Position numbers and translations under genes: made by a program. The notes below the pieces were generated by a model. That model was not told the origin of the DNA, ran no database searches, and saw only the letters and a list, made by a program, of their open reading frames with translations. Shown here one piece after another: positions 1-64,000 of a stretch of 64,000 bases of DNA (within the stretch, counting starts at the first letter, position 1; each line of letters opens with the position of its first letter). Origin of the DNA: Glycomyces luteolus (GTDB lineage Bacteria > Actinomycetota > Actinomycetes > Mycobacteriales > Micromonosporaceae); NCBI RefSeq assembly GCF_027622875.1, contig NZ_JAPZVP010000004.1:142217-206216 (forward strand), read 5' to 3'.

Positions 1-92
1 GTCGCGCCCCCCCGGCCCCCCAACCACCTGCGGGGGGCCCCCCCCCCGCCCCCCGCCCCCCCCCCCCCGGGGGGCCCCCCCGCGCTCGTTCG
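1..92. other. C/G homopolymer-rich window edge
   Basis: The first ~90 bases are almost entirely runs of C and G, with one short non-run stretch around 21-30. No coding or regulatory signal is visible. This composition is unlike the rest of the window and may be a contig-end assembly artefact or a very GC-rich intergenic tail downstream of the NlpC/P60 gene. Confidence 0.5.
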
Positions 93-104
93 TCCTTGCC
101 GCGA

Positions 105-1103
105 TCAGACCCGGCGGTAGCCGTCGATGGACATGCCCATGTCGAGGTCCGAGATCTTCACGACGTCACCCGGCTTGGGGGCGTGGATGACCTGGCCGTC
201 GCCGATGTAGATCGCCATGTGGCCGAGCCCGTTGTAGAAGACCAGGTCGCCCGGCTTCAGGTCGGACCGGTCGATGGCGCTGGTCTCGTCCCAGATCGCG
301 TTCGTGTAGTGCGTCAGCGAGATCCCGGAGACCGCGTAGGCGCCCTGGACGAGGCCCGAGCAGTCCCAGGTGTCGGGGCCGGCGGAGCCGTAGACGTAGG
401 ACTCGCCGAGCTGGTCCCGCGCGAACTCGACCGCGGCGGTCGCGGCGTCGGCGCTGTAGCTTGCGGTGGAACCGGAGTCGGAGCTGGAGGACGACTCGCT
501 CGACGCGGCGGCCTCGGCCTCAGCGGCGGCTTCGGCTTCGGCGGCTGCAGCGGCTTCGGCCTCGGCGGCCGCGGCTTCGTCGCGAGCCTGCTCGGCCTCG
601 TCGATCTGCGCGTCGAGTCCGGCGATCTCCTGCTGCGCGGCCTTGATGTCGGCCGTGAGCTCGTCGGCGGTCTCGGAGGCGTCCTGCGCCTCCTCGTACT
701 TGTCGGACTGCTCCTGCGCGTAGGCCACCAGGGTGGCGACCTTCGCGTCGAGGTCGTCCTCGGCGGATTCGACCGCGGCGGTGACGACGGTGAGCTGCGC
801 GTTCGAGGTGCCGTACGTCGCGGCGGCTTCGTCGACGACGGCCTGGGCCGCGTCGAGCCGGGCCTGGAGGCCCACAAGGTCGGCGGCGGCGGTGTCGCGC
901 TGGGTTTCGAGATCGGCGAGGTGGTCCTCGATCTCGGCCGCGGATGCGGCGGTGTAGTCGATGTCGGCCGCGTCGGCGTGGCTGCCGGCGAAGGCGGTCA
1001 CGAGCCCGACGGTGGCGAGTGTGACCCCCGTGTAGGCGGCGACGCGGCGAATGATGGCGCTGGTTCGCGAACGTTGTGCGGTTTCAGAGCAGGCGTGAGC
1101 CAC
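105..1103 (-). CDS. Secreted NlpC/P60 peptidoglycan hydrolase with coiled-coil N-terminus
   Basis: The 332-residue protein probably cleaves peptidoglycan stem peptides outside the membrane. It has a signal peptide (residues ~1-45, twin Arg then a hydrophobic stretch ending near SHADA). Next come a long coiled coil (~50-175), an Ala/Glu/Ser-rich linker (~175-215) and an NlpC/P60 domain (~220-332). The catalytic Cys is C248 in DCSGL, with H295 in GHMAIY and probably H307 as partners. The coiled-coil plus NlpC/P60 plan matches actinobacterial RipA/CwlO-like endopeptidases, in which the helix normally restrains the enzyme. I use the GTG start because a GAAAGG ribosome site lies 9 nt upstream and the signal peptide follows. 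The gene is directly downstream of a c-di-AMP riboswitch, which ties its expression to cell-wall and osmotic status. Confidence 0.93.
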   Translation of the reverse strand: MAHACSETAQRSRTSAIIRRVAAYTGVTLATVGLVTAFAGSHADAADIDYTAASAAEIEDHLADLETQRDTAAADLVGLQARLDAAQAVVDEAAATYGTSNAQLTVVTAAVESAEDDLDAKVATLVAYAQEQSDKYEEAQDASETADELTADIKAAQQEIAGLDAQIDEAEQARDEAAAAEAEAAAAAEAEAAAEAEAAASSESSSSSDSGSTASYSADAATAAVEFARDQLGESYVYGSAGPDTWDCSGLVQGAYAVSGISLTHYTNAIWDETSAIDRSDLKPGDLVFYNGLGHMAIYIGDGQVIHAPKPGDVVKISDLDMGMSIDGYRRV

Positions 1104-1121
1104 GAGGTGGCCTTTCTTCCT

Positions 1122-1262
1122 CGGCCGCCTACCGGGTTAGCTGTCGGGTTCGGGCAGGGAAGAGCGCCCTACCCGCTGCGGCTGCGCTGCAGCGGGATTC
1201 ACCCCGTGTGCCACGGCGGACTGGGGGGTCGCGGCACGGCTGGGTCCCCGGCCCGCGCATCG
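1122..1262 (-). promoter_or_regulatory. ydaO/yuaA-type c-di-AMP riboswitch
   Basis: Read on the minus strand, the segment contains the conserved blocks of the ydaO class in order: GGGGACCCAG, then GGGGTGAATCC, GGGTAGGG, CTCTTCC, CCCGAACCCGACAGC, and TAACCCGGTAGGCGG at the 3' end. These frame the expected pseudo-symmetric helices. The 3' end lies about 19 nt before the GTG of the NlpC/P60 gene, so the switch could act on the ribosome site as well as on transcription. In actinobacteria this class is known to turn off cell-wall hydrolase genes when c-di-AMP is high. The blocks match closely; the exact ends are approximate. Confidence 0.92.
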
Positions 1263-1370
1263 GTGTTTCGCCCGGAACCGGGAGGAACGGGCGTCATGCG
1301 AGCGCGGCTCGGCGGTCCGGACGGGTGGGTCTCTGGGGGAGCCCTGAGGACCCGACCGGAATAGGCGCCG

Positions 1371-1400
1371 ACGCTAACGCACGGTGACCCGGATCGCCAA
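1371..1400 (-). promoter_or_regulatory. Probable promoter for riboswitch-NlpC/P60 transcript
   Basis: On the minus strand a -35-like TTGGCG (1395-1400) is followed after 18 nt by a -10-like TAGCGT (1371-1376). Transcription would start near 1364, giving a leader of about 260 nt that contains the whole riboswitch. The assignment rests on hexamer similarity and position only. The rest of 1401-1699 shows nothing I can name. Confidence 0.45.
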
Positions 1401-1699
1401 GTCCTCTGTGAGTCGCTCCACAGTCCAGTAACGGACAGTGAGGACGAGGAGGGAGACAGGGGCGCTATCCAGCGAGTTTATTGCCCGAACGGCCGACCCG
1501 CGGTTGGCCGGGCGGTGGTGGGGGAAGGGAAGGGGCCGAGGCGGGTGAGCAATGCCCGGGTTGGCTGCCGGCCCGGCTTCGATGGTGCCCGCCGGGTACG
1601 ACTGGAATCCGGGCGCGGGAGTCGGCAGCGGCAGTGATCGCGGCCGCGGTCAGAAGCCGGGACCGGGGGCTGTCCGAAGCTGCGACGGGACGGGGGCAG

Positions 1700-2527
1700 T
1701 CAGAAGCTGCGGAGGGAGCGCGGGGGCGGCGGGGATTGGATCGCGGTCGCGTCCGTAGCCGGGGGAGCGCCGCCGATGTACTCCTTCAGCTCGGTCCCTT
1801 CGAGCACCCGGCAGGGGAACGCCGCTCCCGCGCAGCGGCGGCGCAGGGCGGCGATCGGCAGCTCGACGTCGGAAGCCACGGCGACGACGTTCCCGAACCG
1901 GCGACCGCGCAGCACGGCGGGCTCGGCCATGACCGCCACGTGCGGCCACACCGCGCCCATCGCCGCGAGCGCGGGCTTCAGGAACTTCATCTGCCCGCCG
2001 TCGCACAGGTTCACCGCGTAGTGCCCGCCCGCGTGCAGCACCCGCCGCGCCTCATGCAGGAACTCGGTGCTCGTCACGTGCGCCGGGACGCGGGCGCCCG
2101 CGTACACGTCGGTGACGATCAGCTCGTAGCTCGCCTCCGGCGCGGCCTCGACGGCCTCGCGCGCGTCCGTGTGCCGGATCTTCACCTTCACGCCGCGCGG
2201 CAGCGGAGCCTCGGCGCGCACGAGCGCCACCAGCTCCTGGTTCGTCTCGACGGCCTGCTGGTACGAGCCCGGCCGGGTCGCCGCGACGTATCGGGCCATC
2301 GCGAGTCCGCCCGCGCCCAGGTGCAGCACCCGCAGCGGCTGCTTGGGCTCGGCCATCGCGTCGACGAGGTAGGCGATGCGCTGCATGTACTCGGCATCCA
2401 GATAGGACGGGTCGTCGAGATCGACGGTGGCCTGGACGACGCCGTCGGCGACGAGGTGCAGGAGGTTCGGGCGGTCGGCGTCGCGGTCGATGCGCAGGTT
2501 CGGCCGTTCGGCCTCGGGCGGGTTCAC
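1700..2527 (-). CDS. Spermidine synthase-like class I methyltransferase-fold protein
   Basis: This 275-residue protein has the Rossmann core of the polyamine aminopropyltransferase family. There is a glycine-rich nucleotide loop in LHLGAGGLAMARY (~87-99), an acidic end of the next strand (QAVETN), and the active-site strand reading TDVYAGARVP. The family transfers an aminopropyl group from decarboxylated S-adenosylmethionine to putrescine. Many actinobacterial relatives of this short, membrane-free type are of unproven substrate, so I would not name it speE. The C-terminus ends in a Pro/Ser tail. The start is GTG with only a weak GGGTCC upstream. It is cytoplasmic, on the same strand as the MerR regulator upstream and separated from it by 61 bp. 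Confidence 0.8.
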   Translation of the reverse strand: MNPPEAERPNLRIDRDADRPNLLHLVADGVVQATVDLDDPSYLDAEYMQRIAYLVDAMAEPKQPLRVLHLGAGGLAMARYVAATRPGSYQQAVETNQELVALVRAEAPLPRGVKVKIRHTDAREAVEAAPEASYELIVTDVYAGARVPAHVTSTEFLHEARRVLHAGGHYAVNLCDGGQMKFLKPALAAMGAVWPHVAVMAEPAVLRGRRFGNVVAVASDVELPIAALRRRCAGAAFPCRVLEGTELKEYIGGAPPATDATAIQSPPPPRSLRSF

Positions 2528-2588
2528 GGACCCATTGTGCCCGAGGGCCCCGCCCGGCGACCGTCGCCAAGCCTGCGAGGGAGAGCCG

Positions 2589-3233
2589 CTACGGCCCCTG
2601 CCTGGCCTGGGTCCGGGCCGAAGCCGCCACGTGCGCGATGCGCCGCAGCGCCGCGAACATCGTCTCGCCCAGCACCGTCGCCACCACGGCCTGCTCCACG
2701 TTCACGCCCTCGATCCGGGTCGCCTCCGCGATCGCCTCCATGTCGGCCGAGGCCAGCGCCGCCGCCGCGTCCGCGTAGTGGCTCAGCACCTCCTGCGGGT
2801 CCGGGTTGCCCAAGCGGTAGAACGCGGTGAGCGCCGTGACGAGGGCGTCCCGGTAGTTCGGGGGTGCGACCTCGGCCCAGCCGTACGCGTTCAGCAGCTG
2901 GTCCACCGTGCGCTCGGCCGCCTCGGTCGTGCCCTCGCTCGCGAGCGAGAACTTCGGGTCCCGGTGCGTCGCCGCGAGCGTCGCGCCGAGCGCCTGGAAC
3001 GCCGACTCCGGATGGCGCCCAAGCACGGTCAGCACCTCGCCGATCTGCGCGACCGAGAGCCCGGCGGTCTCCGAGAGGGCGCGGATGAGCGTCAGCCGGT
3101 GCACGTGGGCCGGACCGTACTCGACGGTGTTGCCCTCGCCGTGCTCGCCGGCCTGGAGCAGGTGCTCCCGCAGGTAGTACTTGATGGTGGCGGCCGGAAC
3201 TCCCGTCCGCTCCGACAGCTCCCCGATGCGCAT
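2589..3233 (-). CDS. MerR-family transcriptional regulator
   Basis: The 214-residue protein begins with a typical MerR winged helix: RIGELSERTGV, then ATIKYYLREHLL (residues 2-25). A wing and dimerisation helix with the GLSVAQIGEVL signature (~58-70) follow. The C-terminal ~100 residues are helical and Ala-rich and lack the Cys pairs of metal-sensing MerR proteins, so a small organic ligand or unknown signal is more likely. It probably binds spacer-stretched promoters. Its own upstream region (3234-3450) separates it from the divergent heparinase-family gene, a possible target. The ATG start has only a weak ribosome site. Confidence 0.85.
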   Translation of the reverse strand: MRIGELSERTGVPAATIKYYLREHLLQAGEHGEGNTVEYGPAHVHRLTLIRALSETAGLSVAQIGEVLTVLGRHPESAFQALGATLAATHRDPKFSLASEGTTEAAERTVDQLLNAYGWAEVAPPNYRDALVTALTAFYRLGNPDPQEVLSHYADAAAALASADMEAIAEATRIEGVNVEQAVVATVLGETMFAALRRIAHVAASARTQARQGP

Positions 3234-3450
3234 ACGAGGGAGTCTATGACGGAATGCGCGCCCGCGTTACCGTTGAGCCGGGCAGGAACCCCCGCCTTCA
3301 ATCCGCCCCACCTGGAAAGGCGACGGTCGATGACAGGCCCGCACCCTATCCGCCCACCCGTCGCCCACCACCCGACAACGAGGGCGCCTCGCGCCCGCGA
3401 TACTCACGCCGCTCGCTACGCTCGCTTCCCCGAACCGGAATGGCCGCGCC

Positions 3451-4992
3451 ATGACTGACCTTCTCCGTTCCGCACTCCTCGAAGAGCTGCGCGAGATCGC
3501 CGCGCTTCCCGTGCCCGCCTTCGACCCCGATCTCGCGGACGATTACGCCGAGACCGGCCGCCGCCTGCCGTACGAGAACCAGTACTTCGCGCGGCGAAGG
3601 CACCTCGGCGCCCTCGCGCTCGTCGGCGACGGCGCCGTCCTCTCCACCGTCATCGCCGACATCTGCGACGAGCGCTCCTGGGCGCTCCCGGCCCACTGGG
3701 ACGACGGCGACCCGCGCACCTGCGTCGACCTCTTCGCCTGCGAGACCGCGCAGGCCCTCGCCGAGATCCTGCGCCTGCGCGAGGACGTGAAGGACCGCGA
3801 ACGCGTCGAAGCCGAGATCCGCCGCCGCGTCCTGGACCCGTTCTTCGACTCCGAGCAGGCGTTCTGGTGGGAGGAGCGGTTCTCGAACTGGACCGCCGTG
3901 TGCGCCGGCGCCGCCGGGATGGCCGCCCTCGCCCTCGGCTACGACACCGACGTCATCCGCGGCCGCGTCCTGCCCGCCCTCCAGGCCTACCTGTTCTCCT
4001 TCGGGCCCGACGGCGGCTGCGTCGAGGGCATCGACTACTGGGTCTACGGCTTCGGCTACTTCACCTACTTCGCCGAGGCCTGGCGCGACACCACCGGCGA
4101 GGACCTCCTCGCCGGGACCGAGGCCATCGCCTCCTTCCCCGCCAACGTCCAGCTCTACCCCCGATCCTTCGCGACCTTCGGCGACGCCGCCCACAACCCG
4201 ACGCTCCCGCCCGGCCTCCTCTCCCGCCTCTCCGACCGGCTCGGCGTCCCGCTCCCCGCGATCGAGCACACGCCCACCTTCGCCGACGACTACTGCGCGC
4301 GCTGGGCGCACCTCACCCGCACCCTCGAATGGGGGCGCGAACTCGGCGGCGAGATCGCACCCGGCCGCACCCTCCTGGCCGACGTCGGCTGGTACGTCGA
4401 GCGTCGCCTCATCGGCCGCCGCATGTGGTCCCTCGCGGTCAAGGGCGGCTACAACGAGGAGCCCCACAACCACCTCGACCTCGGGTCGTTCATCATCGCC
4501 GCCGACGGCGAGCAGCTCCTGTGCGATCCCGGCGCCGGCGAGTACACCGCCGCCTACTTCGGCGACGAGCGCTACGAGCAGGTCCACCCCTCCTCGAAGT
4601 GGCACTCCGTCCCCACTGTCGAAGGCGCCTCGCAGCAGGTCGGCGAGGACTCCCGCGCCGAACTCGTCTACACCGACGACGGCGTCGACGCCTACATCGA
4701 CGCGTACGGCGACGGCGCGCTTCTGCGCAAGTTCACCTGGACCGAGGCCGGGATCGAGCTCTTCGACGCCGGTCCCGAGCTCGTCGAGTCCTTCATCAGC
4801 CGCATCCGGCCCGAGACCGAGGGCGACACCGCCACCTGGACCGGCGAACGCGGCACCCTCGTCCTCCACGGCGTCGATCCCGACACGGTCCGGATCGAGG
4901 ACGTCGAGACCACGGCGCACACGGGCCAGCCGGAACGGCTATGGGCGCTCCGCTTCGACTTCCGCGGCAGCCTCCGCTTCGAGCTGCTCTAG
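3451..4992 (+). CDS. Heparinase II/III-family protein
   Basis: This 513-residue protein has the two-part plan of heparinase II/III lyases. An N-terminal helical toroid (~1-320) carries aromatic-rich stretches such as EGIDYWVYGFGYFTYF. A C-terminal beta-sandwich begins near the conserved HNHLDLGSFII (~338-348). The family cleaves uronic-acid-containing polysaccharides by beta-elimination, but here there is no signal peptide, so it would act inside the cell on imported or cytoplasmic oligosaccharides, or not be a lyase at all. Its 3' end overlaps the convergent SulP transporter gene by 54 bp. The ATG at 3451 is used; no strong ribosome site precedes it. The substrate cannot be read from sequence. 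Confidence 0.8.
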   Translation: MTDLLRSALLEELREIAALPVPAFDPDLADDYAETGRRLPYENQYFARRRHLGALALVGDGAVLSTVIADICDERSWALPAHWDDGDPRTCVDLFACETAQALAEILRLREDVKDRERVEAEIRRRVLDPFFDSEQAFWWEERFSNWTAVCAGAAGMAALALGYDTDVIRGRVLPALQAYLFSFGPDGGCVEGIDYWVYGFGYFTYFAEAWRDTTGEDLLAGTEAIASFPANVQLYPRSFATFGDAAHNPTLPPGLLSRLSDRLGVPLPAIEHTPTFADDYCARWAHLTRTLEWGRELGGEIAPGRTLLADVGWYVERRLIGRRMWSLAVKGGYNEEPHNHLDLGSFIIAADGEQLLCDPGAGEYTAAYFGDERYEQVHPSSKWHSVPTVEGASQQVGEDSRAELVYTDDGVDAYIDAYGDGALLRKFTWTEAGIELFDAGPELVESFISRIRPETEGDTATWTGERGTLVLHGVDPDTVRIEDVETTAHTGQPERLWALRFDFRGSLRFELL

Positions 4993-6663
4993 GAGCCCGT
5001 CGGCCTTGAGGCGCTGGCGGGCGGCCGCGATGGCCTCGCCGGTGTGCTCGAAGATGCGGCCCTGCTGCCAGAGCGGCTCGAGGATGCCCAGGGCCGCAAG
5101 GGGTTTGGCGTGCACGGGTTCGAGACCGGAGAGGTAGACCGCGATGCCGCGGTGCTCCAGGCGCTTGATGGCGTCGGCGAGCACCGTCGCCCCCGAGGCA
5201 TCCATCGTGGACACCCGGCTCATCCGCAGCACCACCACCCGCACGTCCGCCACGTCCAAGAGCTGCAGCAGGAACCGGTGCGCGGCGGCGAAGAACAGCG
5301 GGCCCTCGAGCCGGTACGCCACGATGTGCTCGTGGAGCAGCGCCGCCTCCTCGTCGTGGTGGTCGGCCGGATCGATCGGCTCCTCCTCGACCGAGACGGA
5401 CCGCGAGATCCGCCCCAGCGCCAGCAGTCCGGCGAGCGCGATGCCCACGGCCACCGCCCACACCAGGTTGAGCGCCACGGTCGCCGCGAGCGTCAGCCAC
5501 ATGACCGCCGCGTCCGCGCGCGTCGACCGCGCGAGCGCCAGCATCGAACCGACCTCGATCATCCGGATCGAGGTCGCGATCAGGACGCCCGCGAGCGCCG
5601 CGAGCGGTATGTGCGCCACCAGCGGGGCGAGTGCGAGCATCATGAGCGCCAGCACGATCGCGTGCGACAGCGACGCGAGCCGCCCGGCCGCCCCCGACCG
5701 CACGTTCACCGCGGTGCGGGCCAGCGCGCCCGAGGACGGCATGCCGCCGAAGAACGGCGTCACCAGGTTCGCCACGCCCTGCCCGAACAGCTCCCGGTCG
5801 GGGTTGTGGTGCTGGTCCACAGTCATGTTGTCCGCCACCGTGGCCGACAGCAGCGACTCGAGCGCGCACAGGGCGCAGATCGCGACCGCCGCGGCCACGA
5901 GCTCGGGCATCTCCGCGACGTCGAGGAAGGCCGCCTCGGGGGCGGGGATGGTACGCGGCAGCGAGCCGATGATCGACACTTCCGCGTTCGCCCACCAGGT
6001 CGCACCCGAGGCGGCGATGACCGCGAGCAGCGGCGTCGGGATCTGGGAGTGCAGGCGCGAGCCGAGGAGGATCGCCGCGGCCACGCCGAACGCGACGGCG
6101 GGCGGGGCCCAGTTCGGGTCGGCCGCGAACGCGCGCACCGACTCCCATGCGCCGCTGAGGATATGCGCGTTCTGCGCGGGCAGCCCCAGCGCGGGAGGCA
6201 GCTGCTGGACCGCGATGACGAACGCGACCCCGGCGGTGAAGCCCTCGACGACCGGGACGGGCACGTACCGCGCGTAGCGGCCAGCGCCTGTGAGCGCGAG
6301 GGCGATGAGCATGAGCCCGGCCATGACCCCCACGAGCATCACGCCCGCGTGGCTGTGGGTCGCCGCGAGCGGCACGAGGACCACCGCCATCGTGCCCGTG
6401 GGGCCGGAGACCTGCAGGTTCGAGCCGCCGAGGAGCGCGGCGAGGGCCCCGGCGATGATCGAGGTGATGAGCCCGGCGAACGCGCCGAGGCCCGAGGCGA
6501 TCCCGAATCCGAGCGCCAGCGGCAGCGCGACGACCGCGACGGTGAGGCCCGCGAGGAGGTCGGTGTGCCAGTGGCGGCCGAGGTGGCGGTAGTCGGACCG
6601 TTCGGGAAACAGCTGTCGGAAGCGTCGGCGTTTCGTGGCAGTTGTCTCTCGTATGGTGGTCAT
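4939..6663 (-). CDS. SulP-family inorganic anion transporter with STAS domain
   Basis: The protein (~574 residues from this ATG) has about 12 membrane segments from residue ~28 (DLLAGLTVAVVALPLALGF) to ~440, then a cytoplasmic STAS domain (~455-560) with the VSTMDASGATVLADAI strand-loop. SulP proteins carry sulfate, bicarbonate or other anions, usually with H+ or Na+. An open frame extends to 6798, but the ATG at 6663 gives the usual short cytoplasmic N-terminus before the first membrane segment. The C-terminal Glu/Ala-rich tail overlaps the heparinase-family gene by 54 bp. Sulfate is plausible because a sulfate-assimilation operon lies near 27-31 kb, but bicarbonate is equally possible. The substrate is unknown. 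Confidence 0.9.
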   Translation of the reverse strand: MTTIRETTATKRRRFRQLFPERSDYRHLGRHWHTDLLAGLTVAVVALPLALGFGIASGLGAFAGLITSIIAGALAALLGGSNLQVSGPTGTMAVVLVPLAATHSHAGVMLVGVMAGLMLIALALTGAGRYARYVPVPVVEGFTAGVAFVIAVQQLPPALGLPAQNAHILSGAWESVRAFAADPNWAPPAVAFGVAAAILLGSRLHSQIPTPLLAVIAASGATWWANAEVSIIGSLPRTIPAPEAAFLDVAEMPELVAAAVAICALCALESLLSATVADNMTVDQHHNPDRELFGQGVANLVTPFFGGMPSSGALARTAVNVRSGAAGRLASLSHAIVLALMMLALAPLVAHIPLAALAGVLIATSIRMIEVGSMLALARSTRADAAVMWLTLAATVALNLVWAVAVGIALAGLLALGRISRSVSVEEEPIDPADHHDEEAALLHEHIVAYRLEGPLFFAAAHRFLLQLLDVADVRVVVLRMSRVSTMDASGATVLADAIKRLEHRGIAVYLSGLEPVHAKPLAALGILEPLWQQGRIFEHTGEAIAAARQRLKADGLLEQLEAEAAAEVEAERP

Positions 6664-6880
6664 GAGCTGATTGTCCCGGATTGGTTGATCTGCAATGACT
6701 TCCAGCGGGGCCCGGGCGAGTCGCACCGCCGGCCGCGGCGGACACGTCCGGGTGACATGGCCGCCGCCGGGCCCGGTACTTGCCGGACCCTCGAGCAACG
6801 CCGGGCGGCATCTTCACCTCCAGTGGCGGGTGGGGGCTGTGGACGGCGGTCGCCGCCGGTGCTGCCGTAGGATCGCCACC

Positions 6881-7333
6881 GTGCGTGCGAAGGGTCTGGA
6901 AGCGGCGATCCGCGTCGGCGGCGCGGTGGTGGTCACCGCCGCGGCCGTGCTCGCGGCCGTCATCGAATCCTTCCTCGTGCCGTACTACATCGCGGGCGTC
7001 GCGGTCCCGGTCGCCGGGGCGATCGCGTTCGTCGCGAACTGGCGCCTCGCGGCGCTGGCCGTGTACTGGACCGGCGGACGCTGGTCCGTCCTGCTCACCG
7101 CCCTCGCCTGGTTCGCCGTGGTCCTCGCCGCGTCGATGCCGACCGAGGCGGGCTCGCTGGTGATCACCAGCGGCTTCAACGGCTACATGCTGCTCCTGGC
7201 GGGGACCGCTGGGATCGCCCTCGCGCTGTGGCAGTATTTTCGACCCAGGCCGAAAGCACCGCGCCGATCCGTCGACGGCCCCCGGGTCGCGGCGCAGGCC
7301 ACCCCTACCGCTACGAAGGAGTCCCGACCGTGA
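6881..7333 (+). CDS. Small integral membrane protein (four predicted segments)
   Basis: This 150-residue protein of unknown function has hydrophobic segments at about 10-30, 35-50, 60-82 and 95-115 and a basic C-terminal tail of about 30 residues. The reading frame is open further upstream, but the GTG at 6881 is chosen because the upstream part is Arg/Gly-rich and lacks membrane character. Its TGA overlaps the GTG of the next gene (GTGA), so the two are probably translated together. I do not recognise the family. The 217-bp gap to the divergent SulP gene should hold both promoters. Confidence 0.7.
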   Translation: MRAKGLEAAIRVGGAVVVTAAAVLAAVIESFLVPYYIAGVAVPVAGAIAFVANWRLAALAVYWTGGRWSVLLTALAWFAVVLAASMPTEAGSLVITSGFNGYMLLLAGTAGIALALWQYFRPRPKAPRRSVDGPRVAAQATPTATKESRP

Positions 7334-7803
7334 CCCTCCTCAGCCGCCTCCTGATGCCGCACTGGCCCTCGATCTACGGCTTCGCCCTGGGCCTGATCGC
7401 CGCCAACCTGGCCGGCCGGTTCGCCTCCACCAAGTGGGGCGAGGGCACCGCGGTCGGCGACCTCGTCGGCGTGTTCACGTTCGGCGCGATGGCGGCCGTC
7501 GCCATCGCCGCGGGCATCTGGTGGGGCGTGCGCCGCCGCCGGCAGGAGATCACCGGCGAGCTGCTGCCGATCTTCGTGGCCGCCACGCTGTTCACGGTCC
7601 TGGTGAACCCGCTCATCGCCGGGGTGGACTATCCGTCGCTCGACGGCGTGTTCTCGCAGACCCTCATCTACTTCGCGCTGCTGGCCCTTTCGGGCTGGGT
7701 CGGGTACCTCATCGTGATGGCCCTGGGCGTCGACACGTACGGCCGCGAGCTCAAGGCCACCCGGATCGCCTTCGAGCGCAAGGCGAACCCCAAAGCCGCC
7801 TAA
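7330..7803 (+). CDS. Integral membrane protein, translationally coupled partner
   Basis: This 157-residue hydrophobic protein has about four membrane segments (FALGLIAANL, FTFGAMAAVAIAAGIWW, LLPIFVAATLFTVLV, TLIYFALLALSGWVGYL). There is an Arg-rich cytoplasmic loop (RRRRQE) and a charged tail. The GTG start overlaps the upstream stop in GTGA and is preceded by a good GAAGGAG ribosome site at 7314-7320. The pair looks like a two-component membrane unit of unknown role. Its TAA overlaps the TAG of the convergent GNAT gene by 4 bp. Confidence 0.75.
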   Translation: MTLLSRLLMPHWPSIYGFALGLIAANLAGRFASTKWGEGTAVGDLVGVFTFGAMAAVAIAAGIWWGVRRRRQEITGELLPIFVAATLFTVLVNPLIAGVDYPSLDGVFSQTLIYFALLALSGWVGYLIVMALGVDTYGRELKATRIAFERKANPKAA

Positions 7804-8726
7804 CGGCCCCGGTAGCAGTACCGGTACCGCTCGGCGTACCCGAGCCGCCCGTACATCGCGATCGCGGCCTCGTTGTCCGTCTCGACCTGGAGCGCGGCCC
7901 GCCGCGCTCCATCGGCGTACCCCCACGCCTCGAGCGCGCGCAGGATCTCGGTGCCGAGCCCCTGGCGGCGGAACGCCGGGAGCGTCCCGATCGACGTGAT
8001 CGCCACGAGGTCGCCCGCGATGGCGCCCCGTCCCCGGGCGGCGAGCTCGCCGCCGCGCCAGATCTCGGCGTAACCCCGGCCGGGGCCCGAACCGAAGACC
8101 TGCGCGGCGATCGCGGGCCTGCCCTGCCCGACCTGGTCGAGCAGTGCCTCGCCCGGTGCGTCCGCGATGACCGCTTCGCCCTCGTACGCGATGGCTCCGA
8201 GCGGTTTCACCATCACCGCGGTCTCGGCCTCGGCCTCCCAGCCGCGCGCCGCCAGCTCCTCGCTCAGCCGCTTCGCCACGCCTCCGGGCAGCGCCACGAG
8301 CGGCCGCGCGCCCCGCTCGTCGTACCAGGCCTCGACCGCCTCGAGCGCGGCCTCCAGGCCGCCCGGGGGCGCGGTGAGCGCCAGCACCGAGTTCGCGCGG
8401 CGCGAGAACCCATCGGCGTACCGTAGAACCCATCCCCCCAGTTCGGCGGACTCCGGCGCGGGCCAAGTGGCCGCGAGGAGCCGTTCCAGTTCGAGGATCT
8501 CGGAGAACGGTGTGGGTTTGGGAGGTATCGGCCGGGCCGCGACGACCGCGGCGGCCTCGATGGTGACGACCGCCCCCGAAGCGGGCAGCACGCGCCAGAG
8601 CTCCGGGCCGATCTCGATAAGCTCGCCCGTGATGTCCGTGAATCGGCGACCCGGTTCGCCGTTCTTCAACCTGATTCGAACCGCGACGCGACGGCCGACA
8701 TGTTCCGGTCCCAGCATCTGGCGCAC
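7800..8726 (-). CDS. GNAT-family N-acetyltransferase with N-terminal extension
   Basis: The 308-residue protein has an N-terminal beta-rich module (~1-66) and a long GNAT region. Its acetyl-CoA loop is RRQGLGTEIL (~257-266), preceded by the strand TSIGTLPAF. The last motif, NEAAIAMYGRLGY, is the usual GNAT C-terminal block. This architecture is found in actinobacteria directly upstream of, and divergent from, fdxA-dapC, as here. The substrate is unknown; a protein, amine or amino acid are all possible. Start GTG 8726; ATG 8717 is an alternative three codons in. It overlaps the convergent membrane-protein gene only at the stop codons. Confidence 0.85.
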   Translation of the reverse strand: MRQMLGPEHVGRRVAVRIRLKNGEPGRRFTDITGELIEIGPELWRVLPASGAVVTIEAAAVVAARPIPPKPTPFSEILELERLLAATWPAPESAELGGWVLRYADGFSRRANSVLALTAPPGGLEAALEAVEAWYDERGARPLVALPGGVAKRLSEELAARGWEAEAETAVMVKPLGAIAYEGEAVIADAPGEALLDQVGQGRPAIAAQVFGSGPGRGYAEIWRGGELAARGRGAIAGDLVAITSIGTLPAFRRQGLGTEILRALEAWGYADGARRAALQVETDNEAAIAMYGRLGYAERYRYCYRGR

Positions 8727-8814
8727 CCCAAGCCTTCGGGTCTATACATGACAATAAGCTTTAGGCTCATCTCAGCGCAGTCCGCCCGACTGCGCGCTGT
8801 AGGAAGGACGACTC

Positions 8815-9135
8815 GTGACTTACGTAATCGCCGAGCCGTGCGTGGATCTCCTCGACAAGGCCTGCATTGAAGAGTGCCCTGTCGACTGCATCTACGAAGG
8901 CAACCGCAAGCTCTACATCCACCCCGACGAGTGCGTCGACTGCGGTGCATGCGAGCCGGTGTGCCCGGTCGAGGCGATCTTCTACGAGGACGACGTCCCC
9001 GAGGAGTGGGCCCCGTACACCAAGGCCGAAGTCGACTTCTTCGACGAGCTCGGCAGCCCCGGCGGCGCCTCCAAGGTCGGCAAGATCGACAGCGACGTCC
9101 CGTTCGTGGCCGAGCTGCCCGCGAAAGCGGAGTAG
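8815..9135 (+). CDS. fdxA: Seven-iron ferredoxin FdxA
   Basis: This 106-residue electron carrier has the 3Fe-4S plus 4Fe-4S pattern of actinobacterial FdxA. Cys 9, 17 and 50 bind the three-iron cluster; Cys 21, 40, 43 and 46 bind the four-iron cluster; Cys 25 is extra. The acidic C-terminal half is normal for the family. The start is GTG with AGGAAGG 7 nt upstream. It is followed after 5 bp by dapC, the usual actinobacterial pair. It probably donates electrons to cytochromes P450 or reductases; no specific partner is visible here. Confidence 0.95.
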
Positions 9136-9140
9136 CCGCG

Positions 9141-10256
9141 ATGGCGCTGCGCCGCCTTCACAGCGCCTCTCCGGCCAGGCGGCTGCCGCGCTTCCCGTGG
9201 GACCGCATGGCTCCCTACCAGGAGCGCGCGGCGGCCCACCCCGGCGGGCTGGTCGACCTCACCGTCGGAGCCCCCGTGGACGAGGTGCCGGAGTCGATCC
9301 GGCAGGCGCTCATCGACGCGTCCGCCCGGCCCGGTTACCCGACGGTGGCCGGCCCGGCGGCGCTCGGCGATGCGATGCGGTCGTGGCTGCACCGGCACAC
9401 CGGCGTGGCCGAGGACGTCGCGGTCCTGCCGACCGTGGGCTCCAAGGAACTGGTCGCGAACCTGCCGCTCCAGCTCGGCGTCGGGCCCGGCGAAGCCGTG
9501 GCCTACCCGGAGATCGCCTACCCGACCTATGAGATCGGCGCGATCCTCGCCAAGGCTGACGCGGTGCCGGTCGCCGATCCCCGTGACGCCGCGGGCTCGC
9601 GCCTGCGCCTGGCGTGGATCAACTACCCGACCAACCCGACCGGCGAGGTCGCCTCCGTCGAGCACCTGCGCGACCTGGTCCGCTGGGCCCGGGGCAGCGG
9701 CGTGGTGCTCGCCAGCGACGAGTGCTACCTGACCCTCGGCTGGGACGAGGAGCAACCGCCCGTCTCGATCCTCGACCCGCGCGTGAACGACGGGGACCTC
9801 ACGGGTCTCCTTGCGGCGCATTCGCTTTCGAAGCGGTCGAACCTGGCCGGCTACCGTTCGGCGTTCCTCGCCGGGGACCCCGCTTTGATCGCCGACCTGC
9901 TGGAGATCCGCCGCCACTCGGGATTCATGGTCCCGTGGGCGGTCCAGCAGGCCACGATCGCGGCGCTGCACGACGAGTCGCACGCGATCGAGCAGCGCGC
10001 CCGCTACGAGGACCGCCGCGGCGTGCTCCGCGGCGCCGTCGAGGCCGCCGGGTTCCGCATCGACCACTCGAGCGCGGGCCTGTACTTGTGGGCCACGCGC
10101 GACGAGGACTGCTGGGACACCGTGCAGTGGCTCGCCGAGCGAGGCATCCTCGCCGCGGCGGGGGAGTTCTACGGCGCCAAGGGGAACCGGCATGTGCGCC
10201 TGTCGCTGACCGCGACGGACGAGGCGATCGCCGATGCCGCCCGGCGTTTGAAGTAG
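9141..10256 (+). CDS. dapC: Succinyldiaminopimelate transaminase
   Basis: This 371-residue PLP-dependent class I/II aminotransferase converts N-succinyl-2-amino-6-ketopimelate to succinyl-diaminopimelate in the lysine and peptidoglycan-precursor pathway. The PLP lysine is K231 in HSLSKRSNLAGYR, the substrate Asn sits in YPTNPTGEV, and the cofactor Asp is in ASDECY. The ATG 5 bp after the fdxA stop gives the usual N-terminus (LPRFPWD near residue 16). Context (fdxA-dapC) agrees with characterised actinobacterial dapC. Transcription probably ends at the 15-bp hairpin at 10271-10307. Confidence 0.93.
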   Translation: MALRRLHSASPARRLPRFPWDRMAPYQERAAAHPGGLVDLTVGAPVDEVPESIRQALIDASARPGYPTVAGPAALGDAMRSWLHRHTGVAEDVAVLPTVGSKELVANLPLQLGVGPGEAVAYPEIAYPTYEIGAILAKADAVPVADPRDAAGSRLRLAWINYPTNPTGEVASVEHLRDLVRWARGSGVVLASDECYLTLGWDEEQPPVSILDPRVNDGDLTGLLAAHSLSKRSNLAGYRSAFLAGDPALIADLLEIRRHSGFMVPWAVQQATIAALHDESHAIEQRARYEDRRGVLRGAVEAAGFRIDHSSAGLYLWATRDEDCWDTVQWLAERGILAAAGEFYGAKGNRHVRLSLTATDEAIADAARRLK

Positions 10257-10270
10257 CCGCAGCAGACACG

Positions 10271-10307
10271 GCGAAGGGCCCGCGACCGGATGTCGCGGGC
10301 CCTTCGC
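10271..10307. terminator. Bidirectional hairpin terminator
   Basis: A perfect 15-bp inverted repeat (arms 10271-10285 and 10293-10307, 7-nt loop) sits between the convergent dapC and proline-rich secreted-protein genes. It has no U-run, as is common in actinobacteria. Confidence 0.75.
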
Positions 10308-10332
10308 TCGTCTTGGAGCGGGCGGTGCTCAC

Positions 10333-10845
10333 CTACGGCGTTCCCGGATCCGGAACCGGCAGGGGGTCGCCGACCGGCGGCGGCTCGACACCAGGAGGCG
10401 GCTCGACCGGCGGCACGTCCACCGGCGGCAGCAGGCTCTTGACGACCTCGACGACCTGCTTGCAGACCTCGGTCAGGGCGCTGACGTCGGGCACGGTCGG
10501 AAGTGCGCCGTCCGGGTCCGGCAGCTGCTCCGCCTCGGCCGGTACATCAGGCGCGGCCGGAGGCGGGAGCTGCGCGATGAGCCCCTGGAGTTCCGTGAGG
10601 CACCCCTGGAGGTCGAGCAGTGCGGCCGGGTCCGGCAGCCCCGCGGGCGGGTCGACCGGCAGCGTCGGCAGCTGCTCCGACTGCGCGGTCTCGACGGTTT
10701 CGATCTCGGCCGCGCTCACGGCCGGTGCGCCCGCGAGCATCACGAGCGGGACGGCAGCCCCGATCACGACGGTCTGCCAGGTCTTGGTGGTCGGCTTGGT
10801 TCCGGTCTGCTTGGTGCGTTCTGCTTTGAACATGGACAGTGCCAT
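10333..10845 (-). CDS. Small secreted proline-rich protein of unknown function
   Basis: This 170-residue protein has a signal peptide: a basic start, then TVVIGAAVPLVMLAGAPAVSAA. The mature chain has two Cys (in QGCLTEL and TEVCKQV) that could form a disulfide, and a Pro/Val/Asp-rich C-terminal tail with PPP and PEP repeats. The ATG at 10845 is preceded by GGGAG at 9 nt, so I use it instead of the open frame that extends to 10935. I recognise no family. Function may be surface-related; that is inference only. Confidence 0.7.
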   Translation of the reverse strand: MALSMFKAERTKQTGTKPTTKTWQTVVIGAAVPLVMLAGAPAVSAAEIETVETAQSEQLPTLPVDPPAGLPDPAALLDLQGCLTELQGLIAQLPPPAAPDVPAEAEQLPDPDGALPTVPDVSALTEVCKQVVEVVKSLLPPVDVPPVEPPPGVEPPPVGDPLPVPDPGTP

Positions 10846-10987
10846 GAGGATTTGCTCCCGTTGGTCTCGGCGCTCCCGGCGCAGGCGCGGTCGGTGCGAA
10901 CCGCCGGTGGGGGCGGCTCGACCGCCCTTCGACACCGGAAGATGTCTACTTTCCGTAGCACTTTAAGGACCGTCCGTGAGCGACGAG

Positions 10988-11004
10988 TGGTTTCAAGGAA
11001 ACCA
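10988..11004. promoter_or_regulatory. Operator-like palindrome in divergent region
   Basis: The 17-bp sequence TGGTTTC-AAG-GAAACCA is a perfect 7-bp inverted repeat. It lies in the 290-bp gap between the secreted-protein gene and the large regulatory ATPase gene, a natural place for an operator. Nothing else is clear in the gap. Confidence 0.4.
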
Positions 11005-11135
11005 AACCGCACCTTTGCCGCATATGAAAAACGAGCATGGCGCTGACCTGGACCGACGCCGAAACATGAGGTACATCGTCTGATAGTCGACAATCCACCG
11101 CGCGACCCCGCCGGAGGTCCTAGGACCAGAACCCC

Positions 11136-14100
11136 ATGGCGCCTGTCGCACCCTTCGGCCACACTGGGCGGGTGACCTTCCTGATCGGCCGCGACCATCC
11201 GGCGGCGGCACTCCGCTCGGCCGTCGAACGCACCGTGTCCAGCCACGGCGGGCTCGCGCTCGTCACCGGCGAAGCGGGCATCGGCAAGTCCACCCTCGTC
11301 ACCGACATCGCCGCCCGCTTCCGCGGCGAGCTCACCGTCGCCTTCGCCACCTCCTGGGAATCCGAGGCCGTCCCCGACCACTGGCTCTGGGTCCAGGTCC
11401 TCCGCTCGCTCCGCGCCCAGCTCGGCGACGAGACCTGGCAGGCCCTCCAGCCAGCGCCCGCCGTCGACGCGCTGCTCGGCCGGGGCGACGGCACCACCCC
11501 CGCCCAGTTCGAGCTCTACGACGCGGTGACGCAACTGCTCATCAGCGCCTCGCAGCGCGGCCCCGTCCTCGTCGTCCTCGACGACCTCCACTTCGCCGAC
11601 CCCGGCAGCCTCGAACTGCTCAAGTTCGCCTCGCAGCACACGTGGTTCGAGCGGATCCTGTTCGTCGGCACCTACCGCGACTCCGAGATCGACCCGGGCC
11701 ACCGCCTGCGCGCCCGGATGCTCCCGCTCGTCGCCAAGGCCGTCATGATCAGCCTCGAAGGGCTCGACGAGTCCGGCGTCGCCGAACTCTGCCGCACCAC
11801 CGTGGGCGACGCGCCCGACCCGGCCACTGTCGCCGAGATCACCCGCCGCACCGGCGGCAACCCGTTCTTCGTCGAGCAGACCGCGCAGCTGTGGGCTTCC
11901 GGCCAGCGCGTGGACGCCACCACCGCCGGGATGCGCGACGCCCTCCAGCGGCGCATCGACCAGCTCCCCGAGCCCGTCGTCCGGATGCTCACCCTCGCCT
12001 CGGTCGGCGGCCGCGAATTCCACGCGGGCGTCATGGCCCAGGCCGCCGGGATCGAACTGCACCGCATCGAGGCCGCACTCGACGCCGCCTGCCAGACCCG
12101 GCTCGTGCGCCGCGAGGCCGACCGGTACGTGTTCGTCCACGACCTCGTGCGCGAGACGCTCTACAACACGATGTCGAGTGACGAGGCCGCCCACCACCAC
12201 GGCTGCGTCGTGCGCGCCCTCGTCGCCGACGAGTCCCTGCAGAAGCTCATGCTCTCCACCGAGATCGCGCACCACGCGTGGCTCGCCGGAGACGACCTCG
12301 ATCCGGTGATCGCCGTCGACTTCCTCACCAGGGCCGCCCGCGATTCCCAGAGGTGCCTCAGCGTCGCCGGCGCCGAGAAGTACCTGCGGCGGGCCCTCGC
12401 GCGGTGCACCCCCGGGATGGTTCGCGAGCGCGTCAAACTGCGGCTCGACCTCGCCGGGGCCGTGACCTGGCTGAGCCGCCCGGACCAGCGCCTGCTCGAG
12501 GAGGGCCGCGTCCTCTACGACCAGGCGCTCCTCGAAGCCGAGGATTCCGGCGATCCGATGCTGCTCACCAGGGCGGCCGTCGAGGTCCCGCAGGACGCGC
12601 GCGTCGACGAGCTCATGCGCCTCAAGACCCTCGCCTACACGAAACTCGCCGGCGAGGCCCCCGACCCGGACCTCCCGCACGACGACCTCACCAGGCGGCT
12701 CCTCTACGCCTACATGCTCGCCGCGCGCGCCGCCGACTCCGACGACGACCTCTCGTTCGGGCTCTGGGCCACCCACGCCGTGAACTGGGGGCCCGGCACG
12801 GCCGCCGAACGCCAGGCCATCGTCGAGGAACTGGCCGAGATCAGCGCCCGCACCGGCGACATGGAGATGCGCCTGTACGCGGCCTCGCTCGGCTGGGTCG
12901 TGCTCCTCGAACGCGGCGACCCGGCGTTCCTGGCGCAGCTGGACCGCTTCTGCGCCCTCGCCGAGGCCAGCGACTCCGATCGCTGGCGCAGCGGCATGGA
13001 CGTCGACCACGCCGTGATCGACATGGTCCAGGGCCGTTTCGAGGAGGCCGAAGCGCGGCTCGCCGAAGCCACCGCCGTGGCCGGGGACGACCCGATGTAC
13101 CTGCACATGCTCGAGCACCTGCATTGGGAGCTGAGCATCGCCCGCGGGGCGGTGCCGACGGCGGTCTCCAAAGGCTGGGGCGAGGCCTTCGGCATTTGGT
13201 ATCCGGACCTGCTCTCAGGTATCAGTGCGCTGCGCCGCGGCGACCCCGCCGGGGCGCGCGCCGTCCGCGCGCGGCTCGGCGACGGGCCCTCCCCTCGCAG
13301 CCCCGGGGCATACCTGTGGATCCGGTTCGAGGCCGAGCTCGCCATCGCCGAGGACGATACGGAGACCATTGCGCGCCTTCGCGAACGACTCGCGCCCTTC
13401 GAAGGCGAGTGGCTCGTCGCCCTGTGGGGCACCAGCGTCCACGGTCCCCTCAGCCACTGGCTCGGCCTGCTCGCCGCCGCGGCCGGAGACGAGGACGCCG
13501 CCCGGGGCCACTTCGCGAACGCCGTCGAGCAGTCCGAGCGCCTCGGCGCCCACCCCTGGGCGGAGGCCGCCCGCAAAGCCGACGCCGAGCTCGGGACGGC
13601 AACGGCCGAAACCGGGACCGAGGTGACGGGCGCCGCGGTGTTCCGCCGCGAGAGCTCGACCTGGACCCTCCGCTACGAAGGGCGCAGCGTCCACCTGCCG
13701 CACGCCAAGGGCTTCGCCGATCTGCACCGGCTCCTGAGGCAGCCCGGCGTCGAAGTCGCCGCGGTCGACCTGCTCGACCCCGAAGGCGGGGAAGCGGTCA
13801 CGGCCGACGCCAGGCTCGGCGGCGACGACCTCCTCGACGCCGAGGCCCGCGCCCGCTACCGCGACCACCTCGAGATGCTCGACGAGCAGATCGACACCGC
13901 GGCCGCGCTCGGCGACGACGCCCGCGCCGCCCGCCTCGACGCCGAACGCCAGGCCCTCATCGAGCAGCTCAAGGCCGCCACCGGACTCGGCGGCCGCTCC
14001 CGCCGCCTCGGCGACAACGCCGAACGCGCCCGCAAGAGCGTCACCAACCGCATCCGCAACACCCTCAAGAAGATCGAGGCCGTCCACCCGGCGCTGGCCG

Positions 14101-14180
14101 CGCACCTGCACGGCGCCGTCGCCACCGGCTCGGCCTGCGTCTACCGCCCCGAAACCGAAGCGCCCCGATGGGAGCTGTGA
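11136..14180 (+). CDS. Large AAA-type regulatory ATPase with TPR-like middle and short basic C-terminal domain
   Basis: This protein of ~1014 residues has a Walker A (GEAGIGKST, ~45-53), a Walker B (VLVVLDDLHFAD, ~149-160) and a winged-helix part (~290-345), as in the LuxR/MalT-like ATPases. A helical tetratricopeptide-like region (~380-820) follows. It lacks a LuxR helix-turn-helix at the end. Instead residues ~835-1005 hold a beta-rich segment (RRESSTWTLRYEGRSVHLP), a coiled coil, and a basic helix pair (RARKSVTNRIRNTLKKIE). This C-terminal module occurs in some actinobacterial regulatory ATPases and may bind DNA or RNA, but that is inference. GTG 11172 (VTFLIGRDHP) is a likely alternative start. 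Confidence 0.78.
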   Translation: MAPVAPFGHTGRVTFLIGRDHPAAALRSAVERTVSSHGGLALVTGEAGIGKSTLVTDIAARFRGELTVAFATSWESEAVPDHWLWVQVLRSLRAQLGDETWQALQPAPAVDALLGRGDGTTPAQFELYDAVTQLLISASQRGPVLVVLDDLHFADPGSLELLKFASQHTWFERILFVGTYRDSEIDPGHRLRARMLPLVAKAVMISLEGLDESGVAELCRTTVGDAPDPATVAEITRRTGGNPFFVEQTAQLWASGQRVDATTAGMRDALQRRIDQLPEPVVRMLTLASVGGREFHAGVMAQAAGIELHRIEAALDAACQTRLVRREADRYVFVHDLVRETLYNTMSSDEAAHHHGCVVRALVADESLQKLMLSTEIAHHAWLAGDDLDPVIAVDFLTRAARDSQRCLSVAGAEKYLRRALARCTPGMVRERVKLRLDLAGAVTWLSRPDQRLLEEGRVLYDQALLEAEDSGDPMLLTRAAVEVPQDARVDELMRLKTLAYTKLAGEAPDPDLPHDDLTRRLLYAYMLAARAADSDDDLSFGLWATHAVNWGPGTAAERQAIVEELAEISARTGDMEMRLYAASLGWVVLLERGDPAFLAQLDRFCALAEASDSDRWRSGMDVDHAVIDMVQGRFEEAEARLAEATAVAGDDPMYLHMLEHLHWELSIARGAVPTAVSKGWGEAFGIWYPDLLSGISALRRGDPAGARAVRARLGDGPSPRSPGAYLWIRFEAELAIAEDDTETIARLRERLAPFEGEWLVALWGTSVHGPLSHWLGLLAAAAGDEDAARGHFANAVEQSERLGAHPWAEAARKADAELGTATAETGTEVTGAAVFRRESSTWTLRYEGRSVHLPHAKGFADLHRLLRQPGVEVAAVDLLDPEGGEAVTADARLGGDDLLDAEARARYRDHLEMLDEQIDTAAALGDDARAARLDAERQALIEQLKAATGLGGRSRRLGDNAERARKSVTNRIRNTLKKIEAVHPALAAHLHGAVATGSACVYRPETEAPRWEL

Positions 14181-14214
14181 ACGCGGAAGGGGCCGGGTGT
14201 TAAGGAATGAAGCG

Positions 14215-15072
14215 CTACTTGCGGTTGTAGGCCCTGATCGTCAGGAACCCGAAGACCGCGATGAAACCGGCCGACCAGATCAGCGTCGTGGCCACCGATG
14301 CGGTCGACACGTCGCCGTCGAACAGGCCCCGAACGCCGTCGACCAGCTGGCTGATCGGCGTGTTCTCGACGACCGGCTGCAGCCAGCCCGGCATCGTCGA
14401 GGGGTCGACCATGATGTTCGACAGGAACGTCAGCGGGAACATGATCGACATCGAGATCGACATGACGGTCTTCTCCGACCGCGTGATCAGGCCCAGCCAG
14501 GTCCACAGCCACGAGAACGAGAAGCAGAAGACCAGCAGCAGCCCCACGCCCAGCAGCACGCCCACCGCGCCGCCCTCGGGCCGGTAGCCCATCACCAGGC
14601 CCGTGCCGAACATGACCGCTCCCGCCGCGGCGTAACGGAACACGTCCGCCAGGAGGTACCCGACCATCGGCGCGGCCCGCCAGATCGGCAGTGTCCGGAA
14701 CCGGTCCGAGACGCCCTTGTTGATGTCGATGTTCACGCTCATACCGGTGTACATCGTGGTCATCACGATGCTCATCACCATGATGCCCGGGAGCAGGAAC
14801 TGCAGGTAGTCGCCGGTGCCGCCCGCGATCGCGCCGCCGAACAGGTAGGTGAACATCAGCAGCATCATGATCGGGAAGAGCAGGATGTCGAACGCCTGCT
14901 CCGGCACGTGCTTGATCTTCAGCATCGAGCGCCAGGCGAAGGCCCGCGCCGAAGCGAACGCGCTCGGCGGCGCCGGTCGCTCTCCAGTGGCCAGCAGGCG
15001 GCGCAGGTGCTCCCTCGCAACCGGCGCCGGGGCGTCGACATCGGACTTCGTAGTGGTCTGCGTGACGGTCAT
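14215..15072 (-). CDS. DrrB-like ABC-2 transporter permease
   Basis: This 285-residue membrane protein has six hydrophobic segments and the ABC-2 arrangement. A cytoplasmic N-terminus is followed by the first segment (AFDILLFPIMMLLMFTYLF), and the conserved PLTFLSNIMV before the final loop and segment. Together with the ATP-binding gene upstream it forms a DrrAB-type exporter, a family known for antibiotic, lipid or drug efflux; the substrate is unknown. ATG start with AAAGGAA 6 nt upstream. Gap to the ATPase gene is 29 bp. Confidence 0.9.
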   Translation of the reverse strand: MTVTQTTTKSDVDAPAPVAREHLRRLLATGERPAPPSAFASARAFAWRSMLKIKHVPEQAFDILLFPIMMLLMFTYLFGGAIAGGTGDYLQFLLPGIMVMSIVMTTMYTGMSVNIDINKGVSDRFRTLPIWRAAPMVGYLLADVFRYAAAGAVMFGTGLVMGYRPEGGAVGVLLGVGLLLVFCFSFSWLWTWLGLITRSEKTVMSISMSIMFPLTFLSNIMVDPSTMPGWLQPVVENTPISQLVDGVRGLFDGDVSTASVATTLIWSAGFIAVFGFLTIRAYNRK

Positions 15073-15101
15073 TGCGTTTCCTTTCTGAAAGTCCGTAGGT
15101 G

Positions 15102-16061
15102 CTAGGCGTCGACTTTGCTGGTGAGCGAGAGGAAGACCTCGTCAAGGCTCGGCTGGCCGAGCGAGAAGTCGTCCACGAGGATCCCGGCGCGGGCCAGCTC
15201 GCCGAGGGCGTGCGAGCCCTGCACGGCGGTGTCCTGGCCCGGGGCCAGCCGGGCGGTCAGCGCCACCGGGTCGTCGTCGAGCGCGACCTCCCCGGCCAGC
15301 GCCTCGGCGAGGACCTGCCGCGCGTGCTCGCGCTGGTCGGCGTGGTGCAGCCGCACCCGGATCGAGCCCGCGCCCACCGAGGACTTGAGCTGGCCCGGCG
15401 TGCCCTCGGCGATGACCCTGCCGGTGTCGATGACCGCGATGCGGCTCGCCAGCTGGTCGGCCTCCTCCAGGTACTGGGTGGTGAGCAGCACCGTGGTGCC
15501 CTCGCCGACGATCGTCCGGACCACGTCCCACACCTGGTTGCGGCTGCGCGGGTCCAGGCCCGTCGTCGGCTCGTCCAGGAACAGGAGCTTCGGCGTCACG
15601 ATGATCGACGCGGCGATGTCGAGCCGCCGCCGCATGCCGCCCGAGTAGGCCTTCACCTGCTTGCCGCCCGCGGCCGTCAGCCCGAACGCCTCCAGCAGAT
15701 CCGCGGCGCGGTCGCGCGCCGCCGGCTTCCCGTAGCCGTACAGCCGCGAGAGGAGCACCAGGTTCTCGAAGCCCGTGAGGTCCTCGTCGAGCGACGCGTA
15801 CTGGCCGGTGAGGCTCACCTGGGACCGCACCGAGGCGGCGTCAGCGATGAGGTCGCGGCCGAACACGGTGGCGCTGCCCGCGTCCGGACGCAGCAGGGTG
15901 GCCAGCATCCGGACCGTGGTGGTCTTGCCCGCCCCGTTCGGGCCGAGCACGCCGTACACCGTGCCGGCCGGGACCTCGAGGTCCACGCCGTCGACGGCTT
16001 TGACGTCCTTGAAGTGCTTGACGAGCCCTTCGGCTCGGATCGCGAGGTCGCGCTGCGACAT
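15102..16061 (-). CDS. DrrA-like ABC transporter ATP-binding protein
   Basis: This 319-residue ATPase has Walker [11 protein letters not shown]-loop, signature YSGGMRRRL, Walker [14 protein letters not shown] and the DrrA C-terminal extension ending in [14 protein letters not shown]. The open frame reaches 16097, but the ATG at 16061 has a strong AGGAGG 6-7 nt upstream, so I start there. It powers the ABC-2 permease encoded next. The operon is preceded by the ctpE terminator, so it needs a promoter in 16062-16122. Confidence 0.92.
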
Positions 16062-16122
16062 GTCCGCCTCCTGGATGATGCTTATCGTTGCTCTCATCCA
16101 GAAGGCGCTACGCGCACGCCAC

Positions 16123-16153
16123 GGCCCCCGCTACATCCGATGTAGCGGGGGCC
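16123..16153 (-). terminator. Hairpin terminator of ctpE
   Basis: A perfect 14-bp stem (16123-16136 / 16140-16153) with a 3-nt loop lies 10 bp past the ctpE stop and 62 bp before the ABC exporter ATPase start. Confidence 0.8.
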
Positions 16154-16162
16154 GGCGCATTC

Positions 16163-18565
16163 CTAGTCCTTGAGGTGCTTGGGCCTGACGACCAGCCAGA
16201 ACAGCAGCGCCGCCACGCCCGAGGCGACCGCGATCGCCGCCACGGTGGTGTTCCACACGCCCGGCAGCTCCAGCTCGTAGAACTCGGCGAACGGCGGGAC
16301 CGCGATCACGGTCACGAACGCCGCCGCGCAGCCGCCCACCAGCAGCGCCTTCCACCACACGTACGGCCGCGCCACGATCGCGAGCGCCGCCAGGGCGAGG
16401 CAGAACAGGGTGATCGCGGCCGTGGTCTGCGGCAGCTGCGAATCGGTGCCGTCGTGCGCGAGGGACATCAGGTACGCCACGAACGTGGGCACCGCGCAGC
16501 AGATCCCGGCCGGGATCGCGAACTTGAGCACCCGCTTCACGAAGTTCGGCTTCGCCTTCTCGAACGTCGGCGCGAGCGCCAGGAAGAAGGCGGGGAGCCC
16601 GATGGTGAACAGGTTGATGAGCGACTGGTGGATCGGCAGGAACGGGTACGGCAGCGGGTCGCTGCCCGCCGCCCACGCCGAGATCGCGCCGACCGCGACG
16701 AACAGCGCCAGCGAGATCGCGTACACGGTCTTCGTCAGGAACAGGTTCGAGACGCGGCCGATGTTGCCGAGCACCCGGCGGCCCTCGTCCACCACGTGCG
16801 GCAGGGTCGCGAACTCGTCGTCGAGCAGCACCACCTGCGCGACCGAGCGCGCCGCCGCCGAACCCGAGCCCATCGCGATGCCGAGGTCGGCGTCCTTGAG
16901 CGCCAGCACGTCGTTGACGCCGTCGCCGGTCATCGCGACCGTGTGGCCCCGCGACTGGAGCGCTTTCACGAACGCCTGCTTCTGGTGCGGCTTCACGCGC
17001 CCGAAGATCGTGGCCCGCTCGAGCAGGTCCGCGAGCTCCTCGGGGTCCTCCGGGAGCCGCCGCGCGTCGACCGTGTCGGCCGCGCCCTCGACGCCGAGCT
17101 GCGCCGCGACCGCGCCGACCGCGGCGGGGGAGTCCCCGGAGATGATCTTGACGGTGACGCCCTGCGCCCTGAAGTAGGCGAGGGTCGCCGCCGCCGTGGA
17201 GCGCAGGCGCTGGCGCAGGATCACGAGGGCCTGGGCCTTGACGCCGCTGAGGCCGCCGGTGGTGGAGGCGGTCTCGGCGGTGACGAGGGCGAGGACGCGC
17301 AGGCCCTGGGCGGCGAGCACGTCCGCTTCGAGGGCGACGGGGTCGTTCGAGTCGAGGAGGATGTCGGGCGCGCCGAGGAGCCAGGTGCCGTTGTCGGTGA
17401 AGCGGGTGCCGCTCCACTTGCGGGCCGAGGAGAACGGCATGACGTCGATGACCCGCCATTTCGGGTCCGGGGTCGACTGCTCGCGCAGGTATTCGGCGAC
17501 GGCCTGCATGGTCGGGTTGGGGCTGTCGTCGGCGGCGGACAGGGCGGCGAGCGCGTCGCGGACGCCGTCGCCGTCGGTGCCGTCGATGGGCCGGATCTCG
17601 TCGACGTCCATGCCGCCTTCGGTGAGCGTCCCGGTCTTGTCGAGGCACAGCACATCGGTGCGGGCGAGGCCTTCGATGGCGGGGAGCTCCTGGACGAGGC
17701 AGCGGCGGGCGCCGAGGCGGATGACGCCGACGGCGAACGCGACCGAGGTGAGGAGCACGAGGCCCTCGGGGATCATCGGCACGATCCCGGCGACCGTGCG
17801 CACGATGATCTGCCGCCAGTTGGCGGCGTCGGCGAGCTGGCTGATGATGAGCAGCAGCGCGATCGGCACGATGAGCCAGTTGATGAGCTTGATGAAGCGG
17901 TTGATGCCGTCGCGCAGCTCCGAGCGGGCCAACGTGAACTTGCTGGCCTCCTCGACGAGCTTGGCGGCGTAGGAGTCCGCGCCGATCTGCTCGGCCCGGT
18001 ACAGGCCGGTGCCGGCGACGGCGAACGAGCCGGAGCGGACCTCGTCGGCGGGGGCTTTCGCGACCGGGTCGGCCTCACCGGTGAGCAGCGACTCGTCGAT
18101 CTCGAGGTTGCGGGATTCGACGACGGGGCCGTCGACGACGATCCGGTCGCCCGGTTCGATGTAGACGAGGTCGTCGCGGACGATCCGGTTCGGCGCGATC
18201 TCCTGGACCTCGCCGTCGCGCAGGACCTTCGCGTTCGACTGGTTCATCAGCGAGAGCTTGTCGAGGGTGCGCTTGGCGCGCAGCTCCTGGATGGTGCCGA
18301 TCGCGATGTTGGCGATGATGACGCCGGCGAACAGGCCCTGCTTCAGGCCCTCGAACAGCCCCTCCTCCATCGCCGTGAAGCCGATCGCGATCACGGCGAG
18401 CACGCCGATGACGGCGTTGAGCGGTGTGAAGAAGTTCGCGCGGAGGATGGCCGAGAGCGGTCGACTGGTGTGGCGCTTCGCCTCGTTGACGGCTCCGGCC
18501 TCGACGCGTTCGGCCACCTCGGCGGCCGTCAGGCCGCGGTCACCTGCCAGCATGGGTGTTGTCAC
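16163..18565 (-). CDS. ctpE: CtpE-like cation-transporting P-type ATPase
   Basis: The 800-residue pump matches mycobacterial CtpE in length and layout. There is an actuator domain with LTGEADPV and a membrane motif VPMIPEGLVLLTSVAFA. The phosphorylation site is DKTGTLT with D309, and the hinge is MTGDGVNDVLALKDADLGIAM. Six C-terminal membrane helices follow. Mycobacterial CtpE is linked to calcium uptake and envelope integrity; the PEGL-type site in helix 4 agrees with that group. The start is GTG 18565; ATG 18553 is also possible. It is divergent from proS with 154 bp between. Confidence 0.88.
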   Translation of the reverse strand: MTTPMLAGDRGLTAAEVAERVEAGAVNEAKRHTSRPLSAILRANFFTPLNAVIGVLAVIAIGFTAMEEGLFEGLKQGLFAGVIIANIAIGTIQELRAKRTLDKLSLMNQSNAKVLRDGEVQEIAPNRIVRDDLVYIEPGDRIVVDGPVVESRNLEIDESLLTGEADPVAKAPADEVRSGSFAVAGTGLYRAEQIGADSYAAKLVEEASKFTLARSELRDGINRFIKLINWLIVPIALLLIISQLADAANWRQIIVRTVAGIVPMIPEGLVLLTSVAFAVGVIRLGARRCLVQELPAIEGLARTDVLCLDKTGTLTEGGMDVDEIRPIDGTDGDGVRDALAALSAADDSPNPTMQAVAEYLREQSTPDPKWRVIDVMPFSSARKWSGTRFTDNGTWLLGAPDILLDSNDPVALEADVLAAQGLRVLALVTAETASTTGGLSGVKAQALVILRQRLRSTAAATLAYFRAQGVTVKIISGDSPAAVGAVAAQLGVEGAADTVDARRLPEDPEELADLLERATIFGRVKPHQKQAFVKALQSRGHTVAMTGDGVNDVLALKDADLGIAMGSGSAAARSVAQVVLLDDEFATLPHVVDEGRRVLGNIGRVSNLFLTKTVYAISLALFVAVGAISAWAAGSDPLPYPFLPIHQSLINLFTIGLPAFFLALAPTFEKAKPNFVKRVLKFAIPAGICCAVPTFVAYLMSLAHDGTDSQLPQTTAAITLFCLALAALAIVARPYVWWKALLVGGCAAAFVTVIAVPPFAEFYELELPGVWNTTVAAIAVASGVAALLFWLVVRPKHLKD

Positions 18566-18719
18566 GTCGACAGCTTATGCGACAGCCGCCCTGCCGTATC
18601 ACCGCCGAAGGACCGAGACGCACGTTTCGCCCCTCCTCCATACGACCGAGGAGACGCGGCCCGCAGAGGCCCTTATCCGATTGCGGCCCGACCGGGGACG
18701 ACACCTAGAATCGCTGATT

Positions 18720-20126
18720 ATGGCCAATGTACTCACACCGCAGGGCGAGGACTTCCCTCGCTGGTACCAGGACGTCATCGCCAAGGCCCAGCTGGCCGAG
18801 AACGGCCCGGCGAAGGGCTCGCAGGTGATCCGACCGACCGGTTTCGCCCTGTGGGAGCGCATGACCGCCGAACTCGACGAGCGCATCAAGGAGACCGGCA
18901 CGGAGAACGCCTCGTTCCCCCTGCTGATCCCCGAGTCGTACTTCACCCGCGAAGCCGACCACGTCGAGGGCTTCGCCCCCGAGCTGTGGATGGTCACGCA
19001 CGGCGGCGGCAAGGAGCTCGAAGAGAAGCTCGCCATCCGCCCCACCTCCGAGACCGTCATCGGCGAGTACATGGCGAAGTGGATCAACTCGTACCGCGAC
19101 CTGCCGCTGCTGCTCAACCAGTGGTGCAACGTCATGCGCTACGAGATGCGCACCCGCCTGTTCCTGCGCTCCTCGGAGTTCCTGTGGCAGGAGGGGCACA
19201 CCGTCCACGAGACCTATGAGGACGCGCACGCCTTCACGCTGCGCATCCTCCACGAGGTCTACGCCGACTTCATCGAGAACGTCCTCGCCCTGCCCGTGCT
19301 GCGCGGCATCAAGACCGAGGCCGAGCGCTTCGCCGGGGCCCTCAACACCTTCGCGGTCGAATCCCTGATGCGCGACGGCAAGGCCCTCCAGATGGGCACC
19401 TCGCATGAGCTGGGCCAGAACTTCGCGAAGGCCTTCGACATCCAGTTCCAAGGCCGCGACGGCCAGCAGCACCACGGCTGGACCACCTCGTGGGGCGTCT
19501 CGACCCGCATGGTCGGCGGCCTCATCATGGGCCACGGCGACGACGCGGGCCTCCGTGTGCCGCCGAACCTCGCGCCCGTCCAGGTCAGCGTCATGGTCGT
19601 CAAGGACACCGACGAGGTCCAGGCCGCCGCGAAGAAGGTCTACGACGAGCTCAAGGACGCCGGGCTGCGCGTCAAGCTCGACAACCGCGGCGACGTGGCC
19701 TTCGGCCGCCGCGCCGTGGACGCCGAGCTCAAGGGCTACCCCGTGCGCATCGAGCTCGGCCCCCGCGACCTCAAGAACGGCGAGGCCACCATCGCGAGCC
19801 GCGTCGAGGGCACGAAGCGGACCGTCCCGATCGGGATGCTCGCCGAGGCCGTCGCCGCCGCGCTCGAGGAGGCCCAGCAGCAGCTGTGGGACGAGGCCCT
19901 CGCCTTCCGCGAGTCGCACACGGCCGACGTCGCCACCGTCGAGGAGGCCGTCGAGGCCGCTCAGACCGGGTACGCCCGCGTCCCGTGGGACGCCTGCGGC
20001 GTCGAAGGCGAGACGAAGGCCGCCCAGTCCTCGGTCACGGTGCGGGTGCTTCAGCGCGAGGACGGCTCCGTGCCGGACTCCCTGGATGAGTCCGGTCTCA
20101 TCGCGTACCTGGCCCGGTCGTACTGA
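18720..20126 (+). CDS. proS: Proline-tRNA ligase
   Basis: This 468-residue class II aminoacyl-tRNA synthetase charges tRNA-Pro. It is the short archaeal/eukaryote-like type without the bacterial editing insertion. Motif 2 (MRYEMRTRLFLRSSEFLWQEG) and motif 3-type GVSTRMVGGLIMGHGDD are present, then an anticodon-binding domain (~285-390) and the extra C-terminal zinc-binding-like domain ending in tyrosine (ARSY). The ATG gives the usual N-terminus (LTPQGEDFPRWYQDV). An open frame continues upstream but lies in ctpE antisense. Confidence 0.95.
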   Translation: MANVLTPQGEDFPRWYQDVIAKAQLAENGPAKGSQVIRPTGFALWERMTAELDERIKETGTENASFPLLIPESYFTREADHVEGFAPELWMVTHGGGKELEEKLAIRPTSETVIGEYMAKWINSYRDLPLLLNQWCNVMRYEMRTRLFLRSSEFLWQEGHTVHETYEDAHAFTLRILHEVYADFIENVLALPVLRGIKTEAERFAGALNTFAVESLMRDGKALQMGTSHELGQNFAKAFDIQFQGRDGQQHHGWTTSWGVSTRMVGGLIMGHGDDAGLRVPPNLAPVQVSVMVVKDTDEVQAAAKKVYDELKDAGLRVKLDNRGDVAFGRRAVDAELKGYPVRIELGPRDLKNGEATIASRVEGTKRTVPIGMLAEAVAAALEEAQQQLWDEALAFRESHTADVATVEEAVEAAQTGYARVPWDACGVEGETKAAQSSVTVRVLQREDGSVPDSLDESGLIAYLARSY

Positions 20127-20287
20127 TCACCCGATGCGCTAGACTCGGTCGCTGTACATGAGCTTTGGGACGGAAGCCCTCTCAACTACCGTGACGCAAG
20201 GCCAAGTTTCAGTGCATACGAAATCCGGAGTAATTCCCCTGGACGTCGTGTGCGCTAACGTGATCCTTACTACAGGAGTAACAAAAC

Positions 20288-20773
20288 GTGGCAGTTAAGA
20301 TTCGCCTCACGCGAATGGGGAAGATCCGTACTCCCCAGTACCGTATCGTCATCGCCGACTCGCGCGTCAAGCGCGACGGCAAGGTGATCGAGAACGTCGG
20401 GATCTACCACCCGAAGGAGAACCCGTCCCGGATCGAGGTCAAGTCCGACCGCATCCAGCACTGGCTCTCGGTGGGCGCCCAGCCGTCCGACACCGTCAAG
20501 GCCATCCTCCGCAAGACCGGCGACTGGCAGCAGTTCAAGGGCCTGCCCGCGCCGGCCCCGCTGAAGGTCGCCGAGCCCAAGCCGGAGAAGGAGAGCCTCT
20601 ACGTGGCCGCCCTCAAGGAGTCGGGTATCGACCCCTCGAAGGCGTACGTCTCGGAGGAGGCCGCCAAGGCCGCGCCGAAGTCGAAGAAGTCCGCCGCCAA
20701 GGCCGACGAATCGGCTAAGACTGAAGAGGTCGAGGCCGCTGCCGACGAGGCCTCTGAGACCAAAGGGGAGTAA
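20288..20773 (+). CDS. rpsP: 30S ribosomal protein S16 with long C-terminal tail
   Basis: This small-subunit protein is 161 residues. The S16 core is residues 1-85 ([28 protein letters not shown]). The Lys/Ala/Glu-rich tail (~85-161) is typical of actinobacteria and probably disordered. The start is GTG with AGGAG about 9 nt upstream. It is the first gene of the rpsP-khpA-rimM-trmD-rplS block. The 161-bp leader after proS should hold the promoter; a possible -10 TAGACT is at 20140-20145 but no clear -35. Confidence 0.97.
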
Positions 20774-20775
20774 TC

Positions 20776-21006
20776 GTGCTGCGACCGGCGCTTGAACACC
20801 TTGTCAAAGGCATCGTCGACAATCCTGACGACGTCCGTGTCCGTCTGGTCGATTCCCGCCGCGGCAAGCGGCTCGAGGTCCGGGTCAACCCGGAGGACCT
20901 CGGGACCGTGATCGGCCGCGGGGGTCGCACCGTCAACGCGCTGCGCCAGGTCATCGGCTCGATCGGCGGCAAAGGCATTCGTGTCGAGGTCGTCGATTCC
21001 TACTGA
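20776..21006 (+). CDS. khpA: KhpA-like KH-domain RNA-binding protein
   Basis: This 76-residue single KH domain carries the GxxG loop GRGG in VIGRGGRTVNALRQV. It is the conserved small RNA-binding protein between rpsP and rimM that works with KhpB/Jag in other Gram-positive bacteria. GTG start 2 bp after rpsP. A 13-bp hairpin follows the gene before rimM. Confidence 0.95.
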   Translation: MLRPALEHLVKGIVDNPDDVRVRLVDSRRGKRLEVRVNPEDLGTVIGRGGRTVNALRQVIGSIGGKGIRVEVVDSY

Positions 21007-21013
21007 GTCTTAT

Positions 21014-21048
21014 CGGAACGGCCCCGGGGTTCCCTCGGGGCCGTTCCG
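21014..21048 (+). terminator. Intra-operon hairpin between khpA and rimM
   Basis: Arms 21014-21026 and 21036-21048 form a perfect 13-bp stem 7 bp after the khpA stop and 22 bp before the rimM start. It has no U-run. It may act as a partial terminator or RNA end that lowers rimM-trmD expression relative to rpsP-khpA. Confidence 0.6.
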
Positions 21049-21070
21049 GCGTTCAAAAGAGGTTTGAGTC

Positions 21071-21589
21071 TTGTCTGAAGTGGTGGTCGGCCGGATCGTG
21101 CGCCCGCACGGGCTGCGCGGCGAAGTCGTCGTCGAGGTCCGCACCGACGATCCCGAGACCCGGTTCCAGCCGGGCGTCGAATACCGGACCAAGGGCGGCC
21201 AGCTCAAGGGCGCGCCGCTCAAGGCCGTCACGGTGCGCTGGCACCAGGGCCGCCCGATGATCGGATTCGAGGGCCACTCGGACCGCAACGCCTCCGAACT
21301 GCTGCGCGGCGTGCTGCTCAGCGTCGAGGTCGAGGACGAAGAGCTGGTCGCCGAAGAGGACGAAGTCCACGACACCCTGCTCATCGGCCTCACCGTGGTC
21401 GACAAGGAGGCCGGCGAGGTCGGCACCGTGAGCCGCATCGACCACGGGGCCGCCTACGAGACGCTCGTCGTGAAGCGCAAGGGCCAGACCCCGGCGCTGA
21501 TCCCGTTCGTCGCCGACATGGTGGTCGAGGTCGACCTCGAAGCCGAGGCCATCAACGTGGACCTGCCGCCGGGCCTGCTGGACCTTTGA
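21071..21589 (+). CDS. rimM: Ribosome maturation factor RimM
   Basis: This 172-residue assembly factor for the 30S head domain has an N-terminal RimM barrel ([20 protein letters not shown]) and a C-terminal PRC-barrel ([18 protein letters not shown], then [16 protein letters not shown]). The start is TTG 21071 with AGAGG 8 nt upstream; GTG 21080 is an in-frame alternative. Its TGA overlaps the ATG of trmD by one base, so trmD is translationally coupled. Confidence 0.95.
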
Positions 21590-22359
21590 TGAAGATCGAC
21601 GTCGTCACCGTCTTCCCCGAATACCTCGCGCCGCTCGACCTCTCGCTCATCGGACGCGCCCGCGAACGCGGGATGCTCGACCTCAACGTCCACGACCTGC
21701 GCCGCTGGACCCACGACGTGCACCACTCGGTGGACGGCGCGCCCGCCGGCGGCGGGGCCGGGATGGTCATGAAGCCGCAGCCGTGGGGCGAGTGCTTCGA
21801 CGAGCTCATACCCGGGGAAGCGAAGCCGCACCTGCTGGTGACCAGCCCCGCCGGGCGGCCCTTCACGCAGGCCATGGCGCATGATCTGGCCGCCGAGCCC
21901 TGGCTCATGTTCGCCTGCGGCCGTTACGAAGGCATCGACCAGCGCGTCGTCGACTACGCGGCCGAGCGCATGGAGGTCACCGAGGTCTCCATCGGCGACT
22001 ACGTGCTCTTCGGCGGCGAGGTCGCGGTGCTCGCCATCATCGAGGCCGTGACCAGGCTCGTGCCCGGCGTGCTCGGCAACGCCGCGTCGCTCGACGACGA
22101 ATCGCACAACGCCGGCGTCCTGGAGGCCCCCGCCTACACGCGCCCGGCCGAATGGCGCGGCCACGAGATCCCGCCCGTCCTCCTCTCGGGGGACCACGGC
22201 AAGGTCGACCGCTGGCGGCGTGAGCAGGCACTCCTGCGCACCGCGCGGGCCCGCCCGGATTTGCTGGCGCGGCTCGACCCGGGTAGCCTCGACAAACGTG
22301 ACCGGCTCCTCCTCGAAGGGGCCGGGTTCAGCCTGCCCGTGCAGGGTGTGGCAGAGTAG
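21589..22359 (+). CDS. trmD: tRNA (guanine-N1)-methyltransferase
   Basis: This 256-residue SPOUT enzyme makes m1G37 in tRNAs ending in G36, guarding the reading frame. The deep-knot motifs are present: [14 protein letters not shown] and [13 protein letters not shown]. The ATG shares its first base with the rimM stop (TGATG). The final region is typical TrmD helical domain. rplS follows after 85 bp. Confidence 0.96.
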
Positions 22360-22444
22360 GTGAGTTCCCGTGACGTGCCGTTCGTTCAAGCGGTACCTCT
22401 CCCGGTAGAACTTCTGAGCATTACCAAACAGAGGACCCAAACCA

Positions 22445-22792
22445 ATGAACATTCTGGATGAGCTGAACGCCGCCTCCATGCGCGCCGACGTGCCGGACTT
22501 CCGTCCCGGCGACACCGTCAAGGTGAACGTCCGAGTCCAGGAAGGCGCCCGGTCCCGTGTCCAGGTGTTCCAGGGCGTCGTCATTCGCCGCCACGGCGCG
22601 GGCATCGGCGAGACCTTCACGGTCCGCAAGCTGAGCTACGGCATCGGCGTCGAGCGCACCTTCCCGGTGCACGGCCCCATGGTCGACTCCATCGAGATCG
22701 CCATGCGAGGCAAGGTCCGCCGCGCGAAGCTGTACTACCTGCGCGACCGCAAGGGCAAGGCCGCCAAGATCAAGGAGAAGCGCGAACTCTAA
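22445..22792 (+). CDS. rplS: 50S ribosomal protein L19
   Basis: This 115-residue large-subunit protein has the L19 signature ([13 protein letters not shown], then [22 protein letters not shown]). ATG start. The hairpin at 22812-22839 probably ends the ribosomal part of the block, with signal peptidase genes starting 35 bp later. Confidence 0.97.
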
Positions 22793-22811
22793 AGCGCGCA
22801 AGAGCTTTTCG

Positions 22812-22839
22812 GAAACCCCGGGCACCCGCCCGGGGTTTC
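22812..22839 (+). terminator. Hairpin terminator after rplS
   Basis: A perfect 12-bp stem (22812-22823 / 22828-22839) with loop ACCC lies 19 bp after the rplS stop; the 3' arm ends in TTTC. Confidence 0.8.
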
Positions 22840-22873
22840 TCGCTGCCCCCTGTTTTCGGATACCCTCGGTGAC

Positions 22874-24091
22874 ATGAGTCCTGGCACCCCCGGCGGGGAG
22901 AAGGGGCCCCGCCGGATCGACTGGGACCGCCTCCCCGGCCCCGGCGGCCCGGACGCCCCGCCGCCCCCAGCCGCCGCGCGCCGGCCCGGCACGCCGCCCC
23001 GCGGTCCCGTCGCGGGCGGCACCGGTGCTGGAGGGACCGACGCGACGCACCGCCTCCGCAGCGACCCCGACGCGACCCGCACCTTCCGCCGTCCCGAGAG
23101 CCCCTCGGCCGCCCACGACCGCGTGGCCGCCGAACGCGACCGGGCGAGCGCGGCCGTCGAGCGCGCCTCCGGCGCCCACGACCAGGTCCCCGCCGAGCGC
23201 CCGAAACACAAGGGCGGCAAGGGAACCGAGAGCCGCCTCTCGCAGCCGCACAAGCGCCAGTACCTGTCGCTGTGGGTCGAGCTGCCGCTGCTGCTCGTGA
23301 TCGCCTTCTCGGCGGCCGTGCTGCTGCGCACGTTCGCCGTGCAGCCGTTCTACATCCCCTCCGGGTCGATGGAGCAGACCCTCCAGGAGGGCGACAAGGT
23401 CCTCGTCCTCAAACTCACCAACACGCTGCGCACCCCGCAGCGCGGCGAGGTCGTGGTCTTCCGCGGCACCGACTCCTGGGACCCCGAGTACCGGCCCGCG
23501 ACGGGCGGCGACGGCGCGTTCTCGACCTTCACGACCGGCGTCCTCGACCTCATCGGCCTCGCCAAGCCCGACGAGAAGGACTTCATCAAACGGGTGATCG
23601 CGGTCGGCGGCGACACCGTCTCCTGCTGCGACGCCGACGGCAACGTGGTCGTCAACGGCGTGTCCCTCCACGAGGAGGCGTACGTCTACGAGAACTCGCC
23701 GCTCGAGATCGAACCCGGCGTGTGCGGCGCGCGGCGCTTCGAGGAGCTCACGGTGCCGGAGGGCGAGGTGTGGGTCATGGGCGACCACCGCGGCGACTCC
23801 TCCGACTCCCGCTGCTCGGGCACCGTGCCGGTGGAGAACATCATCGGCCGCGCCATCGCCCTCGTCTGGCCCACCGACCGCGCCCGCGAGCTCGAGATCC
23901 CCGAGGCCTTCGAGGCCCTCGACGGGACCACCGGCGCCGCCGACGCCGAAGGCGAGCAGTCCGCCTCCGGCCTGGTCGGCGACGGCCTCCCGGCGGCCTG
24001 GAATACCGCCTGGCAGCAGCCGCCTTCCTTGCCCGGCACGGTGATGCTGGCACCTGGGGCCGGAGCGCGAGCGCGTAGACTCGGACCGTGA
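22874..24091 (+). CDS. lepB: Type I signal peptidase with long disordered N-terminus
   Basis: This 405-residue membrane serine protease removes signal peptides. A Pro/Gly/Arg-rich cytoplasmic N-terminus (~1-130) precedes one membrane helix (~135-157). The catalytic serine is S165 in IPSGSMEQTL and the general base is K239 in [12 protein letters not shown]; the structural motif GDHRGDSSDSR is also present. A Cys pair (SCCDADG) lies in the insertion. Its TGA overlaps the GTG of a second signal peptidase (GTGA). The C-terminal ~60 residues after the catalytic domain are unusual and low in complexity. Confidence 0.93.
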   Translation: MSPGTPGGEKGPRRIDWDRLPGPGGPDAPPPPAAARRPGTPPRGPVAGGTGAGGTDATHRLRSDPDATRTFRRPESPSAAHDRVAAERDRASAAVERASGAHDQVPAERPKHKGGKGTESRLSQPHKRQYLSLWVELPLLLVIAFSAAVLLRTFAVQPFYIPSGSMEQTLQEGDKVLVLKLTNTLRTPQRGEVVVFRGTDSWDPEYRPATGGDGAFSTFTTGVLDLIGLAKPDEKDFIKRVIAVGGDTVSCCDADGNVVVNGVSLHEEAYVYENSPLEIEPGVCGARRFEELTVPEGEVWVMGDHRGDSSDSRCSGTVPVENIIGRAIALVWPTDRARELEIPEAFEALDGTTGAADAEGEQSASGLVGDGLPAAWNTAWQQPPSLPGTVMLAPGAGARARRLGP

Positions 24092-24783
24092 TCGATGAAG
24101 GGCAAGCACCCGGTGCTGACGGTGACAGCGCCGAGGAGACCTCCAAAGAACAGCAGCCCAAAAAGAAGGGATCGTTCTGGAAAGAACTGCCGATCCTGCT
24201 CGGCGTCGCCATTCTCGTGGCGATCGTGGTGCGGACCTGGGTCGTCCAGACCTACTACATCCCTTCCGGCTCGATGGAGAACACGCTCCTGATCAACGAC
24301 CGGGTACTCGTGAACAAGCTCGTCTACGACTTCTCAGAACCCGAGCGCGGTGAGATAATTGTCTTTACGGCACCCGAGTCGTGGCGTTCGGTCATGGAAG
24401 AGGACGAGTTCATCAAGCGGGTGATCGCCGTGGGCGGCGACCACATCGTCGCCGACGACGAAGGCAACATCACGGTCAACGGCGAACCGCTCGAAGAAGA
24501 GTCCTATCTGTACACGAACCCGATGACGGGGGAGCAGGACCCGTCCTCGCAGGACCCGTTCGACGTGGTCGTGCCGGAGGGCCGCCTGTGGGTGATGGGC
24601 GACCACCGTTCGGCTTCGGGCGACTCCCGCGAACGGTACGTCCGCACCGGCGGGGACATCGAGTCCTCGACGATCCCGGTCGACGCGGTCATCGGCAAGG
24701 CCTTCGTGCTGTTCTGGCCGGTCAGCGACTTCACCTGGTTCGAGATCCCCGAGACCTTCGACGACGTCCCCGCGCCGTCCTGA
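24088..24783 (+). CDS. lepB: Second type I signal peptidase
   Basis: This 231-residue paralogue of the preceding gene has a short charged N-terminus and a single membrane helix (~32-52). The catalytic pair is S62 in [10 protein letters not shown] and K110 in [12 protein letters not shown], with box [11 protein letters not shown]. It lacks the long N- and C-terminal extensions of its neighbour. The GTG start overlaps the upstream TGA, so the two are translated together. Tandem signal peptidases are known in Streptomyces, where they differ in substrate preference; the same is a fair guess here. Confidence 0.93.
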
Positions 24784-24787
24784 TCCG

Positions 24788-25441
24788 ATGCTCCGTCCCG
24801 ACCCTTCCCGACTCAGGCGCGACAGCGACCTGTACGCGCTGGAGGCCGCGCTCTACCGGCGCGGGCTCGGCCCGGTCGCCGGGGCGGACGAGGCGGGGCG
24901 CGGCGCCTGCGCGGGGCCGCTGGTCGTCGCCGCGGTGCGGCTGCCGCCGAGCGCGCGGTTCGACGAGCTGAACGACTCGAAGCTGCTCACCGAGGCCGCG
25001 CGCGAACGGGTCTTCGAGCGCTTGCGGCGCTCGCAGGCCGCGATCAGCGTGGTCGCGTACGGCCCCGACGAGATCGACGCGCGCGGCATCGCCGTGTGCA
25101 ACTTGGAGGGCATGCGCGTCGCGGTGGCGCGGCTGCCCGAGCGGCCCGGGTACGTCCTCACCGACGGCTTCCCGGTGCCGGGCCTGCCCGGCAGCCTCGG
25201 CGTGGTCAAGGGCGACCGCACGGCGGCGTGCGTCGCGGCGGCCGGCGTGGTCGCCAAGGTCACTCGGGACCGGATCATGACCGAACTCGACCTCGACTAC
25301 CCCGAGTACGGTTTCGCCATCCACAAGGGATACAGCACGCCGATGCACGAAGCCGCGCTGCGTCGCCTGGGCCCGTGCGGGATACACCGCAAGTCCTACG
25401 CGAACGTCGCCGCGTCCGCCGTCCCGCCCGCTTGGGTCTGA
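24788..25441 (+). CDS. rnhB: Ribonuclease HII
   Basis: This 217-residue enzyme removes ribonucleotides from DNA and cleaves RNA in hybrids. The motif [14 protein letters not shown] carries catalytic D34 and E35, and further acidic residues come in LTDGFPVPG and [11 protein letters not shown]. The C-terminal [26 protein letters not shown] is the family signature. It starts 4 bp after the signal peptidase stop, so it is in the same operon. Confidence 0.96.
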
Positions 25442-25586
25442 GCGGGTTCGGCAGGCCCGCGCGGGGGAAACCGGGACACCGGGGACCGCATTGTTTTACG
25501 GCCCCGCAAGCGTTCGCCGAGAGAGCCGCGAGCGGGCCGGGGCAACCGCGCACTATCGTGGGAACCGTCGTTGAGAAGGAGGAGCG

Positions 25587-25889
25587 TTGAGCGCCGAGGA
25601 CCTCGAGAAGTACGAGACCGACATGGAGCTGCAGCTGTACCGGGAGTACCGGGACATCGTGCGGCAGTTCACCTACGTCGTCGAGACCGAGCGGCGGTTC
25701 TACCTGGCCAACGCTGTCGAAGTCCACGTGCGGGGAGCCGACGCCGAGACCTACTTCGAGGTAGAGATGAGCGACGCGTGGGTCTGGGACATGTACCGCC
25801 CCGCTCGATTCGTCAAGCACGTGCGGGTCTTGACCTTCAAAGATGTGAACGTCGAGGAGCTGGACAAGCCCGACATGACCTTGCCGTAA
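25587..25889 (+). CDS. DUF2469-family protein
   Basis: This 100-residue acidic protein belongs to a family restricted to actinobacteria and found next to rnhB, as here. Motifs are MELQLYREYRDIV, YVVETERRFYLANAV, and the aromatic DAWVWDMYRPARFV. It is probably cytoplasmic; no function is established. I use the TTG at 25587, with AAGGAGG upstream but only 4 nt spacing, which is short. The 145-bp gap to rnhB may hold a separate promoter. Confidence 0.93.
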   Translation: MSAEDLEKYETDMELQLYREYRDIVRQFTYVVETERRFYLANAVEVHVRGADAETYFEVEMSDAWVWDMYRPARFVKHVRVLTFKDVNVEELDKPDMTLP

Positions 25890-26061
25890 CCAGGGGGAGA
25901 GCTCCGTTGAGGTCGAGGCGGGCCGCCTCAGAGCAGATCTGAGCCGCGGCTCGCTCGTCGCAAGTACCGCTCCGCTTTCGTACCGGCTCCTCACGACCCT
26001 TGTCGGATTCGCCCTGAAACGGCCCCTGGGCCGAGGGAATTCCGCCGCTAACATTGGTCGG

Positions 26062-27540
26062 GTGTCCACTCTCCGCGACGTCATCAGCGCGCACACCGAC
26101 CTGACCTCCAACTCCGCGGCGCACCTGCAGCGGCTCGTGGCCGAATGGCAGCTCCTCGCCGACCTCTCCTTCGCCGACTTCCTGCTCTGGGGCGCCGTCA
26201 AGGAGCACCCCGGCCGGTACGTCTGCCTCGCCCAGGTCCGGCCCACCACCGGCCCGACCGCCTACGAGGAGGACCAGGTCGGCCGCATCCTCGAAGGCGA
26301 GGACGCGCAGCACCTCAACGTCGCCTTCACCGAGGGCCGGATCTTCCGCGAGGGCGACCCGGTCTGGCGCGGCGACGTCGCCGCCCGCCACGAGGCCATC
26401 CCCGTGCGCCGCCGCGACCGCCGCGAGGTCATCGCCGTGGCCGCCCGCGACACCAACCTCTCCGACACGCGCAGCCCCTCCCACCTGGAGCTGAACTACC
26501 TCAAGACCGCCGACTACCTGGTGCAGATGCTCACCGACGGCGGTTTCCCGCCGCCGCTGCTGCCGGGCGAGCCGACCACCGCGCCGCGCATCGGCGACGG
26601 CCTGGTCCGCATCGGCTCCGACGGCCTCGTCCGCTATGCCTCGCCGAACGCGCTGTCCGCGTACCGTCGCATGGGCGTCACCGGGCACCTCCGCGACCGC
26701 GACCTCGCCGAACTGACCCGCAGCCTCCCGTCGAACTCCGACGTCGGCGCGGACGCGGCCCGCCGCATCGCCGACGCGCTCGCCGGAGGCACCCCGCGCC
26801 GCAAGGAGATCGAGTCCAAGGGCGCCACGGTGCTCATGCGCGCGCTGCCGCTGCGCCCGGGCGGCAAGGCCGCCGGCGCGCTCGTGCTGGTCCGCGACAT
26901 CACCGAGGTCCGCCGCCTCGACCGCGAACTGGTCACCAAGGACGCCACGATCCGCGAGATCCACCACCGCGTCAAGAACAACCTCCAGACCGTGGCCGCG
27001 CTGCTGCGCCTTCAGGCCCGCCGCGTCGGATCCCCCCAGGCCCGCCAGTCCCTCGAGGAGTCGGTGCGCCGCGTCTCGTCCATCGCCCTGGTCCACGAGA
27101 CTCTCTCGCAGTCGGGCGACGAGTCGGTCGGCTTCGACCAGATCGTCGACCGCGTCGCCTCCATGGCCGTCGAGGTCTCCGTCGCCGAGTCGAAGGTGAC
27201 GCTCCGCCGCGAGGGCACCTTCGGGGTCCTGCCCAGCGAGTACGCGACCCCGCTCGTCATGGTCGTCAACGAGCTCATCCAGAACGCGGTCGAGCACGCC
27301 TACCCGCCCGGCCAGGACGGCGAGGTCGTCATCGGGGTCGAACGCGCCGGCGACCACCTCCGCGTCACCGTCTCCGACCACGGCAAGGGCCTCCCCGCGG
27401 GCTTCCGCATCGCCGACTCGACCCGCCTGGGCCTCCAGATCGTGCACACCCTCGTCACCGGCGAACTCCGCGGCACGATCGACATGCGTCCGCGCGCCGA
27501 AGGCGGCACCGAAGCCGTCGTCGACTTCGCACTGCAATAG
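26062..27540 (+). CDS. pdtaS: PdtaS-like sensor histidine kinase
   Basis: This 492-residue soluble kinase resembles mycobacterial PdtaS. A GAF-like domain spans ~1-155 and a PAS domain ~180-290. Then comes a HisKA_2/HWE-type dimerisation helix with EIHHRVKNNLQTVAALLRLQ (phospho-acceptor H301 or H302), and an ATPase domain (~380-490) with N-box VVNELIQNAVEHAY and G-box SDHGKGLPAGF. Its known partner type is an ANTAR RNA-binding regulator (PdtaR), which is not in this window, so the target is encoded elsewhere. GTG start. It has no membrane segment. Confidence 0.9.
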   Translation: MSTLRDVISAHTDLTSNSAAHLQRLVAEWQLLADLSFADFLLWGAVKEHPGRYVCLAQVRPTTGPTAYEEDQVGRILEGEDAQHLNVAFTEGRIFREGDPVWRGDVAARHEAIPVRRRDRREVIAVAARDTNLSDTRSPSHLELNYLKTADYLVQMLTDGGFPPPLLPGEPTTAPRIGDGLVRIGSDGLVRYASPNALSAYRRMGVTGHLRDRDLAELTRSLPSNSDVGADAARRIADALAGGTPRRKEIESKGATVLMRALPLRPGGKAAGALVLVRDITEVRRLDRELVTKDATIREIHHRVKNNLQTVAALLRLQARRVGSPQARQSLEESVRRVSSIALVHETLSQSGDESVGFDQIVDRVASMAVEVSVAESKVTLRREGTFGVLPSEYATPLVMVVNELIQNAVEHAYPPGQDGEVVIGVERAGDHLRVTVSDHGKGLPAGFRIADSTRLGLQIVHTLVTGELRGTIDMRPRAEGGTEAVVDFALQ

Positions 27541-27623
27541 CCGCTGCTTGTGCGTGTGACCGGGCCGTCCACGCACCGGGACGACAGATGCCATCCGCTG
27601 AGATGTGTGGCATGCTTGCAGGC

Positions 27624-27713
27624 ATGTCTCGCGCACATGGGCTTCGACTGGTGGCACGCCGCCACGTCGATCTTTGCCGTGTGTTCAGCGCCGCCTGTCT
27701 GATGCGCCGCTAA
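27624..27713 (+). CDS. Cysteine-responsive-type leader peptide before sulfite reductase
   Basis: A 29-residue open frame ends 58 bp before the sulfite reductase start. It has the pattern of the actinobacterial leader peptides found ahead of sulfur genes: basic RRHVDLCRV followed by SAAC, with two Cys (18 and 25) spaced as usual. In mycobacteria, translation of similar Cys-containing upstream frames is known to set downstream expression by cysteinyl-tRNA supply. In-frame ATGs at 27603 and 27612 could add up to seven residues. The mechanism here is inferred from the motif and position. Confidence 0.8.
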   Translation: MSRAHGLRLVARRHVDLCRVFSAACLMRR

Positions 27714-27771
27714 ATCCTTCCGGCTTTTCGCCGTCGAACCACGCCACACCTGTGTCCGCATGAGGAGAACT

Positions 27772-29436
27772 GTGCCAACGCCAACGCGCAAACCGTCCCG
27801 CCCGAAGGGCCAAGGCCAGTGGGCCATGGGCCACCGGGAGCCGCTCAACAAGAACGAGCAGTCCAAGAAGGACGACAACCCGCTCAACGTGCGGCAGCGC
27901 ATCGAGGGCGTCTACGCCCACCGCGGCTTCGACTCCATCGACCCCGCCGACCTGCGCGGGCGCTTCCGCTGGTGGGGCCTGTACACGCAGCGCAAGCCCG
28001 GCATCGCCGGCGGCAAGACCGGCATCCTCGAAGAGGAGGAGTTGGACGACAAGTACTTCATGATGCGTGTGCGCATGGACGGCGGCCAGCTCAACCTGGC
28101 GCAGCTGCGCACCATCGCCGGGATCTCCAAGGAGTTCGGGCGCGACACCGCCGACGTCACCGACCGTGAGAACGTCCAGTACCACTGGATCCGCGTCGAG
28201 GACGTGCCGGAGATCTGGCGCCGCCTCGAGGCCGTCGGCCTCGACACCCAGGAGGCCTGCGGCGACTGCCCGCGCGTCATCCTCGGCTCCCCGGTCGCGG
28301 GCGTCTCGACCGAAGAGGTCATCGACGCCACCCCGCAGATCCAGGAGATCTACGACCGCTTCATCGGCGACCGCAGCCTCTCCAACCTGCCGCGCAAGTT
28401 CAAGTCGACCATCGGCTGGCTGCCGGACAGCCCGTACGAGACCAACGACATCTCGCTCATCGGCGCGCACCACCCCGAGCTCGGCCCCGGCTTCGACCTC
28501 TATGTCGGCGGCGGCCTCTCGACCAACCCGATGTTCGCCCCGCGCCTCGGCGTCTGGGTCTCCCAGGACGACATCGTCGACGTGTGGGTCAACGTGGTCC
28601 GCATCTTCCGCGACTGGGGCTACCGCCGCCTGCGCACCCGCGCGCGCCTGAAGTTCCTCGTCAAGGACTGGGGCCCGGAGAAGTTCCGCGAGGTCCTCGA
28701 GTCCGACGCGTACCTGGGCCGCAAGCTCCCCGACCTCGAGCAGCCGCCCGTGCCGGAGAAGCTGCTCGACCACATCGGCGTCCACAAGCAGAACGACGGC
28801 AACTACTACATCGGCGTCGCGCCGGTCGTCGGCCGCGTCTCCGGGACCATCCTCGACCAGCTGGCGGACATCGCCGAGAAGTACGGCTCCGACCGCGTGC
28901 GCGCCACCCCGCTCCAGAAGCTCCTGCTCCTCGACATCCCCGAGGACAAGGTGCGCGACGCGGTCGCGGACCTGCGCGCGATCGGGCTCGAGGCCGAGCC
29001 CTCGAACTGGCGCCGGGCCACCATGGCGTGCACCGGGATCCAGTTCTGCAAGCTCGCCATCGTCGACACCAAGGACCGCGCCCGCGACCTCGTCGAGGAG
29101 CTCGAGAAGCGCGTCCCCGAACTCGACGTCCCGATCTCCATCCACGTCAACGGCTGCCCGAACGCCTGCGCCCGCACCCAGACCGCGGATATCGGCCTCA
29201 AAGGGCAGCTCGTCACGAACGAGGACGGCGAGCAGGTCGAGGGCTTCCAGGTCCACCTCGGCGGCGGCCACGCCTCCGCGGCGAGCCTGGGCCGCAAGTC
29301 CCGCGGCCTCAAGGTCGCCTCGGCCGACCTCGGCGACTATGTGGAACGCCTCACCCGGCGCTACCTCGTCGCCAGGTCGGAAGGCGAGACGTTCGCCCAG
29401 TGGGTCCACCGGGCCGACGATGCGGAATTGCAGTGA
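27772..29436 (+). CDS. sir: Ferredoxin-type sulfite reductase
   Basis: This 554-residue sirohaem/4Fe-4S enzyme reduces sulfite to sulfide in six electron steps. Two ferredoxin-like half-domains and two sirohaem domains are present. The cluster cysteines are C420 and C426 (ACTGIQFC) and C462 and C466 (NGCPNAC). Nitrite reductases share this fold, but the operon with cysH and a sirohydrochlorin chelatase points to sulfite. The GTG 27772 has AGGAG 4-5 nt upstream; the ATG at 27760 precedes that ribosome site and is unlikely. The stop overlaps the next start (GTGA). Confidence 0.93.
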   Translation: MPTPTRKPSRPKGQGQWAMGHREPLNKNEQSKKDDNPLNVRQRIEGVYAHRGFDSIDPADLRGRFRWWGLYTQRKPGIAGGKTGILEEEELDDKYFMMRVRMDGGQLNLAQLRTIAGISKEFGRDTADVTDRENVQYHWIRVEDVPEIWRRLEAVGLDTQEACGDCPRVILGSPVAGVSTEEVIDATPQIQEIYDRFIGDRSLSNLPRKFKSTIGWLPDSPYETNDISLIGAHHPELGPGFDLYVGGGLSTNPMFAPRLGVWVSQDDIVDVWVNVVRIFRDWGYRRLRTRARLKFLVKDWGPEKFREVLESDAYLGRKLPDLEQPPVPEKLLDHIGVHKQNDGNYYIGVAPVVGRVSGTILDQLADIAEKYGSDRVRATPLQKLLLLDIPEDKVRDAVADLRAIGLEAEPSNWRRATMACTGIQFCKLAIVDTKDRARDLVEELEKRVPELDVPISIHVNGCPNACARTQTADIGLKGQLVTNEDGEQVEGFQVHLGGGHASAASLGRKSRGLKVASADLGDYVERLTRRYLVARSEGETFAQWVHRADDAELQ

Positions 29437-29636
29437 CCGCCCGCGTCGTTCCCTACTACTGCCCCTACTGCGGCGAGGAAGACCTCAGGCCGTACGAGCC
29501 CGATGCCGACAGCGACGTCGACATCAAGGGCGGATGGCATTGCGCGGACTGCACCCGCGTCTTCGTCGTCAAATACCACGGGATGGCCGCCGCACCGGTT
29601 TACGCGGCGCCGCCCACGGGCTCCACGCCCGAATGA
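29433..29636 (+). CDS. Small CxxC zinc-ribbon-like protein in sulfate-assimilation operon
   Basis: This 67-residue protein has two Cys pairs, C10-C13 and C37-C40, that could bind zinc or an iron-sulfur cluster, and a Pro/Ala-rich tail. Its GTG overlaps the sulfite reductase TGA, so the two are coupled. Small CxxC proteins in this position are seen in other actinobacteria, but their role (assembly factor, thiol carrier or electron carrier) is not known to me. Confidence 0.8.
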   Translation: MTARVVPYYCPYCGEEDLRPYEPDADSDVDIKGGWHCADCTRVFVVKYHGMAAAPVYAAPPTGSTPE

Positions 29637-29660
29637 AATACCCCCGATCGGAGTAGCAGC

Positions 29661-30371
29661 ATGAGCAGCACAGGGAAAGAGAGAGACCCCTTCGAACTCC
29701 GTGACCTCGCGACGGACGCGGGGAAGCGCCTTGAAGACGCCACGGCCCACCAGATCCTCGAGTGGGCGGTCGGCGAGTTCGGCGAGCGCTTCTGCGTGAC
29801 CTCCTCGATGGCCGACGCCGCCGTGGTCCACCTCGCCAGCGAGGTCGCCCCCGGTATCGACGTCGTCTTCCTCGACACCGGTCTGCACTTCCCCGAGACC
29901 CTCGAAGTCCGCGACTTCGTGGCGTCCACGATGAACGTCAACGTCCGCTCGATCCAGCCCGACCAGTCGGTGCTGGCCCAGGACGCCGAGTTCGGGCCGC
30001 GACTGTTCGCGCGCTCTCCTGACGAGTGCTGCTCGCTGCGCAAGGTGCTGCCGCTCAACGCGGCCCTTGCCGACTACGACGGCTGGGCCACCGGCCTGCG
30101 CCGGGACGAGGGCCCGACCCGCGCCAACACGCGCGTCGTCGACTTCGACCTGTCCCGCCGCAAGGTCAAGGTCTCGCCGATCGCGAAGTGGACCGAGGCC
30201 GACCAGGAGGCGTACATCGAGCGCTACAACATCCCGGTCAACCCGTTGCTCAAGGACGGTTTCCGTTCCATCGGCTGCTGGCCCTGCACCCGGCGCACCG
30301 CGCCGGGGGAGGACCCGCGCGCCGGCCGCTGGGCCGCATTCGACAAGACCGAATGCGGGCTGCATGTCTGA
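29661..30371 (+). CDS. cysH: Phosphoadenylyl/adenylyl-sulfate reductase
   Basis: This 236-residue enzyme reduces activated sulfate to sulfite using thioredoxin. The loop SSMADAAVVHLA and the TGLHFPETLEVRDFV motif mark the family. The Cys pairs C123-C124 (DECCSLRK) and C206-C209 (CWPC) mean it binds a 4Fe-4S cluster and prefers APS, as in most actinobacteria. The catalytic C-terminal Cys is in KTECGLHV. ATG start with a usable ribosome site; the 3' end overlaps the chelatase gene by 8 bp. Confidence 0.94.
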   Translation: MSSTGKERDPFELRDLATDAGKRLEDATAHQILEWAVGEFGERFCVTSSMADAAVVHLASEVAPGIDVVFLDTGLHFPETLEVRDFVASTMNVNVRSIQPDQSVLAQDAEFGPRLFARSPDECCSLRKVLPLNAALADYDGWATGLRRDEGPTRANTRVVDFDLSRRKVKVSPIAKWTEADQEAYIERYNIPVNPLLKDGFRSIGCWPCTRRTAPGEDPRAGRWAAFDKTECGLHV

Positions 30372-31107
30372 CGGGCCCGTGCTGGACACCGATGCGGCTC
30401 CCGCTGCGTCGGCGTCCGGTGCGCCCCTTTCGGGTCTGCCGCGACCGGTCGTCCTGGTCGCCCACGGCAGCCCCGACCCGCGCTCCCCGGAGGCCGTCCG
30501 CGCCATCGCGCGGGCGGCCCGGGCGCACGTGGGCTTCTTGGAGTTCAACGAACCGCACCCGGTCGAGGTCCTGACCGGCTTGGCGGACAAGGGATTCGCT
30601 GAGGCAGTCGCGCTGCCGCTGCTGCTGACCGACGCCTACCACTCGCGCACCGACCTTCCCGAGGTCGCGAAGCGCGCGCAAGCGGAGCGTCCCGGATTCA
30701 CGGTGGGTGTGGGCCGTCCGGTTGGAGACCTGTCACTCGCGAAGCCTCTGGTCCGCGGACTGCCGGAAGGCACTGACGGCCTGGTGGTGTGCGCCGCCGG
30801 GACTCGCGTCGACGAGGGCCGCGCACATGTCGCCGACGTCGCCGCCGAAGCCGGACGACTGCTCGGTGTCCCGGCCGGACCGGGATTCGCCTCCGGCCCG
30901 GGACCGACCGCGGGCGAGACCGTAGCGGCGCTGCGGGCCCAAGGGGCTCGGCGCGTCGCCGCCGTCTGCTACTTCATCGCGCCGGGGCTGTTGTGCGACA
31001 AGGCGATCGAATCGGCCCGTGAAGCGGGAGCCGTCCACGTGGGCGAACCGCTCGGCACGGCACCCGAACTGATCGACCTGATCGCGAAGCACGCGGCCGC
31101 CGTCTAG
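30364..31107 (+). CDS. Sirohydrochlorin chelatase (CbiX/SirB-like)
   Basis: This 247-residue protein probably inserts Fe2+ (or Co2+) into sirohydrochlorin to complete sirohaem for the sulfite reductase encoded upstream. It has two CbiX half-domains. The first metal His is H34 in VLVAHGSPDPRS and a second lies in LLTDAYHSRTDLP. The C-terminal half has FIAPGLLCDKAIESA. The ATG lies inside the end of cysH (8-bp overlap), showing one operon. Confidence 0.9.
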   Translation: MSDGPVLDTDAAPAASASGAPLSGLPRPVVLVAHGSPDPRSPEAVRAIARAARAHVGFLEFNEPHPVEVLTGLADKGFAEAVALPLLLTDAYHSRTDLPEVAKRAQAERPGFTVGVGRPVGDLSLAKPLVRGLPEGTDGLVVCAAGTRVDEGRAHVADVAAEAGRLLGVPAGPGFASGPGPTAGETVAALRAQGARRVAAVCYFIAPGLLCDKAIESAREAGAVHVGEPLGTAPELIDLIAKHAAAV

Positions 31108-31123
31108 CGCCGCAGCGTCGGCA

Positions 31124-31245
31124 ATTCGGTTCCGCCCCTGAGTCGCCCCGTTCGCCTCTCCGGCACTGAGTCGGCCTGTTCGGTTCCGTCCCTGGGCTGA
31201 CCTGTTCGGCTCCGCCCCTGAGCTAGCCTATTCGGCTCCGCCGAA
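31124..31245 (+). repeat. Five imperfect tandem copies of a ~26-28 bp unit
   Basis: Units begin with RTTCGGYTCCG and contain CCCTGAG, at about 31124, 31150, 31178, 31204 and 31230. The last copy enters the end of the convergent membrane-protein gene. The array separates that gene from the sirohydrochlorin chelatase gene. Role unknown. Confidence 0.7.
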
Positions 31246-31677
31246 GCGCCGCCGCTCGCCGAAGCCGACCGCTCGCCGGGAGGGGCCGCTGAGGACCAGT
31301 CCCACGATCGCCGCCGCGAGCCCCCAGGCCGCGACGCCGATCACCGGATGCGCCGCCTCGCGGAGGTAGTACCCGACCGGGAGCCAAAGGAGCCCTTGGA
31401 ATACCGCCTGCGAGACGATGTCCTCCATCCGCAGCAGTCTGCGTCCGATGAACCAGTAGTAGAGCGCTCCGAGGAACGCGACCAGCGCGACGCCGACGGC
31501 GCCGCTGACGGTCGTCACCTGGCCCGTCGCGATCTGTGCCACGCCCCACACTCCTGCGGCCGCGAGTCCCGTTGCGAGGAGCCAGAACAGGATCGCCGCG
31601 GCGGTCAAGGTCCAAGGACGGTCACCGGAGTCGGGGCTTTCGGTGACCGCGCCCATGTCGGCATCGGTTTCGTTCAC
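31228..31677 (-). CDS. Small four-helix membrane protein
   Basis: This 149-residue protein has an acidic N-terminus and four hydrophobic segments (TAAAILFWLLATGLAAAGVW, VSGAVGVALVAFLGALYYWF, LLWLPVGYYL, GVAAWGLAAAIVGLVL), then a basic C-terminal tail. I do not recognise a family. The last codons lie inside the tandem-repeat array. It is divergent from the diacylglycerol-kinase-like gene by 32 bp, so the two may share a promoter region. Confidence 0.65.
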   Translation of the reverse strand: MNETDADMGAVTESPDSGDRPWTLTAAAILFWLLATGLAAAGVWGVAQIATGQVTTVSGAVGVALVAFLGALYYWFIGRRLLRMEDIVSQAVFQGLLWLPVGYYLREAAHPVIGVAAWGLAAAIVGLVLSGPSRRAVGFGERRRFGGAE

Positions 31678-31709
31678 ACGCCAACCGTATCCCGGGCTAC
31701 GCTGCGCCT

Positions 31710-32663
31710 ATGCGCGACCTGAAAGCAGCGCCACAGCGTGGTCTGCTCATCGTGAACCCGAAGGCCTCCACCGGCTCGCGCCGACGCACGCGTTGGGTGC
31801 GGAAGAAGCTCGACGAAGTGCTCGATCTCGAAGTCGAAGTGACCCGCCGGCGGGACCACGCCGAGATCCTCGCCAAGCGCGGAGCCGACAAGGGATACGA
31901 CGTGGTGCTCAGTCTCGGCGGCGACGGCACCGTGAACGAGGTCGTCAACGGCCTGGTCGCCGACGGGCGCCCCGCCGACGAGGCCCCGATCTTCGCGCCC
32001 ATTCCCGCCGGGTCCACGAACGTCTTCGCGCGCGCCCTCGGGCTGCCTTGGGACCGGCGCAGGGCGTCGCTGGCGATCGTGTCCGCGATCGAGGAGCGGC
32101 GGGTGCGCACGGTGAGTCTGGGGCGGGCCACCGGCGATGACGTCGACCGGCTCTTCACGTTCTGCGCGGGGCTCGGCTGGGACGCGTCCATCATCAAGAA
32201 GGTCGAGTCGTACCGGAAGAAGCGGAACCTCGGCGCGCACTACGCCCGCGCCGTGATGGCGGAGCTGAATGAGCATGGTGTGGAAGGGGACACGATCGAG
32301 GTGGAACTCTCCTCGGGTGAGGAGGACCTCTCTGAAGGGATGGTCGTGGTGCAGAACTGCGCACCGTGGACCTATCTCGGTACCCTTCCGGTGAATCTCA
32401 ACGCGCGGGCATCCTTTAATGCTGGACTTGATGTCCTGGTTCTGCGTAAACTTGGCCTGTCGGACGCCGCGAGGACCGCCGCTTCACTGCTGGTCGGTCG
32501 GGACGGGCCCGACGGCAAACACGCGGTGACGCATCACGATCTCTCCAGGATCCGACTGCGCGCTTCGCTGCCGCAAGCCTTCCAGCTCGACGGGGACTAC
32601 CTCGGAGAGCGGACCGATCTCGAACTCAGCTCGGTTCCGGAGGCACTGCGGGTGGCCTGCTAA
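31710..32663 (+). CDS. Diacylglycerol/lipid kinase-family protein
   Basis: This 317-residue protein has the DAGK catalytic core: IVNPKAS near the start, the nucleotide motif GGDGTVNEV (residues 70-78), and PAGSTNVFARALG. The family phosphorylates diacylglycerol, sphingoid bases or other lipids with ATP. The C-terminal beta-sandwich region has the usual QLDGDYLG. There is no membrane segment, so it would act at the inner face of the membrane. The substrate is unknown. Confidence 0.9.
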   Translation: MRDLKAAPQRGLLIVNPKASTGSRRRTRWVRKKLDEVLDLEVEVTRRRDHAEILAKRGADKGYDVVLSLGGDGTVNEVVNGLVADGRPADEAPIFAPIPAGSTNVFARALGLPWDRRRASLAIVSAIEERRVRTVSLGRATGDDVDRLFTFCAGLGWDASIIKKVESYRKKRNLGAHYARAVMAELNEHGVEGDTIEVELSSGEEDLSEGMVVVQNCAPWTYLGTLPVNLNARASFNAGLDVLVLRKLGLSDAARTAASLLVGRDGPDGKHAVTHHDLSRIRLRASLPQAFQLDGDYLGERTDLELSSVPEALRVAC

Positions 32664-32758
32664 CAACTTGGGAAAACCTCAAGGTGGGTGTTGACAAGTC
32701 GCCCGTGAGCAGGCAAGGTTGATTTCGCCATCCCTACCGGGACGGCACGAGACTTACA

Positions 32759-32779
32759 ACCGAATATCGTTATTTCGGT
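32759..32779. repeat. Short inverted repeat
   Basis: ACCGAA at 32759-32764 pairs with TTCGGT at 32774-32779 across an AT-rich loop; inner bases TA/TA can extend it. It could be an operator or an RNA hairpin. Confidence 0.45.
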
Positions 32780-33040
32780 GCGTATAGACCGGGCATTCGG
32801 TGGGTACTTACGTCTTGGCGACGCTTGTGAGCCATATGAGTTAAGCGCTGGCGAGACTTCCGTGAGTGGTAAGCAAGCCAACTTTGAGTACCAGTGTGTC
32901 AAACCGGTTCGACTCGCTGTCACCGACCCCGACCTTTTCAGTTCGGGCGAGTGTGGCGGAGGCCGCCATGAGGATCCGCGGTAGGGATTCCGGCGGTAGC
33001 GTGGAATATGTTCCGCGAGTCTTCTTCGAGGTACAGCGCG

Positions 33041-33054
33041 GTGAGTTCACTCAC
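33041..33054. promoter_or_regulatory. CRP-like site 1 upstream of whiB1
   Basis: GTGA-N6-TCAC, an 8/10 match to TGTGA-N6-TCACA when flanks are counted. It is centred 59 bp upstream of the second, perfect site. Confidence 0.5.
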
Positions 33055-33081
33055 TTCGGGCTGATTTCCGGAGTCGAACCC

Positions 33082-33110
33082 TTGACAAATCCCGAGCTTG
33101 TGAAAGTATT
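33082..33110 (+). promoter_or_regulatory. Probable whiB1 promoter
   Basis: A perfect TTGACA (33082-33087) is followed after 16-17 nt by a weak -10 (AAGTAT or AGTATT, 33104-33110). Transcription would begin near 33116, about 360 nt upstream of the whiB1 ATG. The -10 lies inside the second CRP-like site. Confidence 0.5.
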
Positions 33111-33114
33111 CACA
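33099..33114. promoter_or_regulatory. Perfect CRP/FNR-consensus site over the whiB1 -10 region
   Basis: The 16-bp TGTGA-AAGTAT-TCACA matches the CRP consensus at all ten fixed positions. Sitting on the -10 region, it would be expected to repress, while the upstream site could activate. Confidence 0.65.
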
Positions 33115-33475
33115 TGACGGGTCGGGTCGAGGTGCGGACCTATCAGTCGCCACTTGGGCGACCGACGCCGTAGGCGGGTGTGCTCCCCGATGCCCTGGCG
33201 TTCAGCAATGACGCTGATGCGAGAGTGCTCCGAACTCGCGGTGACAACGATTCCCTTTGCAGGGAAACGGGTTCCGTACCGAGCGCTCACCTGTGTCGCC
33301 CGCGAAGGTGCGACCGTCACACCAGTTCTCCGTGACGGACGCGGCGCGACACTCACGCGAAGCGCGGCCTGAACGCCGCCGCGGCCCGCAACGGCCCGCG
33401 AAACGCCCGAACCGCAAGAGCTGTTCATAACACCGTGAAAGCAAGATGCTTGATGCTTAGCAAGGAGATGTTTTG

Positions 33476-33739
33476 ATGGATTGGCGCCACGAGGCCATCT
33501 GCCGTGACGAGGACCCCGAGCTGTTCTTCCCGATCGGGGACACGGGACCGGCACTGACGCAGATCGAGCAGGCCAAGAACGTCTGCCGGCGCTGCCCCGT
33601 GACCGAGGAGTGCCTGCGGTGGGCGCTCGAGACCGGTCAGGACGCGGGCGTGTGGGGTGGCATGAGCGAGATCGAGCGCCGCGAGCTGAAGCGCCGCTCG
33701 GGCGCGCTGCGTACGTTGGCGACCCAGGTCGTCGGTTAG
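33476..33739 (+). CDS. whiB1: WhiB1-type iron-sulfur transcription factor
   Basis: This 87-residue protein has C9, C37, C40 and C46, which bind a nitric-oxide-sensitive 4Fe-4S cluster, followed by GVWGGMSEIERRELKRR, the family turn and basic DNA-binding tail. The N-terminus MDWRHEAICRDEDPELFFP is almost the same as mycobacterial WhiB1, which binds the main sigma factor and is essential there. The ATG has AAGGAG 8 nt upstream. The long leader carries CRP-like sites, in line with cAMP control of whiB1 in Mycobacterium tuberculosis. Ends at the hairpin at 33801-33824. Confidence 0.96.
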   Translation: MDWRHEAICRDEDPELFFPIGDTGPALTQIEQAKNVCRRCPVTEECLRWALETGQDAGVWGGMSEIERRELKRRSGALRTLATQVVG

Positions 33740-33800
33740 CGGTTCCTCGCGATCCCTTGATTTAGTCCATCCCTCGAATTTGCGACAACAGAAGCTTGGC

Positions 33801-33824
33801 AGGCCCGGCGGTTTCGCCGGGCCT
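33801..33824 (+). terminator. Hairpin terminator after whiB1
   Basis: A perfect 10-bp stem (33801-33810 / 33815-33824) with loop GTTT, 62 bp past the whiB1 stop, also between convergent genes. Confidence 0.75.
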
Positions 33825-33920
33825 TCAAGCTTGCCCGGACGCGAGGATTCCTCGAACCGCATGGCCCCCGATCAAGCCAACGTACGCGAAGGGTGTGACA
33901 TCGCCGGTTGAGCTGGGGCT

Positions 33921-34376
33921 CTAGTAGATCTGGTGGCGCTGGGTGTCGGCGTCGGCCTCTGAGGCGGGGCGGCGCTGGGAGATGGTGATGGTGGTGGTCT
34001 CGCCGGCGGTCCAGTGGGCGTCGACCTCGTCGGTGAGGGCCCTGAGGACCTGCCACTGGTAGGAGCCGGAGTCGGGCAGGGGCTCGCCCTTGGGGCGGCG
34101 CAGCGTGATCTGGAGGACCTCTTCGCCGACCGCCAGGCGGCAGTGGAGGGGCTGGTCGCTCGTCTTGCGGCGGAACGGGCGCGGGCGCCCGGGCTCGGTG
34201 GGGATAAGGAGCGCCACGGCGGCGTTGACCGCCGCCCGGAGGTCCTCGATCTCGTCGAGCGAGAACCCGAGCCTGGTCGCGACCGCAGCGGTCGCGGTCG
34301 GCAGGACCGACAGGTAGTCGCCCGTAGAGGGCACGTCGAGCAGCAGCACGTCCTCGCGCTCTTCGCTCACCGGCAT
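33921..34376 (-). CDS. RsbW-like anti-sigma regulatory protein
   Basis: This 151-residue protein has the shape of small GHKL-fold anti-sigma factors. Strand DVPSTGDYLSVL leads to a helix with LGFSLDEIEDLRAAVNAAVALLI, the N-box-like region, and the C-terminal half is strand-rich (VLQITLRRPKGE). The N-box is degenerate and no clear glycine-rich ATP lid is visible, so kinase activity is uncertain. No sigma factor gene is adjacent; a STAS partner is encoded at 46.1-46.5 kb. The ATG at 34376 has AGGAAG 5 nt upstream, so the open frame to 34517 is not needed. Confidence 0.72.
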   Translation of the reverse strand: MPVSEEREDVLLLDVPSTGDYLSVLPTATAAVATRLGFSLDEIEDLRAAVNAAVALLIPTEPGRPRPFRRKTSDQPLHCRLAVGEEVLQITLRRPKGEPLPDSGSYQWQVLRALTDEVDAHWTAGETTTITISQRRPASEADADTQRHQIY

Positions 34377-34600
34377 CGCCGCTTCCTGTGACTGAGGGGC
34401 CGAAGGACTTCCGCCCTCTCGCTGTACAGGATAATCGGACGACCTGAGAAACGGGTACCACCCTGCAGGAATCACGCGTCCGGGGCCGCTGGTATCCGGC
34501 CGCTCACGAAGGCGCACCCCGACGCTCCAAATTGGGCTCGTTCATTCTAAAGTCATCCCCAGATTCTCTCCCCTCGACTTCTCCCCGGAAGGACTTGCCC

Positions 34601-36307
34601 ATGCCTGCTACGAACCAGCCTGCCCTGAATCGCCGGCTGTTCATGCACCTCGCCGGCGGCGCCGCGGTCGCCGCCGCCGGAAGCGCCATCGCCCTCGGCG
34701 CCGACCGGGCCGACCTGCTGCAGCTCACCCCGGTGGCCCAGAACCTGCCCCAGTCCCCGCTCCCGCCGCTGCCCGACCAGCTCGACGGCGGACGGGTCGA
34801 GCCGCCGAGCCAGGCCGTGCCCGAGCCGCTCGGCGAACCGGAGATCGAGTCGTTCGGGGCGCTCGAGGAGGGCGCTCCGACCTCCCTGCCGTTCACCTTC
34901 AACCAGAACGGCCACCCCGCCGTCATGGACCTGCCCGAGACCATGAAGCCGTGGCGGGACCGCCCCACGAAGTGGGAGAACATCACCCCGAACACCCAGC
35001 ACACGTACCTCGACGCCGACGGCGTGATCCAGTACCGGCCCGACTGGGACGTGCCCGGCTACGACCAGCCCGTCACCCAGATCCAGTTCGCCCTCGGCTG
35101 CATCACCAGCTACCGGAACGAGACCGACCCCACCCGCAAGGCGCTGTTCCTGAAACGAGCGAAAGCCCAGGCCGGACGGCTGCTCGAAACCCGGGTGGAG
35201 ACCCGCGGCGCCTGGTACTTCCCCTACCCCTTCGACTTCACCCACACCACCCACAGCGGCGTCGAGTACCAGGCACCCTGGTACTCCGGGATGGCGCAAG
35301 GCGAGGCGATCAGCCTCTTCATCCAGCTCTCGGACCTCGAAGGGGTCACCGAAGAGGAGCGCACGCTGTACCGCGCCGCCGCCGACGGCGCCTTCGCCTC
35401 GCTGCTCCTCGCCGACGACGGCACGCCCTGGGTGGTCAACCGCAACAGCGCCGGATACCTGTGGATCCAGGAGTACCCGGGCAACACGCCGGGCACGGGG
35501 GACTACACCTACAACGGCATGATCTTCGCGATGTTCGGCCTCTGGGACTACATCGACGCGACCGGCAGCGAACTGGCCATGGCGCTCTGGGACGGCGCGT
35601 GCACCACGATCGAACGCTACTTCCCGCTGCTGCGCAACCTCCGCTGGATCTCGTTCTACTGCCAGACGCACCGCATCCCGGCCCAGACGTACCACCAGCA
35701 CCACATCAACCTGCTCCGACAGCTGCACTGGCAGACCGGCAGCCCCCGGTTCGCCCGCATGACCGACCAGCTCACGGACGACTACCCCTGGGTCTCCCTG
35801 GCCACCGGCTCCAACATCGCCTTCGCCGCGGGCACCCACACCCTCTACAAGTTCGACACCGACTCCGACGGCGACTACGTGGCGTCGAAGAACGACAAGG
35901 AGCTCGCCCGCAAGACCGTCACCTTCGGCCGCGCCACGCAGGCCCCCGCGAACCGGCGCCGGCGGATCAAGGGCCGCGGGGTCTACTACCGCATCAACGC
36001 CGGCGGCTACGCGGGCTGGTGGATCGGCGAGAGCTTCCCGAAGTCCTACCTCGTCGGCGAGTACGTGCCGACCGTCTGCCACCCCGCCCGGACCCTGACC
36101 TTCCCAGCGAACACCGAGGTCACCTGCTACAAGGTCGGCACCGACGGACGCTTCAGCAGCAGCCGCGTCGTGAAGTTCGCCAACCGCTCCAACGCCCCCT
36201 TCGACCGCCGCTCGGTCGTCAACGGCAGGCCCATGTACCGCATCTCCGCCGGATCGCTCACCGGCTACTGGGTGTGGACCGGCAGCGTCACCGCCGACGG
36301 GAACTGA
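34601..36307 (+). CDS. Tat-exported D-glucuronyl C5-epimerase-family protein
   Basis: This 568-residue protein has a twin-arginine-like signal (NRRLFMHLAGGAAVAAAG, residues ~10-27), a Pro-rich spacer (~35-75) and a C5-epimerase-type alpha/alpha toroid (~130-430). Family motifs are WYSGMAQGEAIS, DYTYNGMIFAMFGLWDY and the later WISFYCQ. The C-terminal ~130 residues hold two related beta units, YRINAGGYAGWWIGE and YRISAGSLTGYWVW, an Ig/SH3-like repeat. The family turns D-glucuronate into L-iduronate in glycan chains or acts as a lyase-like enzyme. The ATG at 34601 has GGAAGGA 7 nt upstream. The substrate polymer is unknown. Confidence 0.8.
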   Translation: MPATNQPALNRRLFMHLAGGAAVAAAGSAIALGADRADLLQLTPVAQNLPQSPLPPLPDQLDGGRVEPPSQAVPEPLGEPEIESFGALEEGAPTSLPFTFNQNGHPAVMDLPETMKPWRDRPTKWENITPNTQHTYLDADGVIQYRPDWDVPGYDQPVTQIQFALGCITSYRNETDPTRKALFLKRAKAQAGRLLETRVETRGAWYFPYPFDFTHTTHSGVEYQAPWYSGMAQGEAISLFIQLSDLEGVTEEERTLYRAAADGAFASLLLADDGTPWVVNRNSAGYLWIQEYPGNTPGTGDYTYNGMIFAMFGLWDYIDATGSELAMALWDGACTTIERYFPLLRNLRWISFYCQTHRIPAQTYHQHHINLLRQLHWQTGSPRFARMTDQLTDDYPWVSLATGSNIAFAAGTHTLYKFDTDSDGDYVASKNDKELARKTVTFGRATQAPANRRRRIKGRGVYYRINAGGYAGWWIGESFPKSYLVGEYVPTVCHPARTLTFPANTEVTCYKVGTDGRFSSSRVVKFANRSNAPFDRRSVVNGRPMYRISAGSLTGYWVWTGSVTADGN

Positions 36308-36314
36308 ACACGGC

Positions 36315-36353
36315 GAAGCGCCCGCCACCGCGTTCAGCGGTGGCGGGCGCTTC
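36315..36353. terminator. Bidirectional hairpin terminator
   Basis: A perfect 17-bp stem (36315-36331 / 36337-36353) with a 5-nt loop lies between the convergent epimerase and sodN genes. Confidence 0.82.
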
Positions 36354-36373
36354 ACATGGAGACCGCGCGGGCG

Positions 36374-36784
36374 CTAGGCCTGCTTGGTCTCCCAGAAGAT
36401 CTTGGCGATCTCGTCGATCTTCGCGAGCAGCTCCTCGGCGACCTTCGGGTCGGCGGAGCCCTTGGAGCCCGAGGCCCCGGCCAGCTTCGTCGCCTCGTTC
36501 ACGAGCGTGTGCAGCTGCGGGTACTTCTCGAAGTGCGGCGGCTTGAAGTAGTCCGTCCACAGCACCCACAGGTGCTCCTTGACCAGATTCGAACGCTGCT
36601 CCTTGATGATCAGGGCGCGCATGCGGAACTCAGGGTCCTCGTTGGCCTGGTACTTCTCGCAGATGGCCTTGACGGACTCCGCTTCAATGCGAGCCTGCGC
36701 CGGGTCGTAGACCCCGCACGGCAGGTCGCAGTGAGCCGAAGCCGAGATCTGCGGCATGAGCCGCTTGAACAGAGGCTTGAACAT
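36374..36784 (-). CDS. sodN: Nickel superoxide dismutase
   Basis: This 136-residue precursor has a 17-residue propeptide followed by the Ni hook HCDLPCGVYDP. After cleavage H1, C2 and C6 bind nickel. The remainder is the usual four-helix bundle, with a slightly long Ala/Gly/Ser insertion near KLAGASGSKGSADPK. The ATG at 36784 has GGAGG upstream and gives the standard propeptide. The usual maturation protease gene sodX is not next to it: downstream lies a terminator and a convergent epimerase gene. Confidence 0.96.
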   Translation of the reverse strand: MFKPLFKRLMPQISASAHCDLPCGVYDPAQARIEAESVKAICEKYQANEDPEFRMRALIIKEQRSNLVKEHLWVLWTDYFKPPHFEKYPQLHTLVNEATKLAGASGSKGSADPKVAEELLAKIDEIAKIFWETKQA

Positions 36785-36972
36785 TGCCCCTCCAGCTTCT
36801 TCCAGTGGGTGTGATTCCATCGCCGACCCTACCTCTCCGAGCGCCGATTTCGGCCCGGCCCCTAGAGTTAGAGACCCAGCACAGTCCCGCACGAACACCA
36901 TGCTGGACAGTGCAAACGCCGTCGCCACCAGCTTCAGACCCGCAAGCGCCGCAAAGATGGAGGTCAATCCAG

Positions 36973-37935
36973 ATGCTCGCCGCCTACGCCAGCGCAGTGA
37001 ACCCCGCCGACCCCTTCGCCGCCCTCTCGGTGGGTGAGATCGAACCTCCGACCGTTCCCGAGGGCTGGACACGCGTCCCCCTCGCCGCCGCCTCGCTCAA
37101 CCACCACGACCTCTGGTCGCTCGCCGGCGTCGGCCTCCGAGCCGACCAGTGCCCGATGATCCTCGGCACGGACGCGGTGGGGCGCACCGAGAACGGCGAC
37201 CACGTCGTGATCTACCCCGTCATCGGGGACGCCTCACTCGCCGACGAGACTTTGGACCCCAAGCGGACCCTGCTCTCCGAAATGCACCCGGGAACCCTGG
37301 CCGAAACCGTCGCCGTGCCGCACCGCAACCTCGTGCCCGCTCCAAAAGGGTGGACCGCCGCCGAGGCCGCGTGCCTGCCCACCACCTTCCTCACAGCCTG
37401 GCGGATGCTCACCACCCGCGGCCGTCTCCCCGCCGAGGGCGTCGTGCTCGTGCAGGGCACCGGCGGCGGCGTCGCCACCGCCGCGATCCTGCTCGCCCGA
37501 GCCCTCGGCGCCCGCGTCTACGCCACCGGCCGCAGTCCCGAACGCCGCGAGAAGGCCGCCGAGATCGGCGCGATCCCGGTCGAGTCCGGAGACCGCCTGC
37601 CCGAACGCGCCGACATCGTCATCGACTCCGTCGGCGCACCAGTCATGGCCCACTCCATCAAGTCCCTCAAACCCGGCGGACGCCTCGTCAGCTGCGGCGT
37701 GACCGGCGGACCCATCGCAGAGGTCGACATGCGGCACGTTTTCTTCAAGCAGCTCGAGATCCTCGGCTCGACCATGGGCACCCGCGACGAACTGCTCGAA
37801 GTCATCCGGTTCTGCGCCGAACGGGAGATCAAGCCCGTCATCGACTCCACGTACGCGCTGGCCGACGCCGAGCGGGCGCTGCGGCGGCTCGACTCGGGCG
37901 AGGCCTTCGGCAAGGTCGTCATCACCAACGACTGA
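36973..37935 (+). CDS. Zinc-type MDR-family NAD(P)-dependent oxidoreductase
   Basis: This 320-residue medium-chain dehydrogenase/reductase family protein has the GroES-like domain (ASLNHHDLWSLAG) and a Rossmann domain with glycine loop VQGTGGGVATAAILLA (~159-174). The catalytic-zinc Cys is not evident (motif ILGTDAVGR), which suggests the quinone-oxidoreductase-like, zinc-free branch. It probably reduces an enone or quinone with NADPH; the substrate is unknown. The ATG has ATGGAGG 10 nt upstream. It is divergent from sodN by 188 bp. Confidence 0.85.
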   Translation: MLAAYASAVNPADPFAALSVGEIEPPTVPEGWTRVPLAAASLNHHDLWSLAGVGLRADQCPMILGTDAVGRTENGDHVVIYPVIGDASLADETLDPKRTLLSEMHPGTLAETVAVPHRNLVPAPKGWTAAEAACLPTTFLTAWRMLTTRGRLPAEGVVLVQGTGGGVATAAILLARALGARVYATGRSPERREKAAEIGAIPVESGDRLPERADIVIDSVGAPVMAHSIKSLKPGGRLVSCGVTGGPIAEVDMRHVFFKQLEILGSTMGTRDELLEVIRFCAEREIKPVIDSTYALADAERALRRLDSGEAFGKVVITND

Positions 37936-38068
37936 AGCGCAGTGCTGTAAGTACGACACTGGAGGCCCTTTCTGGCGGGTTCGCACCACGGGCGGGCCCG
38001 CCTGCGTTCACCCTGTAATGAATGTCACCGTCGAATGGGTTCGCGGTTGCACTAGGGGGAGAGCGGCC

Positions 38069-38563
38069 ATGTCGGTAATGGGTCGGGTCAAGGGCGGAAT
38101 CAAGTCCGCCGCCGGGAGTACGTGGGTCGTCACGAAGACGCTGCTCATCAGAATCGCGATCGCGGCCGCCATCATGGTCGTCGCCATCGCATTGGCGAGG
38201 AGCGGGGAGAGCGCCGCTTCCGAGACCGGAGGCGTGGAGACCTCGGGTACCGAGGCGCATCCGATCAGCGCGCAGCGAGCGATCCTCTCGGAGGGCTGGA
38301 CCGCCGAGCAGCTCTTCCTCTGCGAATACCGTGTCGACGCCACGTTCGGGGTCTCGATCTTCACCGAGACCGACTGGAGTTCGCGTCGTCTGGCGCGGCT
38401 GCTCAACGGCACCGAGATCGAGGGGTCCTGCACGTCCACCACGGGCGAGAAGTCCTTGGGCTGCCAGGGCCTCGAATGGGAGACCGAATGGATCCACGTC
38501 CGCCACGGCGACACGGTCGGCTACGCACCGGCCTCCTGTCTTGTCAGTGACGGCGTCTTCTGA
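38069..38563 (+). CDS. Membrane-anchored protein with Cys-containing extracellular domain
   Basis: This 164-residue protein has one membrane segment (LLIRIAIAAAIMVVAIALA) and an outer domain (~50-164). The outer domain holds four Cys, in LFLCEYR, GSCTS, LGCQG and ASCLV. Short strands such as WIHVRHGDTVGYAPASCLV recall bacterial SH3-like folds, which bind peptidoglycan. The ATG 38069 has GGGGGAG upstream; ATG 38018 is an alternative. I do not recognise a named family. Confidence 0.6.
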   Translation: MSVMGRVKGGIKSAAGSTWVVTKTLLIRIAIAAAIMVVAIALARSGESAASETGGVETSGTEAHPISAQRAILSEGWTAEQLFLCEYRVDATFGVSIFTETDWSSRRLARLLNGTEIEGSCTSTTGEKSLGCQGLEWETEWIHVRHGDTVGYAPASCLVSDGVF

Positions 38564-38633
38564 GCGAGCACGCTTGCGTAGCAGGCACAGCGTTTGAGGG
38601 GATGTGCTGCGGATCGGCGCCCAGGGGACGCAA

Positions 38634-38663
38634 AGCGGGGTCCGGCGGAAGCCGGACCCCGCT
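38634..38663. terminator. Hairpin terminator of sugar ABC operon
   Basis: A 13-bp stem (38634-38646 / 38651-38663) with a GGAA tetraloop lies 17 bp beyond the permease stop; on the minus strand it is followed by TTTGC. Confidence 0.78.
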
Positions 38664-38679
38664 CGCCGTGCATGGGGCG

Positions 38680-39570
38680 TTATTTCAGGCCGACGCCCGC
38701 GACGCCCTTGACGATCTGCTTCTGGAAGATCAGGAAGATGATCAGCAGCGGCAGCGCGCCGAGGATCGCCGCGGCCATGTTCTGGGCGTAGAACAGGCCG
38801 TAGCCGCCCGAGACGACGCCGAGGCCCACGGGCAGGGTCATCATCGACGGGTCGGTCGCGACCAGCAGCGGCCACAGGAAGTTGTTCCACGAACCGATGA
38901 ACGTGAAGATGCCGACGGCCGCCATGATCGGGCCCGACAGCGGGAGGATCACGTTCCACAGCACCCGCAGGTGCCCGGCGCCGTCGAGCTTCGCGGCCTC
39001 CTCGTAGTCCTTCGGGATCGCGTCGAAGAAGCGCTTGAGGATGAACACCATGACCGGCGCGACGACCTGCGGGAGCGCCAGGCCCCAGTAGGTCCCCGCC
39101 AGGTGCAGGTCGTTGACCAGGTCGAACAGCGGGATGATGAGCGCCTGGCCCGGCACCATCAGGCCGGCGATGATCGCGCCGAAGATGATCCTCTTCCCCG
39201 GGAACTCGAACCGCGAGAACCCGTAGGCCGCCGAGACGCACAGGACGAGCGTCAGGACGGTGACGATCGTGGAGACGATCGTCGAGTTGATCATCCACGT
39301 GAGGTGGTCGCCGCGTTCGAACAGCGTCCGGTAGCCCTCGAGCGACCAGTCCTGCGGGATCCAGTGGATGTCCTGGCCGAGGCTCGCCTCGGTCTCCACC
39401 TTGAAGGAAGTGGACAGCGCCCACAGCAGCGGCAGCAGCCACAGCACGGCCAGCGCCGCGGAGGCGGCGTACACGATGACGGCGCCCACCGAGGGCTTCC
39501 TCAAGCGGCGGCGGCGGACCACCGGCCGCGCCGACGGGGCGGCGGTCTGGGTCTCTTGCACTGCGGTCAT
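38680..39570 (-). CDS. Carbohydrate ABC transporter permease (MalG-like)
   Basis: This 296-residue inner-membrane protein has six segments and the EAA loop EEAAKLDGAGHLRVLW that contacts the ATPase. It forms the second half of the sugar channel. Start ATG 1 bp after the other permease stop, so the genes are coupled. No ATP-binding gene is in the operon; in actinomycetes one shared MsiK-type ATPase often serves many such importers. Confidence 0.93.
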   Translation of the reverse strand: MTAVQETQTAAPSARPVVRRRRLRKPSVGAVIVYAASAALAVLWLLPLLWALSTSFKVETEASLGQDIHWIPQDWSLEGYRTLFERGDHLTWMINSTIVSTIVTVLTLVLCVSAAYGFSRFEFPGKRIIFGAIIAGLMVPGQALIIPLFDLVNDLHLAGTYWGLALPQVVAPVMVFILKRFFDAIPKDYEEAAKLDGAGHLRVLWNVILPLSGPIMAAVGIFTFIGSWNNFLWPLLVATDPSMMTLPVGLGVVSGGYGLFYAQNMAAAILGALPLLIIFLIFQKQIVKGVAGVGLK

Positions 39571-39571
39571 G

Positions 39572-40516
39572 TCAGTCCTCCTTCCGGGAGAACAGCCGGA
39601 ACTGGAAGATGGAGATGATCAGGATGAGGATGAACAGCACGTATGACAGCGCTGACGCGTAGCCGATGCGGTAGCCCTCGAAGCCGGAGATGTAGATGTA
39701 GTGGATGGCGACCTCGGTGGCGCGGTCGGGCCCGCCGCCGGTCATGAGGTACATCTGGTCGAAGATCCGCAGCGAGGCGATGAGCTGCAGGACGATCACC
39801 AGGGCGGTGGTGCGCTTGAGCAGGGGCAGGGTGATGTGCCACAGCTGCCGCCACCAGGACGCGCCGTCGATGCTGGAGGCCTCGTAGACGTTCGGGTCGA
39901 TCGTCTGGAGTGCGGCGAGGTAGAGCAGGAAGTTGAAGCCCATCGTCCACCACACGGTGGTGATGACGACCGACCACATGGCGGTGTTCTTGTCCTGCAG
40001 CCAGAGCGTGGGCGCCGCGGCGTCCTGGATGCCGAGGAGCTGCAGGTAGTGGTTGAGCAGGCCGCCGTCGGGCTGGTAGATCCAGATCCAGATCATGGTG
40101 ACCACGGAGACGGGCACGACGAACGGCGCGAAGAACGCCATGCGGAGGAACCAGCCGAGCTTGCGGGCGCGGTTCACCAGCAGCGCGAGGGCGATCGCGA
40201 GGATCACCAGCGGCGGCGTGGAGTACAGGGTGAACTCGGCGGTGTTCCCGAGCGCGGCCCAGGCGCGTTCGTCGCCGAAGGCCTCGGCCCAGTTCTCCAG
40301 GCCGACCCAGCTCGCGGGGCGGCCGGTGAGGCTCTTGTCGGTGAAGGAGTAGTACAGGCCGAGAAAGGTCGGCCAGACGAGGAAGAGGGCGTAGAAGGCG
40401 GCGAAGGGGAGCACGAACCAGAGTCCTGCCCACTGCTTCTTCTTCGCCCCGTTGGGGGTCGGGGGCCGCGTCATCGCGGCCGGCGCCGCTGCGGGCGCCT
40501 CGGTGTTCACAGTCAT
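39572..40516 (-). CDS. Carbohydrate ABC transporter permease (MalF-like)
   Basis: This 314-residue protein has six segments, a Pro/Ala-rich N-terminal tail and the EAA loop YEASSIDGASWWRQLW. It partners the MalG-like permease. ATG at 40516 with AGGA 7-8 nt upstream. The 20-bp gap to the solute-binding protein gene shows a single operon. Confidence 0.93.
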   Translation of the reverse strand: MTVNTEAPAAAPAAMTRPPTPNGAKKKQWAGLWFVLPFAAFYALFLVWPTFLGLYYSFTDKSLTGRPASWVGLENWAEAFGDERAWAALGNTAEFTLYSTPPLVILAIALALLVNRARKLGWFLRMAFFAPFVVPVSVVTMIWIWIYQPDGGLLNHYLQLLGIQDAAAPTLWLQDKNTAMWSVVITTVWWTMGFNFLLYLAALQTIDPNVYEASSIDGASWWRQLWHITLPLLKRTTALVIVLQLIASLRIFDQMYLMTGGGPDRATEVAIHYIYISGFEGYRIGYASALSYVLFILILIISIFQFRLFSRKED

Positions 40517-40536
40517 GGGGAGTCCTAAAGCGCGTT

Positions 40537-41874
40537 TCAGTCGACCGGGTTGGGGAGGGCCAGCAGGGTCTCGATCCGCGACTTGATCTCCGCGAGGGCG
40601 TCCTCGGGGGTCATCTGCAGACCGTAGACCTGGTTGAAGATGCCGCCGGTCTCGTCGAAGAGGCGGGCGGCGGACCCGGAGAACCACGCGTCGGGGTCGA
40701 ACTGGACGTTCTCGACGACGCCCGAGTACTCGGCGTTGGGTTGCAGCGCCTGGTAGTCGGTGCCGTCGGTGACAGGCAGGTAGGCGGGGGTGTGGCCGCC
40801 GCCCTCGCCCCAGCGGAAGCTGTGCTGGAGCATCCAGGCCGCGTACTCGATGGTGGCGTCGCGGACTTCGGGGTCCCAGCTGTTGTGGCGGGGGAGGACG
40901 TACGAGTGGCAGTCGCCCTGGGTGCGGCGGTTGCCGAAGAAGTCGGGCATCTCGGTCATGGAGAACCACTCGGGGTTGTCCCCGCCGAAGAGCTTGAAGC
41001 GGTTGATCTCCCAGTTGCCTACCTGCACGAACGCCGAGGCGGCGTTCTCGAAGTTCGCCGCGCACTGGCCGCCGTCGGCGAACTGCGGGCACAGCCCTTC
41101 TTCCGACATCTTGTACATGACCTCGATGGCCGCGAGCGCCTTGTCGTCGTCCATCTCGTAGTCGTCGTCGGTGAAGGTCATCTCGCCGTCGGCCTGCCGG
41201 TACCAGGCCCAGAACTGGCGCCAGCCGCCGAGCGTGTCGAGGGAGGTGCCGTATTGACCGGTGATCTCCTTGGCGGCGCGGAGGATGTCGAAGTACGCCT
41301 CGACGCCGGAGGTCTCGATGAGCCTCCCTTCGGCGTCGAGGACGCCGATCTGCGCGCAGAGTTCCTTGTTGTAGTAGTTGACCAGGGCGTGCGTGTCGAT
41401 CGGGAGGGCGTACAGCTCGTCGTCGACGAAGCATTTCTCCCAGATCTTCTCGGGGAAGTCGGCCGGGTCGAGGCCGTGGGCCTTGAGTTCGTCGAGGGTG
41501 ATCGGGTCCAGGAGGGTCGCGGGCGAGACGCTCTTGAGCCGCGAGAGGTGGATGGTGGCGATGTCCGAGGCGTTGCCGCCGGAGGCGCCCATGACCAGGC
41601 GGGTGTAGAACGGGGTGCCCCAGCCGAAGGTGGTGGCCTCGAGGTCGATGTCGGGGTGCTCGGCCGAGAAGTTGTCGTGCATCTCGGTCATGACCGCGCC
41701 GTCGGCGCCTGCCAGGAGGTTCCACTGCTTCACGCGGGTCTTGTCGCTCAGCCCTCCGGCGACCGAGCCGCAGCCGGTCAGGCCGATGCCGGCGGCCGCC
41801 GCCGTGCCGGTGAGGAGTGCCCGTCTGGAAACTGCTGGAGAAGCGGATCCAGGTGGCGAGGGATGATTCGGCAT
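40537..41874 (-). CDS. Tat-type lipoprotein sugar-binding protein
   Basis: This 445-residue solute-binding protein of an ABC importer has a twin-arginine signal with lipobox (SRRALLTGTAAAAGIGLTGC, residues ~16-35), then a two-lobed sugar-binding fold with EYAAWMLQHSF near the end. The N-terminal Cys would be lipid-anchored outside the membrane. Sugar specificity cannot be read from the sequence. The ATG 41874 gives the short signal; an open frame extends further upstream. Confidence 0.93.
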   Translation of the reverse strand: MPNHPSPPGSASPAVSRRALLTGTAAAAGIGLTGCGSVAGGLSDKTRVKQWNLLAGADGAVMTEMHDNFSAEHPDIDLEATTFGWGTPFYTRLVMGASGGNASDIATIHLSRLKSVSPATLLDPITLDELKAHGLDPADFPEKIWEKCFVDDELYALPIDTHALVNYYNKELCAQIGVLDAEGRLIETSGVEAYFDILRAAKEITGQYGTSLDTLGGWRQFWAWYRQADGEMTFTDDDYEMDDDKALAAIEVMYKMSEEGLCPQFADGGQCAANFENAASAFVQVGNWEINRFKLFGGDNPEWFSMTEMPDFFGNRRTQGDCHSYVLPRHNSWDPEVRDATIEYAAWMLQHSFRWGEGGGHTPAYLPVTDGTDYQALQPNAEYSGVVENVQFDPDAWFSGSAARLFDETGGIFNQVYGLQMTPEDALAEIKSRIETLLALPNPVD

Positions 41875-41935
41875 CAATGCATCACTCCAATGTGATTCTT
41901 TGTCGTGGGGGCCGGTCGGGGGGTGGGCCGTGGAG

Positions 41936-41997
41936 CAATTGTTATCGTTCTCACCAGCCTGGTCAAGGGTGGACATGCGAAGAAAACGATATTGCAA
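41936..41997. promoter_or_regulatory. Paired operator-like sites upstream of sugar importer
   Basis: Two similar sites of the type GARAACGATA-N-CAAT lie in opposite orientation, at 41936-41952 (minus) and 41982-41997 (plus). Their spacing and position just upstream of the solute-binding protein gene suit a LacI- or ROK-type repressor; no such regulator gene is adjacent. Confidence 0.45.
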
Positions 41998-42026
41998 TGT
42001 CCGTAAAGTACCTTGATGCCGAAACG

Positions 42027-42036
42027 TTACCGGTAA
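42027..42036. promoter_or_regulatory. Perfect 10-bp palindrome
   Basis: TTACCGGTAA, flanked by imperfectly matching ACG and AGT, lies between the sugar importer and kgd. Possible operator. Confidence 0.3.
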
Positions 42037-42053
42037 AGTTACGGGCTCGAAAA

Positions 42054-42083
42054 AGCGGGAGCGGCCGATCGGCCGCTCCCGCT
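42054..42083 (-). terminator. Terminator of kgd with T-run
   Basis: A perfect 15-bp palindromic arm pair (42054-42068 / 42069-42083) is followed on the minus strand by TTTTTCGAG, a classic intrinsic terminator 21 bp past the kgd stop. Confidence 0.88.
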
Positions 42084-42103
42084 TCTCCCTGTCGTTCGTG
42101 CCG

Positions 42104-45100
42104 CTACTGCGGCTGCGGGATCGCGACGTCGACCAGCGCCTGCTGCTCGACCTCGTGGACCTTCGGCGAGCCGGTGGACGGCGCGGCGGCGGCCGGGCGC
42201 GAGATGCGGCGCAGGTGGACCCCGCCGAGCTGCTCGAGCAGGTTGAGCGCGATGTGCGACCAGGCGCCCTGGTTCGCCGGCTCCTCCTGGACCCACGCGG
42301 TGTCGGTCGCGTTCGGGAACGCCTCGAGGGCGCTCTTCAGCTCCTCGGCCGGCAGCGGGTAGAGCTGCTCGACGCGGAGGATCGCGGTGTCGGTGACGCC
42401 GCGGCTCTCGCGGGCGGCGGCCAGGTCGTAGTAGACCTTGCCGGAGCACAGGAGCACCCGCTTGACGTCTTCGGCCCGGATCCGGCCGTCCGCGACCGCC
42501 GTGTCGCGCAGGACCGGCTGGAAGCGGCCGGTCGTGAACTCCTCGAGCGGGCTGACGGCGGCCTTGTGGCGCAGCAGCGACTTCGGCGTGAAGACCACGA
42601 GGGGCTTCTTGACCGGGTCGAGCGACTGGCGGCGCAGCAGGTGGAAGTAGTTCGACGGGCTCGTGGAGTTGACCACGCGCATGTTCTCGTCGGCGCAGAG
42701 CTGCAGGAAGCGCTCGATGCGGCCCGAGGTGTGGTCGGGGCCCGCGCCCTCGTGGCCGTGCGGCAGCAGCAGGGTCACGCCGGAGTGCTGGCCCCACTTG
42801 GCCTCGCCGGACGAGATGAACTCGTCCGTGATGGTCTGGGCGCCGTCGACGAAGTCGCCGAACTGCGCCTCCCACAGGACCAGCATCTCGGGGTTCTCGA
42901 CCGAGTAGCCGTACTCGAAGCCGAGCGCGGCGAACTCGGAGAGCAGCGAGTCGTAGACGAAGAACTTCGCGGCCTGCTCGCCGAGGTGCGCCAGCGGCGT
43001 GTACTCGGCGCCGGTGGCCTGGTCGACGACGACCGCGTGGCGCTGCACGAAGGTGCCGCGGCGCGAGTCCTGGCCGGCGAGGCGGATCGGCTTGCCCTGC
43101 ATGAGGAGCGAGCCGAACGCGAGGGTCTCGGCGTAGGCCCAGTCGACGGTGCCCGAAACGGACATCTCGCTGCGCTTCTCGAGGACCTTGCGCACCGCCT
43201 TGTGCGGGCCGAAGCCCTCCGGCAGCGTGGTGTGGGCCTTGCCGATCATCGCGATGGTCTCGGCGTCGACCGACGTGTCGATGTCGGCGACCGGCTCGGG
43301 CTGGTGGCGCCACGGCAGCGGGCCGGTCTGCCCGGCCAGGGCCTCCTTGGTCTCGCGGAAGACCCGTTCGAGCTGGGCCTGGTAGTCCGCGAGCGCCTCC
43401 TCGGCGTCCTCCATCGTGATGTCGCCGCGGCCGATGAGCGCGCGGGTGTAGAGCTTGCGCACGGACTGCTTGCCGTCGATGACCTGGTACATCTGCGGGT
43501 TGGTCATCTTCGGGTCGTCGCCCTCGTTGTGGCCGCGGCGGCGGTAGCAGACCATGTCGATGACGACGTCCTTGTTGAAGTGCTGCCGGTACGCGAAGGC
43601 GAGCTTCGCGACCTCGCACACGGCCTCGGGGTCGTCCCCGTTGACGTGGAAGATCGGCGCCTGGATCATGCGGGCGACGTCGGTGCAGTACAGACTGGAG
43701 CGCGAGTGCGACGGGGCGGTGGTGAAGCCGACCTGGTTGTTCACGACCACGTGCACGGTGCCGCCGGTGCGGTAGCCCCGCAGCTGCGAGAGGTTCAGCG
43801 TCTCGGCCACGACGCCCTGGCCCGCGAAGGCCGCGTCGCCGTGGATCGCCACGGCCATGACGGTGAAGCCGTCCTCGCCCAGGTTGAGGCGGTCCTGCTT
43901 GGCGCGGACGACGCCTTCGAGCACCGGGTTCACGGCCTCCAGGTGCGACGGGTTCGCCGCGACCGACACGACGGTCTCGGAGCGCCCGTCGGGGGAGGTG
44001 AACTTGCCGGTGAGGCCCAGGTGGTACTTGACGTCACCGGAGCCGCCGATGCTCTTGGGGTCGATGTGCCCCTCGAACTCGGTGAAGATCTTGGAGAGCT
44101 TCTTGCCGACGATGTTGGCGAGCACGTTGAGGCGGCCGCGGTGCGGCATGCCGATGACGACCTCGTCGATGTCGGCCGAGGCCGCCTCGTTGAGGACGCG
44201 GTCGAGCAGCGGGATGAGCGACTCGCCGCCTTCGAGGCTGAAGCGCTTCTGGCCCACGAACTTCGTCTGCAGGAACGTCTCGAACGCCTCGGCGGCGTTG
44301 AGGCGCCCGAGGATGTGCTTCTGCTCCTCGACCTTCGGCTTCTCGAACGGGACCTCGATGCGGCGCTGGATCCACGCGCGCTCCTCGGGGTCCTGGATGT
44401 GCATGTACTCGATGCCGACGCGGCGGCAGTAGGAGTCGCGGAGCACGCCGAGGATGTCGCGCAGCTTCATGCGCTGCTGGCCCGCGAAGCCGCCGACCGG
44501 GAAGGTCCGGTCGAGGTCCCACAGGGTGAGGCCGTGCGACAGGATGTCGAGGTCGGGGTGGCGGCGGATCTCGTAGTGCAGCGGGTTCGTGTCGGCCATG
44601 AGGTGGCCGCGGACCCGGTACGCGTGGATGAGCTCGATGACGCGGGCGTTCTTGTCGATCTGGCCCTCGTGGGTCTTCGACACGTCGCGGACCCAGCGCA
44701 CCGGCTCGTAGGGGATGAGCAGCGAGCGGAAGACCTCGTCGAAGAAGCCGTCGCCGAGCAGCAGCTGGTGCAGCGTCGCCAGGAACTGGCCGGACTCGGC
44801 GCCCTGGATGATCCGGTGGTCGTAGGTCGAGGTGACCGTCATGATCCGGGAGACGCCCAGGTCGGAGAGGGTCTCGTCGGAGGCTCCGGCGAACTCGGCG
44901 GGCACCTCCATGGCGCCGACGCCGACGATGAGGCCCTGGCCCTTCATCAGGCGCGGCACGGAGTGGACGGTGCCGATCCCGCCGGGGTTGGTGAGCGTCA
45001 GCGTCGCCCCGGCGTGGTCCTCCATCGTGAGCTTGTTGTTGCGGGCCTTGCGGACCAGGTCCTCGTACGCCTGCCAGAACTCGCGGAAGTCCATCGACTC

Positions 45101-45835
45101 GGTGTTCTTGATCGACGGCACCACGAGGGTGCGGGTCCCGTCGGGCTTGGCGAGGTCGATCGCGAGGCCGAGGTTGATGTGCTCGGGCGTGACGAGCTGC
45201 GGCTTGCCGTCCACGATCTTGTAGGACGCGTTCATGCCCGGGTGGGCCTTGACGGCCTGCACGAGCGCGTAGCCGATCAGGTGGGTGAAGGAGACCTTCC
45301 CGCCCTGGCCGCGCTTGAGGTGGTTGTTGATGACGATCCGGTTGTCGAACAGGAGCTTCGCCGGGACCGCGCGCACCGAAGTGGCCGTGGGGATCTCCAG
45401 GGACGCGTCCATGTTCTGGGCCACCTTGGCCGCGACGCCTTTGAGCGGCTTGGTGGTGCCGGGTTCGATCACAGTCGGGGTCGCCTTCTTCGCGGGTTCG
45501 GCCTCTTCGGCCTTTGACTCGGGGGCCGCAGCGGGGACTTCGGTCGGGGGCGCGTCGGTGACGGACTCGACCGGCGCCGTCTTCGGCTCCGGCTTCGTCT
45601 CGGCAGCCGGTACCGGCGCGGGCTTCACCGGCGCAGCGACAGGAGCGGCCTCGGCCGCGGCCTTGCGCTCGCCGTCTACGGCGAACGATGCGCCCGTCGG
45701 ATCGCCGCCGAAGAACTCGCGCCAACCGGCGCTGACACTGTCGGGGTTTTCGCGGTAACGCTCATACATCTCGTTGACCAGCCATTCATTGGCACCGAAA
45801 TCGGTCAACGGATTGCCCGGAGTCGCACTCGACAC
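42104..45835 (-). CDS. kgd: Multifunctional 2-oxoglutarate decarboxylase/dehydrogenase
   Basis: This 1243-residue TCA-cycle enzyme of the actinobacterial type has an N-terminal E1 segment (~1-40) and a Pro/Ala/Glu-rich linker (~55-115). An acyltransferase (E2-like) domain (~120-360) with [15 protein letters not shown] follows. The thiamine-diphosphate dehydrogenase covers the rest, with the TPP motif [11 protein letters not shown] and VVNNQVGF. It has no lipoyl domain, as expected for Kgd, and needs a partner E2p. It makes succinyl-CoA or succinate semialdehyde from 2-oxoglutarate. GTG start. Confidence 0.96.
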
Positions 45836-46082
45836 GACTGAATCGCCTCTTCTTTGACGCTGCGTGGACGGAGACGGCAGTCCCCGGAATCAAGGGTAAC
45901 CGGGGGGAGGAGAAAGTGTAGTACCGGTAACGCTGTTGCGGGGCCGGTCACTCAGACCGTTGCGAATGTGCTGCGCAGCAGGTGGATACACGTGGAAGTC
46001 TCGTTCGCCACAACGGCGGTCCGCACTTTCGCGAGGCCCCCGATGTGCGGGGAAACCGGTCTCGGAACGCGGTTGGAGAGCG

Positions 46083-46115
46083 CAGTCGCGCCCCGGCCGG
46101 GCGGGGGCGCGACTG
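46083..46115 (-). terminator. Hairpin terminator of STAS gene
   Basis: A perfect 12-bp stem (46083-46094 / 46104-46115) lies 26 bp beyond the stop of the STAS gene and upstream of kgd. The rest of the 305-bp gap shows no other signal. Confidence 0.7.
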
Positions 46116-46140
46116 AAGCACTGGGATCTCCCGGACGGGT

Positions 46141-46494
46141 CTAGCCGGCCGCGCTGCGCTCCTTGCCCGAGAACGTCTCGGTGGGCTCCTCGAGGAGCTC
46201 CTCGGCGCCGACGACGGTGAACAGGCGGGTGATGAAGCGGTTGGGGTTGACGACGGCCAGCACGACGCCCATCTCGCGGGCGATGCGGTAGGCCACCACG
46301 ATCGTGCCGATACCGGTGGAGTCGAGGACCGTCACCTTGGCGACGTCGACCCGGATGGCGGTGGCCCCGCCGGCCTCGAGGGCGTTGGTGATCGTCTCGC
46401 GGATCTGCGGAGCGGTCGCGTAGTCGACTTCGCCCGCCAGCTCGACGGTGACGACCCCGGCGTCGGTCGTGGCGGTCTCGATTGACAGCGTCAT
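46141..46494 (-). CDS. STAS-domain anti-sigma factor antagonist
   Basis: This 117-residue SpoIIAA/RsbV-like protein has its phospho-serine position at S59 in VLDSTGIGTIV. When unphosphorylated such proteins sequester an anti-sigma kinase. The RsbW-like protein at 33.9-34.4 kb is a conceivable partner but nothing proves it. ATG with AGGTGAG upstream. It is divergent from the two-component system with 284 bp between, where I see no specific site. Confidence 0.9.
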   Translation of the reverse strand: MTLSIETATTDAGVVTVELAGEVDYATAPQIRETITNALEAGGATAIRVDVAKVTVLDSTGIGTIVVAYRIAREMGVVLAVVNPNRFITRLFTVVGAEELLEEPTETFSGKERSAAG

Positions 46495-46778
46495 GAACTC
46501 ACCTGATTCGGTAGGGTCCCGAGCACGTCACGTGCTCGGCTGCGACACAAAGTCTATCCGACCGGTACGACGGAGAACAGTTCGCGCGCGCCGGTTTTCC
46601 GCATAGCCGCACACACTTCGGATAAAGGTCACTCGAACGTGTTTCACTCGGGCGCGCAGCGTCACCGGCGGCGGTGCGGCCGGCCGCGGACCGCTTGGCA
46701 CGCCTCAGGTCCCGGCGTATGCTTCACAACCACCCGTGACCTGCGGACCGCTGACCGCGCCGACCCTGTGAGAGGCCC

Positions 46779-47498
46779 ATGCCGCTGCCGACCAGCCAGC
46801 CGAACGCCGAGACCGAGGCCACCCTGCTCGTCGTCGAGGACGAGGAGAACATCTGCGAGCTCCTGGCCACGTCACTGCGCTATGCGGGCTTCGCCGTACA
46901 CGCCGTCGGCACCGGTGACGAAGCCCTCCGCTCCATCGCGCGGCACCGCCCCGACCTGGTCGTCCTCGACGTCAACCTCCCCGACTTCGACGGCTTCGAG
47001 GTGGTGCGCCGGATGCGCTCCGGCTCGGATCACACCCCCGTCCTCTTCCTCACCGCCCGCGACGACACCGCCGACACCGTCACCGGCCTCTCCGTGGGCG
47101 GCGACGACTACATCACCAAGCCCTTCGCGCTCGAAGAGGTCGTCGCCCGCATCCGCGCGGTCCTGCGCCGCTCCTCCGGCGAACTGCCCCGGCCCTCGCG
47201 CCTCCAGTACGCCGACCTCGAACTTGACGAGGAGACCCACGAGGTCTGGCGCTCCGGGAAGGCCGTGCAGCTCTCGCCCACCGAGTTCAAGCTGCTGCGG
47301 TACTTCATGATCAACGCCGGGCGGGTGCTCTCCAAGGCCCAGATCCTCGACCACGTGTGGCGCTACGACTTCCGCGGCGACGACGGCATCGTCGAGTCCT
47401 ACGTCTCCTACCTGCGCCGCAAGATCGACACCGGCGAGCCCAAACTCATCCAGACCCTCCGGGGCATCGGCTACGTCCTGCGGGAGCAGCATCGTTGA
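46779..47498 (+). CDS. OmpR-family response regulator
   Basis: This 239-residue regulator has a receiver domain (~14-128), with phospho-acceptor D64, acidic pocket D21/E22 and K114. It also has a winged-helix DNA-binding domain (~140-236) with LSPTEFKLLRYF and SYVSYLRRKID. It controls transcription in response to the kinase encoded next. ATG start. Its TGA overlaps the kinase TTG. Confidence 0.94.
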   Translation: MPLPTSQPNAETEATLLVVEDEENICELLATSLRYAGFAVHAVGTGDEALRSIARHRPDLVVLDVNLPDFDGFEVVRRMRSGSDHTPVLFLTARDDTADTVTGLSVGGDDYITKPFALEEVVARIRAVLRRSSGELPRPSRLQYADLELDEETHEVWRSGKAVQLSPTEFKLLRYFMINAGRVLSKAQILDHVWRYDFRGDDGIVESYVSYLRRKIDTGEPKLIQTLRGIGYVLREQHR

Positions 47499-48991
47499 GC
47501 GCACCTCGCGTACTCGAGGGCGTCCGTGACAAGTGGGACCGGACGCCGCTGAGGGTCCGGCTCACCGCGGCCGTGCTCGTCCTCGTGGCGGGCTCCCTCA
47601 TCCTCATCAGCGTCTCCACGATCCTCGCGCTGCACTCCTACTTCCTCGGCACCGTCGACGACGAGCTCAAGACCCAGCTGACCAGCTGGAGCCCAGAGAC
47701 GTGGCCCCCCGCGCAGGAGGACGACGAGGACACGCCGGGCCTGCGGCCCCAGCAGTACCTCTTCAGCATGGTGTCCGCGACCGGGAACCGGCTCGACCAG
47801 CCGGACGACCGCGACGACTACCCCGTGTTCGACTACGACCAGCTCAGCGAGGCCGGCGGCGAGGCGTTCACGGCGCTGAGCCCCGACGGCGTCACCCGGT
47901 GGCGGGTGCTGGGCCTGCTGGGCTCCGAAGTGGGCAGCAAGCACGACGACTACGAGCCCGAGGAGCACAACCTCGACCCGGACACGTACTACGTGCTGTC
48001 GTACAAGCTCTCGCACTTCGACAAGACCGTGGCCGGGCTGGTGTGGGTCGACCTGCTCATCGGCGCGGGCGTGCTCGCCGGGCTGGCCGCGATCGGCGTG
48101 GGCCTGGTGCGGGCGAGCCTCTCGCCGCTGCGGCAGATCGAGAACACCGCGGCGATGATCGCCGCCGGGAACTACTCGCGGCGGGTGCCCGACCACGACC
48201 CGAGCACCGAGGTCGGGCGGGTGGGGCGGGCCATCAACTCGATGCTCACCAAAGTGGAGGGTGCGATCCGCGCCCGCGAATGGTCCGAGCAGCGCGCGCA
48301 CGACTCCGAGGAGCGGATGCGCGAGTTCATCGCGGACGCCTCCCACGAGCTGCGCACGCCCTTGACGAGCGTGCGCGGGTACGCGGAGCTGGTGCGCACC
48401 AACCCGCAGATGCCCGAAGCCGACCGGCAGCAGTACATCGGCCAGATCGAGGAGGCCGCCAAGCGCATGGGCCTGCTCGTGGGCGACCTGCTGCACCTCG
48501 CCCGGCTCGGGCAGGAGCGGCCGGTCGAGACCGAGCCCGTGGACCTGGCCGTGCTCGGCCACGAGGCCGTCGCCGCGCACGCCGTGATGGCCGAGGACCA
48601 CGAGTTCCGCTTCTCCTGCGTCCCCGGCACCTCCACTGTGGTCGCAGCGGACCGCGCCAGGATGCGGCAGGTGCTCGACAACCTCCTGTCGAACGCGGTG
48701 CGGCACACCCCGGCGGGCACGAACATCCACGTCGAAGTGGCCGCTGAGGACGCGACCGTGCGGCTCACCGTCGCCGACGACGGCCCCGGCATGACCTCCG
48801 AGACCGCCGAGCGCGTCTTCGAGCGGTTCTTCCGCTCCGACTCGGTCAGCCACCCCGGCTCGGGGCTCGGGCTGGCGATCGTGGCCGCGATCGTGAAGGC
48901 CCACGGCGGGACCGTCCAGGTCGCCTCGGAGCCCGGCGAGGGCACGGCGTTCACTGTGATCCTCACGGCCGAGCCCCAGGCCGCCCAGTAG
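47495..48991 (+). CDS. Membrane sensor histidine kinase
   Basis: This 498-residue kinase has two membrane segments (~21-43 and ~182-204) around an extracytoplasmic sensor region, then a HAMP domain. The HisKA domain has H284 in ASHELRTPLTSVRGY, and the ATPase domain has an N-box (LDNLLSNAVRHTP), DDGPGM and GSGLGLAIV. The TTG at 47495 overlaps the regulator stop (TTGA), with GGGAG 8 nt upstream, so the pair is translated together. The signal is unknown. Confidence 0.93.
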   Translation: MSAPRVLEGVRDKWDRTPLRVRLTAAVLVLVAGSLILISVSTILALHSYFLGTVDDELKTQLTSWSPETWPPAQEDDEDTPGLRPQQYLFSMVSATGNRLDQPDDRDDYPVFDYDQLSEAGGEAFTALSPDGVTRWRVLGLLGSEVGSKHDDYEPEEHNLDPDTYYVLSYKLSHFDKTVAGLVWVDLLIGAGVLAGLAAIGVGLVRASLSPLRQIENTAAMIAAGNYSRRVPDHDPSTEVGRVGRAINSMLTKVEGAIRAREWSEQRAHDSEERMREFIADASHELRTPLTSVRGYAELVRTNPQMPEADRQQYIGQIEEAAKRMGLLVGDLLHLARLGQERPVETEPVDLAVLGHEAVAAHAVMAEDHEFRFSCVPGTSTVVAADRARMRQVLDNLLSNAVRHTPAGTNIHVEVAAEDATVRLTVADDGPGMTSETAERVFERFFRSDSVSHPGSGLGLAIVAAIVKAHGGTVQVASEPGEGTAFTVILTAEPQAAQ

Positions 48992-49154
48992 GAAGCTTGG
49001 AAAGCTTTAAAGCACGTCGATGTCCCGCCCGTCCGCCGCAGCGGCCCCGACCCCTCTGACCAGCGCGCCCGCAACCGGGCGGGCCGCGGATCATTAAAGG
49101 GTTTTAAGGCGTTTTACCAGCGGGCCGAGAGCTGGGCCCGGCATGCTGCCTTAC

Positions 49155-50579
49155 ATGAGCAGCACTGAGAGCACGAAGGGCCCCGAGGGGACCGAACCGC
49201 AGGGCCCCGACGGGCCTCGCACCCCCGACGCCGCATCCGAGCCGGCGGCAGCGCCTGCCGCCCCGGCCGCCGAGCAGCAGGCCGCGAGCCTGCCGCCGAA
49301 CACCGCGCCCGCCGCGGACGGCACCGGCGCCACGGCCGGGAACCCGGCCCCCGCGGCCCCGCAATCGGCTTACGGGCAGCACCCGGCCGACGCCGCGCCG
49401 CGGCCGACGGAGCACACCCAGGTCCTCCACGGCGCGCCCGCTCCGGCACCGGCCGGGGCCCCGCACATGACCGCGCCCGGCTGGCACCCCGGAGCGCCCG
49501 TCCCTCCGATGTACCAGCACCCCGGCGCGCCCATGGGCCCGCCGCAGCGGCCCCGCGGCCGCGGGAAGCTCGTGGCCGGAGCGATCGCGCTCGCTTTGAT
49601 CGCGGGCGGCGCCGGCGGCATCGCCGGATGGGTCATCGGCAGCGGCGACGGCGCCACCACCCACGTGCAGTCCGTCTCCATGGACGCCGGCACGGGCATG
49701 ACCTACACGGAGATCGTGGCCAAGGTCAGGCCCTCGGTCGTCACCATCGTGACCGACGCCGCCGAAGGCTCGGGCGTCGTCTACTCCAAGGACGGCTACA
49801 TCGTCACCAACAACCACGTCGTGGACGGTGCGCAGAGCGTGGAGGTCCGCTTCTCGGACGGCACCACCGCCGACGCCTCCATCGTCGCCACCGACTCCAC
49901 TCAGGACCTCGCCGTCATCCAGGTCTCCGGCGTGGACGACCTGACACCCGTCACCTTCGCCGACTCCAGCGCCGTGCAGGTCGGCGACGTGGCGGTCGCG
50001 ATCGGCTCGCCGCTCGGCCTCGAAGGCACCGTGACCACCGGCATCGTCTCGGCGCTCGACCGGTCGATGACCGTCTCCGGCGAGCAGGACGGCGGTATGG
50101 GACAGCAGCCGAGCTCGACCCTGAGCGGCCTCATCCAGACCGACGCGGCCATCAACTCCGGCAATTCCGGCGGCGCCCTCGTCAACGGCGACGGCGAGCT
50201 CATCGGCATCAACACCGCCATCGCCACCACCGACTCCGGCTCGATCGGCCTCGGCTTCTCGATCCCCTCGACCACCGTGAAGGACACGGTCGAGCAGCTG
50301 ATCAAGAACGGCTCGGTCGAGCAGGGCTACCTCGGCGTCTCGGTGGCCGACACCGACGGCAACGGGGCCATGGTCCTCAGCGTCGAGCCCGACTCCCCGG
50401 CCGCGAAGGCCGGGCTGCAGGAGGGCGACGTGATCACCGCGATCGACGGGAACCCCGTCGCCAGCGCGTCCGAAGTGGTCGCCGCCGTCCAGGGCACGTC
50501 GGCGGGCACCGAGATCACCATCACCTACACGCGCGACCAGCAGGAGGCCGAGACCACGGCCACCCTGGAAGCCTCATAA
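49155..50579 (+). CDS. HtrA/DegP-like serine protease with PDZ domain
   Basis: This 474-residue protein has a Pro/Ala-rich cytoplasmic N-terminus (~1-140) and one membrane segment (KLVAGAIALALIAGGAGGI). An S1C protease domain follows with triad H221 (TNNHVVDGA), D251 (TQDLAVIQV) and S338 (SGNSGGALVN), then a C-terminal PDZ domain (~385-470). It probably degrades misfolded envelope proteins. The ATG at 49155 or the ATG at 49143 could start it; neither has a clear ribosome site. Confidence 0.92.
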   Translation: MSSTESTKGPEGTEPQGPDGPRTPDAASEPAAAPAAPAAEQQAASLPPNTAPAADGTGATAGNPAPAAPQSAYGQHPADAAPRPTEHTQVLHGAPAPAPAGAPHMTAPGWHPGAPVPPMYQHPGAPMGPPQRPRGRGKLVAGAIALALIAGGAGGIAGWVIGSGDGATTHVQSVSMDAGTGMTYTEIVAKVRPSVVTIVTDAAEGSGVVYSKDGYIVTNNHVVDGAQSVEVRFSDGTTADASIVATDSTQDLAVIQVSGVDDLTPVTFADSSAVQVGDVAVAIGSPLGLEGTVTTGIVSALDRSMTVSGEQDGGMGQQPSSTLSGLIQTDAAINSGNSGGALVNGDGELIGINTAIATTDSGSIGLGFSIPSTTVKDTVEQLIKNGSVEQGYLGVSVADTDGNGAMVLSVEPDSPAAKAGLQEGDVITAIDGNPVASASEVVAAVQGTSAGTEITITYTRDQQEAETTATLEAS

Positions 50580-50596
50580 GCGCACCGCCGCGAACG

Positions 50597-50651
50597 CGGC
50601 CCCGAGCCTGAGGCTCGGGGCCGTGAACGTGCTCAGGGGCCGCTGAGCACG
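50597..50651. terminator. Double hairpin after the HtrA-like gene
   Basis: A 13-bp arm pair (50597-50609 / 50611-50623) is followed at once by a 9-bp stem with a 6-nt loop (50628-50636 / 50643-50651). They lie between two convergent genes. Confidence 0.75.
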
Positions 50652-50713
50652 CGTCTCCAGGTGCCATGGCGCCGTGTCGCGATCACAGCGCCACGACGCT
50701 CAAGGGGCCGTGC

Positions 50714-51373
50714 TCACTGCGTCGCGGTGCTCCCGCTGGACTCGAGCGCGGCGGGGACCGGGCGCAGCTGCGGCGGGGCCACGCCGGTGTCGATCCACTC
50801 CGCGAGGCGGTCGCGGTCGACGATGAGGACGCCCAGCTGCGCGGCGACGGCCTCGTTCCGGGCCGCGTGGTGCATCCAGTGCAGGTTCGCGTTCGTGATG
50901 AGGACGCCCGCGTCGCAGTCCCAGCGGGCCTTGATCTCGCCCCCGAGGATCTGGACGTGGCGGTTGCCGTTGCGCCGCCGCATCGTCTTGTCGTCCTTCT
51001 TGGCGCGCACGATGATGCGCTGGCCGTTGTTGAAGGTGACGACGAAGTTGCAGCCGAGGTCGTTCTTGCGGTGGCCGAACTTCTTGACGCGCTTGGCGTC
51101 CAGGCCGACGAGGAGCTGGCCCGCCATGGCGTCGAAGGCCGGGATGTTCATCTTGTCGACGCTGCGCATGAGGGTGTGGCGCTCGGCGGCGACCGCGCGG
51201 TCGCGGTGCTCGTGCCCGCGGCTGCGGAACAGGATCCAGCCCGCGAGTGCGGTGCCGCCCAACAGGATCGCGATGGACGCGAACCAGGCCCAGTGGTCCG
51301 CTATGAATCCGAGAACGAAATAACCGGCGATGAGAGCGGCGATTCCCGCTCCGGCTCTGAGGATCACGGACAT
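50714..51373 (-). CDS. Membrane-anchored restriction-endonuclease-like (Mrr) protein
   Basis: This 219-residue protein has two N-terminal membrane segments and a cytoplasmic Mrr-like nuclease fold. The nuclease core is GHRKNDLGCNFVV followed by IIVRAKKD, the D...xxK core of the fold. The usual acidic or Gln residue two before the Lys is replaced by Arg (R-A-K), so catalysis may be altered or lost. Proteins like this are common in actinobacteria and may sense foreign DNA or act in repair. ATG 51373 with GGAGG 6 nt upstream. Confidence 0.75.
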   Translation of the reverse strand: MSVILRAGAGIAALIAGYFVLGFIADHWAWFASIAILLGGTALAGWILFRSRGHEHRDRAVAAERHTLMRSVDKMNIPAFDAMAGQLLVGLDAKRVKKFGHRKNDLGCNFVVTFNNGQRIIVRAKKDDKTMRRRNGNRHVQILGGEIKARWDCDAGVLITNANLHWMHHAARNEAVAAQLGVLIVDRDRLAEWIDTGVAPPQLRPVPAALESSGSTATQ

Positions 51374-51472
51374 GGCGGCCTCCACTGGGTTAGAGGGCTC
51401 GACGAATGAACGGCTCGCCGGCGTCGCCGCGAGGCGGACCGGCGTTATGTCGCCTGTGATGTGGCCGTGCAA

Positions 51473-51530
51473 TATGGCTCGCAAGCGTCGCCAAGACTGC
51501 TACGTATGGCTCGCAAGCTTCGCCATGACT
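51473..51530 (+). repeat. Two direct copies of a 26-bp unit, 32 bp apart
   Basis: Copies start at 51473 and 51505 and share the core ATGGCTCGCAAGC-N-TCGCC. The same core occurs on the opposite strand at 61900-61918. Lies between the divergent Mrr-like and rsmI genes. Confidence 0.7.
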
Positions 51531-51672
51531 ATGAGTATCCGTTACCGTTCGCTCACGCGTAAGGTCTATGTCCGGTACCCGACAGCTTGGCGCGGCATCC
51601 TGCATGTGCGGCCCGTCGCCACGCGCTCACCGAGCCGGTGCCCCGCCGCAGGCGGTGGGGGATACTGGCCGG

Positions 51673-52530
51673 ATGTCGACATCTTCAACGGGCGTTTTGG
51701 TGCTTCTCGGTGCGCCCCTGGGAAATCCAGAGGACGCCTCGTCTCGGCTCCGGGCCGAGCTGGCCCGCGCCGACGTCATCGCCGCAGAGGATACCCGGCG
51801 GCTTCGGCGGCTCCTCAGCGAACTGGATGTCATTCCCACCGCATCGATCACGTCGTATTTCGAGGCGAACGAGGCGGGCCGAACGACGGCCCTTATCGAA
51901 CAATTGTACGACGGAAAGCGGGTCGCCGTCATCACCGACGGCGGCATGCCCTCCGTCTCGGACCCCGGATTCCGCCTGGTCAAGGCCGCGATCGACGCCG
52001 GCATCGCGGTGACCTGCGCGCCAGGCGCGAGCGCGGTGACGACCGCGCTGGCGCTCTCGGGGATGCCCTGCGACCGCTTCTGCTTCGAGGGTTTCGCGCC
52101 GCGCAAGGACGGCGAGCGGCGGCGGCTGTTCACCGAACTTTCAGAAGAGAAGCGCACCATGGTCTTCTTCGAGTCCCCGCGCCGCGTCCAGGAGACCTTG
52201 CGTGCCATGGCGTCCGCCTTCGGCGACGACCGCCCCGCAGCGCTCTGCCGCGAACTCACCAAGACCCACGAGGAGATCCGCCGCGGAGGCCTCGCCGAAC
52301 TCGCCGAAGGCGCCGAAGCCGATCCGCCGCGCGGCGAGATCACCCTCGTCATCTCGGGCTGGACCGGGCCGGACGCGAGCGAGGCCACGCCGGAGGCGAT
52401 GGCCGAAGCGGTCGCCGCTCTCGAAGCCGCGGGCACCGACCGCAAACTCGCCATGAAGCAGGTCGCGACCCGCTTCGGCGTGAGCCGAAGGGACGTCTAC
52501 GACGCGTGCCTCACAGTTCGTCGAATTTGA
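51673..52530 (+). CDS. rsmI: 16S rRNA (cytidine-1402-2'-O)-methyltransferase
   Basis: This 285-residue tetrapyrrole-methylase-fold enzyme modifies the ribosomal decoding centre. Motifs: LVLLGAPLGNPEDASSRL near the start, AAEDTRRLRRLL, TDGGMPSVSDPG and APGASAVTTALALSG. ATG start. The 3' end overlaps the convergent ABC permease gene by 20 bp. Confidence 0.95.
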   Translation: MSTSSTGVLVLLGAPLGNPEDASSRLRAELARADVIAAEDTRRLRRLLSELDVIPTASITSYFEANEAGRTTALIEQLYDGKRVAVITDGGMPSVSDPGFRLVKAAIDAGIAVTCAPGASAVTTALALSGMPCDRFCFEGFAPRKDGERRRLFTELSEEKRTMVFFESPRRVQETLRAMASAFGDDRPAALCRELTKTHEEIRRGGLAELAEGAEADPPRGEITLVISGWTGPDASEATPEAMAEAVAALEAAGTDRKLAMKQVATRFGVSRRDVYDACLTVRRI

Positions 52531-53614
52531 AGGTCTTCCACGAGACCAGGGCGACGATCGCCGCGAACGCTGCGAGGAAGCCGATCTGCGGCAGGACCGC
52601 CGACGGGGGCTCGCCGTAGACCACGACCGACTGCAGCGCCTCGTTCAGGTACCGCATCGGCGAGAGGTACGAGATCGCCTGGACCCACTCGGGCGAGAGC
52701 GCCAGCGGGTAGAACGCGCCCGACACGAACGCCATCGGCATCGTCACCAGGTTGCTCAGCCCCGCCGCGGCCGGGCTCGTCTGCGCGATACCGCCGATGA
52801 CCACGCCGATCGCCAGGAACGCGAGCGTCCCGAGCAGCACCAGCGGCACCGCGAACCACGTCCACGCCGAGAGCCGCAGCCCGAAGCCCAGGGCCGCCAC
52901 CGCGAGGAAGATCGCGGTCTGCCCGACCGCGACCACGAGGTTCACCGAGATCTTCGCGCCCAGGAACGTGCGCACCGACGCAGGCGTGAGCCGCAGGCGC
53001 CGCAGCAGCTTGTCGCGCTTCCAGTCCACGATCGTGCCGGCCGCGCCGAACACGCCCGAGATCGCGACGCCCCAGGCCAGGATGCCCGGCGCGAGGTACT
53101 GGATCGGCCGCAGCGACCCGCCGTCGGCCTCCTCGACCTCGGTCTCCAGCACCGGCTCGCCCGGGGCCGCCGCCGAGAGGACCTCGACGTTCACGTCGTC
53201 GATGAGCGAGGCGAGCCTGCCCTCGGCGATCGCGCCGGAGGTCGAGTTCGTCGCCGACGGGTAGATCCGCACGGTCGCGCCGTCCTGGACCACCGCCGCG
53301 TCGGCGTCGCCGTCGCGCAGCATCGCCAGCGCTTCGTCGAGATCGCCGGCCTCGGTGACCGTGAACGCGTCCGGGTCGGCGCCGTCGAGCACGGCCACGT
53401 CGCCGACCGCGACGATCCGGGAGGCCGCGGTGTCGCCGGAACCGAACACGCTCGCCAGCAGCACCATGAACATCAGCGGGAGCAGGATCGTGAAGAAGAT
53501 CTGGCTGCGGTCGCGGATCCAGCCGCGCCCGAGCGCCTTGAACAGGCTCAGGTACGCCCGGCCCCCCGAGCGTTCGGTGCGCTCGGTGCGCACTTCGGCC
53601 GTATCGAGGCTCAT
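52511..53614 (-). CDS. ABC-2 transporter permease
   Basis: This 367-residue protein has one N-terminal membrane segment (FFTILLPLMFMVLLASVF), a large extracytoplasmic loop (~50-170), and five further segments. LLRRLRLTPAS marks the ABC-2 membrane domain. The pair with the ATPase gene upstream is an exporter of unknown substrate. The ATG overlaps the ATPase TGA (ATGA). Confidence 0.92.
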   Translation of the reverse strand: MSLDTAEVRTERTERSGGRAYLSLFKALGRGWIRDRSQIFFTILLPLMFMVLLASVFGSGDTAASRIVAVGDVAVLDGADPDAFTVTEAGDLDEALAMLRDGDADAAVVQDGATVRIYPSATNSTSGAIAEGRLASLIDDVNVEVLSAAAPGEPVLETEVEEADGGSLRPIQYLAPGILAWGVAISGVFGAAGTIVDWKRDKLLRRLRLTPASVRTFLGAKISVNLVVAVGQTAIFLAVAALGFGLRLSAWTWFAVPLVLLGTLAFLAIGVVIGGIAQTSPAAAGLSNLVTMPMAFVSGAFYPLALSPEWVQAISYLSPMRYLNEALQSVVVYGEPPSAVLPQIGFLAAFAAIVALVSWKTFKFDEL

Positions 53615-54528
53615 CCGCGCCACTCCCGTCCGGTCACGTGCAAGAAGACGTCTTCGAGGTTCGCCGTGCGCACCGACAGGCCCTCAAGGGCCCCGTCGGA
53701 GGCCAGCGCGGTCAAGAGCTTGCGCGGGTCGCGGGTCTCGAAGACGACCGCGGCCTCGTCCGCTGCCACGGGCTCTCCCGCCGCGAGCTCCTGGACGCGC
53801 TCGCCGCTGAGCTGCCCGGCGGCGACCGTGACCTTGGTGGGTGCGTCGAGGCCCTTCACGAAACCGGCGGGGGAGTCGACTGCCCGGATCCTGCCCGCGT
53901 CCATGATCGCGACCCGGTCGCAGAGCGCCTCGGCCTCCTCCATGTAGTGCGTCGTGAGCACCACGGTGCGGCCTTCGGCGTTGATGGAGCGCATGAGGTC
54001 CCACAGGTTGCGGCGCGCCTGCGGGTCGAGGGCCGCGGTCGGCTCGTCGAGGAACACCAGCTCGGGGTCGCCCACGAGCGCGCAGGCGATGGAGAGGCGC
54101 TGCTGCTGGCCGCCCGAGAGCTTCTCGCAGCGCACGTTCGCGTGCTCGGCGAGGCCCACCAGGTCGAGCATCTCGGCCGCGCGGGCCTTCGAGGCCCCGT
54201 ACAGCTCCGCGAACGTCTCGATCTGCTCGCGCGCGGTCAGGAACTCGAAGAACGCGGAGGCCTGGAGCTGCACACCGAGGCGGCCGGTCAGCTCGGGGGA
54301 GTGCGGCCACGGCGAGCGGCCGAGCAGGCGCACGGTCCCCGAATCGGGCTTGCGCAGGCCCTCGACGATCTCGAGGGTCGTGGTCTTCCCGGCCCCGTTG
54401 GGGCCGAGGATGCCGAAGAACTCGCCGCGCTCGACGCGGAAGCTCACGCCGTCGACCGCCCGGATCGCTCCGGTCCTGCGGCCGCGGTAGGTCTTGCGGA
54501 GGTCGGCGACCTCGATGGCGGCGTCCAT
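53611..54528 (-). CDS. ABC transporter ATP-binding protein
   Basis: This 305-residue ATPase has Walker [10 protein letters not shown], signature LSGGQQQRLSI and Walker B LVFLDEPTAALDP. It drives the ABC-2 permease encoded downstream. ATG start; 191 bp separate it from the divergent narK gene. Confidence 0.94.
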   Translation of the reverse strand: MDAAIEVADLRKTYRGRRTGAIRAVDGVSFRVERGEFFGILGPNGAGKTTTLEIVEGLRKPDSGTVRLLGRSPWPHSPELTGRLGVQLQASAFFEFLTAREQIETFAELYGASKARAAEMLDLVGLAEHANVRCEKLSGGQQQRLSIACALVGDPELVFLDEPTAALDPQARRNLWDLMRSINAEGRTVVLTTHYMEEAEALCDRVAIMDAGRIRAVDSPAGFVKGLDAPTKVTVAAGQLSGERVQELAAGEPVAADEAAVVFETRDPRKLLTALASDGALEGLSVRTANLEDVFLHVTGREWRG

Positions 54529-54636
54529 GGTCGTTAACGCTATGCCATCGGCCTTTGTGACCGGGTTCTCGCCTTACGGGAGTATGCGAACCGCGCACCT
54601 ACGCCCCCGGGCGCACCCCGACCTTTCACACCCTCC

Positions 54637-54674
54637 GTAACAGAACCGTGAGCCGAACTTCATCACCGAGGAAC
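54637..54674 (+). promoter_or_regulatory. Weak GlnR-box-like site before narK
   Basis: GTAAC-N6-GTGAG-N6-TTCAT-N6-GGAAC has the 11-bp spacing of GlnR boxes but only the outer elements fit well. Low confidence. Confidence 0.3.
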
Positions 54675-54719
54675 AGTCGTCGCACGTCCAGGCAATGACG
54701 CTCCGTGAATGTAGTGCGC

Positions 54720-56135
54720 ATGACAACGACTCTGACGCAAACGACGGCTGAGAAGCCGACCGGTGCCCGCAAGGGCTGGATCAGCGACTGGCGTCCCGAC
54801 GACGAGGCCTTCTGGCAGTCGACGGGGCGCAAGATCGCCAGGCGCAACCTGGTCTGGTCCGTCCTCGCCGAGCACCTGGGCTTCTCGGTCTGGGTGATGT
54901 TCAGCATCATCACCCCGTACCTGGCCGCCGCCGGCTACGACTTCACCGTCAGCCAGCTGTTCTGGCTCACGGCCGTGCCGAACCTCGTCGGCTCGTTCCT
55001 GCGCATCCCCTACACGGCCGCCGTGGCCGTCTTCGGCGGACGCAACTGGACCATCATCTCCGCGGCCCTGCTCATCATCCCGACCGCGCTGCTGGCCTAC
55101 TGCCTGATGACGCCGGGCACCCCGTACTGGCTGTTCATCGCCGCGGGCGTCACCGCCGGTTTCGGCGGCGGCAACTTCGCCTCCTCGATGGCGAACATCT
55201 CCTACTTCTACCCGGAGCGCCACCGCGGCTCCGCCCTCGGCATCAACGCCGCGGGCGGCAACATCGGCGTCCCGGCCGTCCAGTTCATCGGCCCGTTCGT
55301 GATCGCCCTCGGCGTCTTCGGCGCCTCCCAGGGCGTCAACCCCGCGGGCCAGCAGATCTGGCTGCACAACGTGCCGCTGCTGTGGCTGGTCCTCGGCGTC
55401 TTCGCCGCGGTCATGGCCTGGCGATTCATGGACAACCTGTCGGTCGCCCGCACCCCCATCAAGGAGCAGCTGCCCGCGCTGACGCGCCGCCACACCTGGA
55501 TCATGAGCGTCCTCTACATCGGCACGTTCGGTTCCTTCATCGGCTACTCCTTCGCGTTCCCGCTGGTCATCAAGATCGAATTCCCCGAGTTCCAGTCGCT
55601 GTGGATCGCCGCGCTCGGCCCGCTCGTCGGCTCGGTCGTGCGCCCCTTCGGCGGCTGGCTCGCCGACAAGCTGGGCGGCGCCCCCATCACGAGCACCGGG
55701 TTCATCCTCATGGGCGTCGGGGCGATGGGCGCGATCTGGGGCGTCAACATCGGTTCGTTCGCGCTGTTCTTCACCTCCTTCATGGTGCTGTTCCTCATGA
55801 GCGGCATCGCCAACGGCTCGACCTACCGGTCGATCCCGGCGATCTTCCAGGCCGAGGCCGCCGCCGCGGCCGGAGGCGAGGCCAGCGAGACCGATATCGT
55901 GAAGGCCAAGAAGCTCACCGCCGCCGCGCTCGGCTGGATCTCCGCCATCGGCGCCTTCGGCGGGTTCCTCATCAACCAGGGCTTCCGCATCGCCAACGAG
56001 CAGACCGGCTCGGTCGTCACCGCCATGTGGGTCTTCGTCGGCGGCTACGCCGTCTTCCTGGTCCTGAACTGGTGGTGCTACCAGCGCACCGTCTTCGTGG
56101 AGAAGGCCCCGAGCCTCGCCCACGCCAAGGTCTGA
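54720..56135 (+). CDS. narK: Nitrate/nitrite transporter NarK
   Basis: This 471-residue major facilitator protein has about 12 segments. Nitrate-porter motifs are GFGGGNFASSMANISYFYPERHRGSA and the later GGWLADKLGG. It probably imports nitrate for the reductase encoded next. The ATG is at 54720; GTG 54705 is an alternative. The gene ends at the hairpin at 56173-56209. Confidence 0.94.
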   Translation: MTTTLTQTTAEKPTGARKGWISDWRPDDEAFWQSTGRKIARRNLVWSVLAEHLGFSVWVMFSIITPYLAAAGYDFTVSQLFWLTAVPNLVGSFLRIPYTAAVAVFGGRNWTIISAALLIIPTALLAYCLMTPGTPYWLFIAAGVTAGFGGGNFASSMANISYFYPERHRGSALGINAAGGNIGVPAVQFIGPFVIALGVFGASQGVNPAGQQIWLHNVPLLWLVLGVFAAVMAWRFMDNLSVARTPIKEQLPALTRRHTWIMSVLYIGTFGSFIGYSFAFPLVIKIEFPEFQSLWIAALGPLVGSVVRPFGGWLADKLGGAPITSTGFILMGVGAMGAIWGVNIGSFALFFTSFMVLFLMSGIANGSTYRSIPAIFQAEAAAAAGGEASETDIVKAKKLTAAALGWISAIGAFGGFLINQGFRIANEQTGSVVTAMWVFVGGYAVFLVLNWWCYQRTVFVEKAPSLAHAKV

Positions 56136-56172
56136 CCCGAATCCAACCGCGGCAGAGTCGCCGTCGAGCCCC

Positions 56173-56209
56173 TGGCCCGCAATCGTCACTCAGCGACGAT
56201 TGCGGGCCA
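56173..56209 (+). terminator. Hairpin terminator after narK
   Basis: A perfect 15-bp stem (56173-56187 / 56195-56209) with a 7-nt loop between narK and nasA. Confidence 0.8.
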
Positions 56210-56221
56210 CTTAGCATTCCG

Positions 56222-56248
56222 GAAACATTGCTCACGTGACGTCGAAAC
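56222..56248 (+). promoter_or_regulatory. GlnR-box-like site before nasA
   Basis: Two perfect GAAAC elements at 56222-56226 and 56244-56248 have the 22-bp period of GlnR boxes; the GTnAC element between them is poor. It lies just upstream of the nasA start, consistent with nitrogen control. Confidence 0.45.
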
Positions 56249-56270
56249 GACTCCCGGTCACACTCGCCGC

Positions 56271-58319
56271 ATGACCGTTCGCGCCGCCCTCCCCGTCCTC
56301 CGCACCGCCGACACCCACTGCCCGTACTGCGCGCTCCAGTGCGGCATGCGGCTCGAGGAGGACACCGACGGCAAGGTCACCGCCTCCCCCCGCGGCGGCG
56401 GCATGTGCAAGAAGGGCTGGACCTCGCCCGAGCTCCTCGACCACCCCGAACGGCTCACCACCCCCCTCCTGCACGGCGAGCCCGTCTCCTGGGAGACCGC
56501 CCTCGACCACGTCGCCGACCGCATCCGGACGATCCAGGCCGAGCACGGGAAGGACGCCGTCGGCGTCTTCGGCGGCGGCGGCCTCACCAACGAGAAGGTC
56601 TACCAGCTCGGCAAATGGACCCGCCTCGCCTTGGGCAGCAAGCACATCGACTACAACGGCCGCTTCTGCATGTCCTCCGCGGCCGGGGCCCTCAACCGCT
56701 CCTTCGGCATCGACCGCGGCCTCCCCTTCCCGAAAGAGGACCTGCAGGACGCCGACGTGATCGTCCTCGTCGGCGCCAACCCGGCCGAGACCATGCCGCC
56801 GCTCATGCGGTTCCTCACCGGCGCCGAGCTCATCGTCATCGACCCCCGCCGCACCGCCACCGCCGAGCAGGCCCAGCTGCACCTCCAGCCCGCCCCCGGC
56901 ACCGACCTCGCGCTGGCGAACGGGCTCCTGCACATCGCGATCGAGCAGGGCTACCTCGACCACGACTACATCAAGGGCCACACGAACGGCTTCGACGAGG
57001 TCCGCCAGACCGTCGCCGGCTACTGGCCCGCGTTCGTCGAGCGCATCACCGGCGTCTCCGTGCCCGACCTGTACGCGGCCGCGCGCCTCATGGCCGGCAA
57101 GAAGACCGCGATCCTCACCGCCCGCGGCTCCGAGCAGCACGCCAAAGGCGTCGACACCGTCACCGCCTGGATCAACCTCGCCCTCGCGCTCGGCCTCCCC
57201 GGCAAGCCCAGCTCCGGCTACGGCTGCATCACCGGCCAGGGCAACGGCCAAGGCGGCCGCGAGCACGGCCAGAAGGCCGACCAGCTCCCCGGCTACCGCA
57301 TGATCACCGACCCAGCCGCGCGCGAGCACGTCGCCGCGGTCTGGGGCGTCGACCCCGAAACCCTTCCGGGCGCGGGCGTCTCCGCCGTCGAACTGCTGCG
57401 CAAATGCGGCGACGAAGTCAAGATGCTGTTCGTGCTCGGCTCCAACCCGGTCGTCTCGGCCCCCCGCGCCGCCCGCGTCGCCGACCGCCTCAAGGACCTC
57501 GACTGCCTCGTCTCGTTCGACTTCGTCATGTCCGAGACCGCCCGCCTCGCCGAAGTGGTCCTCCCGGTCACGCAGTGGGCCGAAGAGGACGGCACCATGA
57601 CCAACCTCGAGGGCCGCATCATCCGCCGCAAGTCCCTGCGCGGCGCCCCCGACGGCGTCCACTCCGACCTGTGGATCATGAAGGAGCTCGCCGCGCGCCT
57701 CGACGCCCCCGGCGCCTACTCGACCGATCCCGAGGAGATCTTCGAGGAACTCGGCCGCGCCTCCGCCGGCGGCAAAGCCGACTACTCCGGCGTCTCCTAT
57801 GAGCGCCTTGAGGACCGCACGTTCCAGTGGCCCGTCCCCAGCCCCGACCACGACGGCACCCCGCGCATGTTCGCCGACTTCAAGTTCCCCACCCCCGACG
57901 GCCGCGCCAAGTTCATCGCCGTCGACCACCGCCACCCCGCCGAACGCCGCGACCGCTCCTACCCCCTGTACCTCACCACCGGCCGGGTCCTCACCCAATA
58001 CCAGTCGGGCGCGCAGACCCGCCTCATCGAGTCCCTCGACGGACCCGACAGCGAGCAGTTCCTGCAGATCCACCCCGACACCGCGGTGCGCCACGGCATC
58101 GGCGAAGGGGACTGGGTCCGCATCACCTCCCGGCGCGGCTCCTACACGGCCCCCGCGCGGCTGACCACCGACATCCGGCCGGACACCGTCTTCAGCCCCT
58201 TCCACTTCCCCGGCGCGGCCAACGCCAACGCCGCCGTCTCGGACGTGCTCGACCCGATCAGCCGCATGCCCGAGTTCAAGGTCTGCGCCGTCAAGATCGC
58301 CCCGGCCGCGAAGCCCTGA
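56271..58319 (+). CDS. nasA: Assimilatory nitrate reductase catalytic subunit
   Basis: This 682-residue molybdopterin oxidoreductase binds a 4Fe-4S cluster through C17, C20, C24 and C46 (CPYCALQC and GGGMCKKGW). It has the bis-MGD domains of the NasA/NarB type, for example YNGRFCMSSAAGALNRSFGID and GSNPVVSAP. Formate dehydrogenases share the fold, but the narK neighbour favours nitrate. It should convert nitrate to nitrite in the cytoplasm. ATG start. No nitrite reductase large subunit is in this window. Confidence 0.85.
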   Translation: MTVRAALPVLRTADTHCPYCALQCGMRLEEDTDGKVTASPRGGGMCKKGWTSPELLDHPERLTTPLLHGEPVSWETALDHVADRIRTIQAEHGKDAVGVFGGGGLTNEKVYQLGKWTRLALGSKHIDYNGRFCMSSAAGALNRSFGIDRGLPFPKEDLQDADVIVLVGANPAETMPPLMRFLTGAELIVIDPRRTATAEQAQLHLQPAPGTDLALANGLLHIAIEQGYLDHDYIKGHTNGFDEVRQTVAGYWPAFVERITGVSVPDLYAAARLMAGKKTAILTARGSEQHAKGVDTVTAWINLALALGLPGKPSSGYGCITGQGNGQGGREHGQKADQLPGYRMITDPAAREHVAAVWGVDPETLPGAGVSAVELLRKCGDEVKMLFVLGSNPVVSAPRAARVADRLKDLDCLVSFDFVMSETARLAEVVLPVTQWAEEDGTMTNLEGRIIRRKSLRGAPDGVHSDLWIMKELAARLDAPGAYSTDPEEIFEELGRASAGGKADYSGVSYERLEDRTFQWPVPSPDHDGTPRMFADFKFPTPDGRAKFIAVDHRHPAERRDRSYPLYLTTGRVLTQYQSGAQTRLIESLDGPDSEQFLQIHPDTAVRHGIGEGDWVRITSRRGSYTAPARLTTDIRPDTVFSPFHFPGAANANAAVSDVLDPISRMPEFKVCAVKIAPAAKP

Positions 58320-58322
58320 CCG

Positions 58323-58352
58323 CCGCACCCCTGACTTTCGGCAGGGGTGCGG
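58323..58352 (+). terminator. Hairpin terminator after nasA
   Basis: An 11-bp stem (58323-58333 / 58342-58352) with an 8-nt loop directly follows the nasA stop. Confidence 0.75.
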
Positions 58353-58432
58353 CCGCCGAAAACCGGTCTAAAGACCTACCCGAGTCCGGTCGAAATACCC
58401 AGGGCGGCAGCGATTCCAAGCGCCACAGTTGA

Positions 58433-58460
58433 TGGCGCGGGCCCGATCGGGCCCGCGCCA
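58433..58460. other. Perfect 28-bp palindrome before alpha/beta hydrolase gene
   Basis: Two 14-bp arms meet at 58446/58447 (core CCCGATCGGG). It ends 23 bp before the TTG of the hydrolase gene, so it may act as a second terminator for nasA or an operator or RNA hairpin for the hydrolase. Confidence 0.6.
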
Positions 58461-58483
58461 CCGACACCGATTGGAACGCGACG

Positions 58484-59635
58484 TTGCGACGCCAAGCGAA
58501 ACGATTCCTCCTCGGCGCGACCGCCCTCGCGGTCACCGCCGGAGCGACCGCAGCCGCCATCTCCACCGCGCAAGCCGAAACGACCGCACCCGAAACCGCC
58601 GCAGCGCTGGCCATCCCCGAACCCGGCGGCGAGTTCGCCACCGGCACCACGCAACTCCACCTCGTCGACGAGAACCGCCCGGACGTCTGGGTCTCCGACG
58701 AGGACCGGGAGCTCATGGTCAGCTTGTGGTACCCGACCGCCGAGACTGAAGGCGCGACCGCGCCCTACATGACCGCCGCGGAGGGCGATCTGTTCGGCCA
58801 GCAGCTCAACCTGCCCGGCGAGCTCCTCGCCTCGGTCGAGACCAACTCGATCGCCGACGCCGAACCGCTCGCCGCGGACGAACCGCTCCCGCTCGTGATG
58901 CTCTCCCCGGGCCACTCGTTCCCGCGCGCCACGCTCACCGGCATGGCGGAAGAACTCGCGAGCCAGGGCTACGCGGTGGCCGCCGTCGGCCACACCTACG
59001 AAGCCCCGATCACCTTCCCCGACGGCCGCACGACCGAGTGCCTCACCTGCCAGCAGGAAGACCTCGACGACCGGACGCTGGTGACGAACCGCGCCGAGGA
59101 CCTGTCCTTCGTTCTCGACGAACTCACCGAGCCGGCGGCGGAAGACTCGGCGATGCCCGAGGGGCTCAGCATCGACGCCGATCACGTCGTCGTGGGCGGC
59201 CATTCGATCGGCGGCGCGAGCAGCCACCGCGCCATGCACGCCGACGACCGCTTCGACGCCGGCTTCAACCTCGACGGCACCTTCTTCGCGCTCGACCCGC
59301 ACCGGCTCGACCGCCCGTTCATGATGGTCGGCGGCGGCGACGACCACGGCTCGCCCGGCCAGGACGACACCTGGGACAAGGCCTGGAAGAAGCTCGACGG
59401 CTGGAAGCGCTGGATCACCGTCGCCGGCACCACCCACAGCTCCATGACCGACTTCGGACCGCTCGGCGAACAGGCCGGCCTCAACCAGGACGACCTCGAC
59501 GGCAACCGCAGCAACGAGATCGCCCGCGCCCTCGTCACGAGCTTCGCCGACACCCACCTCAGAGGCGACCAAGAAGCCCCCGTCATCGACGCCCCGAACG
59601 ACGACTGGCCGGAGCTCGTCTTCCACAACCCATAA
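58484..59635 (+). CDS. Secreted alpha/beta hydrolase
   Basis: This 383-residue protein has a signal peptide (RRQAKRFLLGATALAVTAGATAAA) and an alpha/beta hydrolase fold. The nucleophile elbow is GGHSIGGAS, the oxyanion region is LSPGHSFPRATL, and the last catalytic His is probably in AGTTHSSMTDF. Platelet-activating-factor acetylhydrolase and chlorophyllase-like esterases have this layout; the substrate is unknown. It has a TTG start with no strong ribosome site. Three Cys are visible (one before TCQQE). Confidence 0.75.
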   Translation: MRRQAKRFLLGATALAVTAGATAAAISTAQAETTAPETAAALAIPEPGGEFATGTTQLHLVDENRPDVWVSDEDRELMVSLWYPTAETEGATAPYMTAAEGDLFGQQLNLPGELLASVETNSIADAEPLAADEPLPLVMLSPGHSFPRATLTGMAEELASQGYAVAAVGHTYEAPITFPDGRTTECLTCQQEDLDDRTLVTNRAEDLSFVLDELTEPAAEDSAMPEGLSIDADHVVVGGHSIGGASSHRAMHADDRFDAGFNLDGTFFALDPHRLDRPFMMVGGGDDHGSPGQDDTWDKAWKKLDGWKRWITVAGTTHSSMTDFGPLGEQAGLNQDDLDGNRSNEIARALVTSFADTHLRGDQEAPVIDAPNDDWPELVFHNP

Positions 59636-59653
59636 CCAGCGCAAGGAAACCGA

Positions 59654-59684
59654 AAGCCCGGCCGCGCTTTGCGCGGCCGGGCTT
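59654..59684. terminator. Bidirectional hairpin terminator
   Basis: A perfect 14-bp stem (59654-59667 / 59671-59684) with loop TTT between the convergent hydrolase and PIN-domain genes. Confidence 0.8.
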
Positions 59685-60094
59685 CACGGCGGCTTGATCT
59701 CGAAATGCGTGCAGTGTCTGGGGCGAACGACGTTGAAGTACCGAAGGTCGACAGTTGCGACGGTGGAGATACTCAGACGCTCGGCGGCGGCGGCGACCGA
59801 TGCATCGGCGGTACCCAGTGGAAGATTGCTGTAGACGCTGGTGAGTTGCGCGATGCGAAGCCAATCCGACCGATGCACCGGCTCGACTGCGAAGGCACCG
59901 GATGCGAGATCGCCGAGGAACCGCACTTCCGTCTCGGTGCCGAGCCGTGTGGCCGCCAGGTAGGCGACTTCCGCGATGACGAGGGTGGGGACGACGAGGG
60001 CGCCCGGGTGGTTCTCGAGGAGGTCGAGGCATGCTTCGTGATGTTTGTCGTCGGCATCGAGATAGGCGTACAGCGGACCTGCGTCAACGACGAT
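59684..60094 (-). CDS. PIN-domain (VapC-like) protein without a canonical start codon
   Basis: The frame 60094-59684 (136 codons) encodes a complete-looking PIN nuclease fold. There is Asp in VVDAGPLYAY, Glu in VIAEVAYLAA, Asp in LGTADASVAAAAERL and Asp in VATVDLRYFN. Upstream the frame meets a TAG at 60121-60119, and no ATG, GTG or TTG lies between that stop and the first Asp. The gene must use a rare start such as ATC, be translated by re-initiation from the DUF1349 gene 35 bp upstream, or be broken. A GTG at 59926 would give only the C-terminal half. No antitoxin gene is adjacent. Confidence 0.6.
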   Translation of the reverse strand: MVVDAGPLYAYLDADDKHHEACLDLLENHPGALVVPTLVIAEVAYLAATRLGTETEVRFLGDLASGAFAVEPVHRSDWLRIAQLTSVYSNLPLGTADASVAAAAERLSISTVATVDLRYFNVVRPRHCTHFEIKPP

Positions 60095-60129
60095 GCTTTG
60101 GGCGGCCGGTCCAGGGCGCTATTGGCTGG

Positions 60130-60741
60130 TCAGGATCCGTTGCGGAGCTCGGCCAGGGTCTCCTGCTTGAAGGCGATATCGGTGAACTGGGCTTTGCAGC
60201 CCTGGCCCTCGGGGGCTTGGACGCCGAAGCCGGCCTTGATCGGGGCGTCGATTCCGAAGCCGAAGCAGCGCACGAACTCCCAGCGCTCGCCGTCGGAGGA
60301 CGCGTGGAAGACGAAGCCTTCGCCGACGCGGCTGACGCGCATCCAGACCGTGTCGCCCTCGACGTTCCAGGCGTTGGCGTCGTCGGAGATGCCTCGGGTG
60401 ACGACCGAGACCACCATGCCCTGCTCGTCGGGCGAGTACTCGAAGCACAGCTTCGACCAGTGGCTCTCGTCCGCGAGGAGGAAGAGGGTCCCCGCGTCGT
60501 ACGTGCCGTTGAAGTCCACGGTGATGCGGGCGCTGAACTGCCAGTCGCCCGCAGGCGGTTCGCCGAGGAGGCGGGCGCCGTTGGACGGGGCGTGGAGGGC
60601 GGGAGCGGGGGCGTAGACGTACCAGTCGGTGCCGGGCGCGGCGGTGGCTTCGAGACCCGCGTCGGTGACCTGCCAGCTCGGCGGCTCGACGGCGTCTTCC
60701 CAGTCGAGGGGGAAGGGAAGGGCGGGGAGGTTGACTGTCAT
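60130..60741 (-). CDS. DUF1349-family protein
   Basis: This 203-residue cytoplasmic protein of the concanavalin-A-like lectin/glucanase fold has the family motifs DWYVYAP, FSARITVDFNGTYDAGTLFL, WSKLCFEYS and WMRVSRVGEGFVFHASSDG. Related proteins may bind or act on sugars, but a function is not established. ATG start. The gene ends just before the PIN-domain frame. Confidence 0.88.
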   Translation of the reverse strand: MTVNLPALPFPLDWEDAVEPPSWQVTDAGLEATAAPGTDWYVYAPAPALHAPSNGARLLGEPPAGDWQFSARITVDFNGTYDAGTLFLLADESHWSKLCFEYSPDEQGMVVSVVTRGISDDANAWNVEGDTVWMRVSRVGEGFVFHASSDGERWEFVRCFGFGIDAPIKAGFGVQAPEGQGCKAQFTDIAFKQETLAELRNGS

Positions 60742-60860
60742 GCGGTCAGCCTAGCGGCGTGCGGGAGCGTCGCTACTTCTTTGTTCGACCGTCGAGAAAA
60801 GGGGAGGAGCGGCATCCTCAAGGGGGCGTTGAGCGTCGAGGGCGGGCCGAGCCCCGGGCA

Positions 60861-61820
60861 TCAGCCGCCGCGGTTCGGGGCGGCGGGTCGGAGTCGCCGG
60901 GGGAGCAGGAACTCCTGGGTCTCGCGGGTGTGGACTCGTTCGACGATCTCGATCGGGCCCAGTTCGGCCAGGGACCGGACCACTTCGTCGACCAGTCGCG
61001 GTGGCGCGGAGGCTCCCGCGGTGACGGCCACGGTCGAGGCCTCCTCGAGCCATCGCGGATCGATGGCCCGCGCGTCTTCGATCAAGTGCGCCTCGACTCC
61101 CGCGGTTCTCGCGAGTTCCACCAGGCGGTTCGAGTTCGAGGAGTTCGCCGATCCGAGCACCAGGACGAGGTCGGCCTCCTCCACGACCGCGGCGACCGCC
61201 GCTTGGCGATTGCTCGTGGCGTAGCAGATGTCATCGGCCCCTTGACCTTTGATCGCGGGAAAGCGCTGCTTCAGCGCCTCTGCGATGGTCTCGACCTCGG
61301 CCACCGCGAGCGTCGTCTGGCTCAGGTACGTGAGCTTCGCCGGGTCGGGCACTCGCAGTGTCGCCACGGCATCGGCGCTCTCGACGAGGAGGGTTCTTTC
61401 CGGGGCCACGCCGATCGTGCCGACGACTTCTTCGTGGCCTTCGTGTCCGATCAGGATCACCGTGTCGCCGTTGTCGGCCGCGCGTTTGGCCTCCGCGTGG
61501 ACCTTTGACACCAGCGGGCAGGTCGCGTCGACCGCGTCGAGGCCGCGGGCGGCCGCCTCGCGTTCGACCGCCGGGGCCACGCCGTGGGCGCTGAAGACCA
61601 CGAGCGCGTCGTCGGGAACCTCGTCGAGCTCGCCGACGAAGACCGCCCCGCGCGACTCCAGATCCGCCACCACGTGCGCGTTGTGGACGATCTGGTTGCG
61701 CACGTACACGGGCGGTCCGTGATCCTCGAGGAGGCGTTCGACGATCTCGATCGCCCGCTCCACTCCGGCGCAGAACGACCGCGGCGCGGGGAGGAGCACG
61801 CGACGGAGTCGGCGAGTCAT
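60861..61820 (-). CDS. ispH: 4-hydroxy-3-methylbut-2-enyl diphosphate reductase
   Basis: This 319-residue enzyme makes IPP and DMAPP in the last step of the MEP pathway. The 4Fe-4S cysteines are C17 (FCAGV), C101 (DATCPLV) and C199 (ICYATSNRQ), and the substrate motif VLGSANSSNSNRL is present. The ATG 61820 overlaps the stop of a 33-codon frame (ATGA), so its translation may depend on the polyprenyl synthetase message. It feeds the prenyl synthase encoded upstream. Confidence 0.95.
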   Translation of the reverse strand: MTRRLRRVLLPAPRSFCAGVERAIEIVERLLEDHGPPVYVRNQIVHNAHVVADLESRGAVFVGELDEVPDDALVVFSAHGVAPAVEREAAARGLDAVDATCPLVSKVHAEAKRAADNGDTVILIGHEGHEEVVGTIGVAPERTLLVESADAVATLRVPDPAKLTYLSQTTLAVAEVETIAEALKQRFPAIKGQGADDICYATSNRQAAVAAVVEEADLVLVLGSANSSNSNRLVELARTAGVEAHLIEDARAIDPRWLEEASTVAVTAGASAPPRLVDEVVRSLAELGPIEIVERVHTRETQEFLLPRRLRPAAPNRGG

Positions 61821-61918
61821 CGGCTGGCCTCTCGGTGGCGCTCGCAAGTCTCCGGTTGGCGTTCCCGGCAATGCTTGCGGGTCATCAGTCGGCACCCTTG
61901 GCGATGCTTGCGAGCCAT
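61817..61918 (-). CDS. 33-codon bridging ORF between polyprenyl synthetase and ispH
   Basis: The frame starts at an ATG that shares its A with the upstream TGA (TGATG, 61920-61916). It ends at a TGA overlapping the ispH ATG (ATGA, 61820-61817). The peptide is rich in Arg, His and Cys, with repeated RKHRQGC and RKHCRERQ. Its DNA contains two copies of a repeat core also found at 51.5 kb. It may be only a coupling device, or a repeat that inserted. No family is known. Confidence 0.4.
   Translation of the reverse strand: MARKHRQGCRLMTRKHCRERQPETCERHREASR
61860..61918 (-). repeat. Second locus of the ATGGCTCGCAAGC-type repeat
   Basis: Two degenerate units 33 bp apart start at 61918 and 61885 on the minus strand; the first matches the 51.5-kb copy at about 25 of 28 positions. 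Confidence 0.65.
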
Positions 61919-62934
61919 CAATTGGCCCTGTGGACCGTGCTCGCGGCCAGCCCCGTCAGTTCCTCGACGGCCTCTGCCCGGAGTCCTTCCACGCTGAGGC
62001 TGCCGGTGGCGGCTTCGGTGAGCAGTTCCGCGGAGCGCCGGCTCGCCTGCCTGCCGCCGCAGGCCTCGACGAGGTCGGCGGCGCGGCGGAGTTCGGCCTC
62101 GGTGAGCTGCCCGGTGGCGCCGTAGATCGCGGCGAGCTCGGACGCGTCGGGATGCCCCGAGTCGAGCGCCGCGGTCACCGGGAGCGACTTCTTGCGGTTG
62201 CGCAGGTCCGAGTACACGGCCTTGCCGGTCACCGCCGGGTCGCCCCAGATCCCCAGCAGGTCGTCCACGTGCTGGAACGCCAGCCCGAGGCGGTAGCCGA
62301 AGTCCCGCAGCGCGTCCACCTGCTGCGGGGTGCCGCCGCCGAAGAGCGCCCCGAGCGCGGTCGCGCAGCCCATGAGCGAGGCCGTCTTCGCCTCGGACAT
62401 CGCGACGCATTCGGCGAGCTCGACCCGGTCGCGGCTCTCGAACCGCGTGTCGGCGAGCTGCCCTTCGATGAGGGCCCGCACGGTCTGCGCGAGGAGGCTC
62501 GTGCCCGCCGGGACCCGGTCGCCGCCGGATTCGGCGATGATCTCGAACGCCAGCGCGTGCAGGGCGTCGCCGACGAGGATCGCGTCGTTGACGCCGTAGA
62601 CCTTCCAGGCGGTCGGGCGGTGCCGCCGCAGGCTGTCGCGGTCGATGATGTCGTCGTGGATGAGGGAGAAGTTGTGGACCATCTCGACGGCCACGGCCGC
62701 CGGGACGGCCTGCCGCCAGCCCGCTTCGCTGCCGACCGCCTTGGCGGCCAGCAGGGTCAGGAGCGGCCGCAGGGCCTTGCCGGAGTTGGCCTGGACGGGC
62801 GAGCCGGAGGCGTCGGTCCAGCCGAAGTGGTAGGCCGCGATGCGCGCGGCGGGGGCCGGGAGCCGGGCGGCGGCGGCGCGGAGTCCCGCGTCGACGGCCT
62901 CGCGGGCGGCGGTGTGGTCGGTCAGGACGGTCAT
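61918..62934 (-). CDS. Polyprenyl synthetase, likely encapsulin cargo
   Basis: This 338-residue trans-prenyltransferase condenses DMAPP and IPP. The first aspartate-rich motif is D94-D95-I-I-D98 with D100. The second is D224-D225-L-L-G-I-W-G-D232, a variant common in actinobacterial prenyl synthases near encapsulins. Product length cannot be read from sequence alone. The ATG 62934 has AGGGAGG 6 nt upstream and an in-frame stop further up, so there is no long N-terminal tail. It lies between ispH and a family 2B encapsulin gene. Confidence 0.92.
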   Translation of the reverse strand: MTVLTDHTAAREAVDAGLRAAAARLPAPAARIAAYHFGWTDASGSPVQANSGKALRPLLTLLAAKAVGSEAGWRQAVPAAVAVEMVHNFSLIHDDIIDRDSLRRHRPTAWKVYGVNDAILVGDALHALAFEIIAESGGDRVPAGTSLLAQTVRALIEGQLADTRFESRDRVELAECVAMSEAKTASLMGCATALGALFGGGTPQQVDALRDFGYRLGLAFQHVDDLLGIWGDPAVTGKAVYSDLRNRKKSLPVTAALDSGHPDASELAAIYGATGQLTEAELRRAADLVEACGGRQASRRSAELLTEAATGSLSVEGLRAEAVEELTGLAASTVHRAN

Positions 62935-63016
62935 GCGGGGCCTCCCTGGGCGGCGGGGTCTGCGGGGAACGCGTTGGCGTTAGGGGGTGCCCGGGCATCC
63001 CGGACACCCCCTGGGG

Positions 63017-63054
63017 CCCGGGCGGCCGCCCAAGTGCGGGGGCGGCCGCCCGGG
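63017..63054 (-). terminator. Strong hairpin between encapsulin and polyprenyl synthetase genes
   Basis: A perfect 15-bp stem (63017-63031 / 63040-63054) with an 8-nt loop begins 4 bp past the encapsulin stop. A further hairpin-like stretch (AGGGGGTG/CACCCCCT, 62982-63012) lies closer to the synthetase start. Confidence 0.75.
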
Positions 63055-63058
63055 ATTC

Positions 63059-64000
63059 TCAGCGTCCGATCTCGACGTGCTCGAGGATGCCGAGCGCGTC
63101 CGGGACCAGGACCGCGACGGAGTAGTAGGCGCTCACGAGGTAGGACATGACGGCCTTCTCGTCGATGCCCATGAACCGCACGGAGAGCCCGGGCTCGTAC
63201 TCGTCGGGCAGGCCGGTCTGGTGCAGGCCGACGACGCCCTGGTCGGCTTCGCCGGTGCGCATGCAGAGGATCGAGGTGGTGCGCGCCGAGGTGATCGGGA
63301 TCTTGTTGCACGGCAGGATCGGGATGCCCCGCCATGCCGGGATGTGGTGCCCGTGGAAGTCCACCGTGTTCGGGTAGATGCCGCGCTTGGTGCATTCGCG
63401 GCCGAACGCGGCGATCGCCTTCGGGTGGGCGAGGAGGAACTCGGGCTTGCGGCGGCGGCTGATGAGCTCGTCCATGTCGTCCGGGGTGGGCGGCCCGGAG
63501 CGGGTGGGGATGCGCTGGCTCAGCGCCGCGTTGTGCAGGAGTCCGAACTCCTTGTTGTTCACCATCTGGTCCTCCTGCTGCTCGCGCAGGGCTTCCACGG
63601 TGAGCCGCAGCTGCTGCTCCATCTGGTTCATCGGCTTGTTGTAGAGGTCCGCGACGCGGGTGTGGACGCGCAGCACCGTCTGTGCCACCGACAGCTCGTA
63701 CTCGCGGGGCGTGAGCTCGTAGTCGACGAACGTGCGCGGCAGGTCCGGTTCGCCGGTGTGGCCGGCCGCGATGGCGATCGCCGACTCGCCGTGCTTGTTC
63801 GTGTTCGCCGAGCGGACGGCCTCCCGGAACTGCTCCAGATGCGACGCGAGCGCCGGGATGCGCTCCACGAGCTCGGCGACTGCGGCGGCAGGGAGGGTGA
63901 GCACGGTGACCGGGGTCGCCGCGATGACGTCGTGGTCCCACACTGGATCGTCTTCGGTGAGGACCTCGTCGCCGAAGTGGTCGCCGTCGACCATGAGCCC
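63059..64000 (-). CDS. Family 2B encapsulin shell protein with cyclic-nucleotide-binding domain (5' end missing)
   Basis: At least 313 residues are visible, and the N-terminal part continues past 64000. The visible start is the last part of a cyclic-nucleotide-binding fold ([14 protein letters not shown]). A linker helix (~60-80) and an HK97-type shell domain follow. Shell motifs are [64 protein letters not shown] and a C-terminus ending [13 protein letters not shown]. Family 2B shells are known to house terpenoid enzymes. A neighbouring prenyl synthetase and ispH support that cargo type. The first gene of the locus should lie just beyond the window. Confidence 0.94.

Follow-up and report, generated by a model that had tools for sequence, protein, structure and literature searches.

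The locus of Glycomyces luteolus analysed here raises the question of whether a Family 2B encapsulin shell, a polyprenyl synthase and IspH are encoded side by side because they cooperate in terpenoid synthesis, and which enzyme the shell would then enclose. The window, a stretch of 64,000 nucleotides of contig NZ_JAPZVP010000004.1, carries the three genes in this order and in the same direction on its minus strand. The C-terminal two thirds of the shell (63059..64000) are followed after 124 bp by a polyprenyl synthase of the FPP/GGPP type with 338 aa (61918..62934; PF00348, 205 bits), and then by an accessory ispH copy (60861..61820; PF02401, 310 bits; TIGR00216, 300 bits vs. a cut-off of 187.85). 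The gap before ispH is 97 bp with the ATG at 61820 as start and 22 bp with the alternative GTG at 61895. A 396-aa ORF at 61817-63007 on the minus strand and other overlapping frames of the region were discarded because they conflict with the profile-supported genes. The host is a soil bacterium, and the layout of the locus is common to many of its relatives.

The co-directional arrangement of shell, synthase and ispH described in the initial annotation was confirmed by these profile matches and by the synteny within the genus. The extent given there (61817-64000) includes the shell and the synthase, but leaves the body of ispH outside and ends where the window edge cuts the shell gene. Sequence beyond position 64000 supplied the remainder of the shell gene and, just past the window, the terpene cyclase anticipated as a further cargo, together with a gene for a bestrophin-like protein (PF14023) and a convergent gene for a proline-rich protein. 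As read from the sequences, the gene order in Glycomyces is terpene cyclase, convergent gene, bestrophin-like gene, shell, prenyl synthase and ispH, and it is kept across the loci read. The cyclase, PF14023, shell, synthase and ispH genes are syntenic in seven of eight Glycomyces loci, and the contig of the eighth (L045) stops short of the cyclase. Because the shell and ispH genes are neighbours in all 14 Glycomyces genomes examined, with the synthase gene between them in all eight loci read from a subset of these genomes, the association is not a product of chance.

The complete shell gene codes for 475 aa (63059 to 64486 in extended coordinates; L002:5276-6703), and the protein matches NF041163 over 450 of 450 positions with 768.6 bits (cut-off 400), the part inside the window alone reaching 554 bits. 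It contains an SrpI-like HK97 shell domain (PF19307, residues 225-475, 469 bits vs. a cut-off of 22.8) and an inserted domain resembling cyclic-nucleotide-binding proteins (PF00027, residues 122-209, 52 bits vs. a cut-off of 27.5). Ahead of the NF041163 match there are 24 residues, enough for the N-terminal extension of about 18 aa. By its domain content and NF041163 score, the protein is a Family 2B encapsulin, and the proposed Family 2B shell beside terpenoid genes was thus recovered. A solved Family 2B shell is a T=1 particle according to a 2025 study (PMC12407261), and the Glycomyces shell may by analogy assemble in the same form.

The cyclic-nucleotide fold had been taken as a hint that ligand sensing governs the compartment, which would mean that the shell senses a cyclic nucleotide via the inserted domain and so gates its enzymes. 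The fold is indeed present, but the arginine of the phosphate-binding cassette is replaced by Trp183, and the same position is occupied by Trp in 69 and by Arg in none of the 74 shells compared. Because the ligand-binding arginine is missing from all of them, sensing of cyclic nucleotides by the shell is unlikely, and PMC12407261 likewise states that the inserted domain binds none. We rejected gating by a cyclic nucleotide on the grounds of the missing arginine and regard it as highly improbable, while some other ligand of the inserted domain is possible.

Among the candidates for the enclosed enzyme, the cyclase carries the more telling features. Its N-terminal domain scores 530 bits against the solved germacradienol/geosmin synthase, and the protein contains two PF19086 stretches with the metal-binding motifs DDHFL/NDLFSYERE and DDYYP/NDVCSYQKE; against NF041168 (f2_encap_cargo3) it reaches 1091.2 bits, below the cut-off of 1200. 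Between the two domains lies GPNGIGTGAAR, which resembles the linker sequence GPTGLGTSAAR of published systems. The linker pattern is present in six of the seven Glycomyces cyclases, and the seventh (L048) shows RPNGIGTSAGR; a pattern search of the same seven cyclases gave no C-terminal copy of the motif. The sequence GAGGVGSAGAV in the frame of the G. luteolus cyclase was judged spurious, as it falls far downstream in the part of the frame that overlaps the convergent gene. In all nine Glycomyces genomes searched, the cyclase is the only enzyme with a PF19086 domain and is encoded within a few kb of the shell gene.

The initial annotation had instead proposed the synthase as the likely cargo. 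If this were correct, the shell would enclose a factory for short-chain prenyl diphosphates, whose product leaves through the pores, and the cyclase would be a mere neighbour. Of the 60 intact shell clusters analysed, 44 have a synthase match in the vicinity, in many cases immediately downstream of the shell gene, and so does the one broken shell locus included in the same reading. This reading covered 60 of 66 shell clusters (all but G087, G098, G100, G109, G112 and G118) plus the broken G066, and several of the contigs are short, so that absences there may be missing data. In 9 of 23 named loci with shell and ispH, no cyclase was found within 9 kb, which leaves the synthase as the sole cargo candidate there, although these loci were found via the synthase and contain it by construction. 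NCBIfam, moreover, names the family an encapsulin cargo (NF041169, f2_encap_cargo4, "family 2 encapsulin cargo polyprenyl transferase"), yet the G. luteolus synthase scores 426.3 bits against this model, just below its cut-off of 450. HDDxxD and DDLLG are invariant in an alignment of 12 synthases; the synthase tree was poorly resolved and was left unused.

According to the main text of PMC8346489 (Andreas and Giessen 2021), polyprenyl transferase cargo of Family 2B shells carries a disordered N-terminal domain of 50-100 aa. The G. luteolus synthase has no room for such a tail: its ATG lies 34 aa ahead of the conserved YHFGW, and the frame extends by only a further 15 aa until it meets a stop codon upstream. 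An N-terminal segment resembling LxW[SAG]R was recorded in 28 of 39 shell-linked synthases from outside Glycomyces and in none of 23 hopanoid-linked ones, but also in 7 of 12 without a link to either kind of locus and in none of the four from Glycomyces; these counts refer to loci with the landmark YHxGW, one shell-linked locus and one of the "neither" group being dropped for lacking it. An earlier N-terminal pattern had given 15/43, 0/23 and 3/12 for shell-linked, hopanoid-linked and neither-linked synthases, respectively, and both patterns were written after such sequences had been inspected. The segment is thus a weak candidate for a loading tag. Because the linker motif, the published candidate for loading, sits in the cyclase and the synthase is without the long N-terminal tail, the cyclase appears from sequence to be the better cargo candidate, and we consider an enclosed synthase with an uninvolved cyclase rather unlikely.

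The ispH product aligns with solved IspH proteins in the cysteine-bearing stretches FCAGV, DATCPL and DDICYAT, which we take to hold the cluster-binding cysteines. Its occurrence next to an encapsulin had been called less common, which was not borne out among the named close relatives: 44 of 80 named relatives of the synthase have a Family 2B shell nearby, and 23 of these 44 loci also contain ispH, located on the synthase strand, and 7 also dxs. IspH beside a Family 2B shell is therefore widespread. Its presence follows that of the synthase, as ispH was found in 22 of the 45 shell loci that have a synthase vs. 1 of the 16 that lack one (p = 0.002), and the association persists without the eight Glycomyces loci (14/37 vs. 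1/16, p = 0.02). The genome of G. luteolus contains two IspH copies, and the one at the locus is, by its position in the tree, an accessory paralogue grouped with IspH of hopanoid clusters and no copy of the housekeeping enzyme. This second, accessory copy agrees with the earlier proposal, and supply of precursors is the likely function of ispH.

The tree places encapsulin-linked and hopanoid-linked IspH copies on one side of a branch with 98/93 support. The copies of two loci of the 2-methylisoborneol (2-MIB) type, L054 and L073, branch near housekeeping IspH. These loci share the shell, a terpene cyclase and ispH with the Glycomyces locus, but differ from it in a GPP methyltransferase present in both; a single-domain cyclase of the 2-MIB type was confirmed for L054, whereas the cyclase of L073 gave a match of the two-domain type. 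A single clade for the IspH proteins of synthase-type and 2-MIB-type loci was rejected (p-AU 1.6e-7) in a test from which the row L078_17839m, with a branch length over 7 in the first tree, had been dropped, and for which the 2-MIB group was named only once the first IspH tree had been seen. As judged from these trees, IspH was recruited into shell loci at least twice, the 2-MIB-type loci being independent of the synthase type.

The link to hopanoid clusters also bears on the possibility that ispH and the synthase are mere neighbours of the shell, a precursor pair travelling with hopanoid or encapsulin loci without cooperating with the compartment. Hopanoid clusters such as L110 (synthase, squalene-hopene cyclase, IspH, HpnH, Dxs) resemble the Glycomyces locus in the synthase family, the neighbouring IspH lineage and the precursor cassette, but no shell was found in them, and squalene-hopene cyclase and HpnH stand in place of the terpene cyclase. 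In such shell-less loci the same synthase family and IspH stand together: all ten second-IspH loci fetched (L106-L115) contain squalene-hopene cyclase and HpnH, 6 of the 80 named loci combine squalene-hopene cyclase with IspH, and the common side of the 98/93 branch fits the same idea. The initial annotation had reasoned that homologous loci with ispH but without shell and prenyl synthetase, together with a shell that never co-purifies with the synthetase, would reduce the link to neighbourhood. This applies in part, namely to the hopanoid loci, where ispH stands beside the same synthase family, and to G066 (L089), where synthase and ispH persist beside a shell gene that has lost its core. The neighbourhood with the shell is conserved across many genera, and 2-MIB-type shell loci acquired IspH in a further, independent event; both findings argue against mere adjacency, to which we assign a low probability.

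A prenyl synthase paired with an accessory IspH is also known from the mycobacterial tuberculosinyl adenosine locus, where idsB and lytB1 code for a GGPP synthase and the IspH copy beside it; this locus is not known to contain a shell. The synthase reported here scores 325 bits against the IdsB model NF045549, below its cut-off of 475. A product of the GGPP type would leave a geosmin synthase unfed.

We consider it probable that the locus represents a terpene-type Family 2B system in which the shell loads the geosmin-type cyclase, while the synthase and the accessory IspH supply FPP. The shell would take up the two-domain germacradienol/geosmin-synthase-like cyclase via its Gly/Pro/Ala-rich linker motif. 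IspH, the last enzyme of the MEP pathway, would act as a soluble supply enzyme rather than as cargo and raise the pool of IPP and DMAPP. From these the synthase, acting at or in the shell, may build a C15 (or C20) diphosphate, and FPP would then be converted by the enclosed cyclase to a geosmin-type sesquiterpenoid. The locus belongs to a published class. The main text of PMC8346489 describes terpene cyclase/polyprenyl transferase systems (165 loci with both) that likewise contain a shell with an inserted cNMP-like domain, a polyprenyl synthase and a two-domain geosmin-synthase-like cyclase with the linker motif, and it states precursor genes for the polyprenyl transferase systems, so that these are already in print; the Glycomyces locus differs from them in the missing N-terminal synthase domain and the missing C-terminal repeat of the cyclase motif. 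IspH is named nowhere in that main text, and among the papers listed no title or abstract links encapsulins to IspH or methylerythritol, while Fig. S5 of PMC8346489 may list such genes. The present analysis adds a candidate partner set for a geosmin-type nanocompartment, with the last MEP enzyme encoded in the same locus and the first one (dxs) as well in the seven named loci, and evidence for at least two recruitments of IspH to shell loci; compartment and supply line become testable as one block.

The least expected result was the presence of a bestrophin-fold protein near the shells. The protein encoded between shell and convergent gene has a PF14023 domain score and a four-helix membrane fold as expected for this group; it shares 10% identity with the solved bacterial bestrophin homologue 4wd7 and is a candidate channel. 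Of the 77 PF14023 copies in the family sample, 27 are located no more than 10 kb from a shell gene vs. 0.3 expected, and in a held-out sample from outside the family 6 of 30 vs. 0.05 expected, the expected numbers resting on rounded genome sizes. Matches below the cut-off were excluded (3 of 80 listed in the family, 5 of 39 listed in the held-out search), as were, from the held-out sample, four Glycomyces copies that had already been counted, and broken or partial shells from the 84 shells of the family and the 32 of the held-out set. The gene is co-directional with the shell in 26 of 27 cases in the family and in 2 of 6 held-out cases, so that this pattern was not upheld outside the family. 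The PF14023 tree comprised a "near" group of 41 rows, which include L158, L168 and L193 (synthase loci with no shell seen) and three identical pairs that each stem from one species present in two collections, and a "far" group of 20 of the 50 copies. Neither DUF4239 nor bestrophin was found in the main text of PMC8346489, and among the papers listed no title or abstract links encapsulins to either, although Fig. S5 of the same paper may include them. Tentatively, and with more doubt than confidence, we propose that Family 2B encapsulins of the terpene type are regularly accompanied by a bestrophin-fold channel, which may dock the shell at the membrane or set ionic conditions for the enclosed cyclase (e.g., diphosphate removal or local ion balance), so that the nanocompartments would work at the membrane, the destination of their hydrophobic products. 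Provided that it is functional, such a protein would connect encapsulins with membranes and might help to explain the ligand of the inserted domain and the exit of terpenoids from the shell.

The initial annotation had treated shell, synthase and ispH as one unit, a single transcript being less certain in view of a strong GC-rich hairpin of 15 bp between the shell stop codon and the synthase gene (63017..63054, minus strand); the convergent gene likewise separates the cyclase from the rest of the locus. A search of positions 60000-64000 against Rfam gave no match at the gathering threshold. The hairpin shows paired changes across Glycomyces loci: in an alignment of 11 loci, whose stretches were picked after the folds had been seen and from which L127 (the same species as L046) was omitted, 91.5% of the cells are paired vs. 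35-48% in slid controls, and nine cells are changed on both sides vs. a shuffled mean of 2.8. Outside Glycomyces, some genera show it strongly (e.g., L131, L134, L136), and others do not exceed shuffled sequences. Positioned 3' of the shell gene, it would probably cause the shell mRNA to exceed that of synthase and ispH. Among the 22 family loci that contain both synthase and ispH, there are three (L073, L078, L095) in which ispH lies on the strand opposite to the shell gene.

Three genes on the minus strand close the window, in the order shell, prenyl synthase and ispH. The shell part at 63059–64000 (−) reached 554 bits with the NCBI family 2B shell model (cut-off 400), the prenyl synthase at 61918–62934 (−) matched PF00348, and ispH lies at 60861–61820 (−). 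Following the sequence beyond position 64000, as the initial annotation had advised, supplied the rest of the shell and a two-domain terpene cyclase. On the 20-kb locus fetched around the window end (L002; window coordinate = L002 coordinate + 57783), the whole shell comprises 475 aa and covers 450/450 positions of the family 2B model with 768.6 bits, containing a cNMP-like domain at 122–209 and an SrpI-like domain at 225–475. A PF14023 ("bestrophin-like") gene at L002:6759–7577 (−), counted from the ATG judged likely, is located 55 bp upstream of the shell, and further upstream follows the cyclase (−), with an open frame extending from L002:10602 to 7141. Between them, a convergent frame (L002:7655–8287, +) encodes a proline-rich protein that begins with a signal-like segment and is hydrophobic at its C-terminal end, and an opposite frame at this place was seen in 11/11 Glycomyces loci examined. 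The long 3' part of the cyclase frame crosses this convergent gene without a stop, which makes it uncertain where the cyclase really ends. The locus, from Glycomyces, belongs to an already known class, the terpene-type family 2B encapsulin loci.

Comparing synteny across relatives bore out the linkage, as shell and IspH were found close together in 14/14 Glycomyces genomes examined, Glycomyces here denoting the genus group to which the window belongs. The order PF14023 gene, shell, synthase, ispH was present in 8/8 Glycomyces loci analyzed by tblastn with the proteins of the window genome, and the cyclase was also present in seven of these eight; in locus L045 the contig ends. In six further Glycomyces genomes, the shell lies about 1 kb from the second IspH and the cyclase within a few kb of the shell on the same contig. 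The PF14023 gene was matched over its length in 13/14 genomes and only at positions 156–231 of 232 in the remaining one (G121); this bestrophin-fold membrane protein is apparently a so far undescribed companion of such loci. Outside Glycomyces, a small gene (159–177 aa) adjoins the bestrophin-like gene in three loci (L100:10744–11277, −; L081:5421–5900, +; L074:1914–2429, +), two of which gave weak allene-oxide-cyclase-barrel matches of 17–20 bits, below the cut-off. In genome G183 (C32:37731–41016), a PF14023 gene is adjoined by two neighbouring frames (481 and 463 aa), which match the shell model only at its ends (positions 1–76 and 417–450) and are perhaps divergent shells; the same contig carries two whole shells elsewhere.

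The family sample is wider than Glycomycetaceae and takes in, e.g., Stackebrandtia, Catellatospora, Longispora and Micromonospora species. A family 2B shell above the cut-off occurred in 51/121 of its genomes, and the tblastn comparison covered 60 of the 66 shell clusters together with a broken one. IspH was present in 23/61 loci and tracked the synthase, occurring in 22/45 loci with a synthase match versus 1/16 without (Fisher p = 0.002), and in 14/37 versus 1/16 (p = 0.02) when Glycomyces was left out. In L073, one of the 22 loci, the synthase is closer to another subfamily, and the ispH strand differs from that of the shell in L073, L078 and L095. In genome G066, a 194-aa shell frame (L089:9673–10083) adjoining synthase and ispH matches only model positions 1–85 and 389–450; the shell core seems to have been lost there and the precursor genes kept.

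The initial annotation had regarded IspH next to an encapsulin as less common than terpene cyclase or prenyl synthetase alone, a view not supported by the best 80 of 588 named synthase relatives, whose shares describe close relatives only. The closest of these 80 synthases came from Glycomyces sp. YM15 (96% identity). A family 2B shell lay within 9 kb of the synthase in 44 of the 80, and these shell-linked loci contained ispH on the same strand in 23/44, a terpene cyclase in 16/44 and additionally dxs in 7/44 cases (six Lentzea, one Nocardiopsis). The 23 loci with shell and ispH derive from Glycomyces, Saccharothrix, Kribbella, Actinokineospora, a Pseudonocardiaceae MAG, Stackebrandtia, Saccharopolyspora, Lentzea, Streptosporangium, Nocardiopsis, Microtetraspora, Spongiactinospora and Prauserella, so the pairing is widespread in actinobacterial synthase-type loci. 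Accessory IspH is thus a common companion of terpene-type family 2B loci and no curiosity of this genome. Squalene-hopene cyclase marked 23 of the best 80 as hopanoid loci, six of them with IspH, and 13 had neither shell nor squalene-hopene cyclase, some lying at contig ends. Seven two-shell loci from Lentzea and Nocardiopsis (L148, L150, L154, L155, L157, L160, L176) show the order shell, cyclase, shell, synthase, ispH, dxs, combining both ends of the MEP pathway.

The window genome contains two IspH genes, as do 14/14 Glycomyces genomes. In an IspH tree of 43 sequences, with one long-branch row dropped, 21 IspH of synthase-type encapsulin loci and 10 of hopanoid clusters share one side of a 98/93 branch, and grouping the locus IspH with the housekeeping IspH of its own genome was rejected (p-AU 1e-72). 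The encapsulin IspH form a group by themselves with weak support (63/52). The hopanoid loci concerned contain squalene-hopene cyclase and HpnH in 10/10 and Dxs in 7/10 cases. On the simplest reading, hopanoid and encapsulin loci would share an accessory precursor cassette of synthase, IspH and sometimes Dxs. Two 2-MIB-type shell loci have IspH from the other side of the 98/93 branch, and a single clade for all encapsulin IspH was rejected (p-AU 1.6e-7), with the caveat that the 2-MIB group was defined only once a first tree had been seen; most simply, these loci would have recruited IspH separately. Recruitment on more than one occasion supports a putative function of IspH in precursor supply at shell loci. 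In a locus of genome G031 (L116), a second IspH is accompanied by dxs, a PF00348-type synthase and a gene resembling GPP methyltransferase, with no shell match in 20 kb.

The synthase had initially been taken as the likely cargo. According to PMC8346489, cyclases of the published class carry a GPTGLGTSAAR-like motif between their two domains, repeated at the C-terminus, and the synthases a disordered N-terminus of 50–100 residues. In the synthase of our locus, 34 residues separate the ATG from the conserved YHFGW, and the upstream stop leaves room for just 15 codons more. The cyclase of the locus reached 530 bits in its N-terminal domain when compared with the solved germacradienol/geosmin synthase. 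It reads GPNGIGTGAAR between the domains; the pattern was matched in 6/7 Glycomyces cyclases, the seventh reading RPNGIGTSAGR. A pattern search found no C-terminal copy in the seven cyclases; one match far downstream in the cyclase frame of the window genome, opposite the convergent gene, was judged spurious. In 9/9 Glycomyces genomes searched for PF19086 domains, no enzyme other than the cyclase had them. Because it carries the putative loading motif and the synthase lacks room for a long N-terminus, the cyclase is the better cargo candidate. The synthase is itself a cargo candidate in loci with shell and ispH lacking a nearby cyclase, as in 9 of the 23 named ones (best 80 of 588 relatives; none within 9 kb). 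For the Glycomyces locus, we place the cyclase ahead.

Cyclic-nucleotide sensing by the shell, also suggested initially, is disfavored. The position of the cassette Arg, which we take to be the residue holding the phosphate, was placed by alignment with cGMP-dependent protein kinase and is occupied by Trp in 69/74 and by Arg in 0/74 full-length shells. A 2025 paper likewise denies cyclic nucleotide binding by the domain of a related shell (PMC12407261). Directly 3' of the shell stop codon, Glycomyces loci contain a GC-rich hairpin, which measures 15 bp in the window genome. Across 11 loci, 91.5% of cells pair, dropping to 35–48% in slid controls, and nine cells changed on both sides versus a shuffled mean of 2.8; one row (L046) pairs badly at the aligned hairpin and has its main hairpin further down. 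We infer that the hairpin probably tunes shell versus enzyme expression.

Elsewhere in the window, a molybdopterin oxidoreductase resembling assimilatory nitrate reductase is encoded at 56271–58319 (+), adjoined by a NarK-type transporter gene at 54705–56135 (+).
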